Shown: piece after piece, positions 1 through 64,000 of the stretch
Layout of the letters: each line of letters starts with the position of its first letter
Numbering within the stretch: position 1 is the stretch's first letter
From: Azonexus sp.
Lineage (GTDB): Bacteria > Pseudomonadota > Gammaproteobacteria > Burkholderiales > Rhodocyclaceae
NCBI GenBank assembly: GCA_031260295.1
Contig: JAIRKE010000025.1
Location: 1-64,000, forward strand
Direction: 5' to 3'
DNA: 64,000 bases
Notes under the pieces: generated by a model
Seen by the model: the letters and a program-made list of their open reading frames with translations, nothing else
The model's database searches: none
Told to the model about the DNA's origin: nothing
Position numbers and translations under genes: made by a program

Positions 1-108
1 TGGATCGAGAAATGCCGGCGTTTGTGGAAAAACTGCGAGCGCAAACTCAACACCAGCTTGCAGTTCGTCCTCCTCGCCTTCCTGGCGCTTTTGCTCAGAA
101 GATCGTGA
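1..108 (+). pseudogene. C-terminal end of an IS transposase (IS5-like), cut by the window edge
   Basis: Frame 1 is open from the first base and encodes 35 residues ending LALLLRRS before a TGA at 106-108. The segment RRLWKNCERKLNTSLQF and the hydrophobic tail look like the C-terminus of DDE transposases of the IS5 group; this is recognition from memory, not a search. It lies just downstream of a tRNA gene, a common insertion place. Whether the full transposase is intact cannot be seen because its start is outside the window. Confidence 0.5.
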
Positions 109-128
109 ACAGGTTCTTATAGTGCACG

Positions 129-160
129 AAAAAATGGCTTGGGATTTTTCCCAAGCCATT
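129..160 (-). terminator. Rho-independent terminator of the tRNA gene
   Basis: On the minus strand an 11-12 bp stem (AATGGCTTGGGA / TCCCAAGCCATT) with a short A-rich loop is followed by six T residues (129-134). It sits 6 bases after the CCA end of the tRNA gene and fits termination of the tRNA transcript. Confidence 0.85.
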
Positions 161-166
161 GAGTTT

Positions 167-243
167 TGGTGGGCCCGCAGGGACTCGAACCCTGGACCAA
201 AGGATTATGAGTCCTCTGCTCTAACCGACTGAGCTACAGGCCC
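167..243 (-). tRNA. tRNA-Ile2 (anticodon CAU, lysidine-modified type)
   Basis: A 77-nt cloverleaf on the minus strand begins GGGCCTG and ends CGGGCCC-A-CCA with the CCA encoded. The anticodon CAT is at 207-209 inside the loop CTCATAA; the T-arm carries GGTTCGAGTCC. CAU could mean Met or Ile2. The acceptor stem has C4:G69 and C5:G68, known determinants for the lysidine synthase TilS, whereas elongator tRNA-Met in E. coli has U4 and A5. The gene also follows rpoD, where tRNA-Ile(CAU) sits in several proteobacteria. Ile2 is therefore preferred. Confidence 0.85.
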
Positions 244-250
244 GGAAAAC

Positions 251-2224
<1,974 letters not shown>

Positions 2225-2257
2225 GAACACGTTCCATGATATTGGAGAAAACTGTAA

Positions 2258-2263
2258 ATTATA
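2258..2263 (-). promoter_or_regulatory. -10 box (TATAAT) upstream of rpoD
   Basis: On the minus strand a perfect TATAAT lies 33 bases before the rpoD ATG, just after the dnaG stop codon. No good -35 hexamer is seen at 16-18 bp. An internal rpoD promoter is known in the E. coli operon, and this is a candidate equivalent. Confidence 0.55.
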
Positions 2264-2270
2264 CCACAAC

Positions 2271-4007
2271 TTAGCTGCGATTTGGCTGTGTGCCAAGCAA
2301 CTGGATATAGGCCTGCTTTTCCGCGGCGCTCAGGCCGGCGACGCCGAATTGCTGCGCTTTCAACTGCAATTCGGCGAACAGTCGCTTCTGCTCCGCGGCA
2401 CGGAGCTTGTCGACGGTGTCGCGGAATTCGGTTTCGGCTTCCGTTTCGTCAAATGCCTGGCCAAGAAGTTCCGCAGCGGCGTTTTCAATCATGGTTTCCT
2501 CCGGCAGGCCGCGTAGTTGCTCGCGCAGTACGGCATAGCTACCCGTCTCACGCTGGCCGGTCACCAGTTGGTGCAGGCGCAGCAAGGCGGGGCGCTCCGG
2601 CGTGTCGGGCAGCAGTTCGGGCGGTAGTTGGGCGGCGAGTTGCGGTTTGTGCAGGACGATGCGCAGCAGGTTGCGGGTTAGCGACGGGGCGCTGCGCTTG
2701 ACCTTGGGCGGTGGGGCGGGCACGAAGGACTTGAGTTCGCACAGGCGCTCGACTTCGCTCTGGGCAAAGCCGCTGGCCTCGGCCAAGCGCTTGACCAGTT
2801 GTAGGCGCAACAGCGGCGTCGGCAGCTTCAAAAGCAGCGGCTTGGCTTCGTAGATCAATTGCGCCTTGCCTTCCGAGCTGGTCAGATCACAGCGCTGGGC
2901 CAGTTCGCGCAGCAGAAAATCAGACAGCGGCGTGGCCTGAACGACCTGGCGGTCGAATTCGGCCTTGCCCTGGGCGCGGATGTAGCTGTCCGGATCGTGT
3001 TCCGGTGGCAGGAAGACGAAGCCGAGGCGCTTGTTGTCAGCCAGCGCTTCCAACGAATTCTCCAGTGCCCGCCAGGCGGCTTTGCGTCCGGCGTTATCGC
3101 CATCGAAACAGAAGACGACGCGGTCGACCTGGCGCAGCAGCTTGCCGACGTGGGTGGCCGTGGTCGCCGTGCCGAGCGTTGCTACGGCGTTGCCGACACC
3201 GTTCTGGGCCAGGGCGATGACATCCATGTAGCCTTCGGTGACGATGGCGGTGTTGGTATCGCGTAGCGCTTGGCGGGCCTGTGGCAGGCCGAACAGTTCG
3301 CGGCCCTTCTCAAACAGCGGTGTTTCCGGCGAATTCAGGTATTTCGGCTCGCCCTGGTCGATGATGCGACCGCCGAAGGCGATAATGTCGCCCTTTGGGT
3401 TAATGATCGGGATCATCAAGCGGTCACGAAAGCGGTCGTAGCGCCGGCCGCTGTCATTCTCGATGACCAGACCGGCCAGCTTCAGCTCGTCGGCGTTGTA
3501 GTCGGGAAACACCGCCTGCAGGTTCTGCCAGCCATCCGGCGCGTAGCCGATGCCGAAGCGGGCGGCGATCTCGCCGGACAGGCCGCGCTGCTTGCAATAG
3601 GTGATGGCGCGCGGCGAGGCCTTGAGTTGTTCCTTGTAGTACTGGGCGGTGCGGGCCATGATCTCGACCAGCGTCCGCGTCTGACCGGGTTTCTCGTCGT
3701 GGAAACTGCCCCCGCCACTGTCCGGTACCGGCATGCCGGCCCGGCCAGCCAGTTCCTTGACTGCATCGACGAAGCCGAGTCCCTGGTATTCCATGACGAA
3801 GCCGATTGCTGTGCCGTGCGCGCCGCAGCCGAAGCAGTGATAGAACTGCTTGCTCGGGCTGACCGTGAAGGACGGTGATTTCTCGTTGTGGAAGGGGCAG
3901 CAGGCGGCGTAGTTGGCCCCGGCTTTCTTCAGCGGCACGTAGCTGTCCACCAGATCGACGATGTCGATCCGGGCCAGCAGGTCCTGGATGAAGGTATCGG
4001 GAATCAT
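2271..4007 (-). CDS. dnaG: DNA primase
   Basis: The 578-residue primase makes RNA primers at the replication fork together with DnaB helicase. The N-terminal CHC2 zinc site is seen as C37-x2-H40 and C58-x2-C61 (CPFH...CFGC). The TOPRIM core follows with [10 protein letters not shown] and [12 protein letters not shown] (conserved acidic metal ligands). The C-terminal third is the variable helicase-interacting part. Length is normal for the family. It lies between yqeY and rpoD in the classic macromolecular-synthesis operon. Confidence 0.97.
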
Positions 4008-4052
4008 GGTGGGGCCGTGCGGTCGAGGCGGTTCGGATGGTCGCGGGTAGTA

Positions 4053-4496
4053 CTAGGAAATCGCCGCCTTGACCCGCTGCGAAACCTCGGCCATGTCGGC
4101 CTTGCCGGCTAGGCGCAGCTTCAACACGGCCATCAGCCTGCCCATGTCGGCCGGCCCCTTGGCACCGGTTTCGGCGATGGCAGTAGCGACGGCGGCGGTA
4201 ATCTCCGCTTGACTCATTTTTTCCGGCAGGTAGGCGGCGAGGACCGCGATCTCGAATTTCTCGGCATCAGCGAGATCCTGGCGGTTGGCAGCCGCATACT
4301 GGGTGACGCTATCCTTGCGCTGCTTGGTCAGCTTCTCGATGACGGCGACGGTGGCGTCGTCGTCGAGTTCGTGGCGCTCGTCGACCTCTTTCTGCTTGAC
4401 GGCGGCAAGCAGCAGGCGGATGGCCGCCAGGCGAGGTGCGTCCTTGGCCTTCATGGCTGTCTTCATGTCTTCGGTGATACGGGCTTTGAGACTCAT
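4053..4496 (-). CDS. yqeY: GatB/YqeY domain protein
   Basis: A 147-residue protein of the YqeY family (MSLKARITEDMKTAMKAKDA, RLAAIRLLLAAVKQKEVDER). The family resembles the tail domain of GatB, which binds tRNA in the amidotransferase, but the stand-alone protein's role is not settled. It sits between rpsU and dnaG, its usual place in proteobacteria, and is probably transcribed with them by read-through of the terminator downstream of rpsU. Confidence 0.92.
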   Translation of the reverse strand: MSLKARITEDMKTAMKAKDAPRLAAIRLLLAAVKQKEVDERHELDDDATVAVIEKLTKQRKDSVTQYAAANRQDLADAEKFEIAVLAAYLPEKMSQAEITAAVATAIAETGAKGPADMGRLMAVLKLRLAGKADMAEVSQRVKAAIS

Positions 4497-4565
4497 CGTG
4501 GCGCTCGGGGTCGGGATGTGGGGAACAAGGTGCGGGATTGGCGCTCTGTTTCGCCGAATTCAAAC

Positions 4566-4597
4566 AAAAAAGCCGCCGGCTGTTCAGGCGGGCGGCT
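4566..4597 (-). terminator. Terminator between rpsU and yqeY
   Basis: On the minus strand AGCCGCC pairs with GGCGGCT around a 13-nt interior, followed by a T6 run then G-TTTG. It lies about 30 bases after the rpsU stop. A partial terminator here would lower expression of yqeY-dnaG-rpoD relative to S21, as known for the E. coli rpsU-dnaG gap. Confidence 0.75.
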
Positions 4598-4625
4598 GGT
4601 TCCTGCGGCGATCACCGTGACTGGA

Positions 4626-4838
4626 TCAGTACAGCTTCGGCGGCAGGGTCAGGCTACGGAGGCGCTTGTGTTGACGCTTGACAGCGGCGGCAGCCTTGCG
4701 CTTACGCTCGGCGGTCGGCTTTTCGTAGAACTCGCGAGCGCGCAGCTCGGTCAGGAGGCCCGTCTTTTCGACAGTGCGCTTGAAGCGGCGGATAGCCACC
4801 TCGAACGGCTCGTTTTCCTTGACACGAATATTCGGCAT
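4626..4838 (-). CDS. rpsU: 30S ribosomal protein S21
   Basis: A 70-residue basic protein starting [20 protein letters not shown] and continuing [20 protein letters not shown], the standard S21 sequence. S21 helps the 30S subunit bind mRNA during initiation. It is the first gene of the macromolecular-synthesis operon. A strong ribosome site (AAGGGGGTGA) precedes the ATG. It is divergent from tsaD with about 140 bases between the two start codons. Confidence 0.97.
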
Positions 4839-4960
4839 ATGGATTCACCCCCTTCCGTCAGGCGCCTGCCAGGTCAAGTAAACGGCAGTGCGCGCAAATT
4901 AGTATCCGCTCGGATGCGGAGAACTTCTCAGTATATGGCAAAAAAGCTTTTTGCTTCAAG

Positions 4961-4977
4961 TGCTAAAATGCGCGCCG
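4961..4977 (+). promoter_or_regulatory. tsaD promoter: extended -10 box almost touching the ATG
   Basis: TGCTAAAAT at 4961-4969 is an extended -10 element (hexamer TAAAAT, 4964-4969). Only eight bases (GCGCGCCG) separate it from the tsaD ATG at 4978, so transcription would start at or within 1-3 bases of the start codon. No Shine-Dalgarno sequence exists there. This suggests a leaderless message; inference from spacing only. Confidence 0.5.
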
Positions 4978-6012
4978 ATGTTGATCCTCGGTGTTGAATC
5001 CTCCTGCGACGAAACCGGCATCGCGCTCTACGACAGCGCTGCCGGGCTGCTGTCGCACGCCCTGCACTCGCAGGTGGCGATGCATGCCGAGTACGGTGGC
5101 GTGGTGCCGGAACTGGCCTCGCGTGACCACATCCGCCGCACCGTACCGCTGTTGCGCGAGGCGCTGGCGTGCTCCGGACGATGCCTGGCCGACATCGACG
5201 CGGTTGCCTATACCCGCGGCCCCGGTCTGGCCGGCGCCCTGCTGGTCGGCTGCGCCTTCGCCGAGGCGCTGGCCTTGGCGTTGGACAAGCCGACGGTGCC
5301 AGTGCACCACCTCGAAGGCCATCTGCTGTCGCCGTTGCTGTCGGCTACACCGCCGAGTTTCCCCTTCGTCGCGCTGCTGGTTTCCGGTGGCCATACCCAG
5401 TTGATGCGGGTGACCGGGGTCGGCGAATACGAATTGCTCGGCGAGACGCTTGACGATGCCGCCGGCGAGGCCTTCGACAAGAGCGCCAAACTGCTCGGCC
5501 TACCGTATCCCGGTGGCGCCCTGCTATCGAAGCTGGCCGAGGCCGGTACCGCTGGAGTCCATGGACTGCCGCGGCCGATGCTGCATTCCGGCGATCTCGA
5601 TTTCAGCTTTTCCGGCCTCAAGACGGCCGTGCTGACTCTGGTCCGCGCGCAGCCGGAACCCTTGTCGGCGACCTTCAAAGCCGATGCGGCGCGGGCCTTC
5701 CAGGAGGCCATCGTCGACGTACTGGTCAAAAAATCGCTGCAAGCGCTCAAGCAGACCGGCTTGAAGCAACTGGTAGTGGCCGGCGGCGTCGGCGCCAACC
5801 GGCAACTGCGGGTGACGCTCGATGACGAGGTGCGGCGCAAGCGTTACCGGGTTTTCTATCCGGAACTGGAGTTCTGCACCGACAACGGCGCCATGATTGC
5901 ACTGGCCGGTTGCTTGCGGCTACAGGCCGGCACCTCGGCCAAGCCGGCCGGCGCGTTTGCCGTGCAGCCACGTTGGCCGCTGACGGATATTTCAGCCAGC
6001 GGCACGAAGTAG
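4978..6012 (+). CDS. tsaD: tRNA N6-adenosine threonylcarbamoyltransferase TsaD
   Basis: The 344-residue protein transfers threonylcarbamoyl to A37 of ANN-decoding tRNAs with TsaB and TsaE. It begins [19 protein letters not shown], the Kae1/TsaD family signature. The metal-binding pair is in [10 protein letters not shown], and [10 protein letters not shown] plus [13 protein letters not shown] form the ATPase core. Length is normal. An in-frame ATG nine codons upstream is rejected because it overlaps the -10 box; conservation begins at MLILG. It is divergent from rpsU, a very common arrangement in beta- and gammaproteobacteria. Confidence 0.96.
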
Positions 6013-6110
6013 CACAGCGCGGCGCCCCGTTCATTGTCGCCGCCGGCTTTCTTTCGGCGCTTCGGGCAGTTCTTGCAGGGCGGCTTGGACTTGCAGCATT
6101 TCTTGCTCAT
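5856..6110 (-). CDS. Possible small Cys/Lys-rich protein, overlapping the tsaD end antisense
   Basis: An 84-residue frame on the opposite strand starts [20 protein letters not shown] with four Cys in the first 15 residues, a pattern that could bind metal. Only about 32 residues lie outside tsaD; the rest is antisense to its last 157 bases. I recall small proteins with a similar beginning in related bacteria, which is the only reason to list it. The ribosome site is weak (AGAGAGA). It could equally be a chance frame, or the real product could be shorter through a sequence error. Confidence 0.35.
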
Positions 6111-6234
6111 AGTCTCTCTCTGTCGGCGGATCGCAACGATCCGGTACATGCAGTCTGGGCCGAGACTGATGATAGAGCCAATGGATTGTCGGTATCCGTC
6201 GGATTGCTTTCGGCTATGGGGTAGTGTGGCCGGT

Positions 6235-6834
6235 TCAGGCTTTTTTCTTCTTGCTGCCGATCTTGCTTTCCTGACCCGCCAGCAGCCGCTGGATATTCTG
6301 CCAATGCTTGGCGATCAGCGCGATGGCGATGATTCCGACCACTGCCAGATGGCCACCGCCGCCGTGGCCGAGCGCCGAGTAGACCGGTGCCAGGGCGGCC
6401 GCGACGACGGCGGCGGCCGACGAATAGCGGCAGGCGAAGGCGATGAACAGCCAAGTGGCGAGCACAGCCAGGCCGAGCAGCGGGTCGAGGGCGAGCAGCA
6501 CACCGGCGCCGGTGGCGACGCCCTTGCCGCCCTTGAAGCGGAGGAAGACCGGGAATAGGTGGCCGAAGAAAACGGCCAGCGCGACCAGGCCGATGACGGT
6601 GTCGGACAGCCCGAACTGCTGGGCGGCGAAGACGGCGGCCCAGCCTTTCAGTGCGTCGCCGATCAGGGTGAATAGCGCGGCCTTTTTGTTGCCGCTGCGC
6701 AGCACGTTGGTGGCGCCGGGATTGCCCGAGCCGTAGGTGCGCGGATCGGCCAGGCCGAACAGCTTGGCTGAGATCATGGCGAAGGGAACGGAACCGAGCA
6801 GATAAGCGGCGATGATGGCGAGGGCGGCGGACAT
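6235..6834 (-). CDS. plsY: Acyl-phosphate:glycerol-3-phosphate acyltransferase PlsY
   Basis: A 199-residue inner-membrane enzyme that acylates position 1 of glycerol-3-phosphate with acyl phosphate, the first step of phospholipid synthesis. YGSGNPGATNVLR is the conserved acyltransferase loop, and FLRFKGGKGVATGAG is the second conserved loop. Five or so hydrophobic segments are visible, starting AALAIIAAYLLGSVPFA. The tail is Lys-rich (GSKKKKA). It is divergent from folB with 71 bases between the starts, as in many proteobacteria with tsaD nearby. Confidence 0.95.
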   Translation of the reverse strand: MSAALAIIAAYLLGSVPFAMISAKLFGLADPRTYGSGNPGATNVLRSGNKKAALFTLIGDALKGWAAVFAAQQFGLSDTVIGLVALAVFFGHLFPVFLRFKGGKGVATGAGVLLALDPLLGLAVLATWLFIAFACRYSSAAAVVAAALAPVYSALGHGGGGHLAVVGIIAIALIAKHWQNIQRLLAGQESKIGSKKKKA

Positions 6835-6860
6835 GGCGGCGGGGCGGTTGGGGGCTGGGG

Positions 6861-6866
6861 TACAAT
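6861..6866 (+). promoter_or_regulatory. folB -10 box
   Basis: TACAAT lies 39 bases before the folB ATG within GGGGTACAATCGCGCC. The same string with one change precedes dnaE (27655-27670), so this looks like a recurrent core-promoter form of this genome. The -35 region is not clear. Confidence 0.45.
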
Positions 6867-6905
6867 CGCGCCAAATTCTACACCGCCGGGACGTCCCGAC
6901 TCCGC

Positions 6906-7256
6906 ATGGACATCATTTTCATCGAAGAGCTGCGCGCTGAAACCTGGATTGGCATTTATCCGCGTGAGAAAGCCATGCCGCAGACAGTCGAGATTTCGCT
7001 GCGGATCGGCGTGTCTACGACCTCGGCCGGGGCCAGCGACGACATCCGCGACACCGTCGATTACGCAGCGGTCGTCGAGCGCCTGCGTGGCGATCTGGTC
7101 GGCAGCCACTTCAACCTGCTGGAAAAATTGGCCGAACACATCGCCACCTGGCTGCTGGAGAGCTTCGCCGCCCAGTGGGTCCGCGTCTCGGTCGCCAAGC
7201 TCGGCATGATGCCGGGAGTCAGGCGCGTCGGCGTCTGCATCGAGCGCTCGGTTTAA
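6906..7256 (+). CDS. folB: Dihydroneopterin aldolase
   Basis: This 116-residue enzyme cleaves 7,8-dihydroneopterin to 6-hydroxymethyl-dihydropterin in folate synthesis. It begins MDIIFIEELRAETWIGIYPRE, and DTVDYAAVVERL and HFNLLEKLAEHIA are the family's conserved blocks, including the catalytic Lys in LLEKLAE. Length is typical. It is followed by a strong hairpin terminator. Confidence 0.95.
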   Translation: MDIIFIEELRAETWIGIYPREKAMPQTVEISLRIGVSTTSAGASDDIRDTVDYAAVVERLRGDLVGSHFNLLEKLAEHIATWLLESFAAQWVRVSVAKLGMMPGVRRVGVCIERSV

Positions 7257-7551
7257 GTCAGAAAACGCGGCATAAGCCCGCATCCGCCACGGGCCATCCG
7301 GCGACTACGCGCAAAATGGCGGAAGCTGGATGCACAGGAAGCCGCAAAGAACGCACAGAGCACGAAGAAAAACATCGGCATCTTCGCGTTCTTTGCGGTT
7401 TTTTGTATAGGCGACCCCTTTTCGGTTTGGCTGTTGGGCTTCACTCCAACCTACGATCGCTTGGCGTGGTTTTACTCGTATCGCCATCAAGTTTTTCCGA
7501 GGGCTGACGATAAAGGGAAATGTCATATCGTAGAGGAAGAAGGGCCTTATC
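7257..7551. other. Intergenic region of 295 bases with a terminator and a repeat fragment
   Basis: No gene is supported here. It holds the long hairpin listed separately and, at about 7431-7459, the string TGTTGGGCTTCACTCCAACC, which resembles the end of palindromic intergenic repeats common in proteobacteria. The upstream region of the coiled-coil gene is included; I see no clear promoter hexamers for it. Confidence 0.5.
7342..7404 (+). terminator. Terminator after folB (long hairpin)
   Basis: A perfect 13-bp stem (CCGCAAAGAACGC at 7342-7354, GCGTTCTTTGCGG at 7386-7398) is followed by six T. The interior has a partly overlapping second pairing (CGAAGA/TCTTCG). It lies about 85 bases after folB. 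Confidence 0.7.
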
Positions 7552-7881
7552 ATGCCGGACAGCATCGGTTCCACCACTCACGTCAGCATTCCGAGCAGCG
7601 CGCCAGTGAGTGGTTCATCGGCATCAGGCGGTCGTATCGCGGCGATCCTGAAACAGATCGAAAACCTGCAAAGGCAACTGCTTGAGTTGCGGGAGGGCGG
7701 TTCCGGCGACGCGACCAAACAGGCGGAGTTGATCCAGAAGCAAATCCAATTGCTGCAAGCGGAACTCGCGCAGTTACGGGCCGAGCAGCAGAAGGCCGCG
7801 CAGGAGGCGCGGCAGACGCCGGCGGCGGCGCCGGGCGCGACATCGGCCGACGGGGAGGCCGAGGTTGATATTTACATTTGA
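7552..7881 (+). CDS. Small coiled-coil protein (FlxA-like)
   Basis: A 109-residue protein with a Ser/Gly-rich start, then a heptad-rich helix from about residue 28 to 90 (KQIENLQRQLLELREG, QIQLLQAELAQLRAEQQKAA). A Pro/Ala-rich linker and an acidic end (EAEVDIYI) follow. The ribosome site GAGGAAGAAGG is good. It resembles FlxA-family proteins, whose function is not known. It stands alone between folB and the converging xerD. Confidence 0.65.
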   Translation: MPDSIGSTTHVSIPSSAPVSGSSASGGRIAAILKQIENLQRQLLELREGGSGDATKQAELIQKQIQLLQAELAQLRAEQQKAAQEARQTPAAAPGATSADGEAEVDIYI

Positions 7882-7890
7882 ATCGGTCTG

Positions 7891-8799
7891 TCAGCCGCGC
7901 GGGTGATGTTCGGCGTGCAGGACTTTCAGCCGCTCGCGGGCAACGTGGGTATAGATTTGCGTGGTAGAGATGTCGGCATGGCCGAGCAGTAGCTGCACCA
8001 CGCGCAGGTCAGCGCCGTGATTGAGCAGGTGGGTGGCGAAGGCGTGGCGTAGCACGTGCGGCGACAGGCGCTCCGGCGCGATGCCGGCGCTCCGTGCGTA
8101 GCGCTTGATGAGTTGCCAGAAGGCCTGGCGGGTCATCGCGCCGCCGCGCCCGGTGACGAATAGCGCGTCGCTGTGCTGACCCTTGAGAATGACCGGCCTG
8201 GCCTCGTCCAGATAGCGGCGCAGCCAGTCGACGGCGATTTCGCCGAGCGGCACCAGACGCTCCTTGCTGCCCTTGCCGAGGGCGCGAAGGATGTTGTCGT
8301 TGAAACTGACTTCGTGCAGGCGCAGCATCACCAGTTCGGAAACGCGCAGGCCGCAGGCGTAGATCACCTCGATCATCGCCCGGTCGCGCAGGCCGAGTGG
8401 CGTGTCGATATCGGGCGCGGCGAGCAGGGCGTCGACTTGTTGTTCCGACATGACCTTGGGTAGCCGCGCGGGACGCGAAGGATTGGCCAGTTTCAAGGTC
8501 GGGTCGGCGGCGATGCGGCCGCGGTCGAGTTGCCAGCGATAGAAGCGGCGCAGCGTGGATAAGTAGCGGGCTTGCGAACTGGCGCGGGTTTGCCGTGATA
8601 ACTGGGCGATGAAAGCGGTCAGCGTCGCCGCCCGGATGTCGAGCAGCGGCTCGTGGCCGTGTTCGGCCAGCCATAGGGCCAGGCGGCCGAGGTCGGAGCG
8701 GTAGCTGTCGAGCGTTGCCTTGGCCAGTCCGTCGGCCAACCAGAGGGCGTCGCAGAACCCGTCGATCTCGGCGAGATCAGCCGGGGAGGCTGCCTTCAT
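7891..8799 (-). CDS. xerD: Tyrosine recombinase XerD
   Basis: The 302-residue recombinase resolves chromosome dimers at dif with XerC. The N-terminal SAM-like DNA-binding domain includes LDSYRSDLGRLALWL; catalytic residues are visible in ACGLRVSEL (Arg), SPHVLRHAFATHLL (His-x-x-Arg), LLGHADISTTQIYTHV (His and the nucleophilic Tyr). The ATG at 8799 (MKAASPADLAEID) is preferred: it overlaps the end of ogt by 23 bases, whereas a longer form adds a low-complexity Ala/Ser run. Same-strand overlap suggests cotranscription with ogt. Confidence 0.93.
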   Translation of the reverse strand: MKAASPADLAEIDGFCDALWLADGLAKATLDSYRSDLGRLALWLAEHGHEPLLDIRAATLTAFIAQLSRQTRASSQARYLSTLRRFYRWQLDRGRIAADPTLKLANPSRPARLPKVMSEQQVDALLAAPDIDTPLGLRDRAMIEVIYACGLRVSELVMLRLHEVSFNDNILRALGKGSKERLVPLGEIAVDWLRRYLDEARPVILKGQHSDALFVTGRGGAMTRQAFWQLIKRYARSAGIAPERLSPHVLRHAFATHLLNHGADLRVVQLLLGHADISTTQIYTHVARERLKVLHAEHHPRG

Positions 8800-9256
8800 G
8801 CCGGAGCAGCCAGCGCTTGATGCTGAGCAGGAAGCCGCCCCGCTCGCGGGCGAAGCCGCCGAGGCCACCACCGCTGGCGACGACGCGGTGGCAAGGCACG
8901 ATCAGCGGATAGGGATTGGCGCCACAGGCCTGGCCGACGGCGCGCGGGGCGTTGTGCAAATCCTTGGCGAGTTCGCCATAGGTGCGCGTCCGGTCACTGG
9001 GAATGGCGACAATGGCGGCCCAGACGCGGCGCTGGAAAGGCGTGCCGGCCGGACGCAGCGGCAGGTTGAAGGCGAAAGCGGGGTCGGCCAGATAGGCCCG
9101 CAACTGGCGTACTGCCTCGGCCGTGAGCGGTGTTTGCGGCGCGATTTCCGGGCGCGGTTCGAGGAAATCGATGGCCGTCACTTCGTCCTCGTCGCAACGG
9201 ATGCCCAGGCAGAAGCCAGGGGCGGCGACGATGGCGTGGTAGGCATCGGCACTCAC
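8777..9256 (-). CDS. ogt: Methylated-DNA--protein-cysteine methyltransferase
   Basis: A 159-residue suicide enzyme that removes O6-alkyl groups from guanine. The active-site motif PCHRVV is present, preceded by the helix-turn-helix region TYGELAKDLHNAPRAVGQAC, and TPFQRRVWAAI is the usual start of the catalytic domain. Length fits Ogt-type proteins without the Ada N-domain. Its 3' end overlaps the xerD start. Confidence 0.93.
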   Translation of the reverse strand: MSADAYHAIVAAPGFCLGIRCDEDEVTAIDFLEPRPEIAPQTPLTAEAVRQLRAYLADPAFAFNLPLRPAGTPFQRRVWAAIVAIPSDRTRTYGELAKDLHNAPRAVGQACGANPYPLIVPCHRVVASGGGLGGFARERGGFLLSIKRWLLRHEGSLPG

Positions 9257-9310
9257 GACGGCAAGATCATGAATTTTCGGGCGAAAAGCGCGGAGGCAAC
9301 GCGGCCCGGC

Positions 9311-9769
9311 TCACCGGCCAAACAATTTCTGGAACCAGCTTTTGGGATTTTCGGCGCAGGGTGGGGGAGCGGCGGAGGGCATTTTTTCCTTGACCGCGCT
9401 GACATAATCAGCATCGTCATGCTTGATGTGATTGACCAGCCAGCGACTCAACACGCCATGCAATTCGGCGCTGACGTCCTCGCCCAGATCCATGCGCGAC
9501 TGGAATTCGTTGATTTTGCGCACGAACAGTTCATGCACCTTCTTGTGCGGCTTGCAATACAGGTAGCCGGCTTCGGCCTGCAAACTTTCCTCGAAGGTGA
9601 AATGCGACAGGGTGTATTCGACGCAATCGTCGATCACGCCCTTGATCTTTTGCTTGTCGCCAAGAACCTGCGCGGCTTCGAGGTCATTGACGAATTCGAC
9701 GATGCGGCGATGCTGGTGATCGATGACATCGATGCCTGTGTTCAGGTCGTCGGTCCAGTTGATAGGCAT
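9311..9769 (-). CDS. Bacteriohemerythrin
   Basis: A 152-residue four-helix protein that binds O2 at a di-iron site. Ligand motifs are visible in order: DVIDHQHRRIVEFV, LSHFTFEESLQAEAGY, HKKVHELF and WLVNHIKHDDADY. No membrane or signalling domain is attached, so it is a single-domain cytoplasmic form, thought to act in oxygen sensing or delivery. The tail (AENPKSWFQKLFGR) is non-conserved. Confidence 0.92.
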   Translation of the reverse strand: MPINWTDDLNTGIDVIDHQHRRIVEFVNDLEAAQVLGDKQKIKGVIDDCVEYTLSHFTFEESLQAEAGYLYCKPHKKVHELFVRKINEFQSRMDLGEDVSAELHGVLSRWLVNHIKHDDADYVSAVKEKMPSAAPPPCAENPKSWFQKLFGR

Positions 9770-9802
9770 ATGTTTTCTCCTTGATCTGCTTCGCGAAAAA
9801 TT

Positions 9803-11059
9803 TTAGCTGCGAACCTGCCCGTCTCCCAGCACGACCCATTTCTGGCAGGTCAGGCCATCGAGCCCGACCGGGCCGCGGGCGTGAATCTTGTCGGTCGAGA
9901 TGCCGATTTCGGCGCCCAGACCGTACTCGAACCCGTCGGCGAAACGGGTCGAGGCGTTGATCATCACCGAGGCCGAATCGACCTCGCGCAGGAAGCGCAT
10001 GGCCAGCGGGTGATTATCGGTGACGATGGCGTCGGTGTGGTGCGAGGAATACTGATTGATGTGGGCGATTGCCTCGTCGATGCCGGCTACCACTTTGACC
10101 GAGATGATCGGCGCCAGATATTCGGTGTAGTAGTCCTCTTCCGTGGCCGCCACGGCGTTCGGGACGATGGCGCGGGTCTCGGTACAGCCGCGGATTTCGA
10201 CGCCCTTTTCGCTCAGCATTCGGGCAATGGGCGGCAGCAGTACAGCGGCGGCAGCGCGGTCGACCAGCAGCGACTCGGCCGTGTTGCAGGTGCCGTAGCG
10301 CTGGGTCTTGGCGTTTTCGACGATTTTCAGCGCCTTCGCCGGGTCGGCCTGGGTTTCCAGATAGACATGGCAGTTGCCGTCGAGGTGCTGAATCATCGGC
10401 ACCCGCGATTCGGCCAGCAGGCGGGCGATCAGGCCCTTGCCGCCGCGCGGGACGATGACATCGACAAATTCGCGCATCGTGATCAACTCGCCGACGGCGG
10501 CGCGGTCGGTGGTGGCGACCACCTGTACGGCCTCGGCCGGCAAGCCGGCGGCCTGCAGCGCTTCCTGCACCAGCGCGGCGATGGCGCGGTTGCAGTGGAT
10601 GGCTTCCGAACCGCCGCGCAGGATCGCGGCGTTGCCGGACTTCAGGCACAGCGCCGCGGCATCGGCGGTGACGTTCGGGCGGGCCTCGTAAATGATGCCG
10701 ATGACGCCCAACGGCACGCGCATCTTACCCACCTGGATGCCGGTCGGACGATACTTGATGTCGGTCATTTCGCCGATCGGATCGGGCAGCTTGGCCACCT
10801 GTTCAACGCCTTCGGCCATGTTGTCGACGCCTTTGTCGGTCAGCGTCAGGCGGTCGACCAGGGCTGCCTCCAGGCCGTTGGCGCGGGCGGTGGTGAGATC
10901 CTCGGCGTTGGCCACGAGCAGCGCCGCCTTGTCGCGGCGCAATGCGGCGGCGAGATGCAGCAGTGCGGCGTTCTTCTCGGCCGTCGTCGCCGACGCCAGG
11001 CGGCGCGAGGCGGCACGGGCCTGGCGGCCGAGGGTCTGCATATAGTCCTTGATGTCCAT
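9803..11059 (-). CDS. proA: Gamma-glutamyl phosphate reductase
   Basis: This 418-residue NADPH enzyme reduces glutamyl-5-phosphate to the semialdehyde in proline synthesis. It has the aldehyde-dehydrogenase fold: catalytic Cys in [15 protein letters not shown], the [10 protein letters not shown] and [14 protein letters not shown] blocks. The ATG at 11059 ([15 protein letters not shown]) is chosen over an upstream one adding ten unconserved residues. It is divergent from the small Cys protein downstream at 11144. Confidence 0.96.
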
Positions 11060-11143
11060 GCTTTTTCTACGGATGGGGCAATGAGCCATTATAGCCAGAC
11101 AAACTACAGGGAACTTCCGGAACGCGGTAAACTCTTACCGGCA

Positions 11144-11410
11144 ATGACGAAAGGGCTTTCCATCGAGGACGAGATGGCCGGGAAATTGATTCTGCCGACT
11201 GAAGTAAAGATTTGTGCGACGTGTAGTTATTGGGATGGTGAACGCCGCGTCGATGCCGATATGAACGTGGTGGTGGTCGACGATGGATGCCTGGGGGAGT
11301 GTCTGGTCCAGGGCCAGACCAGGCCCGGTCTGCACGATGTGCGCCAGGAATGCGATTGCATCTGGGAAGACCTGGGACCGGACGACTCGGTGAGCGGCAA
11401 GACCGCTTAG
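11144..11410 (+). CDS. Small hypothetical protein with CxxC and CxC
   Basis: An 88-residue soluble protein; I do not recognise a named family. Five Cys occur: KICATCSYWDGERR, DGCLGECLVQ and QECDCIWEDLG, which could form a zinc or Fe-S site. The start is uncertain: ATG at 11144 or at 11174 (preceded by GAGGACGAG); another in-frame ATG is at 11081. Its stop overlaps the converging holA stop by four bases. The compact motif pattern makes it likely real. Confidence 0.6.
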   Translation: MTKGLSIEDEMAGKLILPTEVKICATCSYWDGERRVDADMNVVVVDDGCLGECLVQGQTRPGLHDVRQECDCIWEDLGPDDSVSGKTA

Positions 11411-12447
11411 GCTGCGGTGCCCGCGGGATGGGCAATCAGCCGGCCGTCTGCACACAGGCCGAGACCCAGGCGCAGGAATTCTTCCCACAGGTTGCCCTGG
11501 CCGATGCCCTTGGCCAGACGGTCGATGCGCCCGGCTTGCCGCAGGGCAGCTTCGAGGGTGGCTGTGCTCAGGCGCTGCAGGGTCTTTTTGACCGCGATCT
11601 GGCGCGGTCCCCAGACCTTGGCTTCCTTGAGCAGCAGTTCGAGCGGCCGGCCATTGTCGAGGCCGCTGCGGATGGCCGCCAGGGCGCGGATTTCCTCGCT
11701 CATCGCCCACAGCACCAGCGGCGGCGCCTCGCCTTCCTGCATCAGCCCGTCGAGGGTCCGGGTCAGGCGGCCGATGTCGCCGGCCAGCAGCGCTTCGCGC
11801 AACCCGTCGATGTCGTAGCGGGCGACGTTGAGCACGGCATCGCGGATCTGGGCGGCGGACAAGGGGCCGGGCGGATAGAGCAGACCGAGCTTCTGGATTT
11901 CCTGATGGGCGGCAAGCAGGTTGCCTTCGACGCGCTCGGCGACGAATTTGAGGCTTTCGATCTCGGCACTCTGCTGCTGGCGGCGCAGCCGGCCGGCAAT
12001 CCAGCCGGGCAGCTCGGCCAGCGGCGGGGCATTCAGTTTCAAGGCGACGCCGGCATTGGCCAGGGCCGTGAACCAGACTGCCTTTTCCTCGCGCCAGTCA
12101 AGCTCCGGCAGGGTCACCAGCAGCAGGGTGTCCGGCGATAGATGCTGACACCATTGTTGCAGCACCGCACTGCCTTCCTTGCCCGGCTTGCCGGTGGGAA
12201 GGCGCAGGTCGATCAGTTTACGGTCGCCGAACAGCGACAGATTGCCGCCGGCGGCCAGCAATTGGCCCCAGTCGAATTGCGGCAACACCGTCAATACTTC
12301 GCGTTCGTTGTAACCCTGCTGGCGAGCTTTGGCGCGGATGGCATCAGCCGCTTCCAGGACCAGCAGCGGCTCGTCGCCGTACAAAACGTACAGCGGACGC
12401 AACTCGCGTTCGAGATGCGCGGCGAGCTGTTCGCCCTTGAGCAGCAT
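11407..12447 (-). CDS. holA: DNA polymerase III delta subunit
   Basis: The 346-residue delta subunit of the clamp loader opens the beta clamp. It begins MLLKGEQLAAHLERELRPLY and has the typical LYGDEPLLVLEAADAIR block, and later MQEGEAPPLVLWAMSEEIRAL in the collar domain. The chosen ATG overlaps the lptE stop (TAATG), implying translational coupling; a longer frame upstream only re-reads lptE. leuS-lptE-holA order is common in proteobacteria. Confidence 0.94.
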   Translation of the reverse strand: MLLKGEQLAAHLERELRPLYVLYGDEPLLVLEAADAIRAKARQQGYNEREVLTVLPQFDWGQLLAAGGNLSLFGDRKLIDLRLPTGKPGKEGSAVLQQWCQHLSPDTLLLVTLPELDWREEKAVWFTALANAGVALKLNAPPLAELPGWIAGRLRRQQQSAEIESLKFVAERVEGNLLAAHQEIQKLGLLYPPGPLSAAQIRDAVLNVARYDIDGLREALLAGDIGRLTRTLDGLMQEGEAPPLVLWAMSEEIRALAAIRSGLDNGRPLELLLKEAKVWGPRQIAVKKTLQRLSTATLEAALRQAGRIDRLAKGIGQGNLWEEFLRLGLGLCADGRLIAHPAGTAA

Positions 12448-12965
12448 TACTCGTCGTCTTCCTGGTTGGGGTCCTTCGGTTTGATCAGCGACAGCCGGCG
12501 CATGATCTGGCTGACCAGTTCGCTGGTCATGTCGCGCCACAGCAGGCGCTCTTCCTGATCCTTGGCCAGCACGTTGGAATCGTCGTAGGTAAGGTCGCGG
12601 CTCAGACTTAGCTCATTGGGGGGGACGATTTCCTGGCCCTTGGCGTTGACGATGCGGAAGCGGTAGGTCAACTGCAGCCGGTGTTCGCGTATGCGGCCCT
12701 GGGCATTGACGCTGAGGATGGTTTTCTGGCGGTTGTCCGACAGTTGTTGGAAGATCGCCTCTGCCTCCTTGGCGTTGTCGACGAGCGTGGTGGTGCCGCT
12801 GGCCCGGATGTAACGCTCGAGCCAGATGCGGACCTCGGAGGTCTCCGGCAGGGCGATGTGCAGGGTCTTGTAGGGCAGCGCGGCGCTCTGCGCGCCGCGC
12901 AGTTGAAAGCCGCAGCCGGCAACGACTGCGGCGAGCAGCAGGGCGGCCAGGGAGCGCAGCAGCAT
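12447..12965 (-). CDS. lptE: LPS-assembly lipoprotein LptE
   Basis: A 172-residue outer-membrane lipoprotein that plugs LptD during LPS insertion. The signal peptide ends in the lipobox VVAGCGFQLRG with the lipidated Cys at residue 18. LSLSRDLTYDDSNVLAKDQEE is the family's typical block. It lies 11 bases after leuS and overlaps holA by one base, so the three genes form one transcription unit. Confidence 0.94.
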   Translation of the reverse strand: MLLRSLAALLLAAVVAGCGFQLRGAQSAALPYKTLHIALPETSEVRIWLERYIRASGTTTLVDNAKEAEAIFQQLSDNRQKTILSVNAQGRIREHRLQLTYRFRIVNAKGQEIVPPNELSLSRDLTYDDSNVLAKDQEERLLWRDMTSELVSQIMRRLSLIKPKDPNQEDDE

Positions 12966-12976
12966 GGCGGTCTTCC

Positions 12977-15625
<2,649 letters not shown>

Positions 15626-15747
15626 TTATACTGGCTCGTGCCGGTGTCCGGCCGCGGCCGCGCCGGCCAGGGGAATTTCCGCAGCTATGCAGGCAAGCCC
15701 GGATGAGTCGTGGCGGTGGGGCCGGGAATGACGACTAAGCAGAAACG

Positions 15748-15775
15748 AAAAGACGGACCTACACGCCCGTCTTTT
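15748..15775 (-). terminator. Weak bidirectional hairpin terminator
   Basis: AAAAGACGG (15748-15756) pairs with CCGTCTTTT (15767-15775). T4 runs occur on both strands. It lies about 100 bases after the stop of the conserved hypothetical at 15878. A second hairpin (GCCCCGCC...GGCGGGGC, near 15824-15846) is without a T run. The rest of 15590-15877 holds the leuS upstream region and no gene I can support. Confidence 0.45.
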
Positions 15776-15877
15776 GGTGAGTCATGTCAGGGGCGCTTGC
15801 AGCGCCGGGGTGCCTATCTCGCCCGCCCCGCCGTGAATGGCGGGGCATGTGCTCGACCCGCAGTCAGATCCGTTCGC

Positions 15878-16237
15878 TCAGGCGGCGATCTTGTACTGAT
15901 CGCACATCCGCCCCCAGGCGTTTTGCCAGTAGCGGTAGGTGTTCTCGGCGGCCATCAGCGACAGCAGCGACATCCGGGTCTGGTGGCGCCATATCCAGGA
16001 CAGGCGCGGTGCCGGGGTTAGGCTGTATTGCGGCGTTTCGCCAACCTCATTCTCGACGAGGGCGAGGAAACGCTCGACGGACAGGCCCCAGTAATCGGAA
16101 CCTTCGGCCTTGTTGGTCAGGAATTCGGCTTCGGAAACGGCACGACGCCAGAGTTTCAGGGCCAGCTCGTCGCTGATGCCGGCCTTGCGGGCGATCCAGG
16201 GCAGGATTTTGGGTGCGGTCAGATTGTGTTTTTTCAT
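15878..16237 (-). CDS. Conserved hypothetical protein
   Basis: A 119-residue protein of no family I can name. It is basic and Trp-rich (LPWIARKAGISDELALKLW, LSWIWRHQTRMSLLSLMAAE, YRYWQNAWGRMCDQYKIAA) and has no signal peptide or membrane segment. A perfect ribosome site AAGGAG sits eight bases before ATG, and a promoter is visible (TGCACA at 16354-16359, 17 bp, TATACT at 16331-16336, minus strand). These expression signals make it a real, probably well-expressed gene. Confidence 0.75.
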   Translation of the reverse strand: MKKHNLTAPKILPWIARKAGISDELALKLWRRAVSEAEFLTNKAEGSDYWGLSVERFLALVENEVGETPQYSLTPAPRLSWIWRHQTRMSLLSLMAAENTYRYWQNAWGRMCDQYKIAA

Positions 16238-16330
16238 GCTAGTTACTCCTTTAGCTCGGTGGCGATAACCACGTTTGCTTTGAGTGCCTTGTGGGCGGAA
16301 AGTTTTGTGCGCTGCAACATATTTTCGGCA

Positions 16331-16359
16331 AGTATACTTCGCAGCTTTAGGCCTGTGCA
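16331..16359 (-). promoter_or_regulatory. Promoter of the conserved hypothetical at 15878-16237
   Basis: Minus-strand -35 TGCACA and -10 TATACT with a 17-bp spacer. The expected start is about 90 bases before the ATG. The remainder of 16238-16479, up to the uvrD start, shows no gene. Confidence 0.5.
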
Positions 16360-16479
16360 GTTTTTTTAGTGAAATTTTTCACGATCTCGCATCAATTCAA
16401 GTAATTGGCCACGCCATTCGCTAAGCAGGGCTTACCCGCCTTGCCCCTTCGGTAACTGCTTTGTTTGGGACTTGACGCA

Positions 16480-18621
16480 ATGTCCAACCTTCTCGACCAC
16501 CTCAATCCACCTCAGTTGCAAGCGGTGACCCTGCCGCCGGTACATGCGCTGATCCTGGCCGGCGCCGGCAGCGGCAAGACGCGGGTACTGACGACGCGTA
16601 TCGCCTGGCTGATGTCCACCGGTCAGGTCGGGCCGCACGGCATCCTGGCCGTGACCTTTACCAACAAGGCGGCCAAGGAAATGACAGCGCGCCTGTCGGC
16701 GCTGGTGCCGATCAACACGCGCGGTATGTGGATCGGTACTTTCCACGGGCTGTGCAATCGGCTGTTGCGCGCCCACCACCGCGAGGCCGGGCTGCCGCAG
16801 AGTTTCCAGATTCTCGATACGGCCGACCAGTTGGCGATGGTCAAGCGCCTGCTGAAGAATCTCAATGTCGACGACGAGAAGTACCCGCCGCGCGAGCTGT
16901 GCCATTTCATCAATGCCCACAAGGAGCAAGGCGTGCGCGCAGCGCAGGCCGAGGCCTACGACAATTACACGCAGAAGCGCGTCGAGTTGTACGCCGAGTA
17001 CGAGAGCCAGTGCAATCGCGAAGGCGTCGCCGATTTCGCCGAGCTGCTGTTGCGCTGCCACGAATTGCTGCAGCGCAACGAGCCGCTACGCCGGCATTAC
17101 CAAGACCGTTTTCGCGCCATCCTGGTCGACGAGTTCCAGGATACCAATCGCCTGCAATACGCCTGGCTGCAATTGCTAGCCGGCGGCGGTGCCAAGGTCT
17201 TCGCGGTTGGCGACGACGACCAGAGTATCTACGCCTTCCGCGGCGCCGAGGTCGGTAACATGCGCGATTTCGAGCGCGACTACGCCGGCGACCACATCAT
17301 CCGCCTGGAGCAGAATTACCGTTCGCACGGCAACATCCTGGCCGCCGCCAACGCGCTGATCCAGAACAACCGCGAGCGCTTGGGCAAAAATCTGTGGACT
17401 GACGCCGGTGACGGCGAGCCGATCCGTGCCTTTGAAGCTTGGTCAGATCTCGACGAAGCGCGTTTCGTGGTCGAGGAAATCCGTGAGCTGATGCGCGACG
17501 GCGTCTCACCGCTGCAAATTGCCGTGCTCTATCGCTCCAACGCCCAGTCGCGGGTGCTGGAAAACGAGTTGTTCACCAAGAACGTGCCGTACAAGGTCTA
17601 CGGCGGCCTGCGCTTCTTCGAGCGTCAGGAGATCAAGCATGCGCTGGCCTATCTGCGTCTCTTGGTCAATCCGGACGACGATACCGCCTTCCTGCGCGTG
17701 GTCAATTTCCCGACCCGCGGCATCGGCGCCCGCTCGCTGGAGAGCTTGGTGGCCACGGCCCATCAATTCAACTCCAGCCTTTACAACGCCGCCGCCTCGT
17801 TGAGCGGCAAGGCCGGCCAGACCGTCGGCGCTTTCATTCGCCTGATCGAAGCTTTACGCGCCGAGACCGAGGGCTTGCCGCTGCCGGAAGTCGTCGAGCA
17901 CGTCATCGAGAAATCCGGCCTGGCTCAGCATTACCGCAGCGAGAAGGAAGGCCAGGAACGCCTCGAAAACCTCGATGAACTGATCAACGCCGCCGCCACT
18001 TTCGTCGACGATGAGGGGGCGATCGGCGAGGGCGGTGCGCTGGTCTCCTTCCTGACGCTGGCCGCGTTGGAAGCTGGCGAGCATCAAGCCGGTGAAGGGC
18101 AAGAGGCGGTCCAGTTGATGTCGGTGCACTCGGCCAAGGGTCTGGAATTCGACGTGGTCTTCATTACCGGTCTGGAGCAGGGCCTGTTCCCGCACGAGAA
18201 CTCGGTCAACCAAGGGCGCGACGGCGTCGAGGAAGAGCGCCGGCTGATGTACGTCGCGGTCACGCGCGCCCGCCGCCGGCTCTACGTGAGCTGCGCGCAG
18301 ACCCGGATGTTGCATGGCCAGACCCGCTACTGCGTGCCGTCGGCTTTCCTCGACGAGATTCCCGAGCCCTTGCTGAAGAAACTGAATAAGAAAGCAGCGC
18401 CGGCAGCCGCGCCGGCTTACGGCGGTTTCGGCGGCGGCTACGCCGAGCCGGTGTCGGCCGGTGGCCTGCGCATCGGCCAGGGTGTCGAGCACGCCAAGTT
18501 CGGCGTCGGCGTCATCGTCGCCACCGAGGGACGCGGCGCTGATGCCCGCGTGCAGGTCAATTTCGGCGCTGCCGGCATGAAGTGGCTGGCCCTCGAATAC
18601 GCCAAACTGACGCCGTTGTAG
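16480..18621 (+). CDS. uvrD: UvrD/PcrA-family DNA helicase (SF1)
   Basis: A 713-residue 3'-5' helicase of excision and mismatch repair. Walker A is ILAGAGSGKTRVL; Walker B region VDEFQDTN; motif III GDDDQSIYAFRGAE; motif V/VI include LMSVHSAKGLEFDVVF and EEERRLMYVAVTRARRRL. The C-terminal Tudor-like domain (HAKFGVGVIVATEGRG) is present. The ATG at 16480 (MSNLLDHLNPPQLQAV) matches the family start; a longer form adds five residues. UvrD and Rep are hard to tell apart by eye; the C-terminal domain favours UvrD. Confidence 0.92.
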   Translation: MSNLLDHLNPPQLQAVTLPPVHALILAGAGSGKTRVLTTRIAWLMSTGQVGPHGILAVTFTNKAAKEMTARLSALVPINTRGMWIGTFHGLCNRLLRAHHREAGLPQSFQILDTADQLAMVKRLLKNLNVDDEKYPPRELCHFINAHKEQGVRAAQAEAYDNYTQKRVELYAEYESQCNREGVADFAELLLRCHELLQRNEPLRRHYQDRFRAILVDEFQDTNRLQYAWLQLLAGGGAKVFAVGDDDQSIYAFRGAEVGNMRDFERDYAGDHIIRLEQNYRSHGNILAAANALIQNNRERLGKNLWTDAGDGEPIRAFEAWSDLDEARFVVEEIRELMRDGVSPLQIAVLYRSNAQSRVLENELFTKNVPYKVYGGLRFFERQEIKHALAYLRLLVNPDDDTAFLRVVNFPTRGIGARSLESLVATAHQFNSSLYNAAASLSGKAGQTVGAFIRLIEALRAETEGLPLPEVVEHVIEKSGLAQHYRSEKEGQERLENLDELINAAATFVDDEGAIGEGGALVSFLTLAALEAGEHQAGEGQEAVQLMSVHSAKGLEFDVVFITGLEQGLFPHENSVNQGRDGVEEERRLMYVAVTRARRRLYVSCAQTRMLHGQTRYCVPSAFLDEIPEPLLKKLNKKAAPAAAPAYGGFGGGYAEPVSAGGLRIGQGVEHAKFGVGVIVATEGRGADARVQVNFGAAGMKWLALEYAKLTPL

Positions 18622-18631
18622 CCGCCGGGAT

Positions 18632-20512
18632 TCAGAGCGATACCTGCGTTCCCAGTTCGACTACGCGGTTCGAGGGAATGTTGAAAAAGGCCGTGGCGCT
18701 GCTGGCATTGCGGAACATCGCGATGAACAGCAGGGTGCGCCAGTAGGCCATGCGCGCGCCGAGTTTGGGAATGATCGTTTCGCGGCCGAGGAAGTAGGAG
18801 GTTTCCATCGGCTCCAGCGGCAGGCCGCTGGTGGCGGCAAGCGCCAGGGCGGCCGGGATGTCAGGCTCGTCCTTGAAGCCATAGTGGACGACGACCTGGG
18901 CGAAATTGTCGGGCAAGCGGTGGACTTCGACGCGGTCGATGTCAGGGACGTAGGGCACGTCGAAGACGCGGATGCTGAGGATGATCACGCAGTCGTGCAA
19001 TACCTTGTAGTGCTTCATGCTGTGCAGCAGCGCGTGCGGCACGGCCTCGGGATCGGGCGACATGAACACCGCCGTGCCCGGCACGCGGCTGATGCCGCAG
19101 CGGTCAAGGCCGGCGATGAACGGCCGCAGTTGCATGGCGTCGGCCGCGAGGCGCTCGGCCAGCAGTTCGCGGCCACGCTTCCAGGTGGTCAGCAGGATGA
19201 AGATCAGCAGCCCGAAAACCAGCGGGAACCAGCCGCCGTCGGGAATTTTCAGCGAGTTGGCGAGGAAGAAGCTGAGGTCGATGACGATGAAGGGCAGGGC
19301 GCCGGCCACGGCGAGGATCGGATGCCAGCGCCACAAGCGGATGGCGACGGCGATAGCCAGGAAATTGGTCATCAGCATCGTGCCGGTCACCGCGATGCCG
19401 TAGGCGCCGGCCAGCTTCGACGACGAGCCGAATTCGACGACCAGCACGATGATGGCGACCAGCATCAGCCAGTTAACCGCTGGCAGGTAGATCTGTCCTA
19501 TCTCGCGCTCCGACGTGTGCTGCGTTTCCAGGCGCGGCGTGTAGCCGAGTTGCATGGCTTGGCGAGTCATCGAGAAGGCGCCCGAAATCACCGACTGCGA
19601 AGCGATGACGGTGGCGACGGTAGCCAGGATCACCAGCGGGTAACGGCCCCATTCTGGTGCCAGCAGGTAGAACGGGTTTTCGATCGCGGCCGGGTTGGCC
19701 AGCAGCAGTGCGCCCTGGCCGAAGTAATTGAGCAGCAGCGCCGGCAACACGTAGCCGATCCAAGCGTACTGGATCGGCCGGGCGCCGAAATGCCCCATGT
19801 CGGCGTACAGCGCTTCCGCTCCGGTCAGGCAGAGGACGACAGCGCCCAAGGCCAGGAAACCGAGCAAGGAATTGCTGGTCAGGAAGCGTAGCGCATGCAG
19901 TGGATTGGCCGCCGCCAGCACGGCCGGGTTGGCGACGATGGCGGCGATACCGAGCAGCGCCAGGATCGCGAACCAGAGGCTCATCACTGGCCCGAACAGG
20001 GCACCGACACTAGCTGTGCCGCGGCGCTGGAAGACGAACAGCAGTACCAGCACGGTGATGGTGATCGGCTGGATGTAAGGGTTGAAGGCCGGTGTGATGA
20101 TGGCCAGGCCCTCGACCGCCGATAGCACTGAAATAGCCGGCGTGATGATGCCGTCGCCGTAGAACAGGGAGGCGCCGATCAGACCGCAGACAATCAGCAT
20201 CCGCTGCTGCCAACTGCCCGGCACGCTGCGCTGCATGGCCAGCGTCATCAGCGCGATGATGCCGCCTTCGCCCTTGTTGTTGGCGCGCATGATGAAGGAC
20301 ACGTATTTGAGTGTGACGACGATGAACAGCGCCCAGAAGAACAACGACAAGGTGCCGAGCACATTGTCCGGCGTGATCGGTACCGGGTGATGGCTGCTGC
20401 CGAAGACCTCCTTCAGCGAGTACAGCGGGCTGGTGCCAATGTCGCCGAAGACGACGCCGAGGGCGGCGAGGGTCAGGGTGGCCAGGCGTTTCTTGTCGTG
20501 TTCCTGTTGCAT
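18632..20512 (-). CDS. kup: Low-affinity potassium transporter Kup
   Basis: A 626-residue inner-membrane K+/H+ symporter. The N-terminus LTLAALGVVFGDIGTSPLYS is the Kup signature; about twelve hydrophobic segments follow and end near residue 440, then a cytoplasmic C-terminal domain (e.g. VHYGFKDEPDIPAALA, SYFLGRETIIP). The ATG at 20512 has GGAG at eight bases; the longer frame upstream is not conserved. It converges with uvrD with only ten bases between stops. Confidence 0.95.
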   Translation of the reverse strand: MQQEHDKKRLATLTLAALGVVFGDIGTSPLYSLKEVFGSSHHPVPITPDNVLGTLSLFFWALFIVVTLKYVSFIMRANNKGEGGIIALMTLAMQRSVPGSWQQRMLIVCGLIGASLFYGDGIITPAISVLSAVEGLAIITPAFNPYIQPITITVLVLLFVFQRRGTASVGALFGPVMSLWFAILALLGIAAIVANPAVLAAANPLHALRFLTSNSLLGFLALGAVVLCLTGAEALYADMGHFGARPIQYAWIGYVLPALLLNYFGQGALLLANPAAIENPFYLLAPEWGRYPLVILATVATVIASQSVISGAFSMTRQAMQLGYTPRLETQHTSEREIGQIYLPAVNWLMLVAIIVLVVEFGSSSKLAGAYGIAVTGTMLMTNFLAIAVAIRLWRWHPILAVAGALPFIVIDLSFFLANSLKIPDGGWFPLVFGLLIFILLTTWKRGRELLAERLAADAMQLRPFIAGLDRCGISRVPGTAVFMSPDPEAVPHALLHSMKHYKVLHDCVIILSIRVFDVPYVPDIDRVEVHRLPDNFAQVVVHYGFKDEPDIPAALALAATSGLPLEPMETSYFLGRETIIPKLGARMAYWRTLLFIAMFRNASSATAFFNIPSNRVVELGTQVSL

Positions 20513-20738
20513 GTGATTCTCCCAAAACCGGGCAGTGCAGACCGCGTGGCACCGACCGGAAGGCCGGCGCCGGGAGATGCGCCGCGCAACGGTGCCGCCA
20601 TTCTGGCCGAGGTGCCGCAAAAATGTCATATATATTGCCTGCGCCCGGCCCCGCCGGGTTTTCACCAATCGTCGCTAGATCGTCGGGCAGGGCGGTGATA
20701 ACCTAGATTCATTGCTCATAACAAACAAGGAAACAACG

Positions 20739-20795
20739 ATGTCCCACGCCACCTGCATGCACCAGACCATCGGCTCGACCGTGCTGTTGCCGTGA
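20739..20795 (+). CDS. Possible 18-codon upstream reading frame coupled to the TAXI gene
   Basis: ATG at 20739 is preceded by AAGGA at good spacing and opens an 18-residue frame (MSHATCMHQTIGSTVLLP). Its TGA overlaps the next gene's ATG as ATGA-type TGATG. No strong independent ribosome site is seen for the downstream gene, so translation of this short frame may feed it. It could also be a decayed gene start or chance; the peptide has no recognised regulatory character. Confidence 0.35.
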   Translation: MSHATCMHQTIGSTVLLP

Positions 20796-22123
20796 TGGTG
20801 GCGAGGATCAAGGCTAGTTTGCTGTCACTACGCGATCTGTTCGCGACGGCGTGGTGGATTGCCCTGATCGTCGGCATCGGTTTTGTCGTCGCCTGGCAAT
20901 TTGTCAAACCGGCGCCGCCCAGTCACATCGTCATCAGCACCGGCGGCGAGGGGGGCGCCTATTACCAGTTCGCCCAGCGCTACGCGGCCATTCTGGCGCG
21001 CAGCGGGGTGACGCTCGAAGTTCGTACCTCGAACGGGTCGCGCCAAAACATCAAGCGCCTCGAAAAGGGCGAGGCGGATGTTGCCTTTGTCCAGGGTGGC
21101 GTCATCGAGCCGCCGGCCGATCCCGACGCTGTCCCGGACAACGACCTCTATTCGCTCGGCAGTGTTTTCTACGAGCCGATCTGGGTTTTTTATCGCGGCA
21201 ACAAGCCACTGACCCGGCTGACTGATTTGCGCGGCAAACGCATCGCCATTGGCCAGGAAGGCTCGGGCATCCGTCGCTTGGCCAGACAACTGCTGGAAGC
21301 CAACGAAATCGAAATCAACGACAAGCTGCTGCCGCTGGACGGTCTGGATGCTGCGGAAGAATTGCAGCAAGGGCGCATCGACGCGGCTTTCATCATCGCT
21401 GCCGAAAATGCGCCGGTGGTGCAGGTGCTGCTGCGCTCGCCCGGCGTGCGCCTGATGAACTTCACCCAGGCCAACGCCTACCAGCGCCGCTTCCCCTTCC
21501 TGACCCGCTTGACGCTGCCGCAGGGCGTTGCCGATCTGGTCCGCGACTATCCACCGGAAGACATCCGCCTGCTGGCACCGACCGCTAATCTAGTCGTCCG
21601 CGGCGACCTGCATCCGGCGCTGCAGACCCTGCTGCTGCAGGCGGCCAGCGAGGTACACGGGGCCAGCGGGTTCTTCCAGAGTGCTGGCGAGTTTCCATCC
21701 TACATGGACCCGCTGCTGCCACTGTCGCCGGAAGCGGCGCGCTACTACAAATCGGGGCCGCCTTTCCTGCAACGCTACCTGCCGTTCTGGCTGGCGGTGC
21801 TGTTCGACCGCACGATCGTGTTGCTGGTGCCGTTCCTCGCCCTGCTCATCCCGCTCTTGCGCTTTGCCCCGGCGCTCTACAGTTGGCGGGTGCGCGCCAA
21901 GGTGTTCCGCTGCTATGGCGAGTTACGTTCCCTGGACGACGACATCCGGCAGCGCTTCGACATTGCCCAGTTAGCCGACTACCGGCGCCGCCTCGACGCG
22001 CTCGACGAGGCGGCGCGCGAACTGCACATACCGCTCGGCTTCTCCGACCTGGCCTACACGCTGCGCGAACACGTCAATCTCGTCCGCCATATTCTTGAGC
22101 AACAGGAGCAACAAGCGTCATGA
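20795..22123 (+). CDS. TAXI-family substrate-binding protein with membrane anchors
   Basis: A 442-residue protein related to the TAXI class of TRAP solute receptors (VISTGGEGGAYYQFAQRYA, KGEADVAFVQGGV, LRGKRIAIGQEGSGIRRLA). An N-terminal hydrophobic segment (residues about 19-35) is kept rather than a cleaved signal, and a second (IVLLVPFLALLIPLLRF) comes near residue 345, followed by a cytoplasmic helical tail. No TRAP permease gene is nearby, so a sensing role is possible. The stop overlaps the parA-like start (ATGA). Confidence 0.8.
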   Translation: MVARIKASLLSLRDLFATAWWIALIVGIGFVVAWQFVKPAPPSHIVISTGGEGGAYYQFAQRYAAILARSGVTLEVRTSNGSRQNIKRLEKGEADVAFVQGGVIEPPADPDAVPDNDLYSLGSVFYEPIWVFYRGNKPLTRLTDLRGKRIAIGQEGSGIRRLARQLLEANEIEINDKLLPLDGLDAAEELQQGRIDAAFIIAAENAPVVQVLLRSPGVRLMNFTQANAYQRRFPFLTRLTLPQGVADLVRDYPPEDIRLLAPTANLVVRGDLHPALQTLLLQAASEVHGASGFFQSAGEFPSYMDPLLPLSPEAARYYKSGPPFLQRYLPFWLAVLFDRTIVLLVPFLALLIPLLRFAPALYSWRVRAKVFRCYGELRSLDDDIRQRFDIAQLADYRRRLDALDEAARELHIPLGFSDLAYTLREHVNLVRHILEQQEQQAS

Positions 22124-22746
22124 AGGCTTTCCTGATCGCCAATCCCAAGGGCGGCTCCGGCAAAAGCACGCTGGCCACCAACCTGGCCGGCTATTTTGCC
22201 AGCCGTGGCCACAATGTCATGCTCGGCGATACCGACCGCCAGCAATCGGCGTACCAATGGCTGGCTCTGCGCCCTCCGGAGTTGCCGACCATCGACACCT
22301 GGGAAATCGGTCCGGACAAAATCGCCCGGCCGCCCAAGGGCACCAGCCGCATCGTCCTCGACACGCCGGCCGGCCTCGGTGGCAAGCTACTCGACAAGGT
22401 TTTGAAGCTATCGGCGCGGGTCATCGTGCCGGTGCAGCCCTCATTGTTCGATATGCTGGCCACCCGCCAATTCCTGCAAGTGCTGTTGGCCGAGAAGGCG
22501 GTGCGCAAGGGCAAGGCCGACGTCGCTGTGATCGGCATGCGAGTCGACGCGCGGACGCGGGCGGCGGTTGAGCTGGAGCGCTTCTTCGCCACGCTCGATC
22601 TGCCGGTGCTGACCTGTCTGCGCGACACCCAGGTCTATGTCCAGGCCTGCGCCGCCGGCATGACCCTGTTCGACTTGCCACCGGCCCGCGCCGAGCGCGA
22701 TCTGGCGCAATGGCGGGCGATCATCAATTGGGTCGAGACCGCCTAA
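22120..22746 (+). CDS. ParA/MinD-type ATPase
   Basis: A 208-residue ATPase with the deviant Walker A KGGSGKST at residues 10-17 (MKAFLIANPKGGSGKSTLAT), DTDRQQSA as Walker A', and LDTPAGLG as Walker B. It is short, without a DNA-binding N-domain, like orphan ParA proteins that place proteins or compartments. It overlaps the TAXI gene by four bases, so the two are coupled. There is no parB near it. Confidence 0.85.
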   Translation: MKAFLIANPKGGSGKSTLATNLAGYFASRGHNVMLGDTDRQQSAYQWLALRPPELPTIDTWEIGPDKIARPPKGTSRIVLDTPAGLGGKLLDKVLKLSARVIVPVQPSLFDMLATRQFLQVLLAEKAVRKGKADVAVIGMRVDARTRAAVELERFFATLDLPVLTCLRDTQVYVQACAAGMTLFDLPPARAERDLAQWRAIINWVETA

Positions 22747-22752
22747 AAGCGA

Positions 22753-24060
22753 CTATTCCCGCGGGGCGGTATGGGGCATGACGCGTACCAGCACGATTCG
22801 CGGGCCGTTCATTTTTTTCACCACCACATCGAACTGAGGAAACTCGAGCCGTTGCCCTTCCTCGGGCAGGTCGCCGAGCCGTTGCATGATGCGCCCGCCA
22901 ACGGACTCCACCCCGGATTCCTCGATGTCAATGCCGAGGGCGCGTTCCAGGGTGAAGATGGGCAGGCTTCCCTTGCCGATCAGCGAACCGTCGTCCAGCT
23001 TCGACCATTCGTTTTGCGCTTGGCGGAACTCGTCCCGGATCTCGCCGACCAGGGCGCCCAGGAGGTTGTCCAGGGTGATGTAGCCCAACGGATGGGCATT
23101 CTCGAAGGCGACAATGGCGAAATGCGGCGCACCCTCGCGGAAGCGGCGGAACAGTTCGGTAGCGGGCAGGCGCGGCGATACCACCTGGGCCGGACGCACC
23201 AGTTTCTCCAGGCTTTCCAGGGACGGTGACTTCTGCAGGGCGATAAAGACATCCTTCAGGTGGACCACGCCCTTGATATTGCCTTCGGCATCCAGGTACG
23301 GATACCGGCTGTAGCGGTGCTGGGTGATTTTTTCCAGGCTCGTCGTCAGCGGATCATCGTCGCTGAGCGTGACCGCCTCGCGGAAGGGGCGCATCAGGTC
23401 GGCCACTTCCAGGGCGCGGAAATCGAGCGCTTGCGCCAGCACCCGCCACTCATCCTGGGTGAAGCCCTGGTCGGCATGGGAAGTGCGCAGGATGATCTTG
23501 AGTTCTTCAGCCGAGTAATCGCTGTCGTGGCCGCGTGCGATATCGAGATGCGCCTTGCGTAGTACCCAGTTGGCGCTGTGGTTGAGCAGCCAGATGGCCG
23601 GATACATGGCCCAGTAGAAGGCGTAGAGGGGTGGGGCCGTCCACAGTCCGACCTTTTCCGACAAGCGGATTGCTATCGATTTGGGCGCCAGTTCCCCGAC
23701 CACGATATGCAGGTAGGAGATGATGAAGAAAGCGGTGAAGAAGGAAATGCCGTGAATCAGCCGCGCGCTGCCGATGCCGAGCGCCGTCAGAAGCGGCCTC
23801 AGCAGGTCGGCGAAGGCCGGCTCGCCGACCCAGCCCAAGCCGAGGGAGGCGAGGGTGATGCCCAGTTGGCAGGCGGAAAGGTAGGCATCGAGATCTTGAT
23901 GGACTCGGGCAAGAATCCGGCCGCGCCAGCCATATGACTTAGCGATGGCTTTGACGCGGGTTTGCCGGAGTTTGACTAGCCCGAACTCGGCGGCGACGAA
24001 GAATCCGTTGAGCAGAACGAGAAATATGGCAACAACAATGAGAAACAGGCTATTACCCAT
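22753..24060 (-). CDS. CNNM/CorC-HlyC membrane protein (DUF21-CBS-CorC_HlyC)
   Basis: A 435-residue protein. N-terminal DUF21/CNNM domain with three to four hydrophobic segments (LFLIVVAIFLVLLNGFFVAA, ACQLGITLASLGLGW), then paired CBS domains (ITQHRYSRYPYLDAEGNIKG and HPLGYITLDNLLGALV) and a C-terminal transporter-associated domain (VGGRIMQRLGDLPEEG). Family members move or regulate Mg2+ or Na+. The ATG at 24060 (MGNSLFLIV) is preferred over one nine codons upstream. It converges with the ParA gene. Confidence 0.9.
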   Translation of the reverse strand: MGNSLFLIVVAIFLVLLNGFFVAAEFGLVKLRQTRVKAIAKSYGWRGRILARVHQDLDAYLSACQLGITLASLGLGWVGEPAFADLLRPLLTALGIGSARLIHGISFFTAFFIISYLHIVVGELAPKSIAIRLSEKVGLWTAPPLYAFYWAMYPAIWLLNHSANWVLRKAHLDIARGHDSDYSAEELKIILRTSHADQGFTQDEWRVLAQALDFRALEVADLMRPFREAVTLSDDDPLTTSLEKITQHRYSRYPYLDAEGNIKGVVHLKDVFIALQKSPSLESLEKLVRPAQVVSPRLPATELFRRFREGAPHFAIVAFENAHPLGYITLDNLLGALVGEIRDEFRQAQNEWSKLDDGSLIGKGSLPIFTLERALGIDIEESGVESVGGRIMQRLGDLPEEGQRLEFPQFDVVVKKMNGPRIVLVRVMPHTAPRE

Positions 24061-24261
24061 ACAACGGACACCTCGTGTCCTATCCACTTTCCTTTTGTTG
24101 GTGATGCCGGCATGGTAGCCGAAGCGGCCTGCCCGGTCGAATCAGGGCATGGCATGCCGGTGCGGACAAAGCGGGAGACGGAATCCGGTTCGGCCGCAGT
24201 GCCAGGCAGATCGCCGAGCACTGCTATAGTGATGCGATAACCTCTCTTGCGGAGCGATCGC

Positions 24262-25071
24262 ATGGCCCTCTCCTCATCCTTGGCCGATCTGTCGGTTTTG
24301 CTGGTCGAACCTTCGCCGATGCAGTCCGGGCTGGTCCGGCGCATGCTGGAACAACTGGGCGTTGTCCGGATTGCCGTGGCCGACTCGGGGCAGGCGGCGC
24401 TGGCGGCGCTGGCCGAGGATGCCGGCGACGGTATGGTAGTGATCAGCAGCCTCTACCTGCCGGACATGGCGGGGACCGATCTGGTCGCGGCCATGCGTGC
24501 CGACGAGCGGCTGGAGGCGCTGCCCTTCATCCTGATTTCCAGCGAGACGCAGCCGCAACGGCTGGAGGCCGTCCGTCAGTCGGGCGCCTGCAGCATCCTT
24601 GCCAAGCCGTTTTCCGCAAAGCAATTGGAGCGGGCACTGTTCGCCGCCGCCGATTACCTTTACCCACCGCCGGTCGACGAACTCGACGCGGCCGACATGG
24701 AAGAACTGCGTGTGCTGATCGTCGACGACAGCATCGCCTCGCGCCGCCACCTGTGCCGCCTGCTTGCCGAACTCGGCATCGCTCGCATCACCGAGGCAGC
24801 CAACGGCCGGGAAGCGGTCGCGGCCCTGGCCGACGCCATGTTCGACCTCGTCGTTACCGACTACACCATGCCGGAAATGGACGGCCGCGAACTGATCGAG
24901 TACATCCGCACGCATAGCTGGCAGGCCGAGGTGCCGGTGTTGATGGTGACCAGCGAGCAGAACATGGGGCGCCTGGCGGCGGTCGAGCGGGCCGGCGTTT
25001 CGGCCATCTGCGACAAACCTTTCGAAGCCGGCAGCATCCGCCGCCTGCTTATCGAAGCCTTGACGCGATGA
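24262..25071 (+). CDS. Tandem receiver-domain protein, first receiver degenerate
   Basis: A 269-residue protein of two CheY-like domains and nothing else. The second (residues 148-269) is canonical: D155/D156, acceptor D200 in VVTDYTMPEMDG, and Lys in ICDKPF. The first (11-135) lacks the acceptor Asp (S63 in MVVISSLYLPDM) and most of the acidic pocket (only E16) but keeps K115. GGAG precedes the ATG at six bases, and an extended -10 TGCTATAGT ends at 24230. No histidine kinase or output domain is adjacent. Confidence 0.88.
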   Translation: MALSSSLADLSVLLVEPSPMQSGLVRRMLEQLGVVRIAVADSGQAALAALAEDAGDGMVVISSLYLPDMAGTDLVAAMRADERLEALPFILISSETQPQRLEAVRQSGACSILAKPFSAKQLERALFAAADYLYPPPVDELDAADMEELRVLIVDDSIASRRHLCRLLAELGIARITEAANGREAVAALADAMFDLVVTDYTMPEMDGRELIEYIRTHSWQAEVPVLMVTSEQNMGRLAAVERAGVSAICDKPFEAGSIRRLLIEALTR

Positions 25072-25597
25072 GGTGAAGCAGCAGGCGCCGTCCGCCGACG
25101 AGCGCCGCCAGCAGCACCAGCAGTGGATCGAAGAGGGCGTCCCAGAGGTTGACGAAGAGGCCGCCGGCATAACCAGCGAGGTCGACGGCGAGGATCAGCA
25201 GCCAGGCGTCAAGGCGGTGCCACCACAACGCTGCGGCCAGCGGTGCCAGCGCGGCGAGCAATGCCCAGGGCTGATAGCCGAGGGCGTAGGGATCGCTGGC
25301 GCCCCAGCCGAGCGCCGCCGGATAGAACAGCGCGGCAAAGGCCAGCAGGATCAGTGCCGGCCGGTAGCCGAACGGCGATGGAATTCGGTTGGTCAGTTGC
25401 AGGATGGCCAGTTGCAGCAAAGTCAGCGACGGTGTGCCGAACAGGCTGTGCATGGCCGGAGCGAGGCCACCGAGCAGAGCCACTGCCGTCGCCACCAGCG
25501 CCATGCGCGGGCGCAATTCGCCGAGCGGCAGCAGGGCGGCGGCCGCGCCGAAGATCAACGCGTGGGCGAGCAGGCCGTAGGCAGACAGCGTGTTCAT
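25049..25597 (-). CDS. Integral membrane protein of unknown function
   Basis: A 182-residue, very hydrophobic protein with about six membrane segments (AHALIFGAAAALLPLGEL, LVATAVALLGGLAPAMHSLF, ALILLAFAALFYPAALGWGA, LLLILAVDLAGYAGGLFVN-like). No family is recognised. Its ATG overlaps the stop of the BNR-repeat gene (ATGA), so the two are translated together and probably work together. Its 3' end overlaps the converging double-receiver gene by 23 bases. Confidence 0.75.
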   Translation of the reverse strand: MNTLSAYGLLAHALIFGAAAALLPLGELRPRMALVATAVALLGGLAPAMHSLFGTPSLTLLQLAILQLTNRIPSPFGYRPALILLAFAALFYPAALGWGASDPYALGYQPWALLAALAPLAAALWWHRLDAWLLILAVDLAGYAGGLFVNLWDALFDPLLVLLAALVGGRRLLLHLIASRLR

Positions 25598-26700
25598 TCG
25601 AGCCAGGCTTCGCTGGAGCTGACGTGGAGGATACGGCGCCCCTGACTGACGCAGGCCAAGTGGATGCGACCGTCGCGGCTGAGTAGAAGGGCCGGGGATG
25701 AACAGTCGTCGTTGGCTCCGACCCCGCGCCTCAAAAGCCAGCTCCGGCCCTCGTCGGTGGACAGCCAGAGCTTCATCCCTGCTTGTTCTGAACCGGGGTT
25801 TCCGGCCAGCAGCAGGCGGCCACTGGCTAGGCGTAGCGCGGCCAGCGGTGTGTCGGGATTGGCCGGGCCGGGATCGGGCACGGCCTGCCAATGTGTGCCG
25901 CCATCGTCGCTGGCCACGGCGCGTACCCAACCGGGCGGCGGGCCGGCGTCGCGCAGCAGGGCCAAGGCCCGCCGTGCGTCGAGGTTGACCACGGCCGGTT
26001 GCGGTGTGCGCCGTGGGTGCGCCAGGCGTGCCTTGTCCAGGCTGCGGCCGTTGGCATTCAGGCGTAGCCATTCGCCGTGGCCGGCGAATAGTTCGTGCTG
26101 TAGCGGCAGCGCCAGCCCACCGTCGGCCAGGGGCAGCGGCGGTCCGGCCGGCACGGTGCCGTAGCCGGCCAGCGGTGAGGTCGGCAGGCGGGCCGGCGGG
26201 CTCCAGTTGCGGCCGCCATTGGTCGACACGCTGTGGGCCAGCACGACGTTGGTATTGCCACCGATGCCGATGGCGGCGTACCACAGGTGCAGCCAAGTAC
26301 CCTCGACGTAGAGTTGTGGTCGGCCGACTCGGCGAATGTGGGCGAACAGGCCGCCAGCGGTGCTTTCGCGGTTGGCGATCGGCCGTGGCTCGCTCCAGCC
26401 GTCGCTGCCGAGGAGGCTGAAATAAATGGCTAAGTCAGTGGCTGTCTCGTCGCTGCCGCTTACCCAGGCGGCAGCGATGCGGCCGTCAGCCAGTTGGGCC
26501 AGGCTCGGGGCGCCGGCAACGGCGCCGGCTGCCGGCAGCATCTGGGCGGCGAACAGCGGTGGCAGGCGGCTAGGCGCAGCCGGCGGCGGCGACTCGAAGG
26601 TCGGGGCGGCGACATCGGGAATGCGCCAGAAAGCGGCGCCGAGCGCGGCGGTAAACAGCAGGGCCGGCAACCAGCGCGGCAGAGCGGGCAGCGACGGCAT
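25594..26700 (-). CDS. BNR-repeat / sialidase-like beta-propeller protein, membrane anchored
   Basis: A 368-residue protein with an N-terminal hydrophobic anchor (LPALLFTAALGAAFWRI) and Asp-box repeats: VSTNGGRNWSPP, ASDDGGTHWQAV, LSTDEGRSWLLR, each S/T-x-D/N-x-G-x-x-W. These are typical of sialidase-fold propellers. Real sialidase activity is not implied; the Arg triad cannot be confirmed. The ATG at 26700 is chosen just before the hydrophobic segment. It is 28 bases after the enoyl-CoA hydratase and overlaps the membrane protein gene. Confidence 0.8.
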   Translation of the reverse strand: MPSLPALPRWLPALLFTAALGAAFWRIPDVAAPTFESPPPAAPSRLPPLFAAQMLPAAGAVAGAPSLAQLADGRIAAAWVSGSDETATDLAIYFSLLGSDGWSEPRPIANRESTAGGLFAHIRRVGRPQLYVEGTWLHLWYAAIGIGGNTNVVLAHSVSTNGGRNWSPPARLPTSPLAGYGTVPAGPPLPLADGGLALPLQHELFAGHGEWLRLNANGRSLDKARLAHPRRTPQPAVVNLDARRALALLRDAGPPPGWVRAVASDDGGTHWQAVPDPGPANPDTPLAALRLASGRLLLAGNPGSEQAGMKLWLSTDEGRSWLLRRGVGANDDCSSPALLLSRDGRIHLACVSQGRRILHVSSSEAWLE

Positions 26701-26728
26701 GGTCAGCGGACTGCTGCCGGCTGCCTGA

Positions 26729-27517
26729 TCAGCGGCCGCGATAAGCCGGTGGCCGTTTCTGCATGAAGGCGTCGATGCCCTCGCCGGCATCATCGCTCAT
26801 CATGTTGCAGGCCATCACCTCGCTGGCGTAGGCATAGGCGTCGCTGAGACCCATCTCCAACTGGCGGTAGAACATGCCCTTGCCGAGACGCACGGCGACG
26901 GCGCTCTTGGCCAGGATGGCGCCGGCTAGGCGCTCGATCTCGGCATCCAGCGCGTCGGCCGGGATGACCTGATTGACCAGGCCCTTGGCTTTGGCTTCCA
27001 TGGCGTCGATGAAATCGCCGGTCAGCAGCATTTCCAGCGCCGCCTTGCGGCCGAGATTGCGCGTCAGCGCCACCGCTGGCGTCGAGCAAAACAGCCCGAC
27101 GTTGATGCCGGAGACGGCGAAGCGGGCGACATCGGCGGCGATGGCCAGGTCGCAGGCGGCAACCAGTTGGCAGCCGGCGGCAGTGGCGATGCCGTGCACG
27201 CGAGCGATCACCGGCTGCGGCATGCGGCCGATGGTCTGCATCAGTTCGCCGCACTGCGCGAACAGTGACTGCATGAATTCCTTGCTGTGGTTGGCGCGCA
27301 TTTCCTTCAGGTCGTGGCCGGCGCAGAAGGCGCGGCCGGCGCCAGCGATGATCACGACGCGGACCGCTTCGCTGGCGGCGATGGCATCCAGTTCGGCTTG
27401 CAGGGCGGTAAGCATGGCCTTGGACAGCGAGTTGAACTGGTCCGGCCGATTCAGGGTCAGCGTGGTCAGGCCGTCGTTGCGGTCGTGGCGCAGGATGAAG
27501 GGTTCTTCGCAGCTCAT
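26729..27517 (-). CDS. Enoyl-CoA hydratase/isomerase family protein
   Basis: A 262-residue crotonase-fold protein. LNRPDQFNSLSKAML and AGAGRAFCAGHDLKEM form the CoA/oxyanion region, and ARVHGIATAAGCQLVAACDL the second oxyanion block. The catalytic glutamates of mitochondrial-type hydratases are not obvious in this last block, so the exact substrate is unclear. The ATG at 27517 (MSCEEPFILRHDRN) is chosen; the longer frame crosses the dnaE promoter. It is divergent from dnaE. Confidence 0.88.
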   Translation of the reverse strand: MSCEEPFILRHDRNDGLTTLTLNRPDQFNSLSKAMLTALQAELDAIAASEAVRVVIIAGAGRAFCAGHDLKEMRANHSKEFMQSLFAQCGELMQTIGRMPQPVIARVHGIATAAGCQLVAACDLAIAADVARFAVSGINVGLFCSTPAVALTRNLGRKAALEMLLTGDFIDAMEAKAKGLVNQVIPADALDAEIERLAGAILAKSAVAVRLGKGMFYRQLEMGLSDAYAYASEVMACNMMSDDAGEGIDAFMQKRPPAYRGR

Positions 27518-27654
27518 GGGTCGTCTCCGTCGTGGTTTTTTTGGACCGGTCAATGTACCGGAGAACGCGCCAGCCAGCCAGCTACATGCAGCCCGGATCG
27601 CCTTCATTACCGTCGTCCCGCGGCATCGCCGAGGCCGACGGGAGGCGACCGGCC

Positions 27655-27671
27655 GGGGTAAAATCGCGCCG
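27655..27671 (+). promoter_or_regulatory. dnaE promoter: -10 box adjoining the ATG
   Basis: GGGGTAAAATCGCGCCG runs directly into the dnaE ATG at 27672; the hexamer TAAAAT is at 27659-27664, seven bases before ATG. Transcription would start at or next to the ATG, and no ribosome site exists. The string matches the folB promoter at one-base difference. Confidence 0.5.
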
Positions 27672-30600
27672 ATGAATTCCCCGCGTTATGTCCACCTCCG
27701 CCTGCATTCCGAATATTCCGTAACCGACGGCATCGTCCGCGTCGGCGATGCTGTCAAGCGTGCCGCCGGCGACGGCATGCCGGCCCTGGCGCTGACCGAC
27801 TTGGCCAACCTGTTCGGCCTGGTCAAGTTCTACACCGGGGCACGTGCCAAGGGTGTCAAGCCAATTGCTGGCGCCGACGTGTGGGTCGCCAATCCGGAAA
27901 CACCCGAGGATGTCCACCGCTTGCTGCTGCTGGTGCGCAACCAGCGCGGCTACCAGCAATTGTGCGAATTGCTGACGCGGGCCTACGTGGCCGAAGGGCG
28001 GCGCGAACGGGCCGAGATTCGCCGCGAATGGTTTAGCGAGATCGGTTGCGACGGCCTGATCGCACTCTCCGGTGCGCATCTCGGCGATGTCGGCGAGGCT
28101 TTGCTGCACGGCAACTACGCTCTGGCCGGTGAGTGCGCCAAGGCCTGGGAGGCGGTGTTTCCCGGCGCCTTCTACCTGGAGGTCCAGCGTTACGGCCAGC
28201 CGCAGCAGGAAACCATCGTCCAGCACACGGCCGATCTGGCCGGCGAACTGGGCCTGCCGCTGGTCGCCACGCACCCGATCCAGTTCATGCAGCGCGACGA
28301 CTTTCGCGCCCACGAAGCGCGCGTCTGCATCGCCGAAGGCTACGTGCTGGGCGATCACCGGCGACCGAAGATTTATACCGAGGAGCAGTATTTCAAGAGC
28401 CAGCAGGAGATGGCCGAGCTGTTCGCCGACCTGCCGGAAGCCCTGGAAAATACGCTGGAAATCGCCCGCCGCTGCAACATCGAGATGACGCTGGGCAAGA
28501 ACTTCCTGCCCGACTTCCCGATTCCGCCGGGCATGACCATCGACGAATACTTGGTCGAGGAAGCGAAGAAAGGCCTCGAAATCCGCCTCGTCGAGCTCTA
28601 TCCCGACCCGGAGGAACGCGCCCGGCGCCGGCCGGAGTATGACGAGCGCTTGGCCTTCGAGTGCAACACCATTGTCCAGATGGGCTTTCCTGGCTACTTC
28701 CTGATCGTTGCCGACTTCATCAACTGGGGCAAGCAGAACGGTGTGCCGGTCGGTCCCGGTCGCGGTTCCGGCGCCGGCTCGCTGGTTGCCTATTCGCTAC
28801 GCATCACCGACCTTGATCCGCTGGCTTACGCATTGCTGTTCGAGCGCTTCCTGAATCCGGAGCGGGTGTCGATGCCCGACTTCGACATCGATTTCTGCCA
28901 GGACAACCGTTGGCGCGTCATCGAGTATGTGCGCCAGCACTACGGAGCGCAGGCGGTCAGTCAGATCGCCACTTTCGGTACCCTGTCGTCGAAGGCGGTG
29001 ATTCGCGACGTCGGCCGCGTCTTCGGTTTGCCCTACACGCTGTGCGACCGCATCTCGAAGTTGATCCCGGTGTTCCAGAACAAGCCGGTATCGCTGGCCG
29101 AGGCGCTGGAGCAGGAGCCGCAACTCAAGGAAATGATGGCCGGTGATGGTGACGGCGAAAGCGTCCGCGAACTGTTCGATCTGGCCGGTCGCCTCGAAGA
29201 TTTGACTCGCAACGTCGGCATGCATGCCGGCGGTGTGCTGATTGCGCCGGGCAAGATCACCGACTTTTGCCCGATCTACCAGGCCACCGGCGCCGATGCT
29301 GCGCCGGTTTCGCAGTTCGACAAGGACGACGTGGAGAAGGCCGGCCTCGTCAAATTCGACTTCCTCGGCCTGCGCAACCTGACCATCATCGAACTGGCGC
29401 TCGACTACATCGCGCGCATGACCGGCGAGCAGCTCGACCTGATGAGCCTCGGCTTTGCCGATCCGGGGGCCTACCAGATCCTGAAGGACGCCAATACCAC
29501 GGCGATCTTCCAGGTTGAATCGGAAGGCATGAAGAAGCTGCTGAAAAAGCTCCAGCCCGACCGCTTCGAAGACATCATCGCTGTGCTCGCCCTGTACCGT
29601 CCGGGGCCGCTCGGCTCCGGCATGGTCGATGACTTTATCCTGCGCAAGAAGGGCCAGCAGGCCATTGATTATTTCCACCCCGATCTGCAAGCCTGCCTGG
29701 AGCCGACCTACGGTGTCATCGTGTACCAGGAACAGGTGATGCAGATCTCGCAGATCATCGGCGGCTACACGCTGGGCGGCGCCGACATGCTGCGCCGGGC
29801 GATGGGCAAGAAGAAGCCGGAGGAGATGGCCAAACACCGCGAAACCATCGCCGCCGGCGCCAAGGAGCGCGGCTACAATCCGGCGCTGGCCGAGCAGTTG
29901 TTCGACCTGATGACCAAGTTCGCGGAATACGGCTTCAACAAGTCGCACACCGCCGCCTATGCCGTCGTCACTTATCACACGGCCTGGCTCAAGCGCTACC
30001 ACTGCGCCGCCTTCATGGCGGCCACCTTGTCCTCCGACATGGACAACACCGATACGGTGAAGATCTTTTACGAGGACACCATCGCCAACCAGGTGAAGGT
30101 CCTCGCTCCGGACGTGAATGCCTCGAACTACCGTTTCGAGCCGGTCGACCGCGATACCATCCGCTACGGTCTGGGGGCGGTCAAAGGCACCGGCGAGCAG
30201 GCGGTCGGCGTGATCCTCAAGGCGCGCGACGAGGGCGGGCCGTTCAAGGATTTGTTCGACTTCTGCCACCGCTGCGACAAACGCATGGTCAACCGCCGCA
30301 CCATCGAGGCCTTGATTCGGGCCGGCGCCTTCGACGGCATCGCGCCGCGCATCGAGGGCTCCGGCCTGGCCGACCGCCATCGTCTGTTGGCCTCGGTCGG
30401 CGTGGCCATGGATTTCGCCGAGCAGGCCGAGCGCGACGCCATGCAGACCAGCCTGTTCGACCTCGCCGAGGTTGCCGATGCGCACGCCCCGGAGTATGTC
30501 CCGGTCAAGCCCTGGGACGAGAAGACGCAACTGATGGAGGAAAAGACCGCACTAGGCTTCTTCTTCTCCGGCCACCCGTACAACAGCTACCGGAAAGAAC

Positions 30601-31139
30601 TGCAGCCTTTCGTCCGCCGCTCCCTGGCGCGCCTCGAACCGGCCAAGGAAATGACCGTGATGGCCGGCATCGTGGTTGGCGTGCGGACGCAGATGACGCG
30701 GCGCGGCAAGATGTTGTTCGTGCAGATCGACGACGGTACGGCGCTGGTCGAGGTGTCGGTGTTCAACGAATTGTTTGAGGCCGAACGCGACAAGATCGTT
30801 ACCGATGAAGTTCTGGTCATCGAAGGTAAGGTCCGCTCCGATGAGTTTTCAGGCGGTATCTCAGTCGCCGCCGACAAGCTGATGACGCTGGGCGAGGCCA
30901 GGGCCCGTTTTTCCAGGCACCTGCTGCTGAAAATCAATGGCAATGCCGACGCCCGCAAGCTGAAATCGCTGCTCGCCTCCTTCGCCCCCGGCCCGGCGCC
31001 AGTACGCATCCGCTATCGCAATGCCGAGGCCGAATGCGAACTGCTGCTCGGGCAAACAGCCCGCGTCCGCCTTGAAGATGCCCTGCTCGATGCCCTCAGC
31101 GGCTGGCTGCAGGCGGAGAACGTCGAAGTCATCTATTAG
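27672..31139 (+). CDS. dnaE: DNA polymerase III alpha subunit
   Basis: The 1155-residue replicative polymerase. The N-terminal PHP domain begins YVHLRLHSEYSVTDGIVRV; the polymerase core includes VGPGRGSGAGSLVAYSL and MPDFDIDFCQDNRW with the catalytic aspartates; the later tandem HhH region, an OB-fold (GKMLFVQIDDGTALVEVSVF) and the C-terminal tau-binding part are all present. Length is normal for DnaE1. The start is fixed by the PHP domain; the open frame extends far upstream only by chance, antisense to the hydratase gene. Confidence 0.97.
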   Translation: MNSPRYVHLRLHSEYSVTDGIVRVGDAVKRAAGDGMPALALTDLANLFGLVKFYTGARAKGVKPIAGADVWVANPETPEDVHRLLLLVRNQRGYQQLCELLTRAYVAEGRRERAEIRREWFSEIGCDGLIALSGAHLGDVGEALLHGNYALAGECAKAWEAVFPGAFYLEVQRYGQPQQETIVQHTADLAGELGLPLVATHPIQFMQRDDFRAHEARVCIAEGYVLGDHRRPKIYTEEQYFKSQQEMAELFADLPEALENTLEIARRCNIEMTLGKNFLPDFPIPPGMTIDEYLVEEAKKGLEIRLVELYPDPEERARRRPEYDERLAFECNTIVQMGFPGYFLIVADFINWGKQNGVPVGPGRGSGAGSLVAYSLRITDLDPLAYALLFERFLNPERVSMPDFDIDFCQDNRWRVIEYVRQHYGAQAVSQIATFGTLSSKAVIRDVGRVFGLPYTLCDRISKLIPVFQNKPVSLAEALEQEPQLKEMMAGDGDGESVRELFDLAGRLEDLTRNVGMHAGGVLIAPGKITDFCPIYQATGADAAPVSQFDKDDVEKAGLVKFDFLGLRNLTIIELALDYIARMTGEQLDLMSLGFADPGAYQILKDANTTAIFQVESEGMKKLLKKLQPDRFEDIIAVLALYRPGPLGSGMVDDFILRKKGQQAIDYFHPDLQACLEPTYGVIVYQEQVMQISQIIGGYTLGGADMLRRAMGKKKPEEMAKHRETIAAGAKERGYNPALAEQLFDLMTKFAEYGFNKSHTAAYAVVTYHTAWLKRYHCAAFMAATLSSDMDNTDTVKIFYEDTIANQVKVLAPDVNASNYRFEPVDRDTIRYGLGAVKGTGEQAVGVILKARDEGGPFKDLFDFCHRCDKRMVNRRTIEALIRAGAFDGIAPRIEGSGLADRHRLLASVGVAMDFAEQAERDAMQTSLFDLAEVADAHAPEYVPVKPWDEKTQLMEEKTALGFFFSGHPYNSYRKELQPFVRRSLARLEPAKEMTVMAGIVVGVRTQMTRRGKMLFVQIDDGTALVEVSVFNELFEAERDKIVTDEVLVIEGKVRSDEFSGGISVAADKLMTLGEARARFSRHLLLKINGNADARKLKSLLASFAPGPAPVRIRYRNAEAECELLLGQTARVRLEDALLDALSGWLQAENVEVIY

Positions 31140-31184
31140 CCGCTCGCTGTCACTGAGCGGCGATGGTGTCGGTGCGGCGGCGCT

Positions 31185-31772
31185 TCAGGTCGGGCGCTGG
31201 CGGGCGGCCAGGCGGCCGAGCAGGAAACCCTTGATTTCGTGGAAGGGGATCGGCTTGGGGAAAGTCGTGACGTCAGGTGGCAGGCCGCGGGCGATGATGG
31301 TCTCGCGGTCAATGACGCTGACCACGATGATATCCATCCGCGCCAAATCGGGATTGGCGCGCAGGCGGCGGATCATCTCGAAGCCATCCATGCCGGGCAT
31401 CATCAGGTCGGCGATCAGCACGTCGGGCGGCCGCTGGCCGAGTTGCAACAGGCCTTCAAAACCGTTGTCGACGATACGCAGGTCGAGTGGCAAATTCCAA
31501 CCGGCCATCGTCATCTGATAAAGCGATCGCAGGGTCGGGTCATCCTCGGTAATCAGGATGTCGAGCCGGGTGCCGGCATCGTGTGCGCTGGGCGTCAGGT
31601 TGCGCCGGCGGGCAAGCAGGGCATCGACCGAGGTGACCGGGATGCGGCGATGGCCACCCGTTGTCTTCCAGGCTTCGAGGGCGCCGCTTTCGACCATGTT
31701 CTGCACGGTGCCGAGGGAGACGCCGAGGCGCTGCGACGCCTGCCGGGTGCTAAGGAATTCGGGTTCTGCCAT
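31185..31772 (-). CDS. Regulator with N-terminal excisionase-type HTH and C-terminal receiver
   Basis: A 195-residue protein. Residues 6-52 are a MerR/excisionase-like winged HTH (FLSTRQASQRLGVSLGTVQ, WKTTGGHRRIPVTSVDALL). Residues 69-190 are a receiver domain with E76/D77/D78, acceptor D122 in DVLIADLMMPGMDG, and Lys in TFPKPIPF. The order HTH then receiver is the reverse of common response regulators. The ATG at 31772 starts at the HTH. No kinase is adjacent. Role unknown; probably transcriptional or architectural control. Confidence 0.88.
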   Translation of the reverse strand: MAEPEFLSTRQASQRLGVSLGTVQNMVESGALEAWKTTGGHRRIPVTSVDALLARRRNLTPSAHDAGTRLDILITEDDPTLRSLYQMTMAGWNLPLDLRIVDNGFEGLLQLGQRPPDVLIADLMMPGMDGFEMIRRLRANPDLARMDIIVVSVIDRETIIARGLPPDVTTFPKPIPFHEIKGFLLGRLAARQRPT

Positions 31773-31998
31773 GATTTTGTATAAGGAATGACAAATTCTG
31801 CGAATTTTAACGGTTTGCCGGGAGCAATCACAGTGGACAAGCTGGAAAGCACTTCCCCGCCAAAACCTACCCCCGCGAGGGGCCCCATTATTTCCTGCCG
31901 TTCGCTCCGCCGCCTTGATCTGCGTTGGCTGTGCCGTGGATCGATCTGGGCTGTCCCGCTGCCGAGCTTGAGGTACTGAACCAGGCCAGCCGACCGGA

Positions 31999-34335
31999 TC
32001 AGCGCACGCTGACGCTGATCCGGTCGTAGCGCCCGCGTTCGTCCATGACGGTGATGTCCACGCGGCCATTTTCTTCCAGGCGGTGGATCAGGGGCTGGCT
32101 GGCTGGCTGTCGGGCGATCAGGCGGCCGTTGATCAACCAGTACACCTCGCCGCGTTGGCCGCGCAGTTCGAGGCGGACGACCGGTGGCTGGTTGGGACGG
32201 GGCCGCCGGATGACCTCGCCGTGGCTGAGGCCGACGATACGCAGGCCTGCCTCTGGCTCAGTCGTTGGCGGACAGCGGGCATCCCAGGCCGGGGGCCGGG
32301 CTTTGGCCTGGATGTCGGCCGGCAGCCAGGGTTCGAGCGCCGCCGGCCAGCGCGCCGCCGCGATGCGGCGACGGGGTCGGTCGCTGCATTCGGTGCTGAC
32401 GCGCAGGCCGCTGGCGGCGTCTACCTCGTAGGCGGTGCGTGCTTCGCCGCCGCGCAGGCGATCCGGGAAGGTTGGCGGCGCCGTGTCGTTGAGCAACCAG
32501 GCCAGCATTTGGCGGTGGCAGAGCTCCGCTTCGGCCGGGTCGAAGCGGGTGCCGAGCGGCCAGCAGATTTTTTCCTGGCGGACGGAGGGCGGCGTTATCC
32601 GGGGCGCCGGTGCTTCTTTGTCGATGGCGGTGAACAGGTCGACCAGCAGCGGGGCGGCGGTGTTGGCGCCGAAGAAGCCGGGGTTCGGTGTACCGTCTGG
32701 GCGGCCGACCCAGACGCCGACGGTGTAGCGGTCGGAAACACCGACCGACCAGGCGTCGCGGAAGCCGAAACTGGTCCCGGTCTTCCAGGCGAGGCCACGG
32801 CGGATGCCCGACCCCTGTTCGACGGCCCGACCGACCGGGCCGCCTGATTCGAGCACGTCGCGGATGATAAAGGCCGCCCCCGGCGACAGCATGCGCTGCT
32901 CGACCAGCGGCTCGCCGGGCCGGTAGCGCGGCTTGCCAGCCATGCCTTGACGGGCGAAGGCGGTGTAAGCACCTACTAACTGCTCCAGCGTCGTAGCAGC
33001 GCCGCCGAGAATGACCGACAGGTTGGGCGTCTCGCCCTTGGGGAAATCAAGCTTCAGGCCGCCCCGGCGCAGCGCGGCGACGAAACGGTTTGGTTCGAGG
33101 CGGTCGAGTACTTCGACCGCCGGCACGTTCAGCGACTTGGTCAGGGCCTCGGAGACGCCAACCGGGCCGTGGAAGGATTGCTGGAAATTGCCCGGTTGGT
33201 AGCCGCCGAAGGACTGCGGTACGTCGGCCAGTAGCGATTCGGAATGGATCAAGCCCTCGTCGAGCGCCAGCCCGTAGAGAAAGGGTTTCAGCGTCGAGCC
33301 GGGCGAGCGTGCGGCGCGCACCATGTCTACGAAAGCGAAGCGGTCGGCATCGGCGAAATCGGCCGAACCGGCGTAGGCACGCACTTCCAGCGTGGCGTTG
33401 TCGATGACCAGGGTAGCCATCGAAACGCGTGGCGGCAGGGCACCGAGGCGGCTGGCCAGCAGCAGCTCGACGGTTTCCTGCATTGAGGCATCGATGGTCG
33501 TATCGATGCGCTGCACGCCCTTGGCTTCCCGGCGTAGCCGTTCGGCAAGCAATGGCGCCAGCAGAGGCTCGCGCACGGCCTGGGCGACGATCGGCTCTTG
33601 CCGGGCATCGCCGATGTCGCTGTCGCTCCACAGGCCGGCCATCCGTTGCAGCACTTTGTCGCGTGCCGCCCGGGCTTCTACCGGCCGACGATCCGGCCGC
33701 AGCCGTGAGGGGGCTTGCGGCAGGACGGTGAGCAACGCCACATCGGCATGGCTCAGGCGCCGCGCCGGTTTGCCGAGATAAGCCCGGCTGGCTGCCTCGA
33801 CGCCTTCGAGTACGCCGCCCATCGGCGCGTAATTGACGTAGAGGACGAGGATTTCGTCCTTCGAGTAACGCCACTCCAGTTGCAGGGCGCGCAGGATTTG
33901 CCGGGCCTTGCCGGCCATGGTCCGCGGTGTCGGTTCGATGATGCGGGCGACTTGCATGGTCAAGGTTGAGCCGCCGGAAACGATGCGCCCGTAACGTGCC
34001 CATTGCCAAGCCGCGCGCGCCAGCGCTACAGGATTGACGCCAGGATGCCAGCGAAACCAGCGGTCCTCATAGCGTTGCAGCGCTTGCAGGTAGAGAGGTG
34101 CCACGTCGGCCAGTGCCACCGGATGACGCCAGACGTGGTTACGGTCGGGAAAGGCCCGTAACGGCGTGCCGTCACGGGCGACGACGAGCAGCGCCTGCGG
34201 CGCGTCGCGGCCCGGCACTGGCGGCGGGAAAGCCCGGTCGAGTACCGCCAGGCAGAACAGCGCCAGTAGCGCGATCCAGAGCCAGCGCCACGGTCGTCCG
34301 AGAGGAGTTTTTATGTCGGGTCCGGGTGGGGGCAT
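31999..34335 (-). CDS. pbpC: Penicillin-binding protein 1C
   Basis: A 778-residue bifunctional peptidoglycan synthase of the PBP1C type. After a cytoplasmic start and a hydrophobic anchor (WLWIALLALFCLAVL), the GT51 glycosyltransferase follows (QRYEDRWFRWHPGVNP, SGGSTLTMQVARI), then the transpeptidase with the SxxK serine in RSPGSTLKPFLYG and KTGTSFGFRDAW, and the C-terminal BiPBP_C domain. The ATG at 34335 is placed just before the anchor. pbpC usually neighbours an alpha-2-macroglobulin gene, as here. Confidence 0.95.
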   Translation of the reverse strand: MPPPGPDIKTPLGRPWRWLWIALLALFCLAVLDRAFPPPVPGRDAPQALLVVARDGTPLRAFPDRNHVWRHPVALADVAPLYLQALQRYEDRWFRWHPGVNPVALARAAWQWARYGRIVSGGSTLTMQVARIIEPTPRTMAGKARQILRALQLEWRYSKDEILVLYVNYAPMGGVLEGVEAASRAYLGKPARRLSHADVALLTVLPQAPSRLRPDRRPVEARAARDKVLQRMAGLWSDSDIGDARQEPIVAQAVREPLLAPLLAERLRREAKGVQRIDTTIDASMQETVELLLASRLGALPPRVSMATLVIDNATLEVRAYAGSADFADADRFAFVDMVRAARSPGSTLKPFLYGLALDEGLIHSESLLADVPQSFGGYQPGNFQQSFHGPVGVSEALTKSLNVPAVEVLDRLEPNRFVAALRRGGLKLDFPKGETPNLSVILGGAATTLEQLVGAYTAFARQGMAGKPRYRPGEPLVEQRMLSPGAAFIIRDVLESGGPVGRAVEQGSGIRRGLAWKTGTSFGFRDAWSVGVSDRYTVGVWVGRPDGTPNPGFFGANTAAPLLVDLFTAIDKEAPAPRITPPSVRQEKICWPLGTRFDPAEAELCHRQMLAWLLNDTAPPTFPDRLRGGEARTAYEVDAASGLRVSTECSDRPRRRIAAARWPAALEPWLPADIQAKARPPAWDARCPPTTEPEAGLRIVGLSHGEVIRRPRPNQPPVVRLELRGQRGEVYWLINGRLIARQPASQPLIHRLEENGRVDITVMDERGRYDRISVSVR

Positions 34336-34339
34336 GGAT

Positions 34340-34927
34340 TCACCGGATTTCCAGTTCGCGGACGAAAATGAGTTCGCAGGCACCCGCGCCGGAGTCATCG
34401 CGGGTGAGCGAACTGCGCCAGCGCCAGCCGTTGGGGTGGCGCGCTTCCACCAGCCAGCCATGAATATGCACCACCTGGCCGACGCGTACCGCACGCAGTT
34501 TTCGGTCGATCGAATCGTTCGCCGGAATCATGTGCATGTTGGCGCTCGATTGCGCTACCTCATTGGCGGGAATCGGTAGCGAGTCGGCGTGCCAGTGATA
34601 CCAGCGACCGCCCTGCGAGATATTGAAGTGTTTCAGCACGTCGGTATCCGACATGCGGCCCCAGCCGAGAACCAGATCAATGGGTGCGAGCGCCGCCCCA
34701 GTATCAAACCGGTAGCGCTCGCTGGCGAGTACCCGCGCCTCGATGCTGAAATCCGCCAGCGGCTGGATGCTGAACCCCTTGTAGTCGAAGGTTGCCTCCC
34801 GCGTTTCAACCTGCACGGGTGTTTCCGGCGCGATCACTCCCGCGCCGGAGTGGATGGGACGATCCCGCCCGCATTGATACAACAGGATGCCGATCAGGAG
34901 GACGATGACAAGACGGCTCGGTTTCAT
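34340..34927 (-). CDS. Hypothetical exported protein between pbpC and the macroglobulin gene
   Basis: A 195-residue protein with an N-terminal hydrophobic segment (LVIVLLIGILLYQCGRD) that may be a membrane anchor or a weak lipobox around Cys19. The rest (SERYRFDTGAALAPIDLVLG, DVLKHFNISQGGRWYHWHAD, VGQVVHIHGWLVEARHPNGW) resembles a recurring uncharacterised family in proteobacteria. It ends four bases before pbpC starts, so it is likely cotranscribed with it. Confidence 0.75.
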   Translation of the reverse strand: MKPSRLVIVLLIGILLYQCGRDRPIHSGAGVIAPETPVQVETREATFDYKGFSIQPLADFSIEARVLASERYRFDTGAALAPIDLVLGWGRMSDTDVLKHFNISQGGRWYHWHADSLPIPANEVAQSSANMHMIPANDSIDRKLRAVRVGQVVHIHGWLVEARHPNGWRWRSSLTRDDSGAGACELIFVRELEIR

Positions 34928-34996
34928 GGGTTCGGGGTTTTGCAGGGCGATATTGGCGACTGATTATGGCTGCCTGCGCCCCTTCGTTTCTCGGGA

Positions 34997-35581
34997 TCAG
35001 CCTTTGTCCCTGTTCTTCTTCTCGCTGATAACGAAGCCGATGGGTCGCTTGGGCGGATCGTCTGGCGGGGCCATGAGCTGGCGCAGCGCTTCGAAGACCT
35101 GTTTGAGCTGGGTACGGGTGTTGTGGCTGAAGGTCTCATGCTGCAAGGAAAGCCGTTCGGTCTTCTGTTCGAGAGCGTCGAGCTTGGCAGCTAGCTCCTG
35201 GTTCGAGGCCAGCGTCTCGCGCAGGCGCACGAAGGCGCGCACCACGTAGACCGATACCTCGACAGCGCGCGGACTGTTAAGCACAGTGGCGGCCATGATC
35301 GCCCCGTGCTCGGTGAAGGCGAGCGGGAGTTTCCGCCGGCCACCGCGTCCCGACTTTGAAGTCGCAATTTGCGATATCAAAGCGGCATACTCCGCGTCAT
35401 CAAGCTGGAACATGAAGTCAGTCGGGAAACGCTCCGCGTTGCGCCGCACCTGTTCGTTGAGGCGGCGGGTTTCGACCCCGTAGAGGGCGGCGAGGTCCTC
35501 GTCGAGCAGCACCTTCTGGCCACGGATGACGACGATGGCTTGGGCGATGCGCTCGATTGGCAGCGTGGCTGTTTCGTTCAT
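34997..35581 (-). CDS. ORF6N domain protein
   Basis: A 194-residue protein with an N-terminal ORF6N DNA-binding domain (QAIVVIRGQKVLLDEDLAALYG, LNEQVRRNAERFPTDFMFQL, LPLAFTEHGAIMAATVLNS) and a helical C-terminal half with coiled-coil character (ELAAKLDALEQKTERLSLQ). ORF6N proteins are typical of phages and mobile islands. It sits 14 bases from the macroglobulin stop, inside a cell-envelope cluster where it has no obvious role, so it looks like an insertion. Confidence 0.88.
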   Translation of the reverse strand: MNETATLPIERIAQAIVVIRGQKVLLDEDLAALYGVETRRLNEQVRRNAERFPTDFMFQLDDAEYAALISQIATSKSGRGGRRKLPLAFTEHGAIMAATVLNSPRAVEVSVYVVRAFVRLRETLASNQELAAKLDALEQKTERLSLQHETFSHNTRTQLKQVFEALRQLMAPPDDPPKRPIGFVISEKKNRDKG

Positions 35582-35595
35582 TGCGCCTGAAAACC

Positions 35596-38500
35596 TTATT
35601 CCTGCACCGCCTTTTCCACCCCATCCGTCACCATCAACACGTCCTCGCCGCCGGTCAGGCCGTAGACGTCAGGCCGGTACATGTCCTCGGCGTAGAGCGG
35701 CGGGATGACGAACTTGCCCGGGGTGACGACGCGGGCGCGGTAGAACAAGCTCATCTTGCCGTACAGGCGGCCGGCGACAACGAAACGGTCGTCGCGGAAC
35801 TCGACGTGCTGGATACGCGGGTCACGCATCGCTTCGGCCGGATTGACGTTGTCGATCATGACGCTGGCCAGGCCCTCACCCTGCGCGATGTTGAGGTTCT
35901 CGATCTCGAGGCCGGCCGGAATGCGGTCGATGACCATGCCGTTGTTGATCCGACTGCGCGGATTGACGTTGATGCGCACGATCACCGATTCGCCGACGCG
36001 CAGGGCGCGGTTCCGCAACGGCCTGCCGTCGGCCTCGAACAGGTCGCGGCTCAAGGCGATGGCGTCGTCGCGGGCGGCCGGCATGCGGGCCGGATGGCCG
36101 CTCAGGCTGAGTTGCAGGTAGAGCGGTTCATTGTGCGTGTTCTTGATGCGCAGGCCGGCTTGCAACTCCGCCGCCGCCAGCGGCCGGATCAGACTGCCGG
36201 TGCCGCGTAGCGCTTCCGGTTTGCTTGTGCCAGCGATGATTTCCGCCGTCCAGCCGGCCTCGCCCGCGCGGGGGTCGACGAAGTTCCGGCCGAGCAGGAA
36301 TAGCGCGAGCTGTTCCTGGGTGCTGGTGTAGTGGTTTTGGCTCAGTTCGCTGGCGACGATGGCGACCAGATTGTCCTGTCCCTCGACCTTGACCTGGTGA
36401 CGGTCGAGCAGAACATAGGACAGCGCCGCGTCGCGCAGCGGGCTGCCGTAGTCGCCCCACCAGTAGCCCGTGTCGCGGCCTTTCTTGACGCCTTCGGCCA
36501 GCGCGGTCTGGGCGCGGGTTTCGTCGCCCATCAGTTTCAGAGCCAGACCGAGATGAATCAAGGCCAGTCCGGAATGCGCCTGATCGCGCAGCTCGAACAT
36601 CTGGCGCAGGGTCGATAGCGGTGCCTTGGCCTCGCGGGCCAGTACGTAGGCGCCGTAGGCGAGTACGCCGAAACGGCCGGCGCCAGCGTAGCGGAAATCC
36701 TGCCAGCCGTTCTCGTTGTAGGCGACCCTGCCCGCCGGCAGGCCGGCGGTGCCTTCCTGCAAATATTTGAGCAGGAATTCCTGGGTCTTTTGTTGCATCG
36801 CTTCCGGTACCGGGAAGCCCTGTTCGCGTGCGTCGAGCAGGAAATTGCCGACGTAGGCCGAGAGCCAGTACTGATATTCGGAAACGTTGCCCCACATACT
36901 GAAGCCGCCGTTCGGTGCCTGCATCGCGCCGAGCCGGGCGATGGATTTTTCCAGCATGGCCGTCCGTTGCTCGCGGCTGTAGGCTTTGAGGCCGAACAGC
37001 TTGGCCCCTTCCTCGTCGATCAGAACATGGGGGTAGGCGGTGCTGGTCGTCTGTTCGGCGCAGCCGTAGGGATAGGTGAGCAGGCCCTGGATGGCGCTGC
37101 GCACGTCGATTGGCGCTTTGTCGGAGATTGCCAGATGGGCTTGCACAGTGCCATGGATAAAGCCGCCCAGGTCGGCCTCCCGGATGTCGACCGTCTCGCC
37201 TGGCGCCACCGTCAGCAGCCTGCGCACCTGTTGCCGCGGCGTCGCGGCCTGGACTTGCAGACCGAAGCTGCGTTCTAGCTTGAGGCCAGCGCTGCCGGCA
37301 ACGTGTACTCGGACTTCCGTCAGGCCGAAGGCTTGGCCGGCTTCGAGCGGGAAGCGCAGGGTCTGCTTCTGCTGATCCTTGAGTTCCAGTTCCCGCTCGG
37401 CGTTGTGGATCTTCAAGCCGTCGCCGTTCTCGACGCGGACCTTGAGTTTTTGCGCAGTACCGGACAGGTTGTGCAGGTCAAGTGCGATGGTGGCTTGGTC
37501 GCCGACGGTCAGGAAACGCGGGGTCAGCAGTTCGGCGACTAGCGGTGCGGCGACCACGATCTCGCTCTCGGCATTGCCGAAGCGGTCGGCGGCGGCAGCC
37601 ACCGCCATCAGGCGCAGGGTACCGTTGAAGTCGGGCACGTCGAGGGCAATCTCGGCTTCGCCCTGGGCATCGAGCTGAACCGGACCCGAGAACAGGTCGA
37701 CCAGGCGGACCTTTTTGGGCAGGCTGCGGGTCGCTTTTGGCGCGGCATCGCCACCGAACTTGAGCTTGCCCTTGCGGCCGGCCATTTTCTCGATCAGGCG
37801 GCCGTAAACGTCGTACTGGTCGGCGCCGTAGCGCAACCGGCCAAAGAAGAAGGCGAACGGATCGGGCGTGGCGAAGCGGGTGATGTTGAGGATGCCGACG
37901 TCGACGGCGGAGAGCGTGACCAGGGCCGTCTGGCCGCTCAGGTCGGGCACCTTGACCTTCACCTTGAGGCGCGTGTCGGGCAGCATTTTCTTCGGTGCGT
38001 CGAGGCTGACCGCCAGCTTGCGCTCGCCGCGTTCGAGCGGCAGATGCATCAGGCCGAGCGCCCGCGCCGGCGTGACCTTCTCGCCGCTGCTGCCGGGGCG
38101 CAGCACGACCACCGAGACGTAGAGATCGTGACGCTGCCAGGTTTTGTCGACCGGAATGTCGACGGTCGTGCCGTCGAGCGCGACGGCGGTCCGCTTCACC
38201 CACAGAGTACGGTCGCCCTCAACGGTAATCAGCGCCTCACCAGCATGTGGCGGCGTGATGGTCAGCTTGGCGGTGTCGCCGTCGCGGTAGGCCGGCTTGT
38301 CGAATTTCAGCGCCACCCGGTCGGGGCGGACGCCCTGGCTTTCGTCGCCGCGGGCGCTCCAGCCGGCGTAGAAGCGGAATTTGGTGGTCTGCTGGGTTGC
38401 CGGATCGAGAATTTCCAGGCGATAACGGCCGTACTTGACCGGGATCCCGAGCTTGCCGCGTCCGCCATCGGGAATGTTGACGCTGGCGGTGTTGACCAGT

Positions 38501-40713
38501 TCGTCGGTTTCGGTGAAACCGGAGTGCCAGCCGCGCTGGTCGTCGAAGCGCCAGTAATAGTCGCGGTTCTCGCGGAACAGGCGGACCGGCAGGGCGGCGC
38601 CGGCGCTCAGTTTGCCGTCGGCGCCGGCGCGCACGACCTCGAACTGGGCGATGCTGCCTTCGCGCGCGTAGTCGCCGGTAAACAGCGGGCGGATACCGAC
38701 CAGCACCGGCGCCGGCCAGATAACCCGTTCGAAATTGCGCACTACCGGCCGGCCGCCGCTTTCGAGCAGGCTCAGCGTGGTCCGCACGGTGGTCGGCGAG
38801 CGCTTGCCGTGGGCCGGCGCCAGATCGACGGCCAGGGTCAGTTTGCCGTTTTCGTCGAGCTCGGCTGGCGACAGCTCGATGCGCTGACGCTGGCTGTCCT
38901 CGTTGGCGTCGCCGAATTCGAAGCCAGGCAGTTGCTTGGCCAGCGGGTTCTTCTGGCGCTCGAAGACGGCCACGCCGAGCAACTGGTTGCCGGCCGCCGG
39001 GGTGCCGTAGAGATAGCTGCCTTTGACATCGATCTGCAAGGTCTCGTCGGGCGAAACGATGGCCTGCGGGCTGGAGAGGTCGAGCTTCATGCGTTCCGGC
39101 AGGAATTCCTCGACGCCGAAACGGAAGCCGGCGCTGGCCAGCTTGTCGGCCGGGTCGGCACGCAGTTCCAGGGTCCATGAGCCGGTCGGGGCGTCGACCG
39201 GCAATTCGATGCGCTGCTGGTAGTAGCCGGCCACTTTGCCGTCGGGTTGCCAGGTGGCGGTGAACTGGTTCTTGCCGTCCGGGCGCTTCAAGATGGCCTG
39301 GACCGGCTGGGCCGGGATCGGCCGCCCGTCGGCGCCGCGGGCCAGCACGGAAAGCTCGAAAGTCTCGCCGGGCCGATAGAGGTCGCGGCCGGCGTAGGGG
39401 AATAGGCGCACCGGCCGTCCGGGCAGGCCGGCGACCTCGAATTCGGACAGATCGAGCGCCGGCTCCTTGAGCGAGATCATCGACAACTGCTGGCCATGGC
39501 GGGCAACGACGACCTTGGCCGCCGCCGACCGTTCGGCGAAGTTGGCCCGGCCGTCGCCGTCGGTTTCGCCGCGGGCGACGACCTTGGCGTGCTCGTCGAG
39601 CCAAGTTACCTCGACGCCGGGCACCGCCTTGCCGCTGGTCAGCGAGCTGACATAGGCGTCGGCGCCCTTGGCGAATAGCCGGGCGCTGAGGCCGAGGTCG
39701 CTGACGTAGAAATAGGTAACCTGGAATTCATGGCGGAAGCGGTTGGGCTGGCTCATCACCGCGATGTAGATACCGGGTTCGCGCAGTTCCTTGATGTCCT
39801 CGACCGGCAGGAAGGTGACGTTGCGCTTGTCGGCCTGCTGCTCGGTCAGGAAGCGGCCGACGAAAACGCTGTCGGTCAGCTTGTGGAAGCTATCCAGCGA
39901 CCAGTTGCTGACCGCGCCCTTGAGATCGCTGGCGCGCCAATCGTAGTCGTATTCCTCATCGTCGCCGGCTTGACGCTGGACACGCGGGCCGCTGATGACC
40001 CGGTCGAGAAAGCGTGGCAACTGATCCGGTTTGACGCGCAGGAACTGCACGTCGACCTCGGGCACGTTGACGGTGATTACCGGCAGACCGCCATTCTGCC
40101 GGGCCGGCAGCACCGTGCCGCGGCTGGCGAAGTAATAGGCCGGTGCAACGACGGGTGTGACCACCGCGTAGCGTCCTTCCTCGCTTAGCGTCTGGCCGGC
40201 CGCCGAGGGCAGGCCGGCGGCAACGCGGACGACGTAGCGGGTCTGCGGCTTGATATGCGGGAAATAGGCGACGCGCGGGTTGTCGCCGATCACCCAGGCG
40301 CCTTTGACCAGTTTGCCGCCGTCGATGGCGGTGTCCTCGGGGGCGCTGCTGACTTGCGGCACGGTGTTATCGGGGCGGTCGCCGTCGTAAGCCTCGCCTT
40401 CGCCTTCGCCCTCGGTGTCGATCCGTGGCTTGACATCGCCGGGCCGCGCCGGCATTTCGAAGACCTGGATCAGGTCGTCGTAAGTCTTGCCGGCATCCAG
40501 CGGTTGCGTGAAGCTCAAGGCCAGCGCCAGTGAACCGTCGAATTCGCGGTTGCCGAAATCGGCGATCTGGAACGGCACATCGGCGCTGGCGCCGTCGTCC
40601 CGTTGCCATGTCTTGGCGACATAGAGTCCGGCTGCCGCGATAGCAACGATGGCAGCAACGATGAGCAGCAGCGGAACGATTCCGAAACCCCGGCGCAAGA
40701 GTGGACGCAACAT
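35596..40713 (-). CDS. Bacterial alpha-2-macroglobulin, thioester type
   Basis: A 1705-residue periplasmic protease trap related to E. coli YfhM. The N-terminal hydrophobic helix (GIVPLLLIVAAIVAIAAAGL) anchors it to the inner membrane. Multiple MG domains follow; the thioester sequence GCAEQ is intact, with Cys at 1218 in TYPYGCAEQTTS; the complement-like TED helical domain (IARLGAMQAPNGGFSMWG) and a receptor-binding-like end follow. The ATG at 40713 is chosen at the start of the anchor. It pairs with pbpC, the arrangement linked to envelope repair. Confidence 0.94.
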   Translation of the reverse strand: MLRPLLRRGFGIVPLLLIVAAIVAIAAAGLYVAKTWQRDDGASADVPFQIADFGNREFDGSLALALSFTQPLDAGKTYDDLIQVFEMPARPGDVKPRIDTEGEGEGEAYDGDRPDNTVPQVSSAPEDTAIDGGKLVKGAWVIGDNPRVAYFPHIKPQTRYVVRVAAGLPSAAGQTLSEEGRYAVVTPVVAPAYYFASRGTVLPARQNGGLPVITVNVPEVDVQFLRVKPDQLPRFLDRVISGPRVQRQAGDDEEYDYDWRASDLKGAVSNWSLDSFHKLTDSVFVGRFLTEQQADKRNVTFLPVEDIKELREPGIYIAVMSQPNRFRHEFQVTYFYVSDLGLSARLFAKGADAYVSSLTSGKAVPGVEVTWLDEHAKVVARGETDGDGRANFAERSAAAKVVVARHGQQLSMISLKEPALDLSEFEVAGLPGRPVRLFPYAGRDLYRPGETFELSVLARGADGRPIPAQPVQAILKRPDGKNQFTATWQPDGKVAGYYQQRIELPVDAPTGSWTLELRADPADKLASAGFRFGVEEFLPERMKLDLSSPQAIVSPDETLQIDVKGSYLYGTPAAGNQLLGVAVFERQKNPLAKQLPGFEFGDANEDSQRQRIELSPAELDENGKLTLAVDLAPAHGKRSPTTVRTTLSLLESGGRPVVRNFERVIWPAPVLVGIRPLFTGDYAREGSIAQFEVVRAGADGKLSAGAALPVRLFRENRDYYWRFDDQRGWHSGFTETDELVNTASVNIPDGGRGKLGIPVKYGRYRLEILDPATQQTTKFRFYAGWSARGDESQGVRPDRVALKFDKPAYRDGDTAKLTITPPHAGEALITVEGDRTLWVKRTAVALDGTTVDIPVDKTWQRHDLYVSVVVLRPGSSGEKVTPARALGLMHLPLERGERKLAVSLDAPKKMLPDTRLKVKVKVPDLSGQTALVTLSAVDVGILNITRFATPDPFAFFFGRLRYGADQYDVYGRLIEKMAGRKGKLKFGGDAAPKATRSLPKKVRLVDLFSGPVQLDAQGEAEIALDVPDFNGTLRLMAVAAAADRFGNAESEIVVAAPLVAELLTPRFLTVGDQATIALDLHNLSGTAQKLKVRVENGDGLKIHNAERELELKDQQKQTLRFPLEAGQAFGLTEVRVHVAGSAGLKLERSFGLQVQAATPRQQVRRLLTVAPGETVDIREADLGGFIHGTVQAHLAISDKAPIDVRSAIQGLLTYPYGCAEQTTSTAYPHVLIDEEGAKLFGLKAYSREQRTAMLEKSIARLGAMQAPNGGFSMWGNVSEYQYWLSAYVGNFLLDAREQGFPVPEAMQQKTQEFLLKYLQEGTAGLPAGRVAYNENGWQDFRYAGAGRFGVLAYGAYVLAREAKAPLSTLRQMFELRDQAHSGLALIHLGLALKLMGDETRAQTALAEGVKKGRDTGYWWGDYGSPLRDAALSYVLLDRHQVKVEGQDNLVAIVASELSQNHYTSTQEQLALFLLGRNFVDPRAGEAGWTAEIIAGTSKPEALRGTGSLIRPLAAAELQAGLRIKNTHNEPLYLQLSLSGHPARMPAARDDAIALSRDLFEADGRPLRNRALRVGESVIVRINVNPRSRINNGMVIDRIPAGLEIENLNIAQGEGLASVMIDNVNPAEAMRDPRIQHVEFRDDRFVVAGRLYGKMSLFYRARVVTPGKFVIPPLYAEDMYRPDVYGLTGGEDVLMVTDGVEKAVQE

Positions 40714-41093
40714 CGACTTCTCCTCGAGGCCCAGGCGCCGGTGGGCGGCGGGCAAAAGATCAGAAGGCGGATTATGGCACGGGCCAGGCGCTGGTATGGT
40801 CGGCCGGGGGAAGGTTCACAGGGCAATCGCATGAAAGCCCAGATTTGGAGAAGCGCTCCGGTACAGCCGCGGCCCCCTCGTCATTCCCGCGCGTCTTTGG
40901 CGGGAATCCAGTGTCTCACCGCCACGCAGAGCGGGGCATGCTGTGTTGGCAACAGCAAAGACGCTGGATTCCCGCCAGAATCATGCGGGAATGACGGTGC
41001 AGATGTACGAAGGGGATGGCGAATGCCCGGCGCTGTGCCTCGAAGCCCTCGGTTTGAATGGCATTGCTATTCGTGCGATTGCCCTGAGGAGGT
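40714..41093. other. Intergenic region of 380 bases carrying a palindromic repeat
   Basis: No gene is supported. The centre is the inverted repeat listed separately (40879-40996). The part next to 40713 is the upstream region of the macroglobulin gene; the rest is the 3' side of yjdM. Confidence 0.55.
40879..40996. repeat. REP-like inverted repeat (CGTCATTCCCGC family)
   Basis: The left arm starts CGTCATTCCCGCGCGTCTTT and continues GGCGGGAATCCAGTGTC; the right arm is its near reverse complement, GACGCTGGATTCCCGCC then GCGGGAATGACG. The ends are perfectly complementary for 12 bases. Such CGTCATTCCCGC palindromes are dispersed intergenic repeats in many proteobacteria. The 43-base centre is unrelated to a gene. 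Confidence 0.75.
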
Positions 41094-41435
41094 TCAGGCC
41101 TTGCGCACGAACTCCGACTTCAGTTGCATGGCGCCGATGCCATCGATCTTGCAGTCGATGTCGTGGTCGCCCTCGACCAGACGGATGTTCTTGACCTTGG
41201 TGCCAACCTTGACCACGGCTGACGAGCCCCTGATCTTCAGATCCTTGATCACCGTCACGCTGTCGCCATCTTGCAGCACGTTACCGTTGGCGTCCTTCCA
41301 TACACGGGCTAGTTCGGCCTGCTCGCCGGTGGCCTGCGGGCTCCACTCGTGGGCGCATTCGGGGCAGACGTAAAGGGCGCCGTCTTCATAGGTGAAGGCG
41401 GATTGGCATTGCGGGCAGGGCGGGAGGGAGCTCAT
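41094..41435 (-). CDS. yjdM: YjdM/PhnA zinc-ribbon protein
   Basis: A 113-residue protein with an N-terminal zinc ribbon (C7-x2-C10 and C24-x2-C27 in [10 protein letters not shown] and VCPECAHEW) and a C-terminal beta domain ([20 protein letters not shown]). The family was once called PhnA; the phosphonoacetate link is not supported for this type. It lies 12 bases after sulP on the same strand. Confidence 0.93.
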
Positions 41436-41447
41436 TGGTTTTCCTTG

Positions 41448-43136
41448 TCAGTTGTCTTCTTCGCTGCCTATCAGATTGGGCAGCAGGAGGGTGGCGCGGG
41501 CCAGCGCGGCGGTCAGGTCGGTACAGACGTTTTCGCCGCCGAGATGGTCGATGAAACCGGAGCGGCGGAGCAGCGAGCCGGGCTGGGTGTTGAGGCCACA
41601 GATCAGCAGCGTGCAGCGGCGCTTTTTCAGCTTGTCGAGCAGGTTGTCGAGGCCTTCGAGGCCGGTGGTGTCGAGCTGGATCAATTGCGTCATGTCGAGG
41701 ATGACGATCTCGGGGTGGCCGGCCGCCGGGTCGAGCAGCGCTTCCAGTTTGTTGACCGCGCCGAAGAACAGCGAGCCGAACAACTGCCAGGCGGCGACCC
41801 GCATTGTCCCGTCCGGGTAGAGGAAGCATGGTTCGTCGGCTGCCTCGTGCAATGGCAGGCGTTTAACGCGGGTCAATTCGGACATGCGATAAATGAAGAA
41901 CAGGCAGGCTAGCACCATGCCCAGTTCGACGGCGATGGTCAGATCGAACAGCACGGTGACGAAGAAGGTGGCCAGCAGGATGATCCGGTAGTTATAGGAG
42001 AAGCGGCGCAATTCGCGGAAGTGGTGCCATTCGCCCATGTTGATGGCGACCACCATGACGATCGCCGATAGCGTCGCCAGCGGTACGTAGGCGGCCAGCG
42101 GCGCGGCTAGCAACACGATGGCCAGCAGCACCAGGGAATGGATCATGCCGGCCACTGGCGTACGGCCGCCGGAACGGGCGTTGGTCGAGGTACGGGCGAT
42201 GGCGCCGGTGGCGGCGAAGCCGCCGAACAGCGGCGCCGCCATGTTGGCCAGACCCTGGGCTATCAGTTCCTGGTTTGGGTCGTGGCGGTCGTCGATCTGG
42301 CCGTCGGCGACGCGCGCCGAGAGCAGCGACTCGATGGCGCCGAGCAGAGCGATGGTGATGGCCGGCGAGATCAGTTTGCCAATGTCGTGGATCGACACCG
42401 CTGGCAGACCAAAAGCCGGCAGTTCCTGCGGGATGCCGTTGAAGCGGCTGCCGATGGTCGCGACCGGCAGGTCGAAGATGGCCGCGACCAGGGTGCCGAC
42501 CAGCAGCACTGCTAGCGGCCCCGGCGCTCGTTGCAGCAGCTTCAGCTTTTGCGCCAGGCGGTTGTAGAACAACAGAAAGAAGAAGCAGGCCAGAGCCAGG
42601 GCCAGCGTCGGCAGGTCCACGGTATGGGCGTGGGCGGCCAGCACCTTGATGCGGGCGAAGAATTCGGCCGGCAGGTTGTCGATGGCCAGGCCGAAGAAAT
42701 CCTTGATCTGGGCGAGGAAGATGACGACGGCGATACCGTTGGTGAAGCCGATGACGACGGTCACCGGGATGAAGCGGATCAAGCGTCCCAGACGCGCCAG
42801 GCCCATGGCCAGCAGCATGGCCCCGGCCAGCAGGGTGGCGCCGAGCAGGTTGGCGGTACCGTGGACGGCAACGATGCCGTAGACGATGGGAATGAAGGCG
42901 CCGGTCGGGCCGCCGATCTGCACCCGTGAGCCGCCCAGGGCGGCAATGATGAAGCCGGCGACGATGGCGGTCCAAATACCGGCTGTCGGTGATACACCGG
43001 AGGCGATGGCGAAGGCCATGGCCAGCGGCAGGGCGAGCACGCCAACAGTGATGCCCGCAGCCAGATCCTTGCCGAACTGCGCCTTGTCGTAGGTGGCCAG
43101 GCAGTCCAGCAGCTTGGGGCGGAAGGCGATCTTCAT
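41448..43136 (-). CDS. SulP-family anion transporter with STAS domain
   Basis: A 562-residue permease: about ten to twelve membrane segments (e.g. GITVGVLALPLAMAFAIASG, GGPTGAFIPIVYGIV, TGAIARTSTNARSGGRTPVA) and a C-terminal STAS domain (PEIVILDMTQLIQLDTTGLE). The substrate could be sulfate or bicarbonate; no carbonic anhydrase is fused. A strong minus-strand promoter sits 28 bases upstream, and a palindrome overlaps its -35. Confidence 0.93.
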   Translation of the reverse strand: MKIAFRPKLLDCLATYDKAQFGKDLAAGITVGVLALPLAMAFAIASGVSPTAGIWTAIVAGFIIAALGGSRVQIGGPTGAFIPIVYGIVAVHGTANLLGATLLAGAMLLAMGLARLGRLIRFIPVTVVIGFTNGIAVVIFLAQIKDFFGLAIDNLPAEFFARIKVLAAHAHTVDLPTLALALACFFFLLFYNRLAQKLKLLQRAPGPLAVLLVGTLVAAIFDLPVATIGSRFNGIPQELPAFGLPAVSIHDIGKLISPAITIALLGAIESLLSARVADGQIDDRHDPNQELIAQGLANMAAPLFGGFAATGAIARTSTNARSGGRTPVAGMIHSLVLLAIVLLAAPLAAYVPLATLSAIVMVVAINMGEWHHFRELRRFSYNYRIILLATFFVTVLFDLTIAVELGMVLACLFFIYRMSELTRVKRLPLHEAADEPCFLYPDGTMRVAAWQLFGSLFFGAVNKLEALLDPAAGHPEIVILDMTQLIQLDTTGLEGLDNLLDKLKKRRCTLLICGLNTQPGSLLRRSGFIDHLGGENVCTDLTAALARATLLLPNLIGSEEDN

Positions 43137-43163
43137 GGCGCGTGGTGGGAGGAGGGTCGTCGA

Positions 43164-43191
43164 ATTATATGAGCAGATGATTATTCGTCAA
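43164..43191 (-). promoter_or_regulatory. sulP promoter (TTGACG-16-TATAAT)
   Basis: On the minus strand -35 TTGACG (43186-43191) and -10 TATAAT (43164-43169) are 16 bp apart, near consensus. The predicted start is about 20 bases before the sulP ATG. No ribosome site is obvious in this short leader. Confidence 0.65.
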
Positions 43192-43201
43192 TGTTAATCA
43201 T
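43177..43201. promoter_or_regulatory. Palindrome overlapping the sulP -35, possible ribbon-helix-helix operator
   Basis: ATGATTA (43177-43183) and TAATCAT (43195-43201) are perfect reverse complements 11 bases apart. The site covers the sulP -35 hexamer and lies 38 bases before the ribbon-helix-helix gene on the other strand. Ribbon-helix-helix repressors bind short inverted repeats and often control their own gene, so an operator is a reasonable inference. Confidence 0.4.
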
Positions 43202-43238
43202 ATGTTAATGTTTCGGAAAAATCCCGTTGGAGAACGCC

Positions 43239-43433
43239 GTGGAGAACCGTACCGCTCGCCTGACCATCCTGATCGATCCGGAGAAGAAGCGAATTTTCGA
43301 GGAAGTCTGCGCCGCCAATGACCTGACGCCGTCGCAGGTCGTGCGCCGGCTGGTGCGTCAATACATCATCGAGCATGCCGGCGAGCGCGAGCTGCCGGCG
43401 TGGCTGAAGCCCGCGGCCAAGAGCGGCGACTGA
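43239..43433 (+). CDS. Ribbon-helix-helix DNA-binding protein
   Basis: A 64-residue protein: a beta strand (TARLTILIDPEKKRIFEEV) and two helices (NDLTPSQVVRRLVRQYIIEH) typical of Arc/CopG-type repressors. The GTG at 43239 is preferred because GGAG lies six bases ahead; a TTG four codons upstream is possible. No toxin gene follows, so it may be a stand-alone regulator. It is divergent from sulP and shares its AT-rich promoter region. Confidence 0.75.
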   Translation: MENRTARLTILIDPEKKRIFEEVCAANDLTPSQVVRRLVRQYIIEHAGERELPAWLKPAAKSGD

Positions 43434-43490
43434 TCGTCGCCGGCGGCAGCTTTGGTCGTTGGTCCGGATGACGGGCGGTGAGCCAGGCCG

Positions 43491-43745
43491 TTACTGCTCC
43501 TGCGTCTCCGTTCCCTGCTTGCACCATTCGCGCAGGATGCGGGCCTTGGCCCAGAGCATCACGGCGACGCCGCCGGCGGTGCAGGCTACCGCTTCAACTA
43601 GCGAGCCGGGAACGCCGGTGATGATTGTCCCCTTGCCGGTGGCGAACCAGCTACTGCCGATGACGATGCAGGATAGACCGAAGATGCCGGCCAGTATGTA
43701 GAGCGCGATGCGTCCGATGAGGCGGGGGCGAGGCGAGTGGGGCAT
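43491..43745 (-). CDS. Small membrane protein of unknown function
   Basis: An 84-residue protein with two hydrophobic segments (RIALYILAGIFGLSCIVIGS, EAVACTAGGVAVMLWAKARI) and a charged tail. No family is recognised. It faces the ribbon-helix-helix gene tail to tail. Coding is plausible from its membrane pattern alone. Confidence 0.5.
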   Translation of the reverse strand: MPHSPRPRLIGRIALYILAGIFGLSCIVIGSSWFATGKGTIITGVPGSLVEAVACTAGGVAVMLWAKARILREWCKQGTETQEQ

Positions 43746-44201
43746 GGAGTGTGTCAGGGCTGGGCGGGAAGGCGCATTGTGCCGAAAGCTTCGTGGTGCC
43801 GCGATGCCGGGATGGGAAAAATCGGCTTCCTCGGCGAGGATTTATGCACAGCAAGGAGGCGTTGGTCAAGCGCCTCGGTGGCAATGGGCGGAATACCTGC
43901 AAAAATCCATTTGAAAGCGTTTATTTTCAATAAAATCAATGGCTTGTGCATTCGCCCAAGATTCGGGCACAGGAAGAAAAAGCCTTGCCATCCCGGCACT
44001 TAGCGCATCGCCCTGGGCTTAATTCACAGACTTATCCACAGGTTTTGTGGGTAGTTTGAAAAGCCCTAAGCCGGGAGTGGGATTGAGGCTTGAACTTAAA
44101 GTGTTACTTGAGGTTCGCCGCCTTCAATGCTGCGCCGCAGCAGCCGGCGGCGGGCTTTCCCTGCCGCCGGCTCGGCCTTGTTGACTTCACCCGCATGCTG
44201 C
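43746..44201. other. Intergenic region of 456 bases, AT-rich centre with two DnaA-box-like sites
   Basis: No gene is supported. TTATGCACA (43842-43850) and TTATCCACA (44032-44040) match the DnaA-box consensus TTWTNCACA; the latter is a perfect strong box. Between them is an AT-rich stretch (around 43915-43945). A GC-rich hairpin (AGCCGGCGGC arms, about 44139-44172) may end the gene at 44202. This is probably not the replication origin: only two boxes and no dnaA/dnaN genes. Confidence 0.4.
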
Positions 44202-46586
44202 TCACGGCAAAGGCTGGAGGTTCTGGTCGGCAAGTCCGGCCAGCAGCATTCGTCCGTCGGAACCGACGCGGAACTGGCCAAATTTCGCGGCGGCATATTT
44301 GTCGCCCGTGCCCTCTTTGAAGAAATAGGCGTCCGAGCCGACAAACCAGCGGTTCGATTTCACGCGCAATTTCAAAACAAGCTGATCCGCCCTTGGTTGT
44401 GTGTGATCCGAAACCACGCTCCGCAATGTCACCACCGATTGCTCGTCCACATCGGCAAGCGCAAACACGGTGCCGCGCACATCGTAGGGCGCGGGGAGCT
44501 GGCTCACATCAAAAGCCAGTGCCATATAGTCGCCTTGCACCAGGGAGCGCGGATCGACCGGACGCAGCGCCAGATAGATCACGCGGCCATCGCGCAATAT
44601 CCGCTCCGCGCTGTACGCGGACATACTGGCCACGCCCAGGGTTGCCAGCAGGCCCAACAGGATGAACGCAACTGCCGTGCCGGCAAAGCGGGGCGCGATG
44701 AGCGGCTCGCCGCCGCGCGAACGGGTGAGAAAAGCCGCCAGGCCCAAGGCCGCTCCAAGCCCCATGAGCACATAGCCTTTTTGCGCCAGCGGCCAGGCAA
44801 GATCGTAGTAGAAGGCGCTGATGATCCACGCCACTGCCAGCGCCGCCGCAACGGCAAGGTTGCGCGATTGCGTCACGATGGCCACGGCGAATACGATCAT
44901 CGCTGCGCCCAGCGCCGGCGCGCGCAAGGTCAGCGCCACGGCGCAAATGGCAACGGCAAAGCCAAGCGGCGCGCGCAGATCGGGCCGGCGCCAGAACAGA
45001 AAGGCCGCGCCGGCGATACCGAGCAAGCTTGAAACGATCAATGCCGGATCGTTCAAGGGCATTGCCGACAACAGGCCGGCAGGCCCACCCATCACGCCCG
45101 CGCCGAGAAGAAAAGGCCGACCGGCAAGCAGCATCAACACCAGCAAACCGGCCGCATTCCAGCCGGTAAAAAACGGGCGCATGTTCAAGAAGGCATCCTT
45201 GCGCGATGCGATATAGGCCAACACCGCCGCGCCTGCCGCGACAATCAGCGTCATCGAAACAATCGCCAGCGAATCGGAATAGCGCAAGCGTCCATCCGCC
45301 ACGACGGATGCAAAAAGCATCCACAGCGCGGTGAAGCCGCACACGGAACGCGCCCAACGCGCGGGGATAAAAATCGCGGCGAATGAAACCACGGCCGCCA
45401 GAACAAAACCCAGATCCGCAAATCGGAAAATACTGGCCGCGCCCCATCCAATCAGAACGACGCCAACAACGGCCGCGATAAAGCCGAATATCTGGCGAAA
45501 GCCCAGCATCGCGCCGCCGCGCAGCAACAGGATGGCGCCGCCAAGCACCACAATGCCGGTGACGAGCGCAGCGGATTTTTCGTCCCCGAAATCGCGGAGC
45601 AAAAATCCAAAAAACAGCACGAACGGCACGGCGGCAAGCAATGCGCCCAGCCCGGAGAGGGCAACCAGCGGCCAGGAAACCCCTTGTCTGTCCGCCTGCT
45701 TGTCCGCCGATTCGCGCGCTGGCGACAAACGCGCGTGAATCACGCGCAATAGCGCCACGCTGCCGCCGACAATCGCCGCGCAAACCAGGCCGATAAGGAA
45801 GATAGTCAGCAGTTCGGACGAGGACCAACGGATTGAGTCGAAGATTTTCCCGATCAGCAACACATCGATCCCGGCAAACACGATGGTCAGCACGCCCAGT
45901 TCGAAGGGTCGCAGAACCAGAAGCCCGCCCGCCGCCGCCAGCAGAATCAGCAAGGCGACAAAAAACACGCCGCCGCCGTGGCCCATTTCATAGAGCCCCG
46001 TCATCGTGATAAACACAACCGCGCCAAGACTCGCCAGCCGAAACGCCCAGTTCGCCTGTCCGGTCATCGCGCGTAGCGGCGCCAGTGGCGCGAAAGCGAG
46101 CGCAAGCCCAATCACCATCATCCAGGCTGGCCAGACAGCAGCAATGACGCCTCGGTCGCTGCTGCCATGCGTCTGCCCATGCCACAAACCGATGGCGGCG
46201 GAGGCGACGACGACCCAGAGGGTCCACACCGCGTCGTGCCTTGCCGCAAGCGCGAAGGGCAGGGATAGCAGCGTCCAGTAAGCAAAAAGCTGCCAGGCAT
46301 CGGCGCCGCTCGGATAGATTTGCCCGATCAAGGCCAGCAGGCCGCCCGTTGCAGCCGTGGCGACCAACAATGCGGGAATGCGCGCACGCGGAATCAGCAA
46401 AGCGCTGAAGGCGGCAAGCAGCAGCAAAGCGCCGACCAAACTAAGGCGAGTCAGCCGGTGAAAGTCGGACCAATTGGCGGCGATCCAGCAAATGACGCCG
46501 AAAGCAAACAACCCTGCCGCGCCAATGCTAGTGAGAACGCGCAGGAAGCGCGCGGAAATGGCGTGCTGCGTTCCGCTATCAAGCAT
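44202..46586 (-). CDS. Large membrane protein: DUF2157/DUF4401-like with C-terminal GDYxxLxY domain
   Basis: A 794-residue protein with about twenty hydrophobic segments (e.g. FAFGVICWIAANWSDFHRL, LLALIGQIYPSGADAWQLF), the pattern of DUF2157 and DUF4401 proteins, and a C-terminal periplasmic domain with LVQGDYMALAFDVSQLP, the GDYxxLxY motif. The parts are often separate genes, so this looks like a fusion. Codon choice (frequent GCG, AAA, CAA) differs from flanking genes, suggesting later arrival. Function is unknown. Confidence 0.82.
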   Translation of the reverse strand: MLDSGTQHAISARFLRVLTSIGAAGLFAFGVICWIAANWSDFHRLTRLSLVGALLLLAAFSALLIPRARIPALLVATAATGGLLALIGQIYPSGADAWQLFAYWTLLSLPFALAARHDAVWTLWVVVASAAIGLWHGQTHGSSDRGVIAAVWPAWMMVIGLALAFAPLAPLRAMTGQANWAFRLASLGAVVFITMTGLYEMGHGGGVFFVALLILLAAAGGLLVLRPFELGVLTIVFAGIDVLLIGKIFDSIRWSSSELLTIFLIGLVCAAIVGGSVALLRVIHARLSPARESADKQADRQGVSWPLVALSGLGALLAAVPFVLFFGFLLRDFGDEKSAALVTGIVVLGGAILLLRGGAMLGFRQIFGFIAAVVGVVLIGWGAASIFRFADLGFVLAAVVSFAAIFIPARWARSVCGFTALWMLFASVVADGRLRYSDSLAIVSMTLIVAAGAAVLAYIASRKDAFLNMRPFFTGWNAAGLLVLMLLAGRPFLLGAGVMGGPAGLLSAMPLNDPALIVSSLLGIAGAAFLFWRRPDLRAPLGFAVAICAVALTLRAPALGAAMIVFAVAIVTQSRNLAVAAALAVAWIISAFYYDLAWPLAQKGYVLMGLGAALGLAAFLTRSRGGEPLIAPRFAGTAVAFILLGLLATLGVASMSAYSAERILRDGRVIYLALRPVDPRSLVQGDYMALAFDVSQLPAPYDVRGTVFALADVDEQSVVTLRSVVSDHTQPRADQLVLKLRVKSNRWFVGSDAYFFKEGTGDKYAAAKFGQFRVGSDGRMLLAGLADQNLQPLP

Positions 46587-46630
46587 GCTCAGACCTTGAT
46601 TTGATTTTCAGTTGCGTGAGATAGGCCCTG

Positions 46631-48733
46631 TCATTTCACCCGCATCCCCGGTTCGGCGCCGGCATCGGGGGCGAGCAGGAAGATGCCGGGATTCTGGCCG
46701 TCGGCATCCGAGGCGGCGAGGACCATGCCTTCCGAGAGACCGAATTTCATCTTGCGCGGTGCCAGGTTGGCGACCATCACCGTCAACCGGCCGACCAGCG
46801 CGGCTGGGTCGTAAGCGGCCTTGATGCCGGCAAAGACGTTGCGCGTTCCACCTGCCCCAAGGTCCAGCGTCAGCCGGATCAGCTTGTCGGCGCCTTCGAC
46901 GGGTTCCGCCTGGGCAATACGGGCGATGCGCAGGTCGACCTGCATGAAGTCGTCGATGGTGCACAGCGGCCCAGCAGCCGGGCTTTGTGCCACGATTTCG
47001 CGCTGCTGGTGCTCGGCGTGGCGTTGCGGCGAGTGGGCCGTTGGTGCCGCTGGTGCCGGCGCCAGCGATTCCTTGTTGGCGGCGACCAGTTTTTCGATCA
47101 GCTTCGGGTCGATGCGGGTCATCAGGTGTTCGTAGGCATTGATGCGATGGCCGCCGGCTAGCAGGCCCTGGGCGTCGGCCCAGGTCAGCGGGGCGATGTT
47201 GAGGAAGGCTTCAACCTTGGCTGCAACCGCCGGCAGGATCGGCTTGAGCAGCACGGTGAGCAGGCGGAACAGGTTGAGCGCGTTGCTGCAGGCGGCGTGC
47301 AGTTCGCTCTCCTTACCTTCCTGCTTGGCCAGTTCCCACGGCTTGACGCTGTCGACGTACTGGTTGGCGGCGTCGGTCAGGGCCATGACTTCGCGCATGG
47401 CCTTGGCGAATTCGCGGGCTTCGTACAGTTCGGCAATGCGCCCGGCGGCTTCCTGGATCGCCCGGATCGCCGGCAGGTCGGCGGCGGCCGGTGCCAGTTG
47501 GCCGTTGAAACGCTTGCTGATGAAGCCGGCGGAGCGGCTGGCGATATTCACGTATTTGCCAACCAGGTCGGCATTGACGCGGGCGACGAAGTCCTCAAGG
47601 TTGAGGTCGATGTCTTCCATGCTCGCCGACAGTTTGGCAGCGTAGTAGTAGCGCAGCCATTCCGGGTTGAGGCCGGTCTGCAGGTAGCTTTCGGCGGTGA
47701 TGAAGGTGCCGCGCGATTTCGACATCTTGACGCCGTCGACGGTCAGGAAGCCGTGCGCGAAGATTTGGCTCGGCGTGCGGTAGCCGGCGTGGGCCAGTTC
47801 GGCCGGCCAGAACAGGGCGTGGAAATAGAGGATGTCCTTGCCGATGAAGTGGTATAGCTCGGTCGTCGAATCGGGCTTGAAGAATTCGTCGAAATCGAGG
47901 CCCTGCCGTGCGCAGAGATTCTTGAACGAGCCCATATAGCCGATCGGTGCGTCGAGCCAGACGTAGAAGTACTTGCCCGGCGCATCGGGAATCTCGAAGC
48001 CGAAATACGGCGCGTCGCGCGAAATGTCCCAGTCGGTCAGCTTGTTCTCGCCCGGATCGCCCAGCCACTCCCGCATCTTGTTGGCCGCTTCCGGCTGCAG
48101 CACGCCGCTGTCGCGGCTGGTGTAGTGGCGCAGGAAAGCCTCGCAACGCGGGTCGGAGAGCTTGAAGAAATAGTGCTCGGAACGGCGCAGTTCCGGCCTG
48201 GCGCCGGATACCGCCGAGTAGGGCTCAAGCAGGTCGGTCGGCGCGTAGGCGGCGCCGCAGACTTCGCAGCTGTCGCCGTATTGGTCCCTGGCATGGCACT
48301 TCGGGCATTCGCCCTTGATGAAGCGGTCGGGCAGGAACATCTGCTTGACCGGGTCGTAGTACTGCTCGATGGTACGCGTCTCGATCAGGCCGGCGGCGCG
48401 CAGGCGGCGGTAAATCTCGTTGGCGCAGTCGCGCGTTTCGGCGGAATGGGTACTGTAGTAATTGTCGAAACCGATGCCGAAGCCGGCGAAATCGCGGGCG
48501 TGCTCGCCATGCACGCGCTCGATCAACTGTTCCGGCGTGATGCCTTCCTGCTCGGCGCGCAGCATGATCGGCGTGCCATGCGTGTCGTCGGCGCAGACGT
48601 ACCAGCATTCGTTGCCGGCCATCTTCTGGTAGCGGACCCAGATGTCGGTCTGGATGTATTCGACCAGGTGTCCAAGATGGATCGCGCCGTTGGCATAAGG
48701 CAGGGCGGAAGTGACGAGAATTTTGCGCGGCAT
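46631..48733 (-). CDS. metG: Methionyl-tRNA synthetase
   Basis: A 700-residue class I enzyme. HIGH motif in [17 protein letters not shown], zinc knuckle [23 protein letters not shown] in [11 protein letters not shown]. The C-terminal tRNA-binding OB domain ([20 protein letters not shown]) is present, the dimeric long form as in E. coli. A stretch of Ala/Pro-rich linker ([13 protein letters not shown]) joins the parts. It is divergent from apbC, a conserved neighbour pair in proteobacteria. Confidence 0.97.
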
Positions 48734-48873
48734 GGCGGAAACGGGGCGAAAGAATAAACGCTAATTTTACCGTGCCCGTTGCCGATCCGGCGGATGGCCC
48801 CCTCCCGCTTCGGTGGGCTATACTGTACAAAATCACTCGGGTATCGACCCGCCCAACACCCACCGGAGTCCCC

Positions 48874-49965
48874 ATGAGCATTACTGAACAACAGGTCAAG
48901 ACGGCGCTGTCCGGCGCTGTCGATCCGAATACCGGCAAGGATTTCGTCAGCGGCCGAGCCGTCCGCGACATCCGCATCGACGGTGCCGACGTTGCTTTCG
49001 ACATCGAGCTGGGCTATCCAGCCAAGACCCAGATCGACGCCATCCGCAAGCAGGCGATTGCGGCCGCCAAGACCGTTCCCGGCATCGGCAACGTGTCGGC
49101 CAACGTCTACAGCAAGATCGTCGCCCATGCCGTGCAACTGGGGGTCAAGCTGCTGCCCGGCGTCAAGAACATCATCGCCGTCGCTTCCGGTAAAGGCGGT
49201 GTCGGCAAGAGCACGACGGCGGTCAATCTCGCCCTGGCGCTGGTCCAGGAAGGTGCCCAGGTCGGCATCCTCGACGCCGACATCTACGGCCCGTCGCAGC
49301 CGCAGATGCTCGGTCTGGCCGGCCAGCAGCCGGAGTCGCGCGACGGCGAGAGCATGGAGCCGCTGGAAGCCTACGGTTTGCAGGCGATGTCGATCGGCTT
49401 CATGGTCGACGTCGAGACGCCGATGGTCTGGCGCGGCCCGATGGTCGCCCAGGCGCTCGACCAGTTGCTCGCCCAGACCAACTGGCGCGACATCGACTAC
49501 TTGATCGTGGACATGCCACCGGGCACCGGCGACATCCAGTTGTCGCTGTCGCAGAAGGTGCCGGTGACCGGTGCGGTGATCGTCACCACGCCGCAGGACA
49601 TCGCCCTGATCGATGCGCGCAAGGGCTTGAAGATGTTCGAGAAGGTCAATGTCCCGATCCTCGGCATCGTCGAGAATATGAGCATCCACATCTGCTCGCA
49701 GTGCGGCCACGAGGAACACATCTTCGGCAGCGGCGGCGGCGAGAGGATGGGGGCCGACTACGGCGTCGAGTTCCTCGGTAGCCTGCCGCTTGAACGGGCG
49801 ATCCGCGAGATGGCCGACGGTGGCAAGCCGACCGTGGTTGGTGCCCCGGACTCGCGTAGCGCCGAGATCTACCGCGCCATCGCCCGCCGCATCGCGGTCA
49901 AGATTGGCGAGAAGGCCAAGGACATGAGCTCAAAGTTTCCCAACATCGTGGTCCAGAACACCTGA
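48874..49965 (+). CDS. apbC: Iron-sulfur cluster carrier ApbC (Mrp/NBP35 ATPase)
   Basis: A 363-residue P-loop ATPase that carries Fe-S clusters. An N-terminal MIP18-like domain (MSITEQQVKTALSGAVDPNT) precedes Walker A VASGKGGVGKSTTAVNL; Walker B is in YLIVDMPPGTGDIQ; the cluster-binding CxxC is in HICSQCGHEEH. The ATG at 48874 has CGGAG eight bases before it, and TATACT near 48820 is a likely -10. Longer frames are unconserved. Confidence 0.95.
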   Translation: MSITEQQVKTALSGAVDPNTGKDFVSGRAVRDIRIDGADVAFDIELGYPAKTQIDAIRKQAIAAAKTVPGIGNVSANVYSKIVAHAVQLGVKLLPGVKNIIAVASGKGGVGKSTTAVNLALALVQEGAQVGILDADIYGPSQPQMLGLAGQQPESRDGESMEPLEAYGLQAMSIGFMVDVETPMVWRGPMVAQALDQLLAQTNWRDIDYLIVDMPPGTGDIQLSLSQKVPVTGAVIVTTPQDIALIDARKGLKMFEKVNVPILGIVENMSIHICSQCGHEEHIFGSGGGERMGADYGVEFLGSLPLERAIREMADGGKPTVVGAPDSRSAEIYRAIARRIAVKIGEKAKDMSSKFPNIVVQNT

Positions 49966-49995
49966 ACCTTTGTTCATGCCGAGTTAGGTGCCGCC

Positions 49996-50478
49996 ATGAC
50001 ATACCGATTTCGCCGACTTCAATGTGCTGCTGCAATCACGATCCTTGCTTTGTCGGGCCAGATATGGGCTTGCACGCCACCAACGCCAGAGGAGGTGGCG
50101 CGTTGGCCATCGTGGTCAGAGCGGATTGCCAGCGTCTACGAGCAATCCGAAACAGTTTTTGTGGCAAAGGTAGTCCGTGAGAGTTGTATGGATAATCCGC
50201 CTAGCTGTCGTTCATTTCTGGAACCTATCCGTTTCTTCAAGGGGAACGCTTCGCTTGCACCGAGCTACATCGACAAGACTGGCAATACGTGTGACAAACG
50301 ACCTTTTGCGCCAGAGGGGAGCAAGGTACTCGTCTTTGCGTCGGTTTATCAGGGCAAAGCAGTTGAGCTATTGCGCGTAACGCCGCAGGAGGACAAAACA
50401 GCTTCAGGCGCTTTGACCCTGCAATACACGTCGGCCATGCGCCAGGTGGAGGCACTCAGTCGTACAAAAAAGCCCTGA
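49996..50478 (+). CDS. Hypothetical exported protein
   Basis: A 160-residue protein with a clear signal peptide (RRLQCAAAITILALSGQIWA, cleavage before CTPPTPEE). The mature part has paired Cys (ESCMDNPPSCRSFL, GNTCDKRPF) that may form disulfides and a beta-rich pattern (ETVFVAKVVR, SKVLVFASVYQGKAVELL), a little like tissue-inhibitor-type OB folds. No family is claimed. Its lower GC than neighbours hints at transfer. Confidence 0.65.
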   Translation: MTYRFRRLQCAAAITILALSGQIWACTPPTPEEVARWPSWSERIASVYEQSETVFVAKVVRESCMDNPPSCRSFLEPIRFFKGNASLAPSYIDKTGNTCDKRPFAPEGSKVLVFASVYQGKAVELLRVTPQEDKTASGALTLQYTSAMRQVEALSRTKKP

Positions 50479-50570
50479 TGTTCTTTCAGCCCGGATGACC
50501 GCGCTCACTTGGCGCGGATGCTCCGAGAATCGCCCAATGCCCCTGCGAGGATTTGCCCAGCCCCATCCCA

Positions 50571-50597
50571 AAGGCGGGTAGAATCCCGCCTTTGTTT
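50571..50597 (+). promoter_or_regulatory. Hairpin with embedded -10-like box upstream of dcd
   Basis: AAGGCGGG (50571-50578) and CCCGCCTT (50585-50592) pair around TAGAAT (50579-50584), followed by T-GTTTTT. It can be read as a terminator for the preceding gene or as a dcd promoter (-10 TAGAAT, start about 28 bases before ATG). Both may hold; the sequence alone does not decide. Confidence 0.4.
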
Positions 50598-50618
50598 TTG
50601 CCGCACGGACGCGAACAA

Positions 50619-51185
50619 ATGGCTATCAAATCGGATAAGTGGATACGCCGCATGGCGGCAGAGCACGGCATGATCGAGCCGTTCGAGCCGGCGCTGGTGC
50701 GCGAGGTCGACGGCCGCAAGATCGTTTCCTACGGCACCTCGAGCTACGGCTACGATATTCGTTGCGCCCGCGAATTCAAGGTGTTCACCAACATCAACTC
50801 GACCGTGGTCGATCCCAAAGCCTTCGACCCGAAATCCTTCGTCGAGGTCGAGTCCGATGTCTGCATCATTCCGCCCAATTCCTTCGCCCTGGCCCGTACC
50901 GTCGAATACTTCCGCATTCCGCGCTCGGTGCTGACCGTCTGTCTCGGCAAATCGACCTATGCCCGCTGCGGCATCATCGTCAACGTCACCCCCTTCGAGC
51001 CGGAATGGGAAGGCTACGTGACGCTTGAGTTCTCCAACACGACGCCGCTGCCGGCCAAAATCTACGCCGGCGAGGGGTGCGCCCAGGTCCTGTTCTTCGA
51101 GTCCGACGAAATCTGCGAGACGTCGTACAAGGATCGAGGTGGCAAGTACCAGGGGCAGGTCGGCGTCACGTTGCCGAAAATCTGA
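50619..51185 (+). CDS. dcd: dCTP deaminase
   Basis: A 188-residue trimeric enzyme making dUTP from d[19 protein letters not shown], the catalytic block [20 protein letters not shown] and [20 protein letters not shown] are all present, with the catalytic Glu in WEGYVTLEF. The ATG at 50619 ([19 protein letters not shown]) is the family start. The CRISPR array follows 150 bases later. Confidence 0.97.
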
Positions 51186-51336
51186 TACGGGGTTTCGCTC
51201 AAAACAAGGTATTTGAATGGGTGTTGCCCATTCCTCTATCACTCTCGACTAAAGTAACCCACGCCATTTCCAGCAACCCACACGGATCCCGACCGCCCGT
51301 TAAGCCAGGACAGCGGTTCATAAAGCAGAGCCGTAA

Positions 51337-52032
51337 GTTCCGGCCAGAGCGCATATCCCAGTCTGTTAAACTAAGCACGATGGGTCCGAGTCCGGCTGGG
51401 CTGTTCCGGCCAGAGCGCATATCCCAGTCTGTTAAACTCTAGTCTTCTAGCGGCCTTCTCGCCGAAAGGTTCCGGCCAGAGCGCATATCCTAGTCTGTTA
51501 AACTCCTGGCGTCGAGCACCGGCCGCCCACGGTAGTTCCGGCCAGAGCGCATATCCCAGTCTGTTAAACTGTTTCATGCGCGCTTGACCGCGACTGGCTA
51601 GTTCCGGCCAGAGCGCATATCCCAGTCTGTTAAACTCGCCGAGCGCTCGTAGGATCTTGCCTTGTCGTTCCGGCCAGAGCGCATATCCCAGTCTGTTAAA
51701 CTTGCCTTTATCGACAACGGAGATGCTGTATAGTTCCGGCCAGAGCGCATATCCCAGTCTGTTAAACTGACGCACACCTCTACCGTATCCGAAATGAAGT
51801 TCCGGCCAGAGCGCATATCCCAGTCTGTTAAACTCTATTTGAAGGGCATTTACTTCGTCATGCAGTTCCGGCCAGAGCGCATATCCCAGTCTGTTAAACT
51901 CCCGTGGAGACGTGATGTCGACTTGACCAGGTTCCGGCCAGAGCGCATATCCCAGTCTGTTAAACTGCTAAGTTCCGGTTTCGTATCAACAGTAGGGTTC
52001 CGGCCAGAGCGCATATCCCAGTCTGTTAAACT
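51337..52032 (+). CRISPR. CRISPR array, type II-C, 11 repeats and 10 spacers
   Basis: Eleven 36-bp repeats begin GTTCCGGCCAGAGCGCATAT and end CCCAGTCTGTTAAACT; all ten spacers are exactly 30 nt. Repeats start at 51337, 51403, 51469, 51535, 51601, 51667, 51733, 51799, 51865, 51931 and 51997. Repeat 3 has one change (C to T at 51491); the others are identical. The crRNA strand is plus because the tracrRNA anti-repeat complements it, and a terminator closes that direction. Each repeat ends in TGTTAAACT, an extended -10-like element at the place where Neisseria II-C repeats carry their promoters. The 151-bp segment before repeat 1 shows no clear leader signal. Confidence 0.98.
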
Positions 52033-52043
52033 GCCTCACCAGC

Positions 52044-52077
52044 AACCCCCTGATTCGTCAGGGGGTTTTTGGTTTTT
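52044..52077 (+). terminator. Rho-independent terminator closing the CRISPR transcript
   Basis: AACCCCCTGA pairs with TCAGGGGGTT around a TTCG tetraloop, followed by TTT-GG-TTTTT on the plus strand only. It lies 11 bases after the last repeat, between the array and the converging cas2 gene. Its polarity supports plus-strand transcription of the array. Confidence 0.9.
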
Positions 52078-52100
52078 AGGGGCGAAAAATTGATCACAAT

Positions 52101-52427
52101 TCAAAAAAGGTCGAACTGGTCAGGCGATTTTTGCGGTGCTTGTTTGGCGTGTCCGTGGAAGGTGATGATGCGTTCGTACTGCTTGTCGGTGAATTGCAAG
52201 ATGTTGACTCTACCACCCTCAGGCAATGCCCCCTCAACCCGTTTGCAGTAGGTGTCAATCTGGGTCTGACTGGTGCAGAAGCGCATGTACACCGAGAACT
52301 GGCTCATCTCAAACCCCATGTCCAGCAACGCATTACGAAAATCTGTCGCGGCTTTTCGTTCAGTCTTGGTGACAACAGGCAAATCGAACATCACGGTGAT
52401 CCACATGAGCCGATACCCGGAAAGCAT
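52101..52427 (-). CDS. cas2: CRISPR-associated endonuclease Cas2
   Basis: A 108-residue ferredoxin-fold protein that pairs with Cas1 for spacer insertion. The first strand WITVMFDLPVVTKTERKAAT with the conserved Asp and DFRNALLDMGFEMSQFSVYM are typical of type II Cas2. An alternative start is Met8 (MWITVMFD). It lies two bases after cas1 and converges with the array. Confidence 0.95.
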   Translation of the reverse strand: MLSGYRLMWITVMFDLPVVTKTERKAATDFRNALLDMGFEMSQFSVYMRFCTSQTQIDTYCKRVEGALPEGGRVNILQFTDKQYERIITFHGHAKQAPQKSPDQFDLF

Positions 52428-52429
52428 GG

Positions 52430-53359
52430 CTATTCGTCATTCAACATGGCGGCCAACGCAAGCGGCAGCCCTGGGAGCGGCAAGTCGAGCTTGTTCTTCT
52501 CACCGATAAACACTTGCGCCAACGAAGTCGCCAGCCGTTGGGTGCAAATGGTTACCGGCGTTGCGCCAAGGTCGGTTTGCATATCATCGTACATGGTACG
52601 AACCAGAGCGCGTTTGGTTTCGGGGGTGATCTCGTTTTCGCCATTCTTTTGCAACTGCCAGACTTTCAAGTCAACGATGGGACGAAACGGTTCCATCAGG
52701 TCATCGACAAGTCGCATGGCGTTGCCTTCGTTGCTATGGTGCAAGCCGAGCGTTGGATGCAATCCGGCAGCGACCACGGCACGCGCCGTGGTCGCGCGCA
52801 GCACGGTGTAGCCGTAGTTGAGCATGGCATTGAGACCGCCGGCATCTTGCTGACGGCGGAAATCCTCGCCAAACAGCAAGCTCCAATAGCGACGCGCGCC
52901 TTGTGCCTCGAAATTGTCCGGATCGCCTGAGCGAACTTTTGACACCAGGGCAGACAAGGGAACATGCGGCGCACCGGCTGCTTCTAGCGCTGAGGCTTGC
53001 TGTTGCAGTTTGGCTTTGACGATTTCCGCCCATAAGCGTTTTGCGGTCGGTTTGCCGGCGGCGATTTGCGCGTCGTATCGCTTTGCCTGTTGGTAGTTGC
53101 CATCAACGGGGAACAGCATTCCAGCCACATTGTGATTGGCCGCGCATAGCACGAAGGGCGCGCCGCGTTCGGCCAGCGCCACCAGCAGATTGTTGGTGTA
53201 GGAGAGACCATGTGCGTTGGCGATGACGGCGGCAATGTCATCGAGCGGAACCTGTCCCAGCTCTTTGTGTTCCCCTGCCGTGTCTTTGACAACCATGAAG
53301 CCGCGGTGCGTGAATAAATGCCGCTGGTCATCCGCAACTTCTACGATGCGGCCGATCAT
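52430..53359 (-). CDS. cas1: CRISPR-associated integrase Cas1 (type II)
   Basis: A 309-residue integrase that inserts new spacers. The metal ligands are visible: E151 (NFEAQGARRYW), H207/H208 (GLHHSNEGNAMRL), and E223 (DDLMEPFRPIVD). The sequence is of the type II-C kind. It begins four bases after the cas9 stop. The gene is intact, so adaptation could still work even if Cas9 does not, although in type II systems Cas9 also helps choose spacers. Confidence 0.96.
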   Translation of the reverse strand: MIGRIVEVADDQRHLFTHRGFMVVKDTAGEHKELGQVPLDDIAAVIANAHGLSYTNNLLVALAERGAPFVLCAANHNVAGMLFPVDGNYQQAKRYDAQIAAGKPTAKRLWAEIVKAKLQQQASALEAAGAPHVPLSALVSKVRSGDPDNFEAQGARRYWSLLFGEDFRRQQDAGGLNAMLNYGYTVLRATTARAVVAAGLHPTLGLHHSNEGNAMRLVDDLMEPFRPIVDLKVWQLQKNGENEITPETKRALVRTMYDDMQTDLGATPVTICTQRLATSLAQVFIGEKNKLDLPLPGLPLALAAMLNDE

Positions 53360-53363
53360 TTGC

Positions 53364-56300
53364 TTATTCCTTGAAGCCGGGGTCGCGCAACTCGCCGATG
53401 GGGGAGATAGTGGCTCGACGGGCTTTGGCTGTTTGCAGGGAGCCAGCCATCTTGGATGTGTAGGTAAACGCGTCAGCCTTGTCCCTATTACGGGCGTCTA
53501 CGTTGGCCTCACAGACTGGAGCAAACCAGATTTGCCCACTGCCTGCCACTTTGACCATACGCATCGTTTGCTCTTTGCCTTGAATTTCCATACGAACAAT
53601 GTCATCAATCACCAAGCGCATCACCAGCGGTTTTCCACTGATGCTCAAAGATGGGTGACGTAACCGATCAGCGCCAAACTCACGTACGACCTGATAGGCC
53701 GCAAAGGTTGAAATCACTTCGCCCTCCCACTTGCCTTTGTCGTTACGGACAATCTCGATGCAATAGTTGCTGCCGCCGACGTAACCGATGTAAGGCAGGG
53801 GCTTTCCGTCCGCATCGACGCCATGACGCGCCAGTTGTTTCGGTTCGCTGATACGAATGAGATTTTTGATCTCTCTGCCTTCTTCGCCGTCGGCCTTGAG
53901 TTTCTGCTTGATGGAGCCGTCCTTCTTGATGCCGTAGGCGGTCGCTTCCATCATTGCGCCCTCGTAACCGTGGTCGGGCTTGTGGCTAACCCAGATGTTG
54001 TGAACAGCCCGTTCCACGTGCTCGCGGTAGGTCGGCCACGGTGGGTCAAGAGTATCGAGCAGTTTTTCTGTCAATTCCTTTTTGCGTGCGCTGGCACTTG
54101 CTTCGGAAAATTTCTGCAACATGCCCCGGTTGGTCACGCCAATTACGCAGGCGTCTACGGCATGGTGGCGGTGATCATTGCGGTTTTTCTTGCCGACCAA
54201 GCCCAAAACGCCAAGAGTGCCTTTTTCTTTATCCCCATCTAGTCCAAGAACCTCACGTAACTTTGCAGTCAACTGTCCGGGAATCGAGCGTGTGCCCTGT
54301 GGGCAAATCAAGCCGAGATATTCAACGGCAATACGGCTCAGATAACGGGTATCGTTGAGTGAGCGCGCCAAGAACGTATCGGCTCGGCCTTTCCATTTTT
54401 CCATTGCATCATCGCCAAAACGGTAGCGTTTTTGATCCGGCCAGTTTTTGATGCGAGCAAGAATGTCCTCATATTTCCAGCCCTTCAAGCGCAGAAAATC
54501 GTTTTTCGCTTCTATCGGCGGGCGTTCTTTCTTGATGCGATTCGCTTCTCTCACACAAAGCACCTTGTTCGCCAAGCCATCATCGAGCGTGATGGAGTGC
54601 GGAAGAATGTGATCTATTTCAACGTCACTACTGAGTATCTTTGCCACGCCCAGTGTTTCCCCGCTGTAGGGGCAAACGACGATGCCACCATTGATTTCCT
54701 TCGCTTCATTCCAGAGACGCATCTTCTCCATATCGTAATCACCAGGCTTTCGACCAAGTACCTTTGCCGCCTCGGCACGAAGCTCCTTGTTTAGTTCCTG
54801 ATTGATGGCTTGCCTGATATTCACGCAGCCCGCACAAGAACAGTAGCGGCGCATGGTTTCTTTGGTAATTTTCCCGAATCTGAACTCTTTTTTGCGATGG
54901 TCTGCCCGACGCTTCAGTTCGTTCGCCACCTCCACAATGACTTCGGATGGGTGGCCGTAGCGTTTGATGAGTCTGTTTACGACCTCTCGAACCTGATTCA
55001 AGCCGATGTGTACCGTAGGGTTGGCGATTTTTCCATAGTATTTTTCTGGGGCGTCATCTTTGTCTTTGGGATCACCCGTACCAAAACCAACGTGTCGTTG
55101 CAATGCCTTGCCGTAATACGGCAACTGACGGAACCGATACACCGGCTTGATTTCTCCCGTGGAAGCGATGATGCGCTCACCCACCTGCTCCACATCATCC
55201 GTGCCGTGATCGAAGTCGAAACCCAAATCGCTGTGGTGATCATATCCTGCTACTTGCACCGCTTTGTCATAGGTAATCACTTCGGCTTTCAGGGCAGGCA
55301 GTATTTTGGCGAGCGCTTTGGTGCTGAGGCTTCCATAACCATCCGCAAGTTTGGTGCTGGCTTGCGAGATCACGTGGGCTCGACGCTCATCGAAACCAAA
55401 CTCCTGTTCCAGCCAATGCACTGATGCGGCCTCGTTTTCTTCGTTGAGTAGTTGCTTGACGATTGCATCCTGACGTTCCAAAGACCAAGCGAGCCAATCC
55501 GAACCAAAATGCTCTTCCTTACTCAAAATAACGCTGGTGTTGTTGCCTTTGAGTTCTTCACGCTTAACATCATCTTCCAGACTGAATCGCGTCGTTCCGG
55601 TGAGTTTCAGCAGTGTTTTTATTTTTTTGAAATTGAGAGAACCTTGTTGCTCCAGTGCATAAACAACGACATTGCGCTGTTCCAGCGATAGCGGTTCCTT
55701 CTGCAAGTCTTCGCCCAAAATGCGCAGGTTATTGACTTCCTGATAAATACGAAAACGCTGTTGGCTGGGGAGTGCCAAAGGCGCGCGCTCTTCATCGGGT
55801 TCCAGCGTGCAGCGTCCCGGAGTGACGGGTTTGAGCGGGCGTTGGTGCAGCAAACAGTCCTTCAGTTCCGCGCGGGCAGCTTTGGTGAATGCGCCAGGAT
55901 TGAGTTCAGTCTGTTTTGCCCAGAGTGCATCGAACTCGGCCTCGATCATGGCGCGGTCAATGTAGAGGTCGTACTGCACCGTGTTGGGCTTGGTGCTTTT
56001 GTTTTTTGCACGAACCTCCTGTCCTGCCTGCATTCGTCGCCAGAGCAACTCGCCCACGGTACGCGCTTTGCCCCCTGCACCCTCGGGGTCAAGCTGACTA
56101 CGCAAGGTGTTGATGGCGTTCTGCATCTCGCTTGCTTTTTTCTTTTCATCCGGCTTACTGGATTTGTCTGTTTTACGATTACTCTTAAAGCCAGCGCCGC
56201 TGGTTGATGTGGAACAGGGCGCGGGCAAATTCGGCGGGTGTCAGCGCCTCGTCCAATCCTTTGGCGCGCAGCGCGTAGGGGTTGAGCGTTTCCAGCGCTT

Positions 56301-56586
56301 TGCGTTCGGCCTCTCCTGCCGGAAAGAAACCATGCTTCTTGAGCAGCGCCATCATGCGCTGCTTGCGTTTGAGCAGCCGGTCACGGCGGCGACGCATGAG
56401 GCGTTTTTCGCGGCGAGTTACAGCCAGCGATGAGCCGTCCTTGGGATTGCGCCCATCGCTGAAAATTCTCACCCCGACCTTGATGAGCGCGCAGGGTTCG
56501 TCGTTGGCATTAAGTCGAAGCATGGCCCAGCCCAGCGAGGTTGAGCCTAAATCCAGAGCCAGCCGATAACGCATTTTGGGCAACAT
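53364..56586 (-). pseudogene. cas9: cas9, type II-C, interrupted by a +1 frameshift near 56193
   Basis: Two overlapping frames encode one Cas9. The first (ATG 56586, AAGG ahead) gives RuvC-I LALDLGSTSLGWAML with D12 and the Arg-rich bridge helix RREKRLMRRRRDRLLKRK, then stops (TAA) after LFHINQRRWL. Leaving out one base (A at 56193, T on the gene strand) restores INQRRGFKSNRKT and a 1073-residue protein, the normal II-C size. It holds RuvC-II VEVANELKRR (E552), HNH VEIDHILPHS (H659), RuvC-III RHHAVDAC (H808, D811), and an extra CSCAGC cluster before HNH. The extra base is not in a homopolymer. Real mutation or assembly error cannot be told apart here. Confidence 0.93.
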
Positions 56587-56621
56587 GCTTATGACCTTTC
56601 GTGATTGTGAAAATTGTCGGT

Positions 56622-56627
56622 TATAAT
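56622..56627 (+). promoter_or_regulatory. tracrRNA -10 box, overlapping the cas9 promoter region
   Basis: A perfect TATAAT on the plus strand ends 13 bases before the anti-repeat; -35 is poor. The reverse strand reads TATAAC at 56620-56625, a possible cas9 -10, so the two divergent promoters would overlap and may compete. Confidence 0.6.
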
Positions 56628-56633
56628 CTTGGC

Positions 56634-56720
56634 ACTATCTGACTGGGATATGCGCTCTGGACGCTAACAAGCTGACAAAGCACCAAATGAGAGGCCGCTA
56701 TATGCGGCCTCTTTCCTTTT
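56634..56720 (+). ncRNA. tracrRNA of the type II-C system
   Basis: GACTGGGATATGCGCTCTGG at 56641-56660 is a perfect 20-nt complement of repeat positions 8-27. TAAC three to seven bases later can pair with the repeat's first GTT across an internal bulge. A small GCT...AGC nexus-like hairpin follows (56671-56681), then a terminator GAGGCCGC / GCGGCCTC (56691-56711) with a T-rich tail. Expected length is about 85 nt, normal for II-C. It is divergent from cas9; the start at about 56634 is inferred from the -10 box. Confidence 0.9.
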
Positions 56721-56876
56721 GTGTTTCTTGTCATCCCCATGCCAAAGAAAACTGGCATAAATTTCATCATACAGCCGTTGCGCCACCGGGCGCAGGCATT
56801 GGGTATGATGCGCCCCGAAATCATTTGTTTTTGTGACTCGCTACGGCGGGTCGCCATTTTTTAAGGAATAAACGCC

Positions 56877-59111
56877 ATGCGTTTCCACTTCCCGATCATC
56901 ATCATCGACGAAGACTTTCGCTCGGAGAACGCTTCCGGTCTCGGTATCCGCGCCCTGGCCGCGGCCATCGAGAAGGAGGGCATGGAGGTGGTCGGCGTTA
57001 CCAGTTACGGTGATCTGACCTCTTTCGCCCAGCAGCAGAGCCGGGCCTCGGCCTTCATCCTGTCGATTGACGACGAGGAACTGGCGCTGGAACCCGAGGA
57101 GACGCTGGCCGAACTGCGCGCCTTCGTCGGCGAAATCCGTCACAAGAACGCCGAAATCCCGATCTTCCTGCACGGCGAGACGCGCACCAGCCGCCATATC
57201 CCGAACGACATCCTGCGCGAGCTGCACGGCTTCATCCACATGCACGAGGACACGCCGGAGTTCATCGCCCGCAACATCAAGCGCGAAGCGAGGGCTTACG
57301 TCGATTCGCTGCCGCCGCCTTTCTTCCGGGCGCTGACTCATTACGCCGCCGATGGCTCCTATTCCTGGCACTGCCCCGGCCACTCGGGCGGCGTTGCCTT
57401 TCTGAAGTCGCCGGTTGGCCAGATGTTCCACCAGTTCTTCGGCGAGAACATGCTGCGCGCCGACGTCTGTAATGCCGTCGAGGAACTCGGTCAACTGCTC
57501 GACCACACCGGCCCGGTCGCTGCTTCGGAGCGCAACGCAGCGCGCATCTTCAATGCCGACCACCTGTATTTCGTCACCAACGGCACTTCGACCTCGAACA
57601 AGATCGTCTGGCACTCGACCGTCGCCCCGGGCGACATCGTTGTCGTCGACCGTAACTGCCACAAGTCGATCCTGCACGCCATCATGATGACCGGCGCAAT
57701 CCCGGTATTCCTGATGCCGACCCGCAACAACTACGGCATCATCGGCCCGATTCCGAAGCGCGAGTTCGCCTGGGAAAGCATCCAGAAGAAGATCGCCGCC
57801 AATCCCTTCATCGCCGACAAGAACGCCAAGCCGCGTGTGCTGACCATTACCCAGTCGACCTACGACGGTATCCTGTACAACGTCGAGGACATCAAGGCGG
57901 AACTGGACGGCAAGATCGACACTCTGCACTTTGACGAGGCCTGGCTACCGCATGCCGCCTTCCACGATTTCTACGGCGACTACCACGCGATCGGCGCCGA
58001 CCGGCCGCGCTGCCGGGAGTCGATGGTGTTCTCGACGCAATCGACGCACAAACTGCTAGCCGGCTTGAGCCAGGCCTCGCAGATCCTGGTCCAGGACGCC
58101 GAGCACAACCAGCTCGACCGCGACATCTTCAACGAAGCCTACCTGATGCACACCTCGACCTCGCCGCAATACGCGATCATTGCCTCGTGCGACGTGGCGG
58201 CGGCGATGATGGAGGCACCGGGCGGCACGGCGCTGGTCGAGGAGTCGATCGCCGAGGCTCTCAATTTCCGCCGCGCCATGCGTAAGGTCGATGAGGAGTG
58301 GGGCAGTGATTGGTGGTTCAAGGTCTGGGGACCAGACGACCTGTCCGAGGAGGGCATCGAGGAGCGCGACGCCTGGATGTTGAAGCCGGGTGCCCGCTGG
58401 CACGGCTTCGGCCAACTGGCCGACGGCTTCAACATGCTCGATCCGATCAAGGCCACCATCATTACCCCGGGTCTCGATGTCGGCGGCGATTTCGCCGACG
58501 ACATCGGCATTCCGGCGGCCATCGTCACCAAGTATCTCGCCGAGCACGGCATCATCGTCGAGAAGTGCGGCCTGTACAGCTTCTTCATCATGTTCACTAT
58601 CGGCATCACCAAAGGCCGCTGGAACACGATGGTGACTGAACTCCAGCAGTTCAAGGACGACTACGACAAGAACCAGCCGTTGTGGAAAGTGCTGCCTGAG
58701 TTCGTGCAAAAGCATCCGCGCTACGAGCGAGTCGGCCTGCGCGACCTGTGCGCACAGATTCACGACGTGTATAAGCAGAACGACGTAGCCCGCCTGACCA
58801 CCGAGATGTACCTGTCGGACATGGTGCCGGCTATGCGCCCGGCCGAAGCCTTCGCCAAGATGGCGCATCGCGAGATCGAGCGGGTGCCGGTCGACGCGCT
58901 GGAAGGGCGCGTCACCGCTGTACTGCTCACCCCCTATCCGCCGGGTATCCCGCTGCTGATTCCGGGCGAACGCTTCAACGCGACGATCTGCAACTACCTG
59001 AAATTCGCCCGTGCCTTCAACGCCCGCTTCCCCGGCTTTGAAACCGACATCCACGGCCTGGTCAAGGGTGCCGACGGCAGCTACTACGTCGACTGCGTCG
59101 CGCAGAAATAG
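56877..59111 (+). CDS. Orn/Lys/Arg decarboxylase (PLP-dependent, fold type I)
   Basis: A 744-residue decarboxylase. The N-terminal wing domain (MRFHFPIIIIDEDFRSENAS) is receiver-like; the PLP lysine is K392 in STQSTHKLLAGLSQ, with GHSGG and FDEAWLPHA earlier in the active site. Length and start match the inducible lysine/arginine decarboxylases that consume protons in acid resistance or make polyamines. Substrate is not decidable by eye. AAGGA precedes the ATG. It stands alone between tracrRNA and the Fic gene; no antiporter is adjacent. Confidence 0.92.
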   Translation: MRFHFPIIIIDEDFRSENASGLGIRALAAAIEKEGMEVVGVTSYGDLTSFAQQQSRASAFILSIDDEELALEPEETLAELRAFVGEIRHKNAEIPIFLHGETRTSRHIPNDILRELHGFIHMHEDTPEFIARNIKREARAYVDSLPPPFFRALTHYAADGSYSWHCPGHSGGVAFLKSPVGQMFHQFFGENMLRADVCNAVEELGQLLDHTGPVAASERNAARIFNADHLYFVTNGTSTSNKIVWHSTVAPGDIVVVDRNCHKSILHAIMMTGAIPVFLMPTRNNYGIIGPIPKREFAWESIQKKIAANPFIADKNAKPRVLTITQSTYDGILYNVEDIKAELDGKIDTLHFDEAWLPHAAFHDFYGDYHAIGADRPRCRESMVFSTQSTHKLLAGLSQASQILVQDAEHNQLDRDIFNEAYLMHTSTSPQYAIIASCDVAAAMMEAPGGTALVEESIAEALNFRRAMRKVDEEWGSDWWFKVWGPDDLSEEGIEERDAWMLKPGARWHGFGQLADGFNMLDPIKATIITPGLDVGGDFADDIGIPAAIVTKYLAEHGIIVEKCGLYSFFIMFTIGITKGRWNTMVTELQQFKDDYDKNQPLWKVLPEFVQKHPRYERVGLRDLCAQIHDVYKQNDVARLTTEMYLSDMVPAMRPAEAFAKMAHREIERVPVDALEGRVTAVLLTPYPPGIPLLIPGERFNATICNYLKFARAFNARFPGFETDIHGLVKGADGSYYVDCVAQK

Positions 59112-59179
59112 GTTGGTAGCGACGACGCGGTCACCTGCTGACTACGGGTCGAGCGGCAAGCCTCGCCTTCATGGCGAGG

Positions 59180-60301
59180 TCATGCCTGCTCCCCTTGCGC
59201 CAGCAATTGCACCAGCGGCACATTGATGAAATACAAATACTTGCCCTGGCTATGTTCCTGTACCAGTCCCGCCTGCGCCAGTTGGCGCAGATAACGCGCG
59301 GCTGTCTGCCGCGTGATGCTCAGGTCACGCTGCACGAATTCGATGCGCGTATAGGGGTGGCGGAACAGATTGTTGAGCAAATCCTGTGAATACAGCTTGG
59401 GCGTCTTGGTGCGCAGGTGGCGCTTGGTCTCGGCCATCAAATCGCGCATGCCGCCCACCAGTTGCACGGCCTGCCGGGCGGTTTGCCCTACGGCGTTCAG
59501 CATGAACAGCACCCACGCCTGCCAACTTGCCGCGCTGGCGGCCGCATCGCCCGACGCATCGCGTACCGCTTGCAATAGGCGGTAATAGTCTCCCTTGTGC
59601 CGGTTGATGTAGCGCGACAGGTACAGCAATGGCGTATCCAGCAAGCCTGTGCGCACCAGACACAGCACGCACAGAATCCGCCCAACCCGGCCGTTGCCGT
59701 CGCTGAACGGGTGGATGCTCTCGAACTGGTGGTGAATTAGCGCCATCTTGATGATTGGGTCCAGCTCACATGCTGCGTCATCGTTGATGAAGCGCTCCAG
59801 CGCCTGCATATGAGTTTGCACCTGTGTGCCATCCTGCGGCGGCACGAAGACGGTGGCCCCGGTTCTTTCATTCTTGAGCACCGTGCCGCCGCTGGTGCGA
59901 AAAGTCTCGTTGCTGTTTTTGAGCAATTGAAACAATGCGATCAGAGTGCCATTGCTCAGAATTCCCTGCTGCTGGCGCATGCGTTCAAACCCATGCGTCA
60001 GTCCCTCGCGGTAGCGCGCAACCTCCTTGGCCGCGGACGACACCCATTCCGCAATGTGCAGATCGGCCCGGAACAGTTCATCCTGCGTGGTCACATAGCT
60101 TTCCACTTCCGAACTGGCCTTGGCCTCCTGCAAGACCAAGGTGTTGATCAGAATAGCCTGGTTGGGAATGCTCGCAGCGCAACCCTTGAGTTCCGCCAAG
60201 TGGCGGTGCGCCGATACCAGCGCCTTGAGCAATTCCGGCGCCTGAAAGTCCACGCCTGGCGGAGGAAGCTTGGGGATGGGGTAGCTGGACTGCAAAGTCA
60301 T
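59180..60301 (-). CDS. Fic family protein with N-terminal inhibitory motif and C-terminal winged helix
   Basis: A 373-residue AMP-transferase-type protein. The catalytic loop HPFSDGNGRVGR starts at H197. The N-terminal inhibitory helix reads ASSEVES, giving S63-xxx-E67-S68, a variant of S/T-xxx-E-G/N, so it is a class II Fic. Residues about 300-365 form a winged helix (FVQRDLSITRQTAARYLRQL, QAGLVQEHSQGKYLYF), suggesting DNA binding. Two palindromes lie upstream. GGAG precedes the ATG at eight bases. Confidence 0.92.
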   Translation of the reverse strand: MTLQSSYPIPKLPPPGVDFQAPELLKALVSAHRHLAELKGCAASIPNQAILINTLVLQEAKASSEVESYVTTQDELFRADLHIAEWVSSAAKEVARYREGLTHGFERMRQQQGILSNGTLIALFQLLKNSNETFRTSGGTVLKNERTGATVFVPPQDGTQVQTHMQALERFINDDAACELDPIIKMALIHHQFESIHPFSDGNGRVGRILCVLCLVRTGLLDTPLLYLSRYINRHKGDYYRLLQAVRDASGDAAASAASWQAWVLFMLNAVGQTARQAVQLVGGMRDLMAETKRHLRTKTPKLYSQDLLNNLFRHPYTRIEFVQRDLSITRQTAARYLRQLAQAGLVQEHSQGKYLYFINVPLVQLLAQGEQA

Positions 60302-60310
60302 GGGTCGCTC

Positions 60311-60349
60311 CGTTCATGTCGAAACCGAAGCCAGAATAGAACATGAACG
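60311..60349. promoter_or_regulatory. Inverted repeat immediately upstream of the Fic gene
   Basis: CGTTCATGT (60311-60319) and ACATGAACG (60341-60349) are perfect 9-base reverse complements, 21 bases apart, starting nine bases before the Fic start codon. As operator-like half sites they could bind the Fic protein's own winged helix (inference). As RNA they could form a hairpin near the ribosome site. Confidence 0.45.
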
Positions 60350-60375
60350 CACAGTAATGTTAAGAAAATTGCTAA

Positions 60376-60409
60376 TTTTTAACATGTCGAGCACCTCATG
60401 TTAAAAATG
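60376..60409. promoter_or_regulatory. Second inverted repeat upstream of the Fic gene
   Basis: ATTTTTAACATG (60376-60387) and CATGTTAAAAAT (60398-60409) are perfect 12-base reverse complements with a 10-base centre. A third related half site, ATGTTAAGAAAAT, is at 60357-60369. The AT-rich group fits a promoter/operator region of the Fic gene. The rest of 60302-60547 has no gene I can support. Confidence 0.45.
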
Positions 60410-60547
60410 GGCACACTCGGCATTCATGCTTTCTTCTTTCCTGCCGTTTTCTTGACCGCCACCGCTAAAGCTACGACCACGTAGCAGCGCAGCTTGATGC
60501 GCCTTGGCAACGAAGCGGGGATCGTAAGACAGCGGCAGAAAAGCTCG

Positions 60548-61039
60548 CTAAACCCGCTTCCAGGTGACGAAGGCGTAGCCAAGACCGGTTTTGCTGCGTT
60601 GCGTCTGGCGCGCGCTCTCGCGCCATTGGCTGTGATCCCAGACGGGGAACCAGGCATCGCCCTCGGGTTCCAGGTCAAGCTCGGTCAATTCCAGGCGATC
60701 CGCCAGCGTCAGGGCCTGGCGGTAGATGTCGGCGCCGCCGATGACGAACACGGTTTTCTGCCCGGCCATGAGTGCCAGGGCCGCGTCCAGCGACGGGGCT
60801 AGCTCGGCACCCGGCGCCGCGTAGTCTATTTGCCGGGAAACGACGATGTTGCGCCGTCCGGGCAGCGGCCGGAAGCGCGCCGGCAGTGATTCCCAGGTCT
60901 TGCGTCCCATCAGCACCGCGTGGCCCTGGGTCAGTGCTTTGAAGTGCGCCATGTCTTCCGGCACGTTCCACAGCAGTTGGTTGTCGCGGCCAATCACATG
61001 GTTGCGGGCGATGGCGGCGATGAGGACGATTTCGGGCAT
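60548..61039 (-). CDS. folA: Dihydrofolate reductase
   Basis: A 163-residue enzyme reducing dihydrofolate with NADPH. IAAIARNHVIGRDNQLLW and NVPEDMAHFKALTQG hold the active-site acidic residue region; MGRKTWESLPARFRPLPGR and FVIGGADIYRQAL bind NADPH. It is a chromosomal type of normal size. It is 8 bases after glgA on the same strand. Confidence 0.96.
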   Translation of the reverse strand: MPEIVLIAAIARNHVIGRDNQLLWNVPEDMAHFKALTQGHAVLMGRKTWESLPARFRPLPGRRNIVVSRQIDYAAPGAELAPSLDAALALMAGQKTVFVIGGADIYRQALTLADRLELTELDLEPEGDAWFPVWDHSQWRESARQTQRSKTGLGYAFVTWKRV

Positions 61040-61047
61040 GGCTTCTT

Positions 61048-62505
61048 TCAGCGGTGGGCGGCGAGAGCGTCGCGGTACAGGCGGCTATAGTCGGCGGCGG
61101 CGTGGCGCCAGGAAAAGTCGCAACGCATGCCATTCTGCTGGATGCGCAGCCACAGCCGCTTGTCGTTCCAGGCCGCGGTGGCGCGCTGCATGGCTTGCCA
61201 CAAGGCGTCGGTGCTGCCGTCGGCCATGACGAAGCCGTTGGCGGTCTTGTCGGCTAGCGTGGCTTCGTTGACATCGATAACCGTGTCGGCCAAGCCGCCG
61301 GTGGCTTGGACCAGTGGCGGCGTGCCGTAGCGCAGGCTGTACATCTGGTTCAGGCCGCAGGGTTCAAAGCGCGATGGCATCAGGAAGCAGTCGGCGCCGG
61401 CCTCGATGCGGTGGGCCAGGGTCTCGTCGAAGCCGAGTTTGACCGCGACCTGTCCCGGCAGCTTTTCTGCCAGCGCCAGAAAACCGGCCTGGAGTTCAGG
61501 ATCGCCGCTACCGAGCAGGGCCAGTTGAGCCGGCAGTTCGGGCAGGGCATCGCCGAGAGCGAGCAGCAGGTCGAGGCCCTTCTGTTCGGTCAGCCGGCTG
61601 ACGACGCCGAACAGCGGCCGGTCGGTGGCCGGGTCGAGGCCCATTTCCCGTTGCAGGGCCAGCTTGTTGGCGCGCTTGGTGGCCAGCCGGTTGGCCGCGT
61701 AGGGGGCGGCCAGCGCCGGGTCTGCGGCGGGGTTCCAGAGAACTGGGTCGATGCCGTTGAGGATGCCGTGCAAAGCTTCGCGGCGATGGCGCAGCAATGG
61801 GGCCAGGCCGTAACCGAAGGCCTCGTCCTGAATTTCCCGGGCATAGCTCGGGCTGACCGTGGAAATGCGCGTTGCCAGTTGCAGACCGGCTTTGAGGAAG
61901 GACAGCAAGCCGTGATATTCGACGCCGTCGAAGCGCCAGGCGGCTTCCGGCAGGCCGAGGGCGGCGCGTAGCGGCTCCTCGAAGCAGCCCTGGAAAGCGA
62001 TGTTGTGCACGGTGACGACACTGGCCGCGCCGCCCTCGTAATGCAGCCAGGCCGCTGCCAGCGCCGTTTGCCAATCGTTGACGTGCACCACGTCGGGCTG
62101 CCAGCCGAGCGGCGAGGCGGCCTGACCGAGCAAGGCCGCGACCCGCGACAGTAGGCCGAAGCGGATGGCGTTGTCGGGCCAGTCGAGGCCATCGGCGCCG
62201 ACATAGGGGTTGCCCGGACGGTCGTACAGCGGCGGGCAGTCGAGTAGCAACAGCGGCAGGCCGTCGGCCTCGGTCGCCAGCAGGCGGGCGGCGGGCAGGG
62301 CCGGGGCCAGCGCCGGCAGTTCGGCAACCGCCGTGGCTTGCGGGAAAGCTTGGCGCAGCGCCGGATAATGGGGAAGCAGCACGCGGATGTCGTGACCGGC
62401 GCGGTGCAACGCCGCCGGCAGCGCGGCGGCGACATCGCCAAGACCGCCGGTCTTGACCCAGGGGGCCATTTCCGAGGTGGCGAAGAGGGTGGCTGGATGT
62501 TTCAT
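61048..62505 (-). CDS. glgA: Glycogen synthase (ADP-glucose type)
   Basis: A 485-residue GT5 glycosyltransferase. The ADP-glucose-binding KTGGLGDVAAALP motif is at residue 18; VHVNDWQTALAA and TVHNIAFQGCFEEP follow in the N-domain; the C-domain has VVSRLTEQKGLDLLLALG and LMPSRFEPCGLNQMYSLRYG. It makes alpha-1,4-glucan from ADP-glucose. Neighbouring pgi supplies glucose-6-phosphate. Confidence 0.96.
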   Translation of the reverse strand: MKHPATLFATSEMAPWVKTGGLGDVAAALPAALHRAGHDIRVLLPHYPALRQAFPQATAVAELPALAPALPAARLLATEADGLPLLLLDCPPLYDRPGNPYVGADGLDWPDNAIRFGLLSRVAALLGQAASPLGWQPDVVHVNDWQTALAAAWLHYEGGAASVVTVHNIAFQGCFEEPLRAALGLPEAAWRFDGVEYHGLLSFLKAGLQLATRISTVSPSYAREIQDEAFGYGLAPLLRHRREALHGILNGIDPVLWNPAADPALAAPYAANRLATKRANKLALQREMGLDPATDRPLFGVVSRLTEQKGLDLLLALGDALPELPAQLALLGSGDPELQAGFLALAEKLPGQVAVKLGFDETLAHRIEAGADCFLMPSRFEPCGLNQMYSLRYGTPPLVQATGGLADTVIDVNEATLADKTANGFVMADGSTDALWQAMQRATAAWNDKRLWLRIQQNGMRCDFSWRHAAADYSRLYRDALAAHR

Positions 62506-62562
62506 TGTTGGTTATCGCCTAAATTAACCGGCGCGCTTTGGCGCATCCGGGTTGAATAATTT

Positions 62563-63096
62563 TTAACTACGGTTGGTACCATTGAACCGATGTTTGTATA
62601 TGCATAGTACATCTTCCACTTCGCTTGGCTTGAATACCTGAAGTACGCTTGGAATTGAAGACATCTCTAAAAATGCTGCTGATGTTCGGAGACCCAAAGC
62701 ACGTGCGCCGGAGCGAGTGCCTGCGTGGAGAAAAACCTTAGCTGGCTCAAGGCGAAGAAATGCGCCAATACGTAGTGCCGTGTCATAAATTGTCAATTCT
62801 CCAATACCCGAAATGGACTGGATGGTCGCTGCAACTACCTCGTAAAGGTCCTCGAAGGAGCGCGATGCCTCAAGCTTTGCTGCTTTTGTTTGAAGCCGCC
62901 GATTGCTCTCTCGAAGAGCGCGTTCTGGAATGCGCCACTGATGGGAAAGACGTTTGCCACTGGGGCTTTTTGCCAAGGCCGCAACTTCAATGGCCTTGCT
63001 CAAATCGGGCTGGATAGCGAACCAGCGTTGCTCCCTTTCGGCGTTGCGCTGATGATCTCGAATGTAATCGTCAACAATGCGTTCGAGGGTGTTCAT
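62563..63096 (-). CDS. Unknown protein inserted between pgi and glgA
   Basis: A 177-residue soluble protein with no recognised family. An N-terminal helical part (LERIVDDYIRDHQRNAEREQ) is followed by a segment with helix-hairpin-helix character (IQSISGIGELTIYDTALRIG) and a basic block (HAGTRSGARALGLRTSAAFL). The GC content is clearly below that of its neighbours, and it starts six bases after the pgi stop, so it looks like a recent insertion in a sugar-metabolism cluster. Confidence 0.7.
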   Translation of the reverse strand: MNTLERIVDDYIRDHQRNAEREQRWFAIQPDLSKAIEVAALAKSPSGKRLSHQWRIPERALRESNRRLQTKAAKLEASRSFEDLYEVVAATIQSISGIGELTIYDTALRIGAFLRLEPAKVFLHAGTRSGARALGLRTSAAFLEMSSIPSVLQVFKPSEVEDVLCIYKHRFNGTNRS

Positions 63097-63101
63097 AGTG
63101 G

Positions 63102-64000
63102 CTAACGCCCATTAAGCGCCGCCAACAAACCACGAGTCGAGCCATCAAAGGCGCTGTCGTCGCCCTCCCCCGCGATCAGCGGCTCCAGCCGGCCGGCCAG
63201 GGTTTTGCCAAGCTCGACGCCCCACTGGTCGAAGGAATTGATGTTCCACAATACGCCGAGGCAGAACACTTTGTGTTCGTACAGCGCCAGCAATTGACCC
63301 AGTGTGTAGGCGTTGAGCGTCGGCAGCAGTAGGGTGGTCGATGGCTGGTTGCCGGGGAACAGCTTGTATGGCAGCAGTGTCTCGGGGACACCGGCGGCGC
63401 GTACTTCCTCAGTGGTTTGGCCGAAGGCCAGCGCCGCCGATTGGGCCAGGCAGTTGGCCAGCAGCGACCGGTGGTGATCGGGCAGCGGAAAGTCGCTGTC
63501 GCGCAGGGCGATGAAGTCGCAGGGGATGAGCTGACCGCCCTGGTGCAGCAACTGGTAGAAGGAGTGCTGGCCGTTGGTGCCGGCCTCGCCCCAGATGATG
63601 GGGTTGGCGGTCATGGCCAGTTGTTGACCGGCGCGGTCGGTCTGCTTGCCGTTACTTTCCATTTCGAGTTGTTGCAGGTAGGCCGGCAGCCGTTCCAGCG
63701 ACTGACTGTAGGGCAGTACAGCGGTGGTGTGGGCGCCGAGGAAGTTGGTATTCCACAACGCGAGCAGGGCCAGTGTCAGTGGCAGGTTGTCGGCTGCCGG
63801 GGCATTGGCGAAATGCTCGTCCATAGCCCGGGCGCCAGCTAACAACTGCTCGAACTGATGCCAGCCAACGGCCAGTGCGAGCGACAGGCCGATGGCCGAC
63901 CACAGCGAGAAACGGCCACCGACCCAGTCCCAGAATTCAAAGACGTTAGCATCGGCGATGCCAAAGGCGCGGGTCCGTTCGCGGGCAGTGGAAATGGCGA
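63102..64000 (-). CDS. pgi: Glucose-6-phosphate isomerase, C-terminal 299 residues
   Basis: The frame runs off the right edge of the window. VGGRFSLWSAIGLSLALAVG is PGI signature 1 and VLWNINSFDQWGVELGK signature 2; GEAGTNGQHSFYQLLHQG holds the catalytic Glu/His region. It interconverts glucose-6- and fructose-6-phosphate. The start lies outside. No stop is present between 63105 and the window edge. Confidence 0.95.
   Translation of the reverse strand, partial: AISTARERTRAFGIADANVFEFWDWVGGRFSLWSAIGLSLALAVGWHQFEQLLAGARAMDEHFANAPAADNLPLTLALLALWNTNFLGAHTTAVLPYSQSLERLPAYLQQLEMESNGKQTDRAGQQLAMTANPIIWGEAGTNGQHSFYQLLHQGGQLIPCDFIALRDSDFPLPDHHRSLLANCLAQSAALAFGQTTEEVRAAGVPETLLPYKLFPGNQPSTTLLLPTLNAYTLGQLLALYEHKVFCLGVLWNINSFDQWGVELGKTLAGRLEPLIAGEGDDSAFDGSTRGLLAALNGR

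Follow-up and report, generated by a model that had tools for sequence, protein, structure and literature searches.

Broken cas9 genes in otherwise recognizable CRISPR-Cas loci have already been described, and the locus considered here is a further instance. Mycoplasma gallisepticum carries four truncated forms of MgCas9 (V1–V4) caused by single-base changes, of which V3 is a frameshift common to seven isolates (PMC11893278). In Mycoplasma salivarium ATCC 23064, a frameshift in cas9 creates a UAA codon, and the array, cas1 and cas2 are present (PMC8725752). Quasipalindromes are described as mutation hotspots, at which an imperfect repeat is turned into a perfect one by template switching (PMC7202029). 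For prfB, the UGA C stop context is reported as nearly universal (PMC12421855).

The window (the whole 64,000-nucleotide stretch of Azonexus sp. DNA that was analyzed) contains a type II-C locus with cas9 on the minus strand (56586-53364), read in two frames of 133 and 954 codons instead of the single open frame of a type II-C Cas9. The first frame (56185..56586, minus strand) starts with ATG at 56586 and ends in HINQRRWL* with TAA at 56187-56185, which confirms the 133-residue first product predicted by the sequence-only reading. The second frame (53364..56228, minus strand; 954 aa) has a TTG start at 56228 and its first ATG at 56126, and its homology begins at residue 13 (GFKSNRK). RuvC-I, the bridge helix and the beginning of the recognition lobe lie in the first frame, and the second holds the remaining recognition lobe, RuvC-II, HNH, RuvC-III and the C-terminal region. 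NCBIfam model TIGR01865 matches residues 7–131 of the first frame with its positions 1–121 and residues 13–784 of the second with its positions 122–843; thus, the two open reading frames are consecutive parts of one cas9. Joining the homologous parts gives 1073 residues with the expected RuvC and HNH catalytic motif strings distributed across the pieces, as had been proposed.

The two frames are offset by a net +1 base within INQRR|GFKSNRK. The junction reads ATC AAC CAG CGG CGC TGG CTT TAA G in the window and INQRRGFKSNRK in relatives. It is spanned in one frame by 116 of the 120 relatives among the matches listed; the remaining four rows are the window's own second frame (ORF2) and three fragments beginning downstream of the junction, so that a net gain of one base is certain in this assembly. 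The claim that a single extra base breaks cas9 is borne out by the two frames and the division of the TIGR01865 match between them. The placement of that base as A at 56193 holds for the net count, while its identity is ambiguous, since either of two neighbouring bases fits the sequence equally well. The rest of the gene is open, keeps its motifs and has no second lesion, in agreement with the earlier statement that there is no further damage. No second cas9 was detected in the host genome by searches with the RuvC_III family and the Cas9 alignment (the assembly is 97.22% complete).

Beside cas9, the gene content is that of type II-C. Cas1 (52430..53359, minus strand; 309 aa; TIGR03639) and Cas2 (52101..52427, minus strand; 108 aa) are whole, as had been stated, and match the type II models over nearly their full length (positions 2–277 of 278 and 1–89 of 96, respectively); reading of the ORF list gave no other gene-sized frame between the array and the decarboxylase gene that was taken for a cas gene, csn2 and cas4 included. 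The CRISPR array (51337..52032, plus strand) has 11 repeats of 36 nt and 10 spacers of 30 nt. Ten repeats are identical and the other has one mismatch, which upholds their description as nearly identical. By sequence reading, the array is followed by a hairpin resembling a terminator, together with a run of T (~52046-52070). A candidate tracrRNA (56628..56721 with estimated boundaries, plus strand) consists of an anti-repeat and a terminator-like hairpin; the anti-repeat (56641-56663) is a 23-nt match upstream of cas9 and pairs with the repeat in a duplex of −46.8 kcal/mol. Rfam gave no match at the candidate tracrRNA or elsewhere at the locus.

The 3' 20 bases of five of the ten spacers were compared with IMG/VR viral contigs, and one of the five matched: spacer 1 (51373-51402) agrees in 29 of its 30 bases with contig IMGVR_UViG_3300037043_000053 (L132 position 293-312), where the match is flanked on its 3' side by TGGTATCA. 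The search of the array against phages returned only two matches, at E = 3, and that against plasmids an array from Limnohabitans, which has diverged, plus two short matches close to the terminator. No spacer is directed against the host genome, where the best match outside the array and anti-repeat is 22 nt at 91%, so that self-targeting is rejected as a reason for the loss of cas9.

The whole II-C locus occupies an island (51186..56876, no strand assigned), flanked on one side by dcd and on the other by a gene for a lysine/arginine/ornithine decarboxylase. The gap between these two genes is 5.7 kb in the window and 73–91 bp in 12 of 14 same-genus loci; in the other two, it is 611 bp in one, and the decarboxylase lies beyond the stretch examined in the other. 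The G+C content of the cas genes is 0.51–0.58, compared with 0.626 for the window. At the DNA level, cas9 was found in one of 76 same-genus genomes, namely the host genome, which is counted among them; two other same-genus matches were short (36 and 43 query bases, E ~1e-3). In the family, 12 of 395 genomes matched the Cas9 alignment at 1e-50, those besides the host belonging to other genera. Plasmid relatives of cas9 (55 records) are all below 60% identity, and none of the 34 viral contig stretches that matched peptide patterns encodes a Cas9 relative. The insertion between dcd and the decarboxylase gene, the low G+C of the cas genes and the lack of another carrier among the same-genus genomes point to a recent island, and the II-C system was probably acquired horizontally. 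The named relatives of the decarboxylase at 93–95% identity among the matches listed are Dechloromonas or Azonexus; the host thus very probably belongs to the environmental members of this group. A second contig of 36,750 bases (P0242) encodes a nearly identical decarboxylase; hence, a near strain has been sequenced.

Comparison with related proteins indicates a mosaic make-up of the window Cas9, whose HNH module is divergent. Its N-terminal 131 residues, HNH and C-terminal part are 85%, 52% and 82% identical to those of P0002, and 68%, 87% and 46% identical to those of P0005. The module (approximately residues 551–800 of the joined Cas9) carries a CSCAGC insertion and is 85–87% like those of P0005 and P0023; the proteins closest to the window Cas9 in the N- and C-terminal parts have an HNH that is only about 50% like it. 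The pattern CxCAGC is present in 7 of 113 rows, two of which (P0072 and P0099) do not belong to the divergent HNH clade. This clade, strongly supported in the HNH tree (FastTree), unites the window with P0005, P0023, P0044 and P0103; in the N-terminal tree (IQ-TREE), P0023, P0044 and P0103 each stand beside relatives with the other HNH type. P0023 and P0039 are 90% identical in the N-terminal half and 55% in HNH. At least three exchanges are suggested, their exact number being uncertain because, in the C-terminal tree, P0044 groups with P0103 and P0005 with P0023, all on long branches.

The state of the remaining Cas9 bears on the age of the break. The alignment of 88 non-redundant rows has 271 columns with conservation of 98% or more, and the window Cas9 deviates in 4 of them, which places it at rank 13 of 88 (median 1). 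Outside HNH, it deviates in 4 of 214 such columns (rank 10) and takes rank 6 of 88 for the proportion of its deviations located at conserved columns. There is thus little sign of decay in the protein, which would be slight at most; the above-median number of deviations at conserved columns could reflect older decay.

Among 80 related loci, cas9 is in one frame in 73, cut by contig ends in 3 and damaged in 4, so that damage to cas9 is not rare in this clade; these are the best 80 of 186 loci, mostly betaproteobacterial, and do not give an unbiased damage rate. Two of the damaged genes (L007 and L075, both metagenome-assembled) have frame changes of the one-base type in or beside short runs, and in L062 homology is lost past residue 916. 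In L046, a metagenome-assembled genome of Betaproteobacteria, the Cas9 N-terminus is replaced by unrelated sequence with the predicted start MRRRRDRLL. Several Cas9 fragments also end near the motif that holds the break in the window. The N-terminal fragments P0139 and P0177 have a common foreign tail, KTG..QA(S/T)CRL, right past GF(K/L)SNRKT, perhaps an element inserted at the same conserved motif. The N-terminal fragments P0124, P0134 and P0177, found on 4, 4 and 5 contigs, respectively, have unrelated tails near the QRRGF motif, and these ends could be either a break hotspot or contig ends. Elsewhere in the host genome (contig C50, ~43760-43926, L122), a gene for a membrane transporter, SulP-like by eye, is seemingly broken by an out-of-frame change.

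The extra base is located within a perfect palindrome, CCAGCG-G-CGCTGG (56191..56203, minus strand), which consists of 13 nt with 6-nt arms and a 1-nt centre and is completed by that base. The remark that the base is not part of a homopolymer is correct and is refined by this position. Random single-base insertions, scored for perfect inverted repeats that run through the new base and have arms of 6 nt or more, produced such a repeat with loops up to 1, 4 and 10 nt in 0.4%, 1.2% and 1.5% of cases in ORF2 and in 0.8%, 1.3% and 3.6% of cases in the cas9 of relatives; these rates carry a weight of roughly a few per cent rather than below one, as the test was picked after the site was seen and several mechanism classes were possible. 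The imperfect form, one base short, occurs in 17 of 76 relatives (13 + 4), all of them distant. Taken alone, the site does not stand out in its single-stranded DNA fold (z −1.4), which is equalled by 22 of 200 shuffles. Completion of the palindrome favours a real mutation over an error with moderate weight, short of proof.

Recent and real inactivation of an acquired II-C system by a template-switch insertion in cas9 is the probable explanation of these data. An acquired type II-C CRISPR-Cas system would have lost its effector recently, when the polymerase switched templates at a quasipalindrome in cas9 and, with the net insertion of one base, made it a perfect 13-nt palindrome, the candidate template-switch site. 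The insertion shifts the frame at codon 132, and translation ends two codons on, giving the 133-residue N-terminal piece. The frame break, the whole state of the remaining locus, the palindrome and the island are observed, and the mutation mechanism, its recency and the functional loss are deduced from them. Unless the stop were read through, no full-length Cas9 would be made; crRNA, tracrRNA and the adaptation genes would remain, and interference should be lost. Of the three options offered by the sequence-only reading, i.e., recent loss, assembly error and expression dependent on frameshifting, the first is the best supported, because the remaining locus is whole, no second lesion is present and decay is little.

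The rival that survives best is a sequencing or assembly error, in which case the living bacterium would have an intact Cas9. GC-rich inverted repeats are trouble spots for some sequencers. The assembly consists of 74 contigs with 3.99% contamination, and the one-base changes of the metagenome-assembled loci L007 and L075 resemble errors. However, the extra base stands outside any homopolymer and fits a biological mutation signature, the completion of a palindrome, and no intact version of high identity occurs among the matches listed, where the protein that comes next has 63% identity. When 450,632 bases of the host assembly were scanned for frame switches, 104 candidates emerged, most of which look in form like ordinary adjacent genes; one of ten inspected resembles a broken gene, the scan being a weak control that is unspecific and did not flag cas9 itself. 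Since there is no homopolymer and a known mutation mechanism fits, error is the less likely option and is given a small, real chance.

It is still less probable that the break is common to near strains and tolerated owing to a useful product. Such a product could arise if +1 slippage at CTT TAA were leaky, or as a two-piece Cas9 (RuvC-I with the bridge helix, and the rest) that would bind guide RNA and perhaps silence or nick instead of cutting. Alternation of the palindrome between perfect and imperfect forms could also serve as a rare mutational on/off switch for CRISPR immunity. Should the gene work in split or slipped form, nature would provide an example of a Cas9 made in two pieces or controlled by frameshifting.

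The specific proposal that Cas9 is rescued by +1 slippage in the manner of prfB, giving low or regulated Cas9, is very improbable. It is prompted by the end of the first frame, CTT TAA G (56184..56190, minus strand), which superficially resembles the prfB slippery stop: CTTT, the slippery part of that motif, immediately precedes the stop, and a +1 slip here would lead into the Cas9 frame. The host's own prfB (contig C14, L110) has the canonical programmed frameshift site GGAGG TAT CTT TGA C. At the cas9 junction, however, the Shine-Dalgarno-like element expected about 3 nt upstream is absent; anti-Shine-Dalgarno pairing amounts to −1.7 kcal/mol as against −8.9 kcal/mol at the host prfB, and 69% of the positions sampled in cas9 equal or exceed it. 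Translation of the first frame stops at UAA G, in contrast to the nearly universal UGA C of prfB (PMC12421855). The product of the slip would read RRWLKSNRK instead of RRGFKSNRK, with two almost invariant residues changed, and the stop is absent from all 116 listed relatives that cover the junction. CTT TAA is explained by the codons GGC TTT AAR, the same as in 5 of 77 relatives, which accounts for the superficial likeness to a programmed frameshift. The suggestion that expression depends on frameshifting finds no support in the stop, which relatives lack, or in its surroundings, devoid of both a Shine-Dalgarno element and UGA C; programmed frameshifting is rejected as the likely state, and low basal slip is possible.

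Equally remote is the proposal that both frames are translated and their products combine into a split Cas9 that works or at least binds DNA. In its favour, engineered split Cas9s do work, and each piece has an open, well-conserved frame; for the second, TTG 56228 (within the first frame) and ATG 56126 (past its stop) are potential starts. The clusters of both pieces have three member sequences on one contig each, and no intact close version appears among the matches listed, as would fit near strains sharing the split. Against it, these cluster counts are ambiguous database bookkeeping, the ribosome-binding sites are poor (−3.8 kcal/mol with scattered pairing at TTG; −0.9 kcal/mol at ATG), and the break lies within a conserved motif and not at a domain border.

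With recent inactivation as the preferred reading, the locus illustrates how bacteria drop CRISPR immunity, by loss of cas9 with the memory and adaptation genes left in place, and a palindrome within a conserved motif, acted on by template switching, offers a plausible molecular route to this loss. The known systems compare as follows. With programmed +1 frameshifting in prfB, the window shares CTTT followed by a stop and the +1 direction; it differs by the lack of a Shine-Dalgarno stimulator, by the stop UAA G and by the lack of conservation (PMC12421855). As in Ligilactobacillus salivarius NCK 1352/1355, cas9 is represented by two coding sequences; self-targeting spacers are offered there as the reason, whereas none were found in the host genome (PMC11288051). 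The M. gallisepticum case concerns a pathogen that had jumped hosts, with many dated isolates, sisters whose cas9 is intact, and other break sites; common to it and the window is inactivation of cas9 by a single-base change in an otherwise recognizable locus (PMC11893278). For M. salivarium ATCC 23064, a sister strain without the stop in cas9 was sequenced, whereas the window is compared with distant copies; both have a cas9 frameshift leading to UAA beside a present array, cas1 and cas2 (PMC8725752). Compared with the described quasipalindrome mutations, the window shows the signature only, the one-base-short form in distant relatives being no more than a candidate for its parent allele; as in those template-switch mutations, a one-base change perfects an imperfect inverted repeat (PMC7202029).
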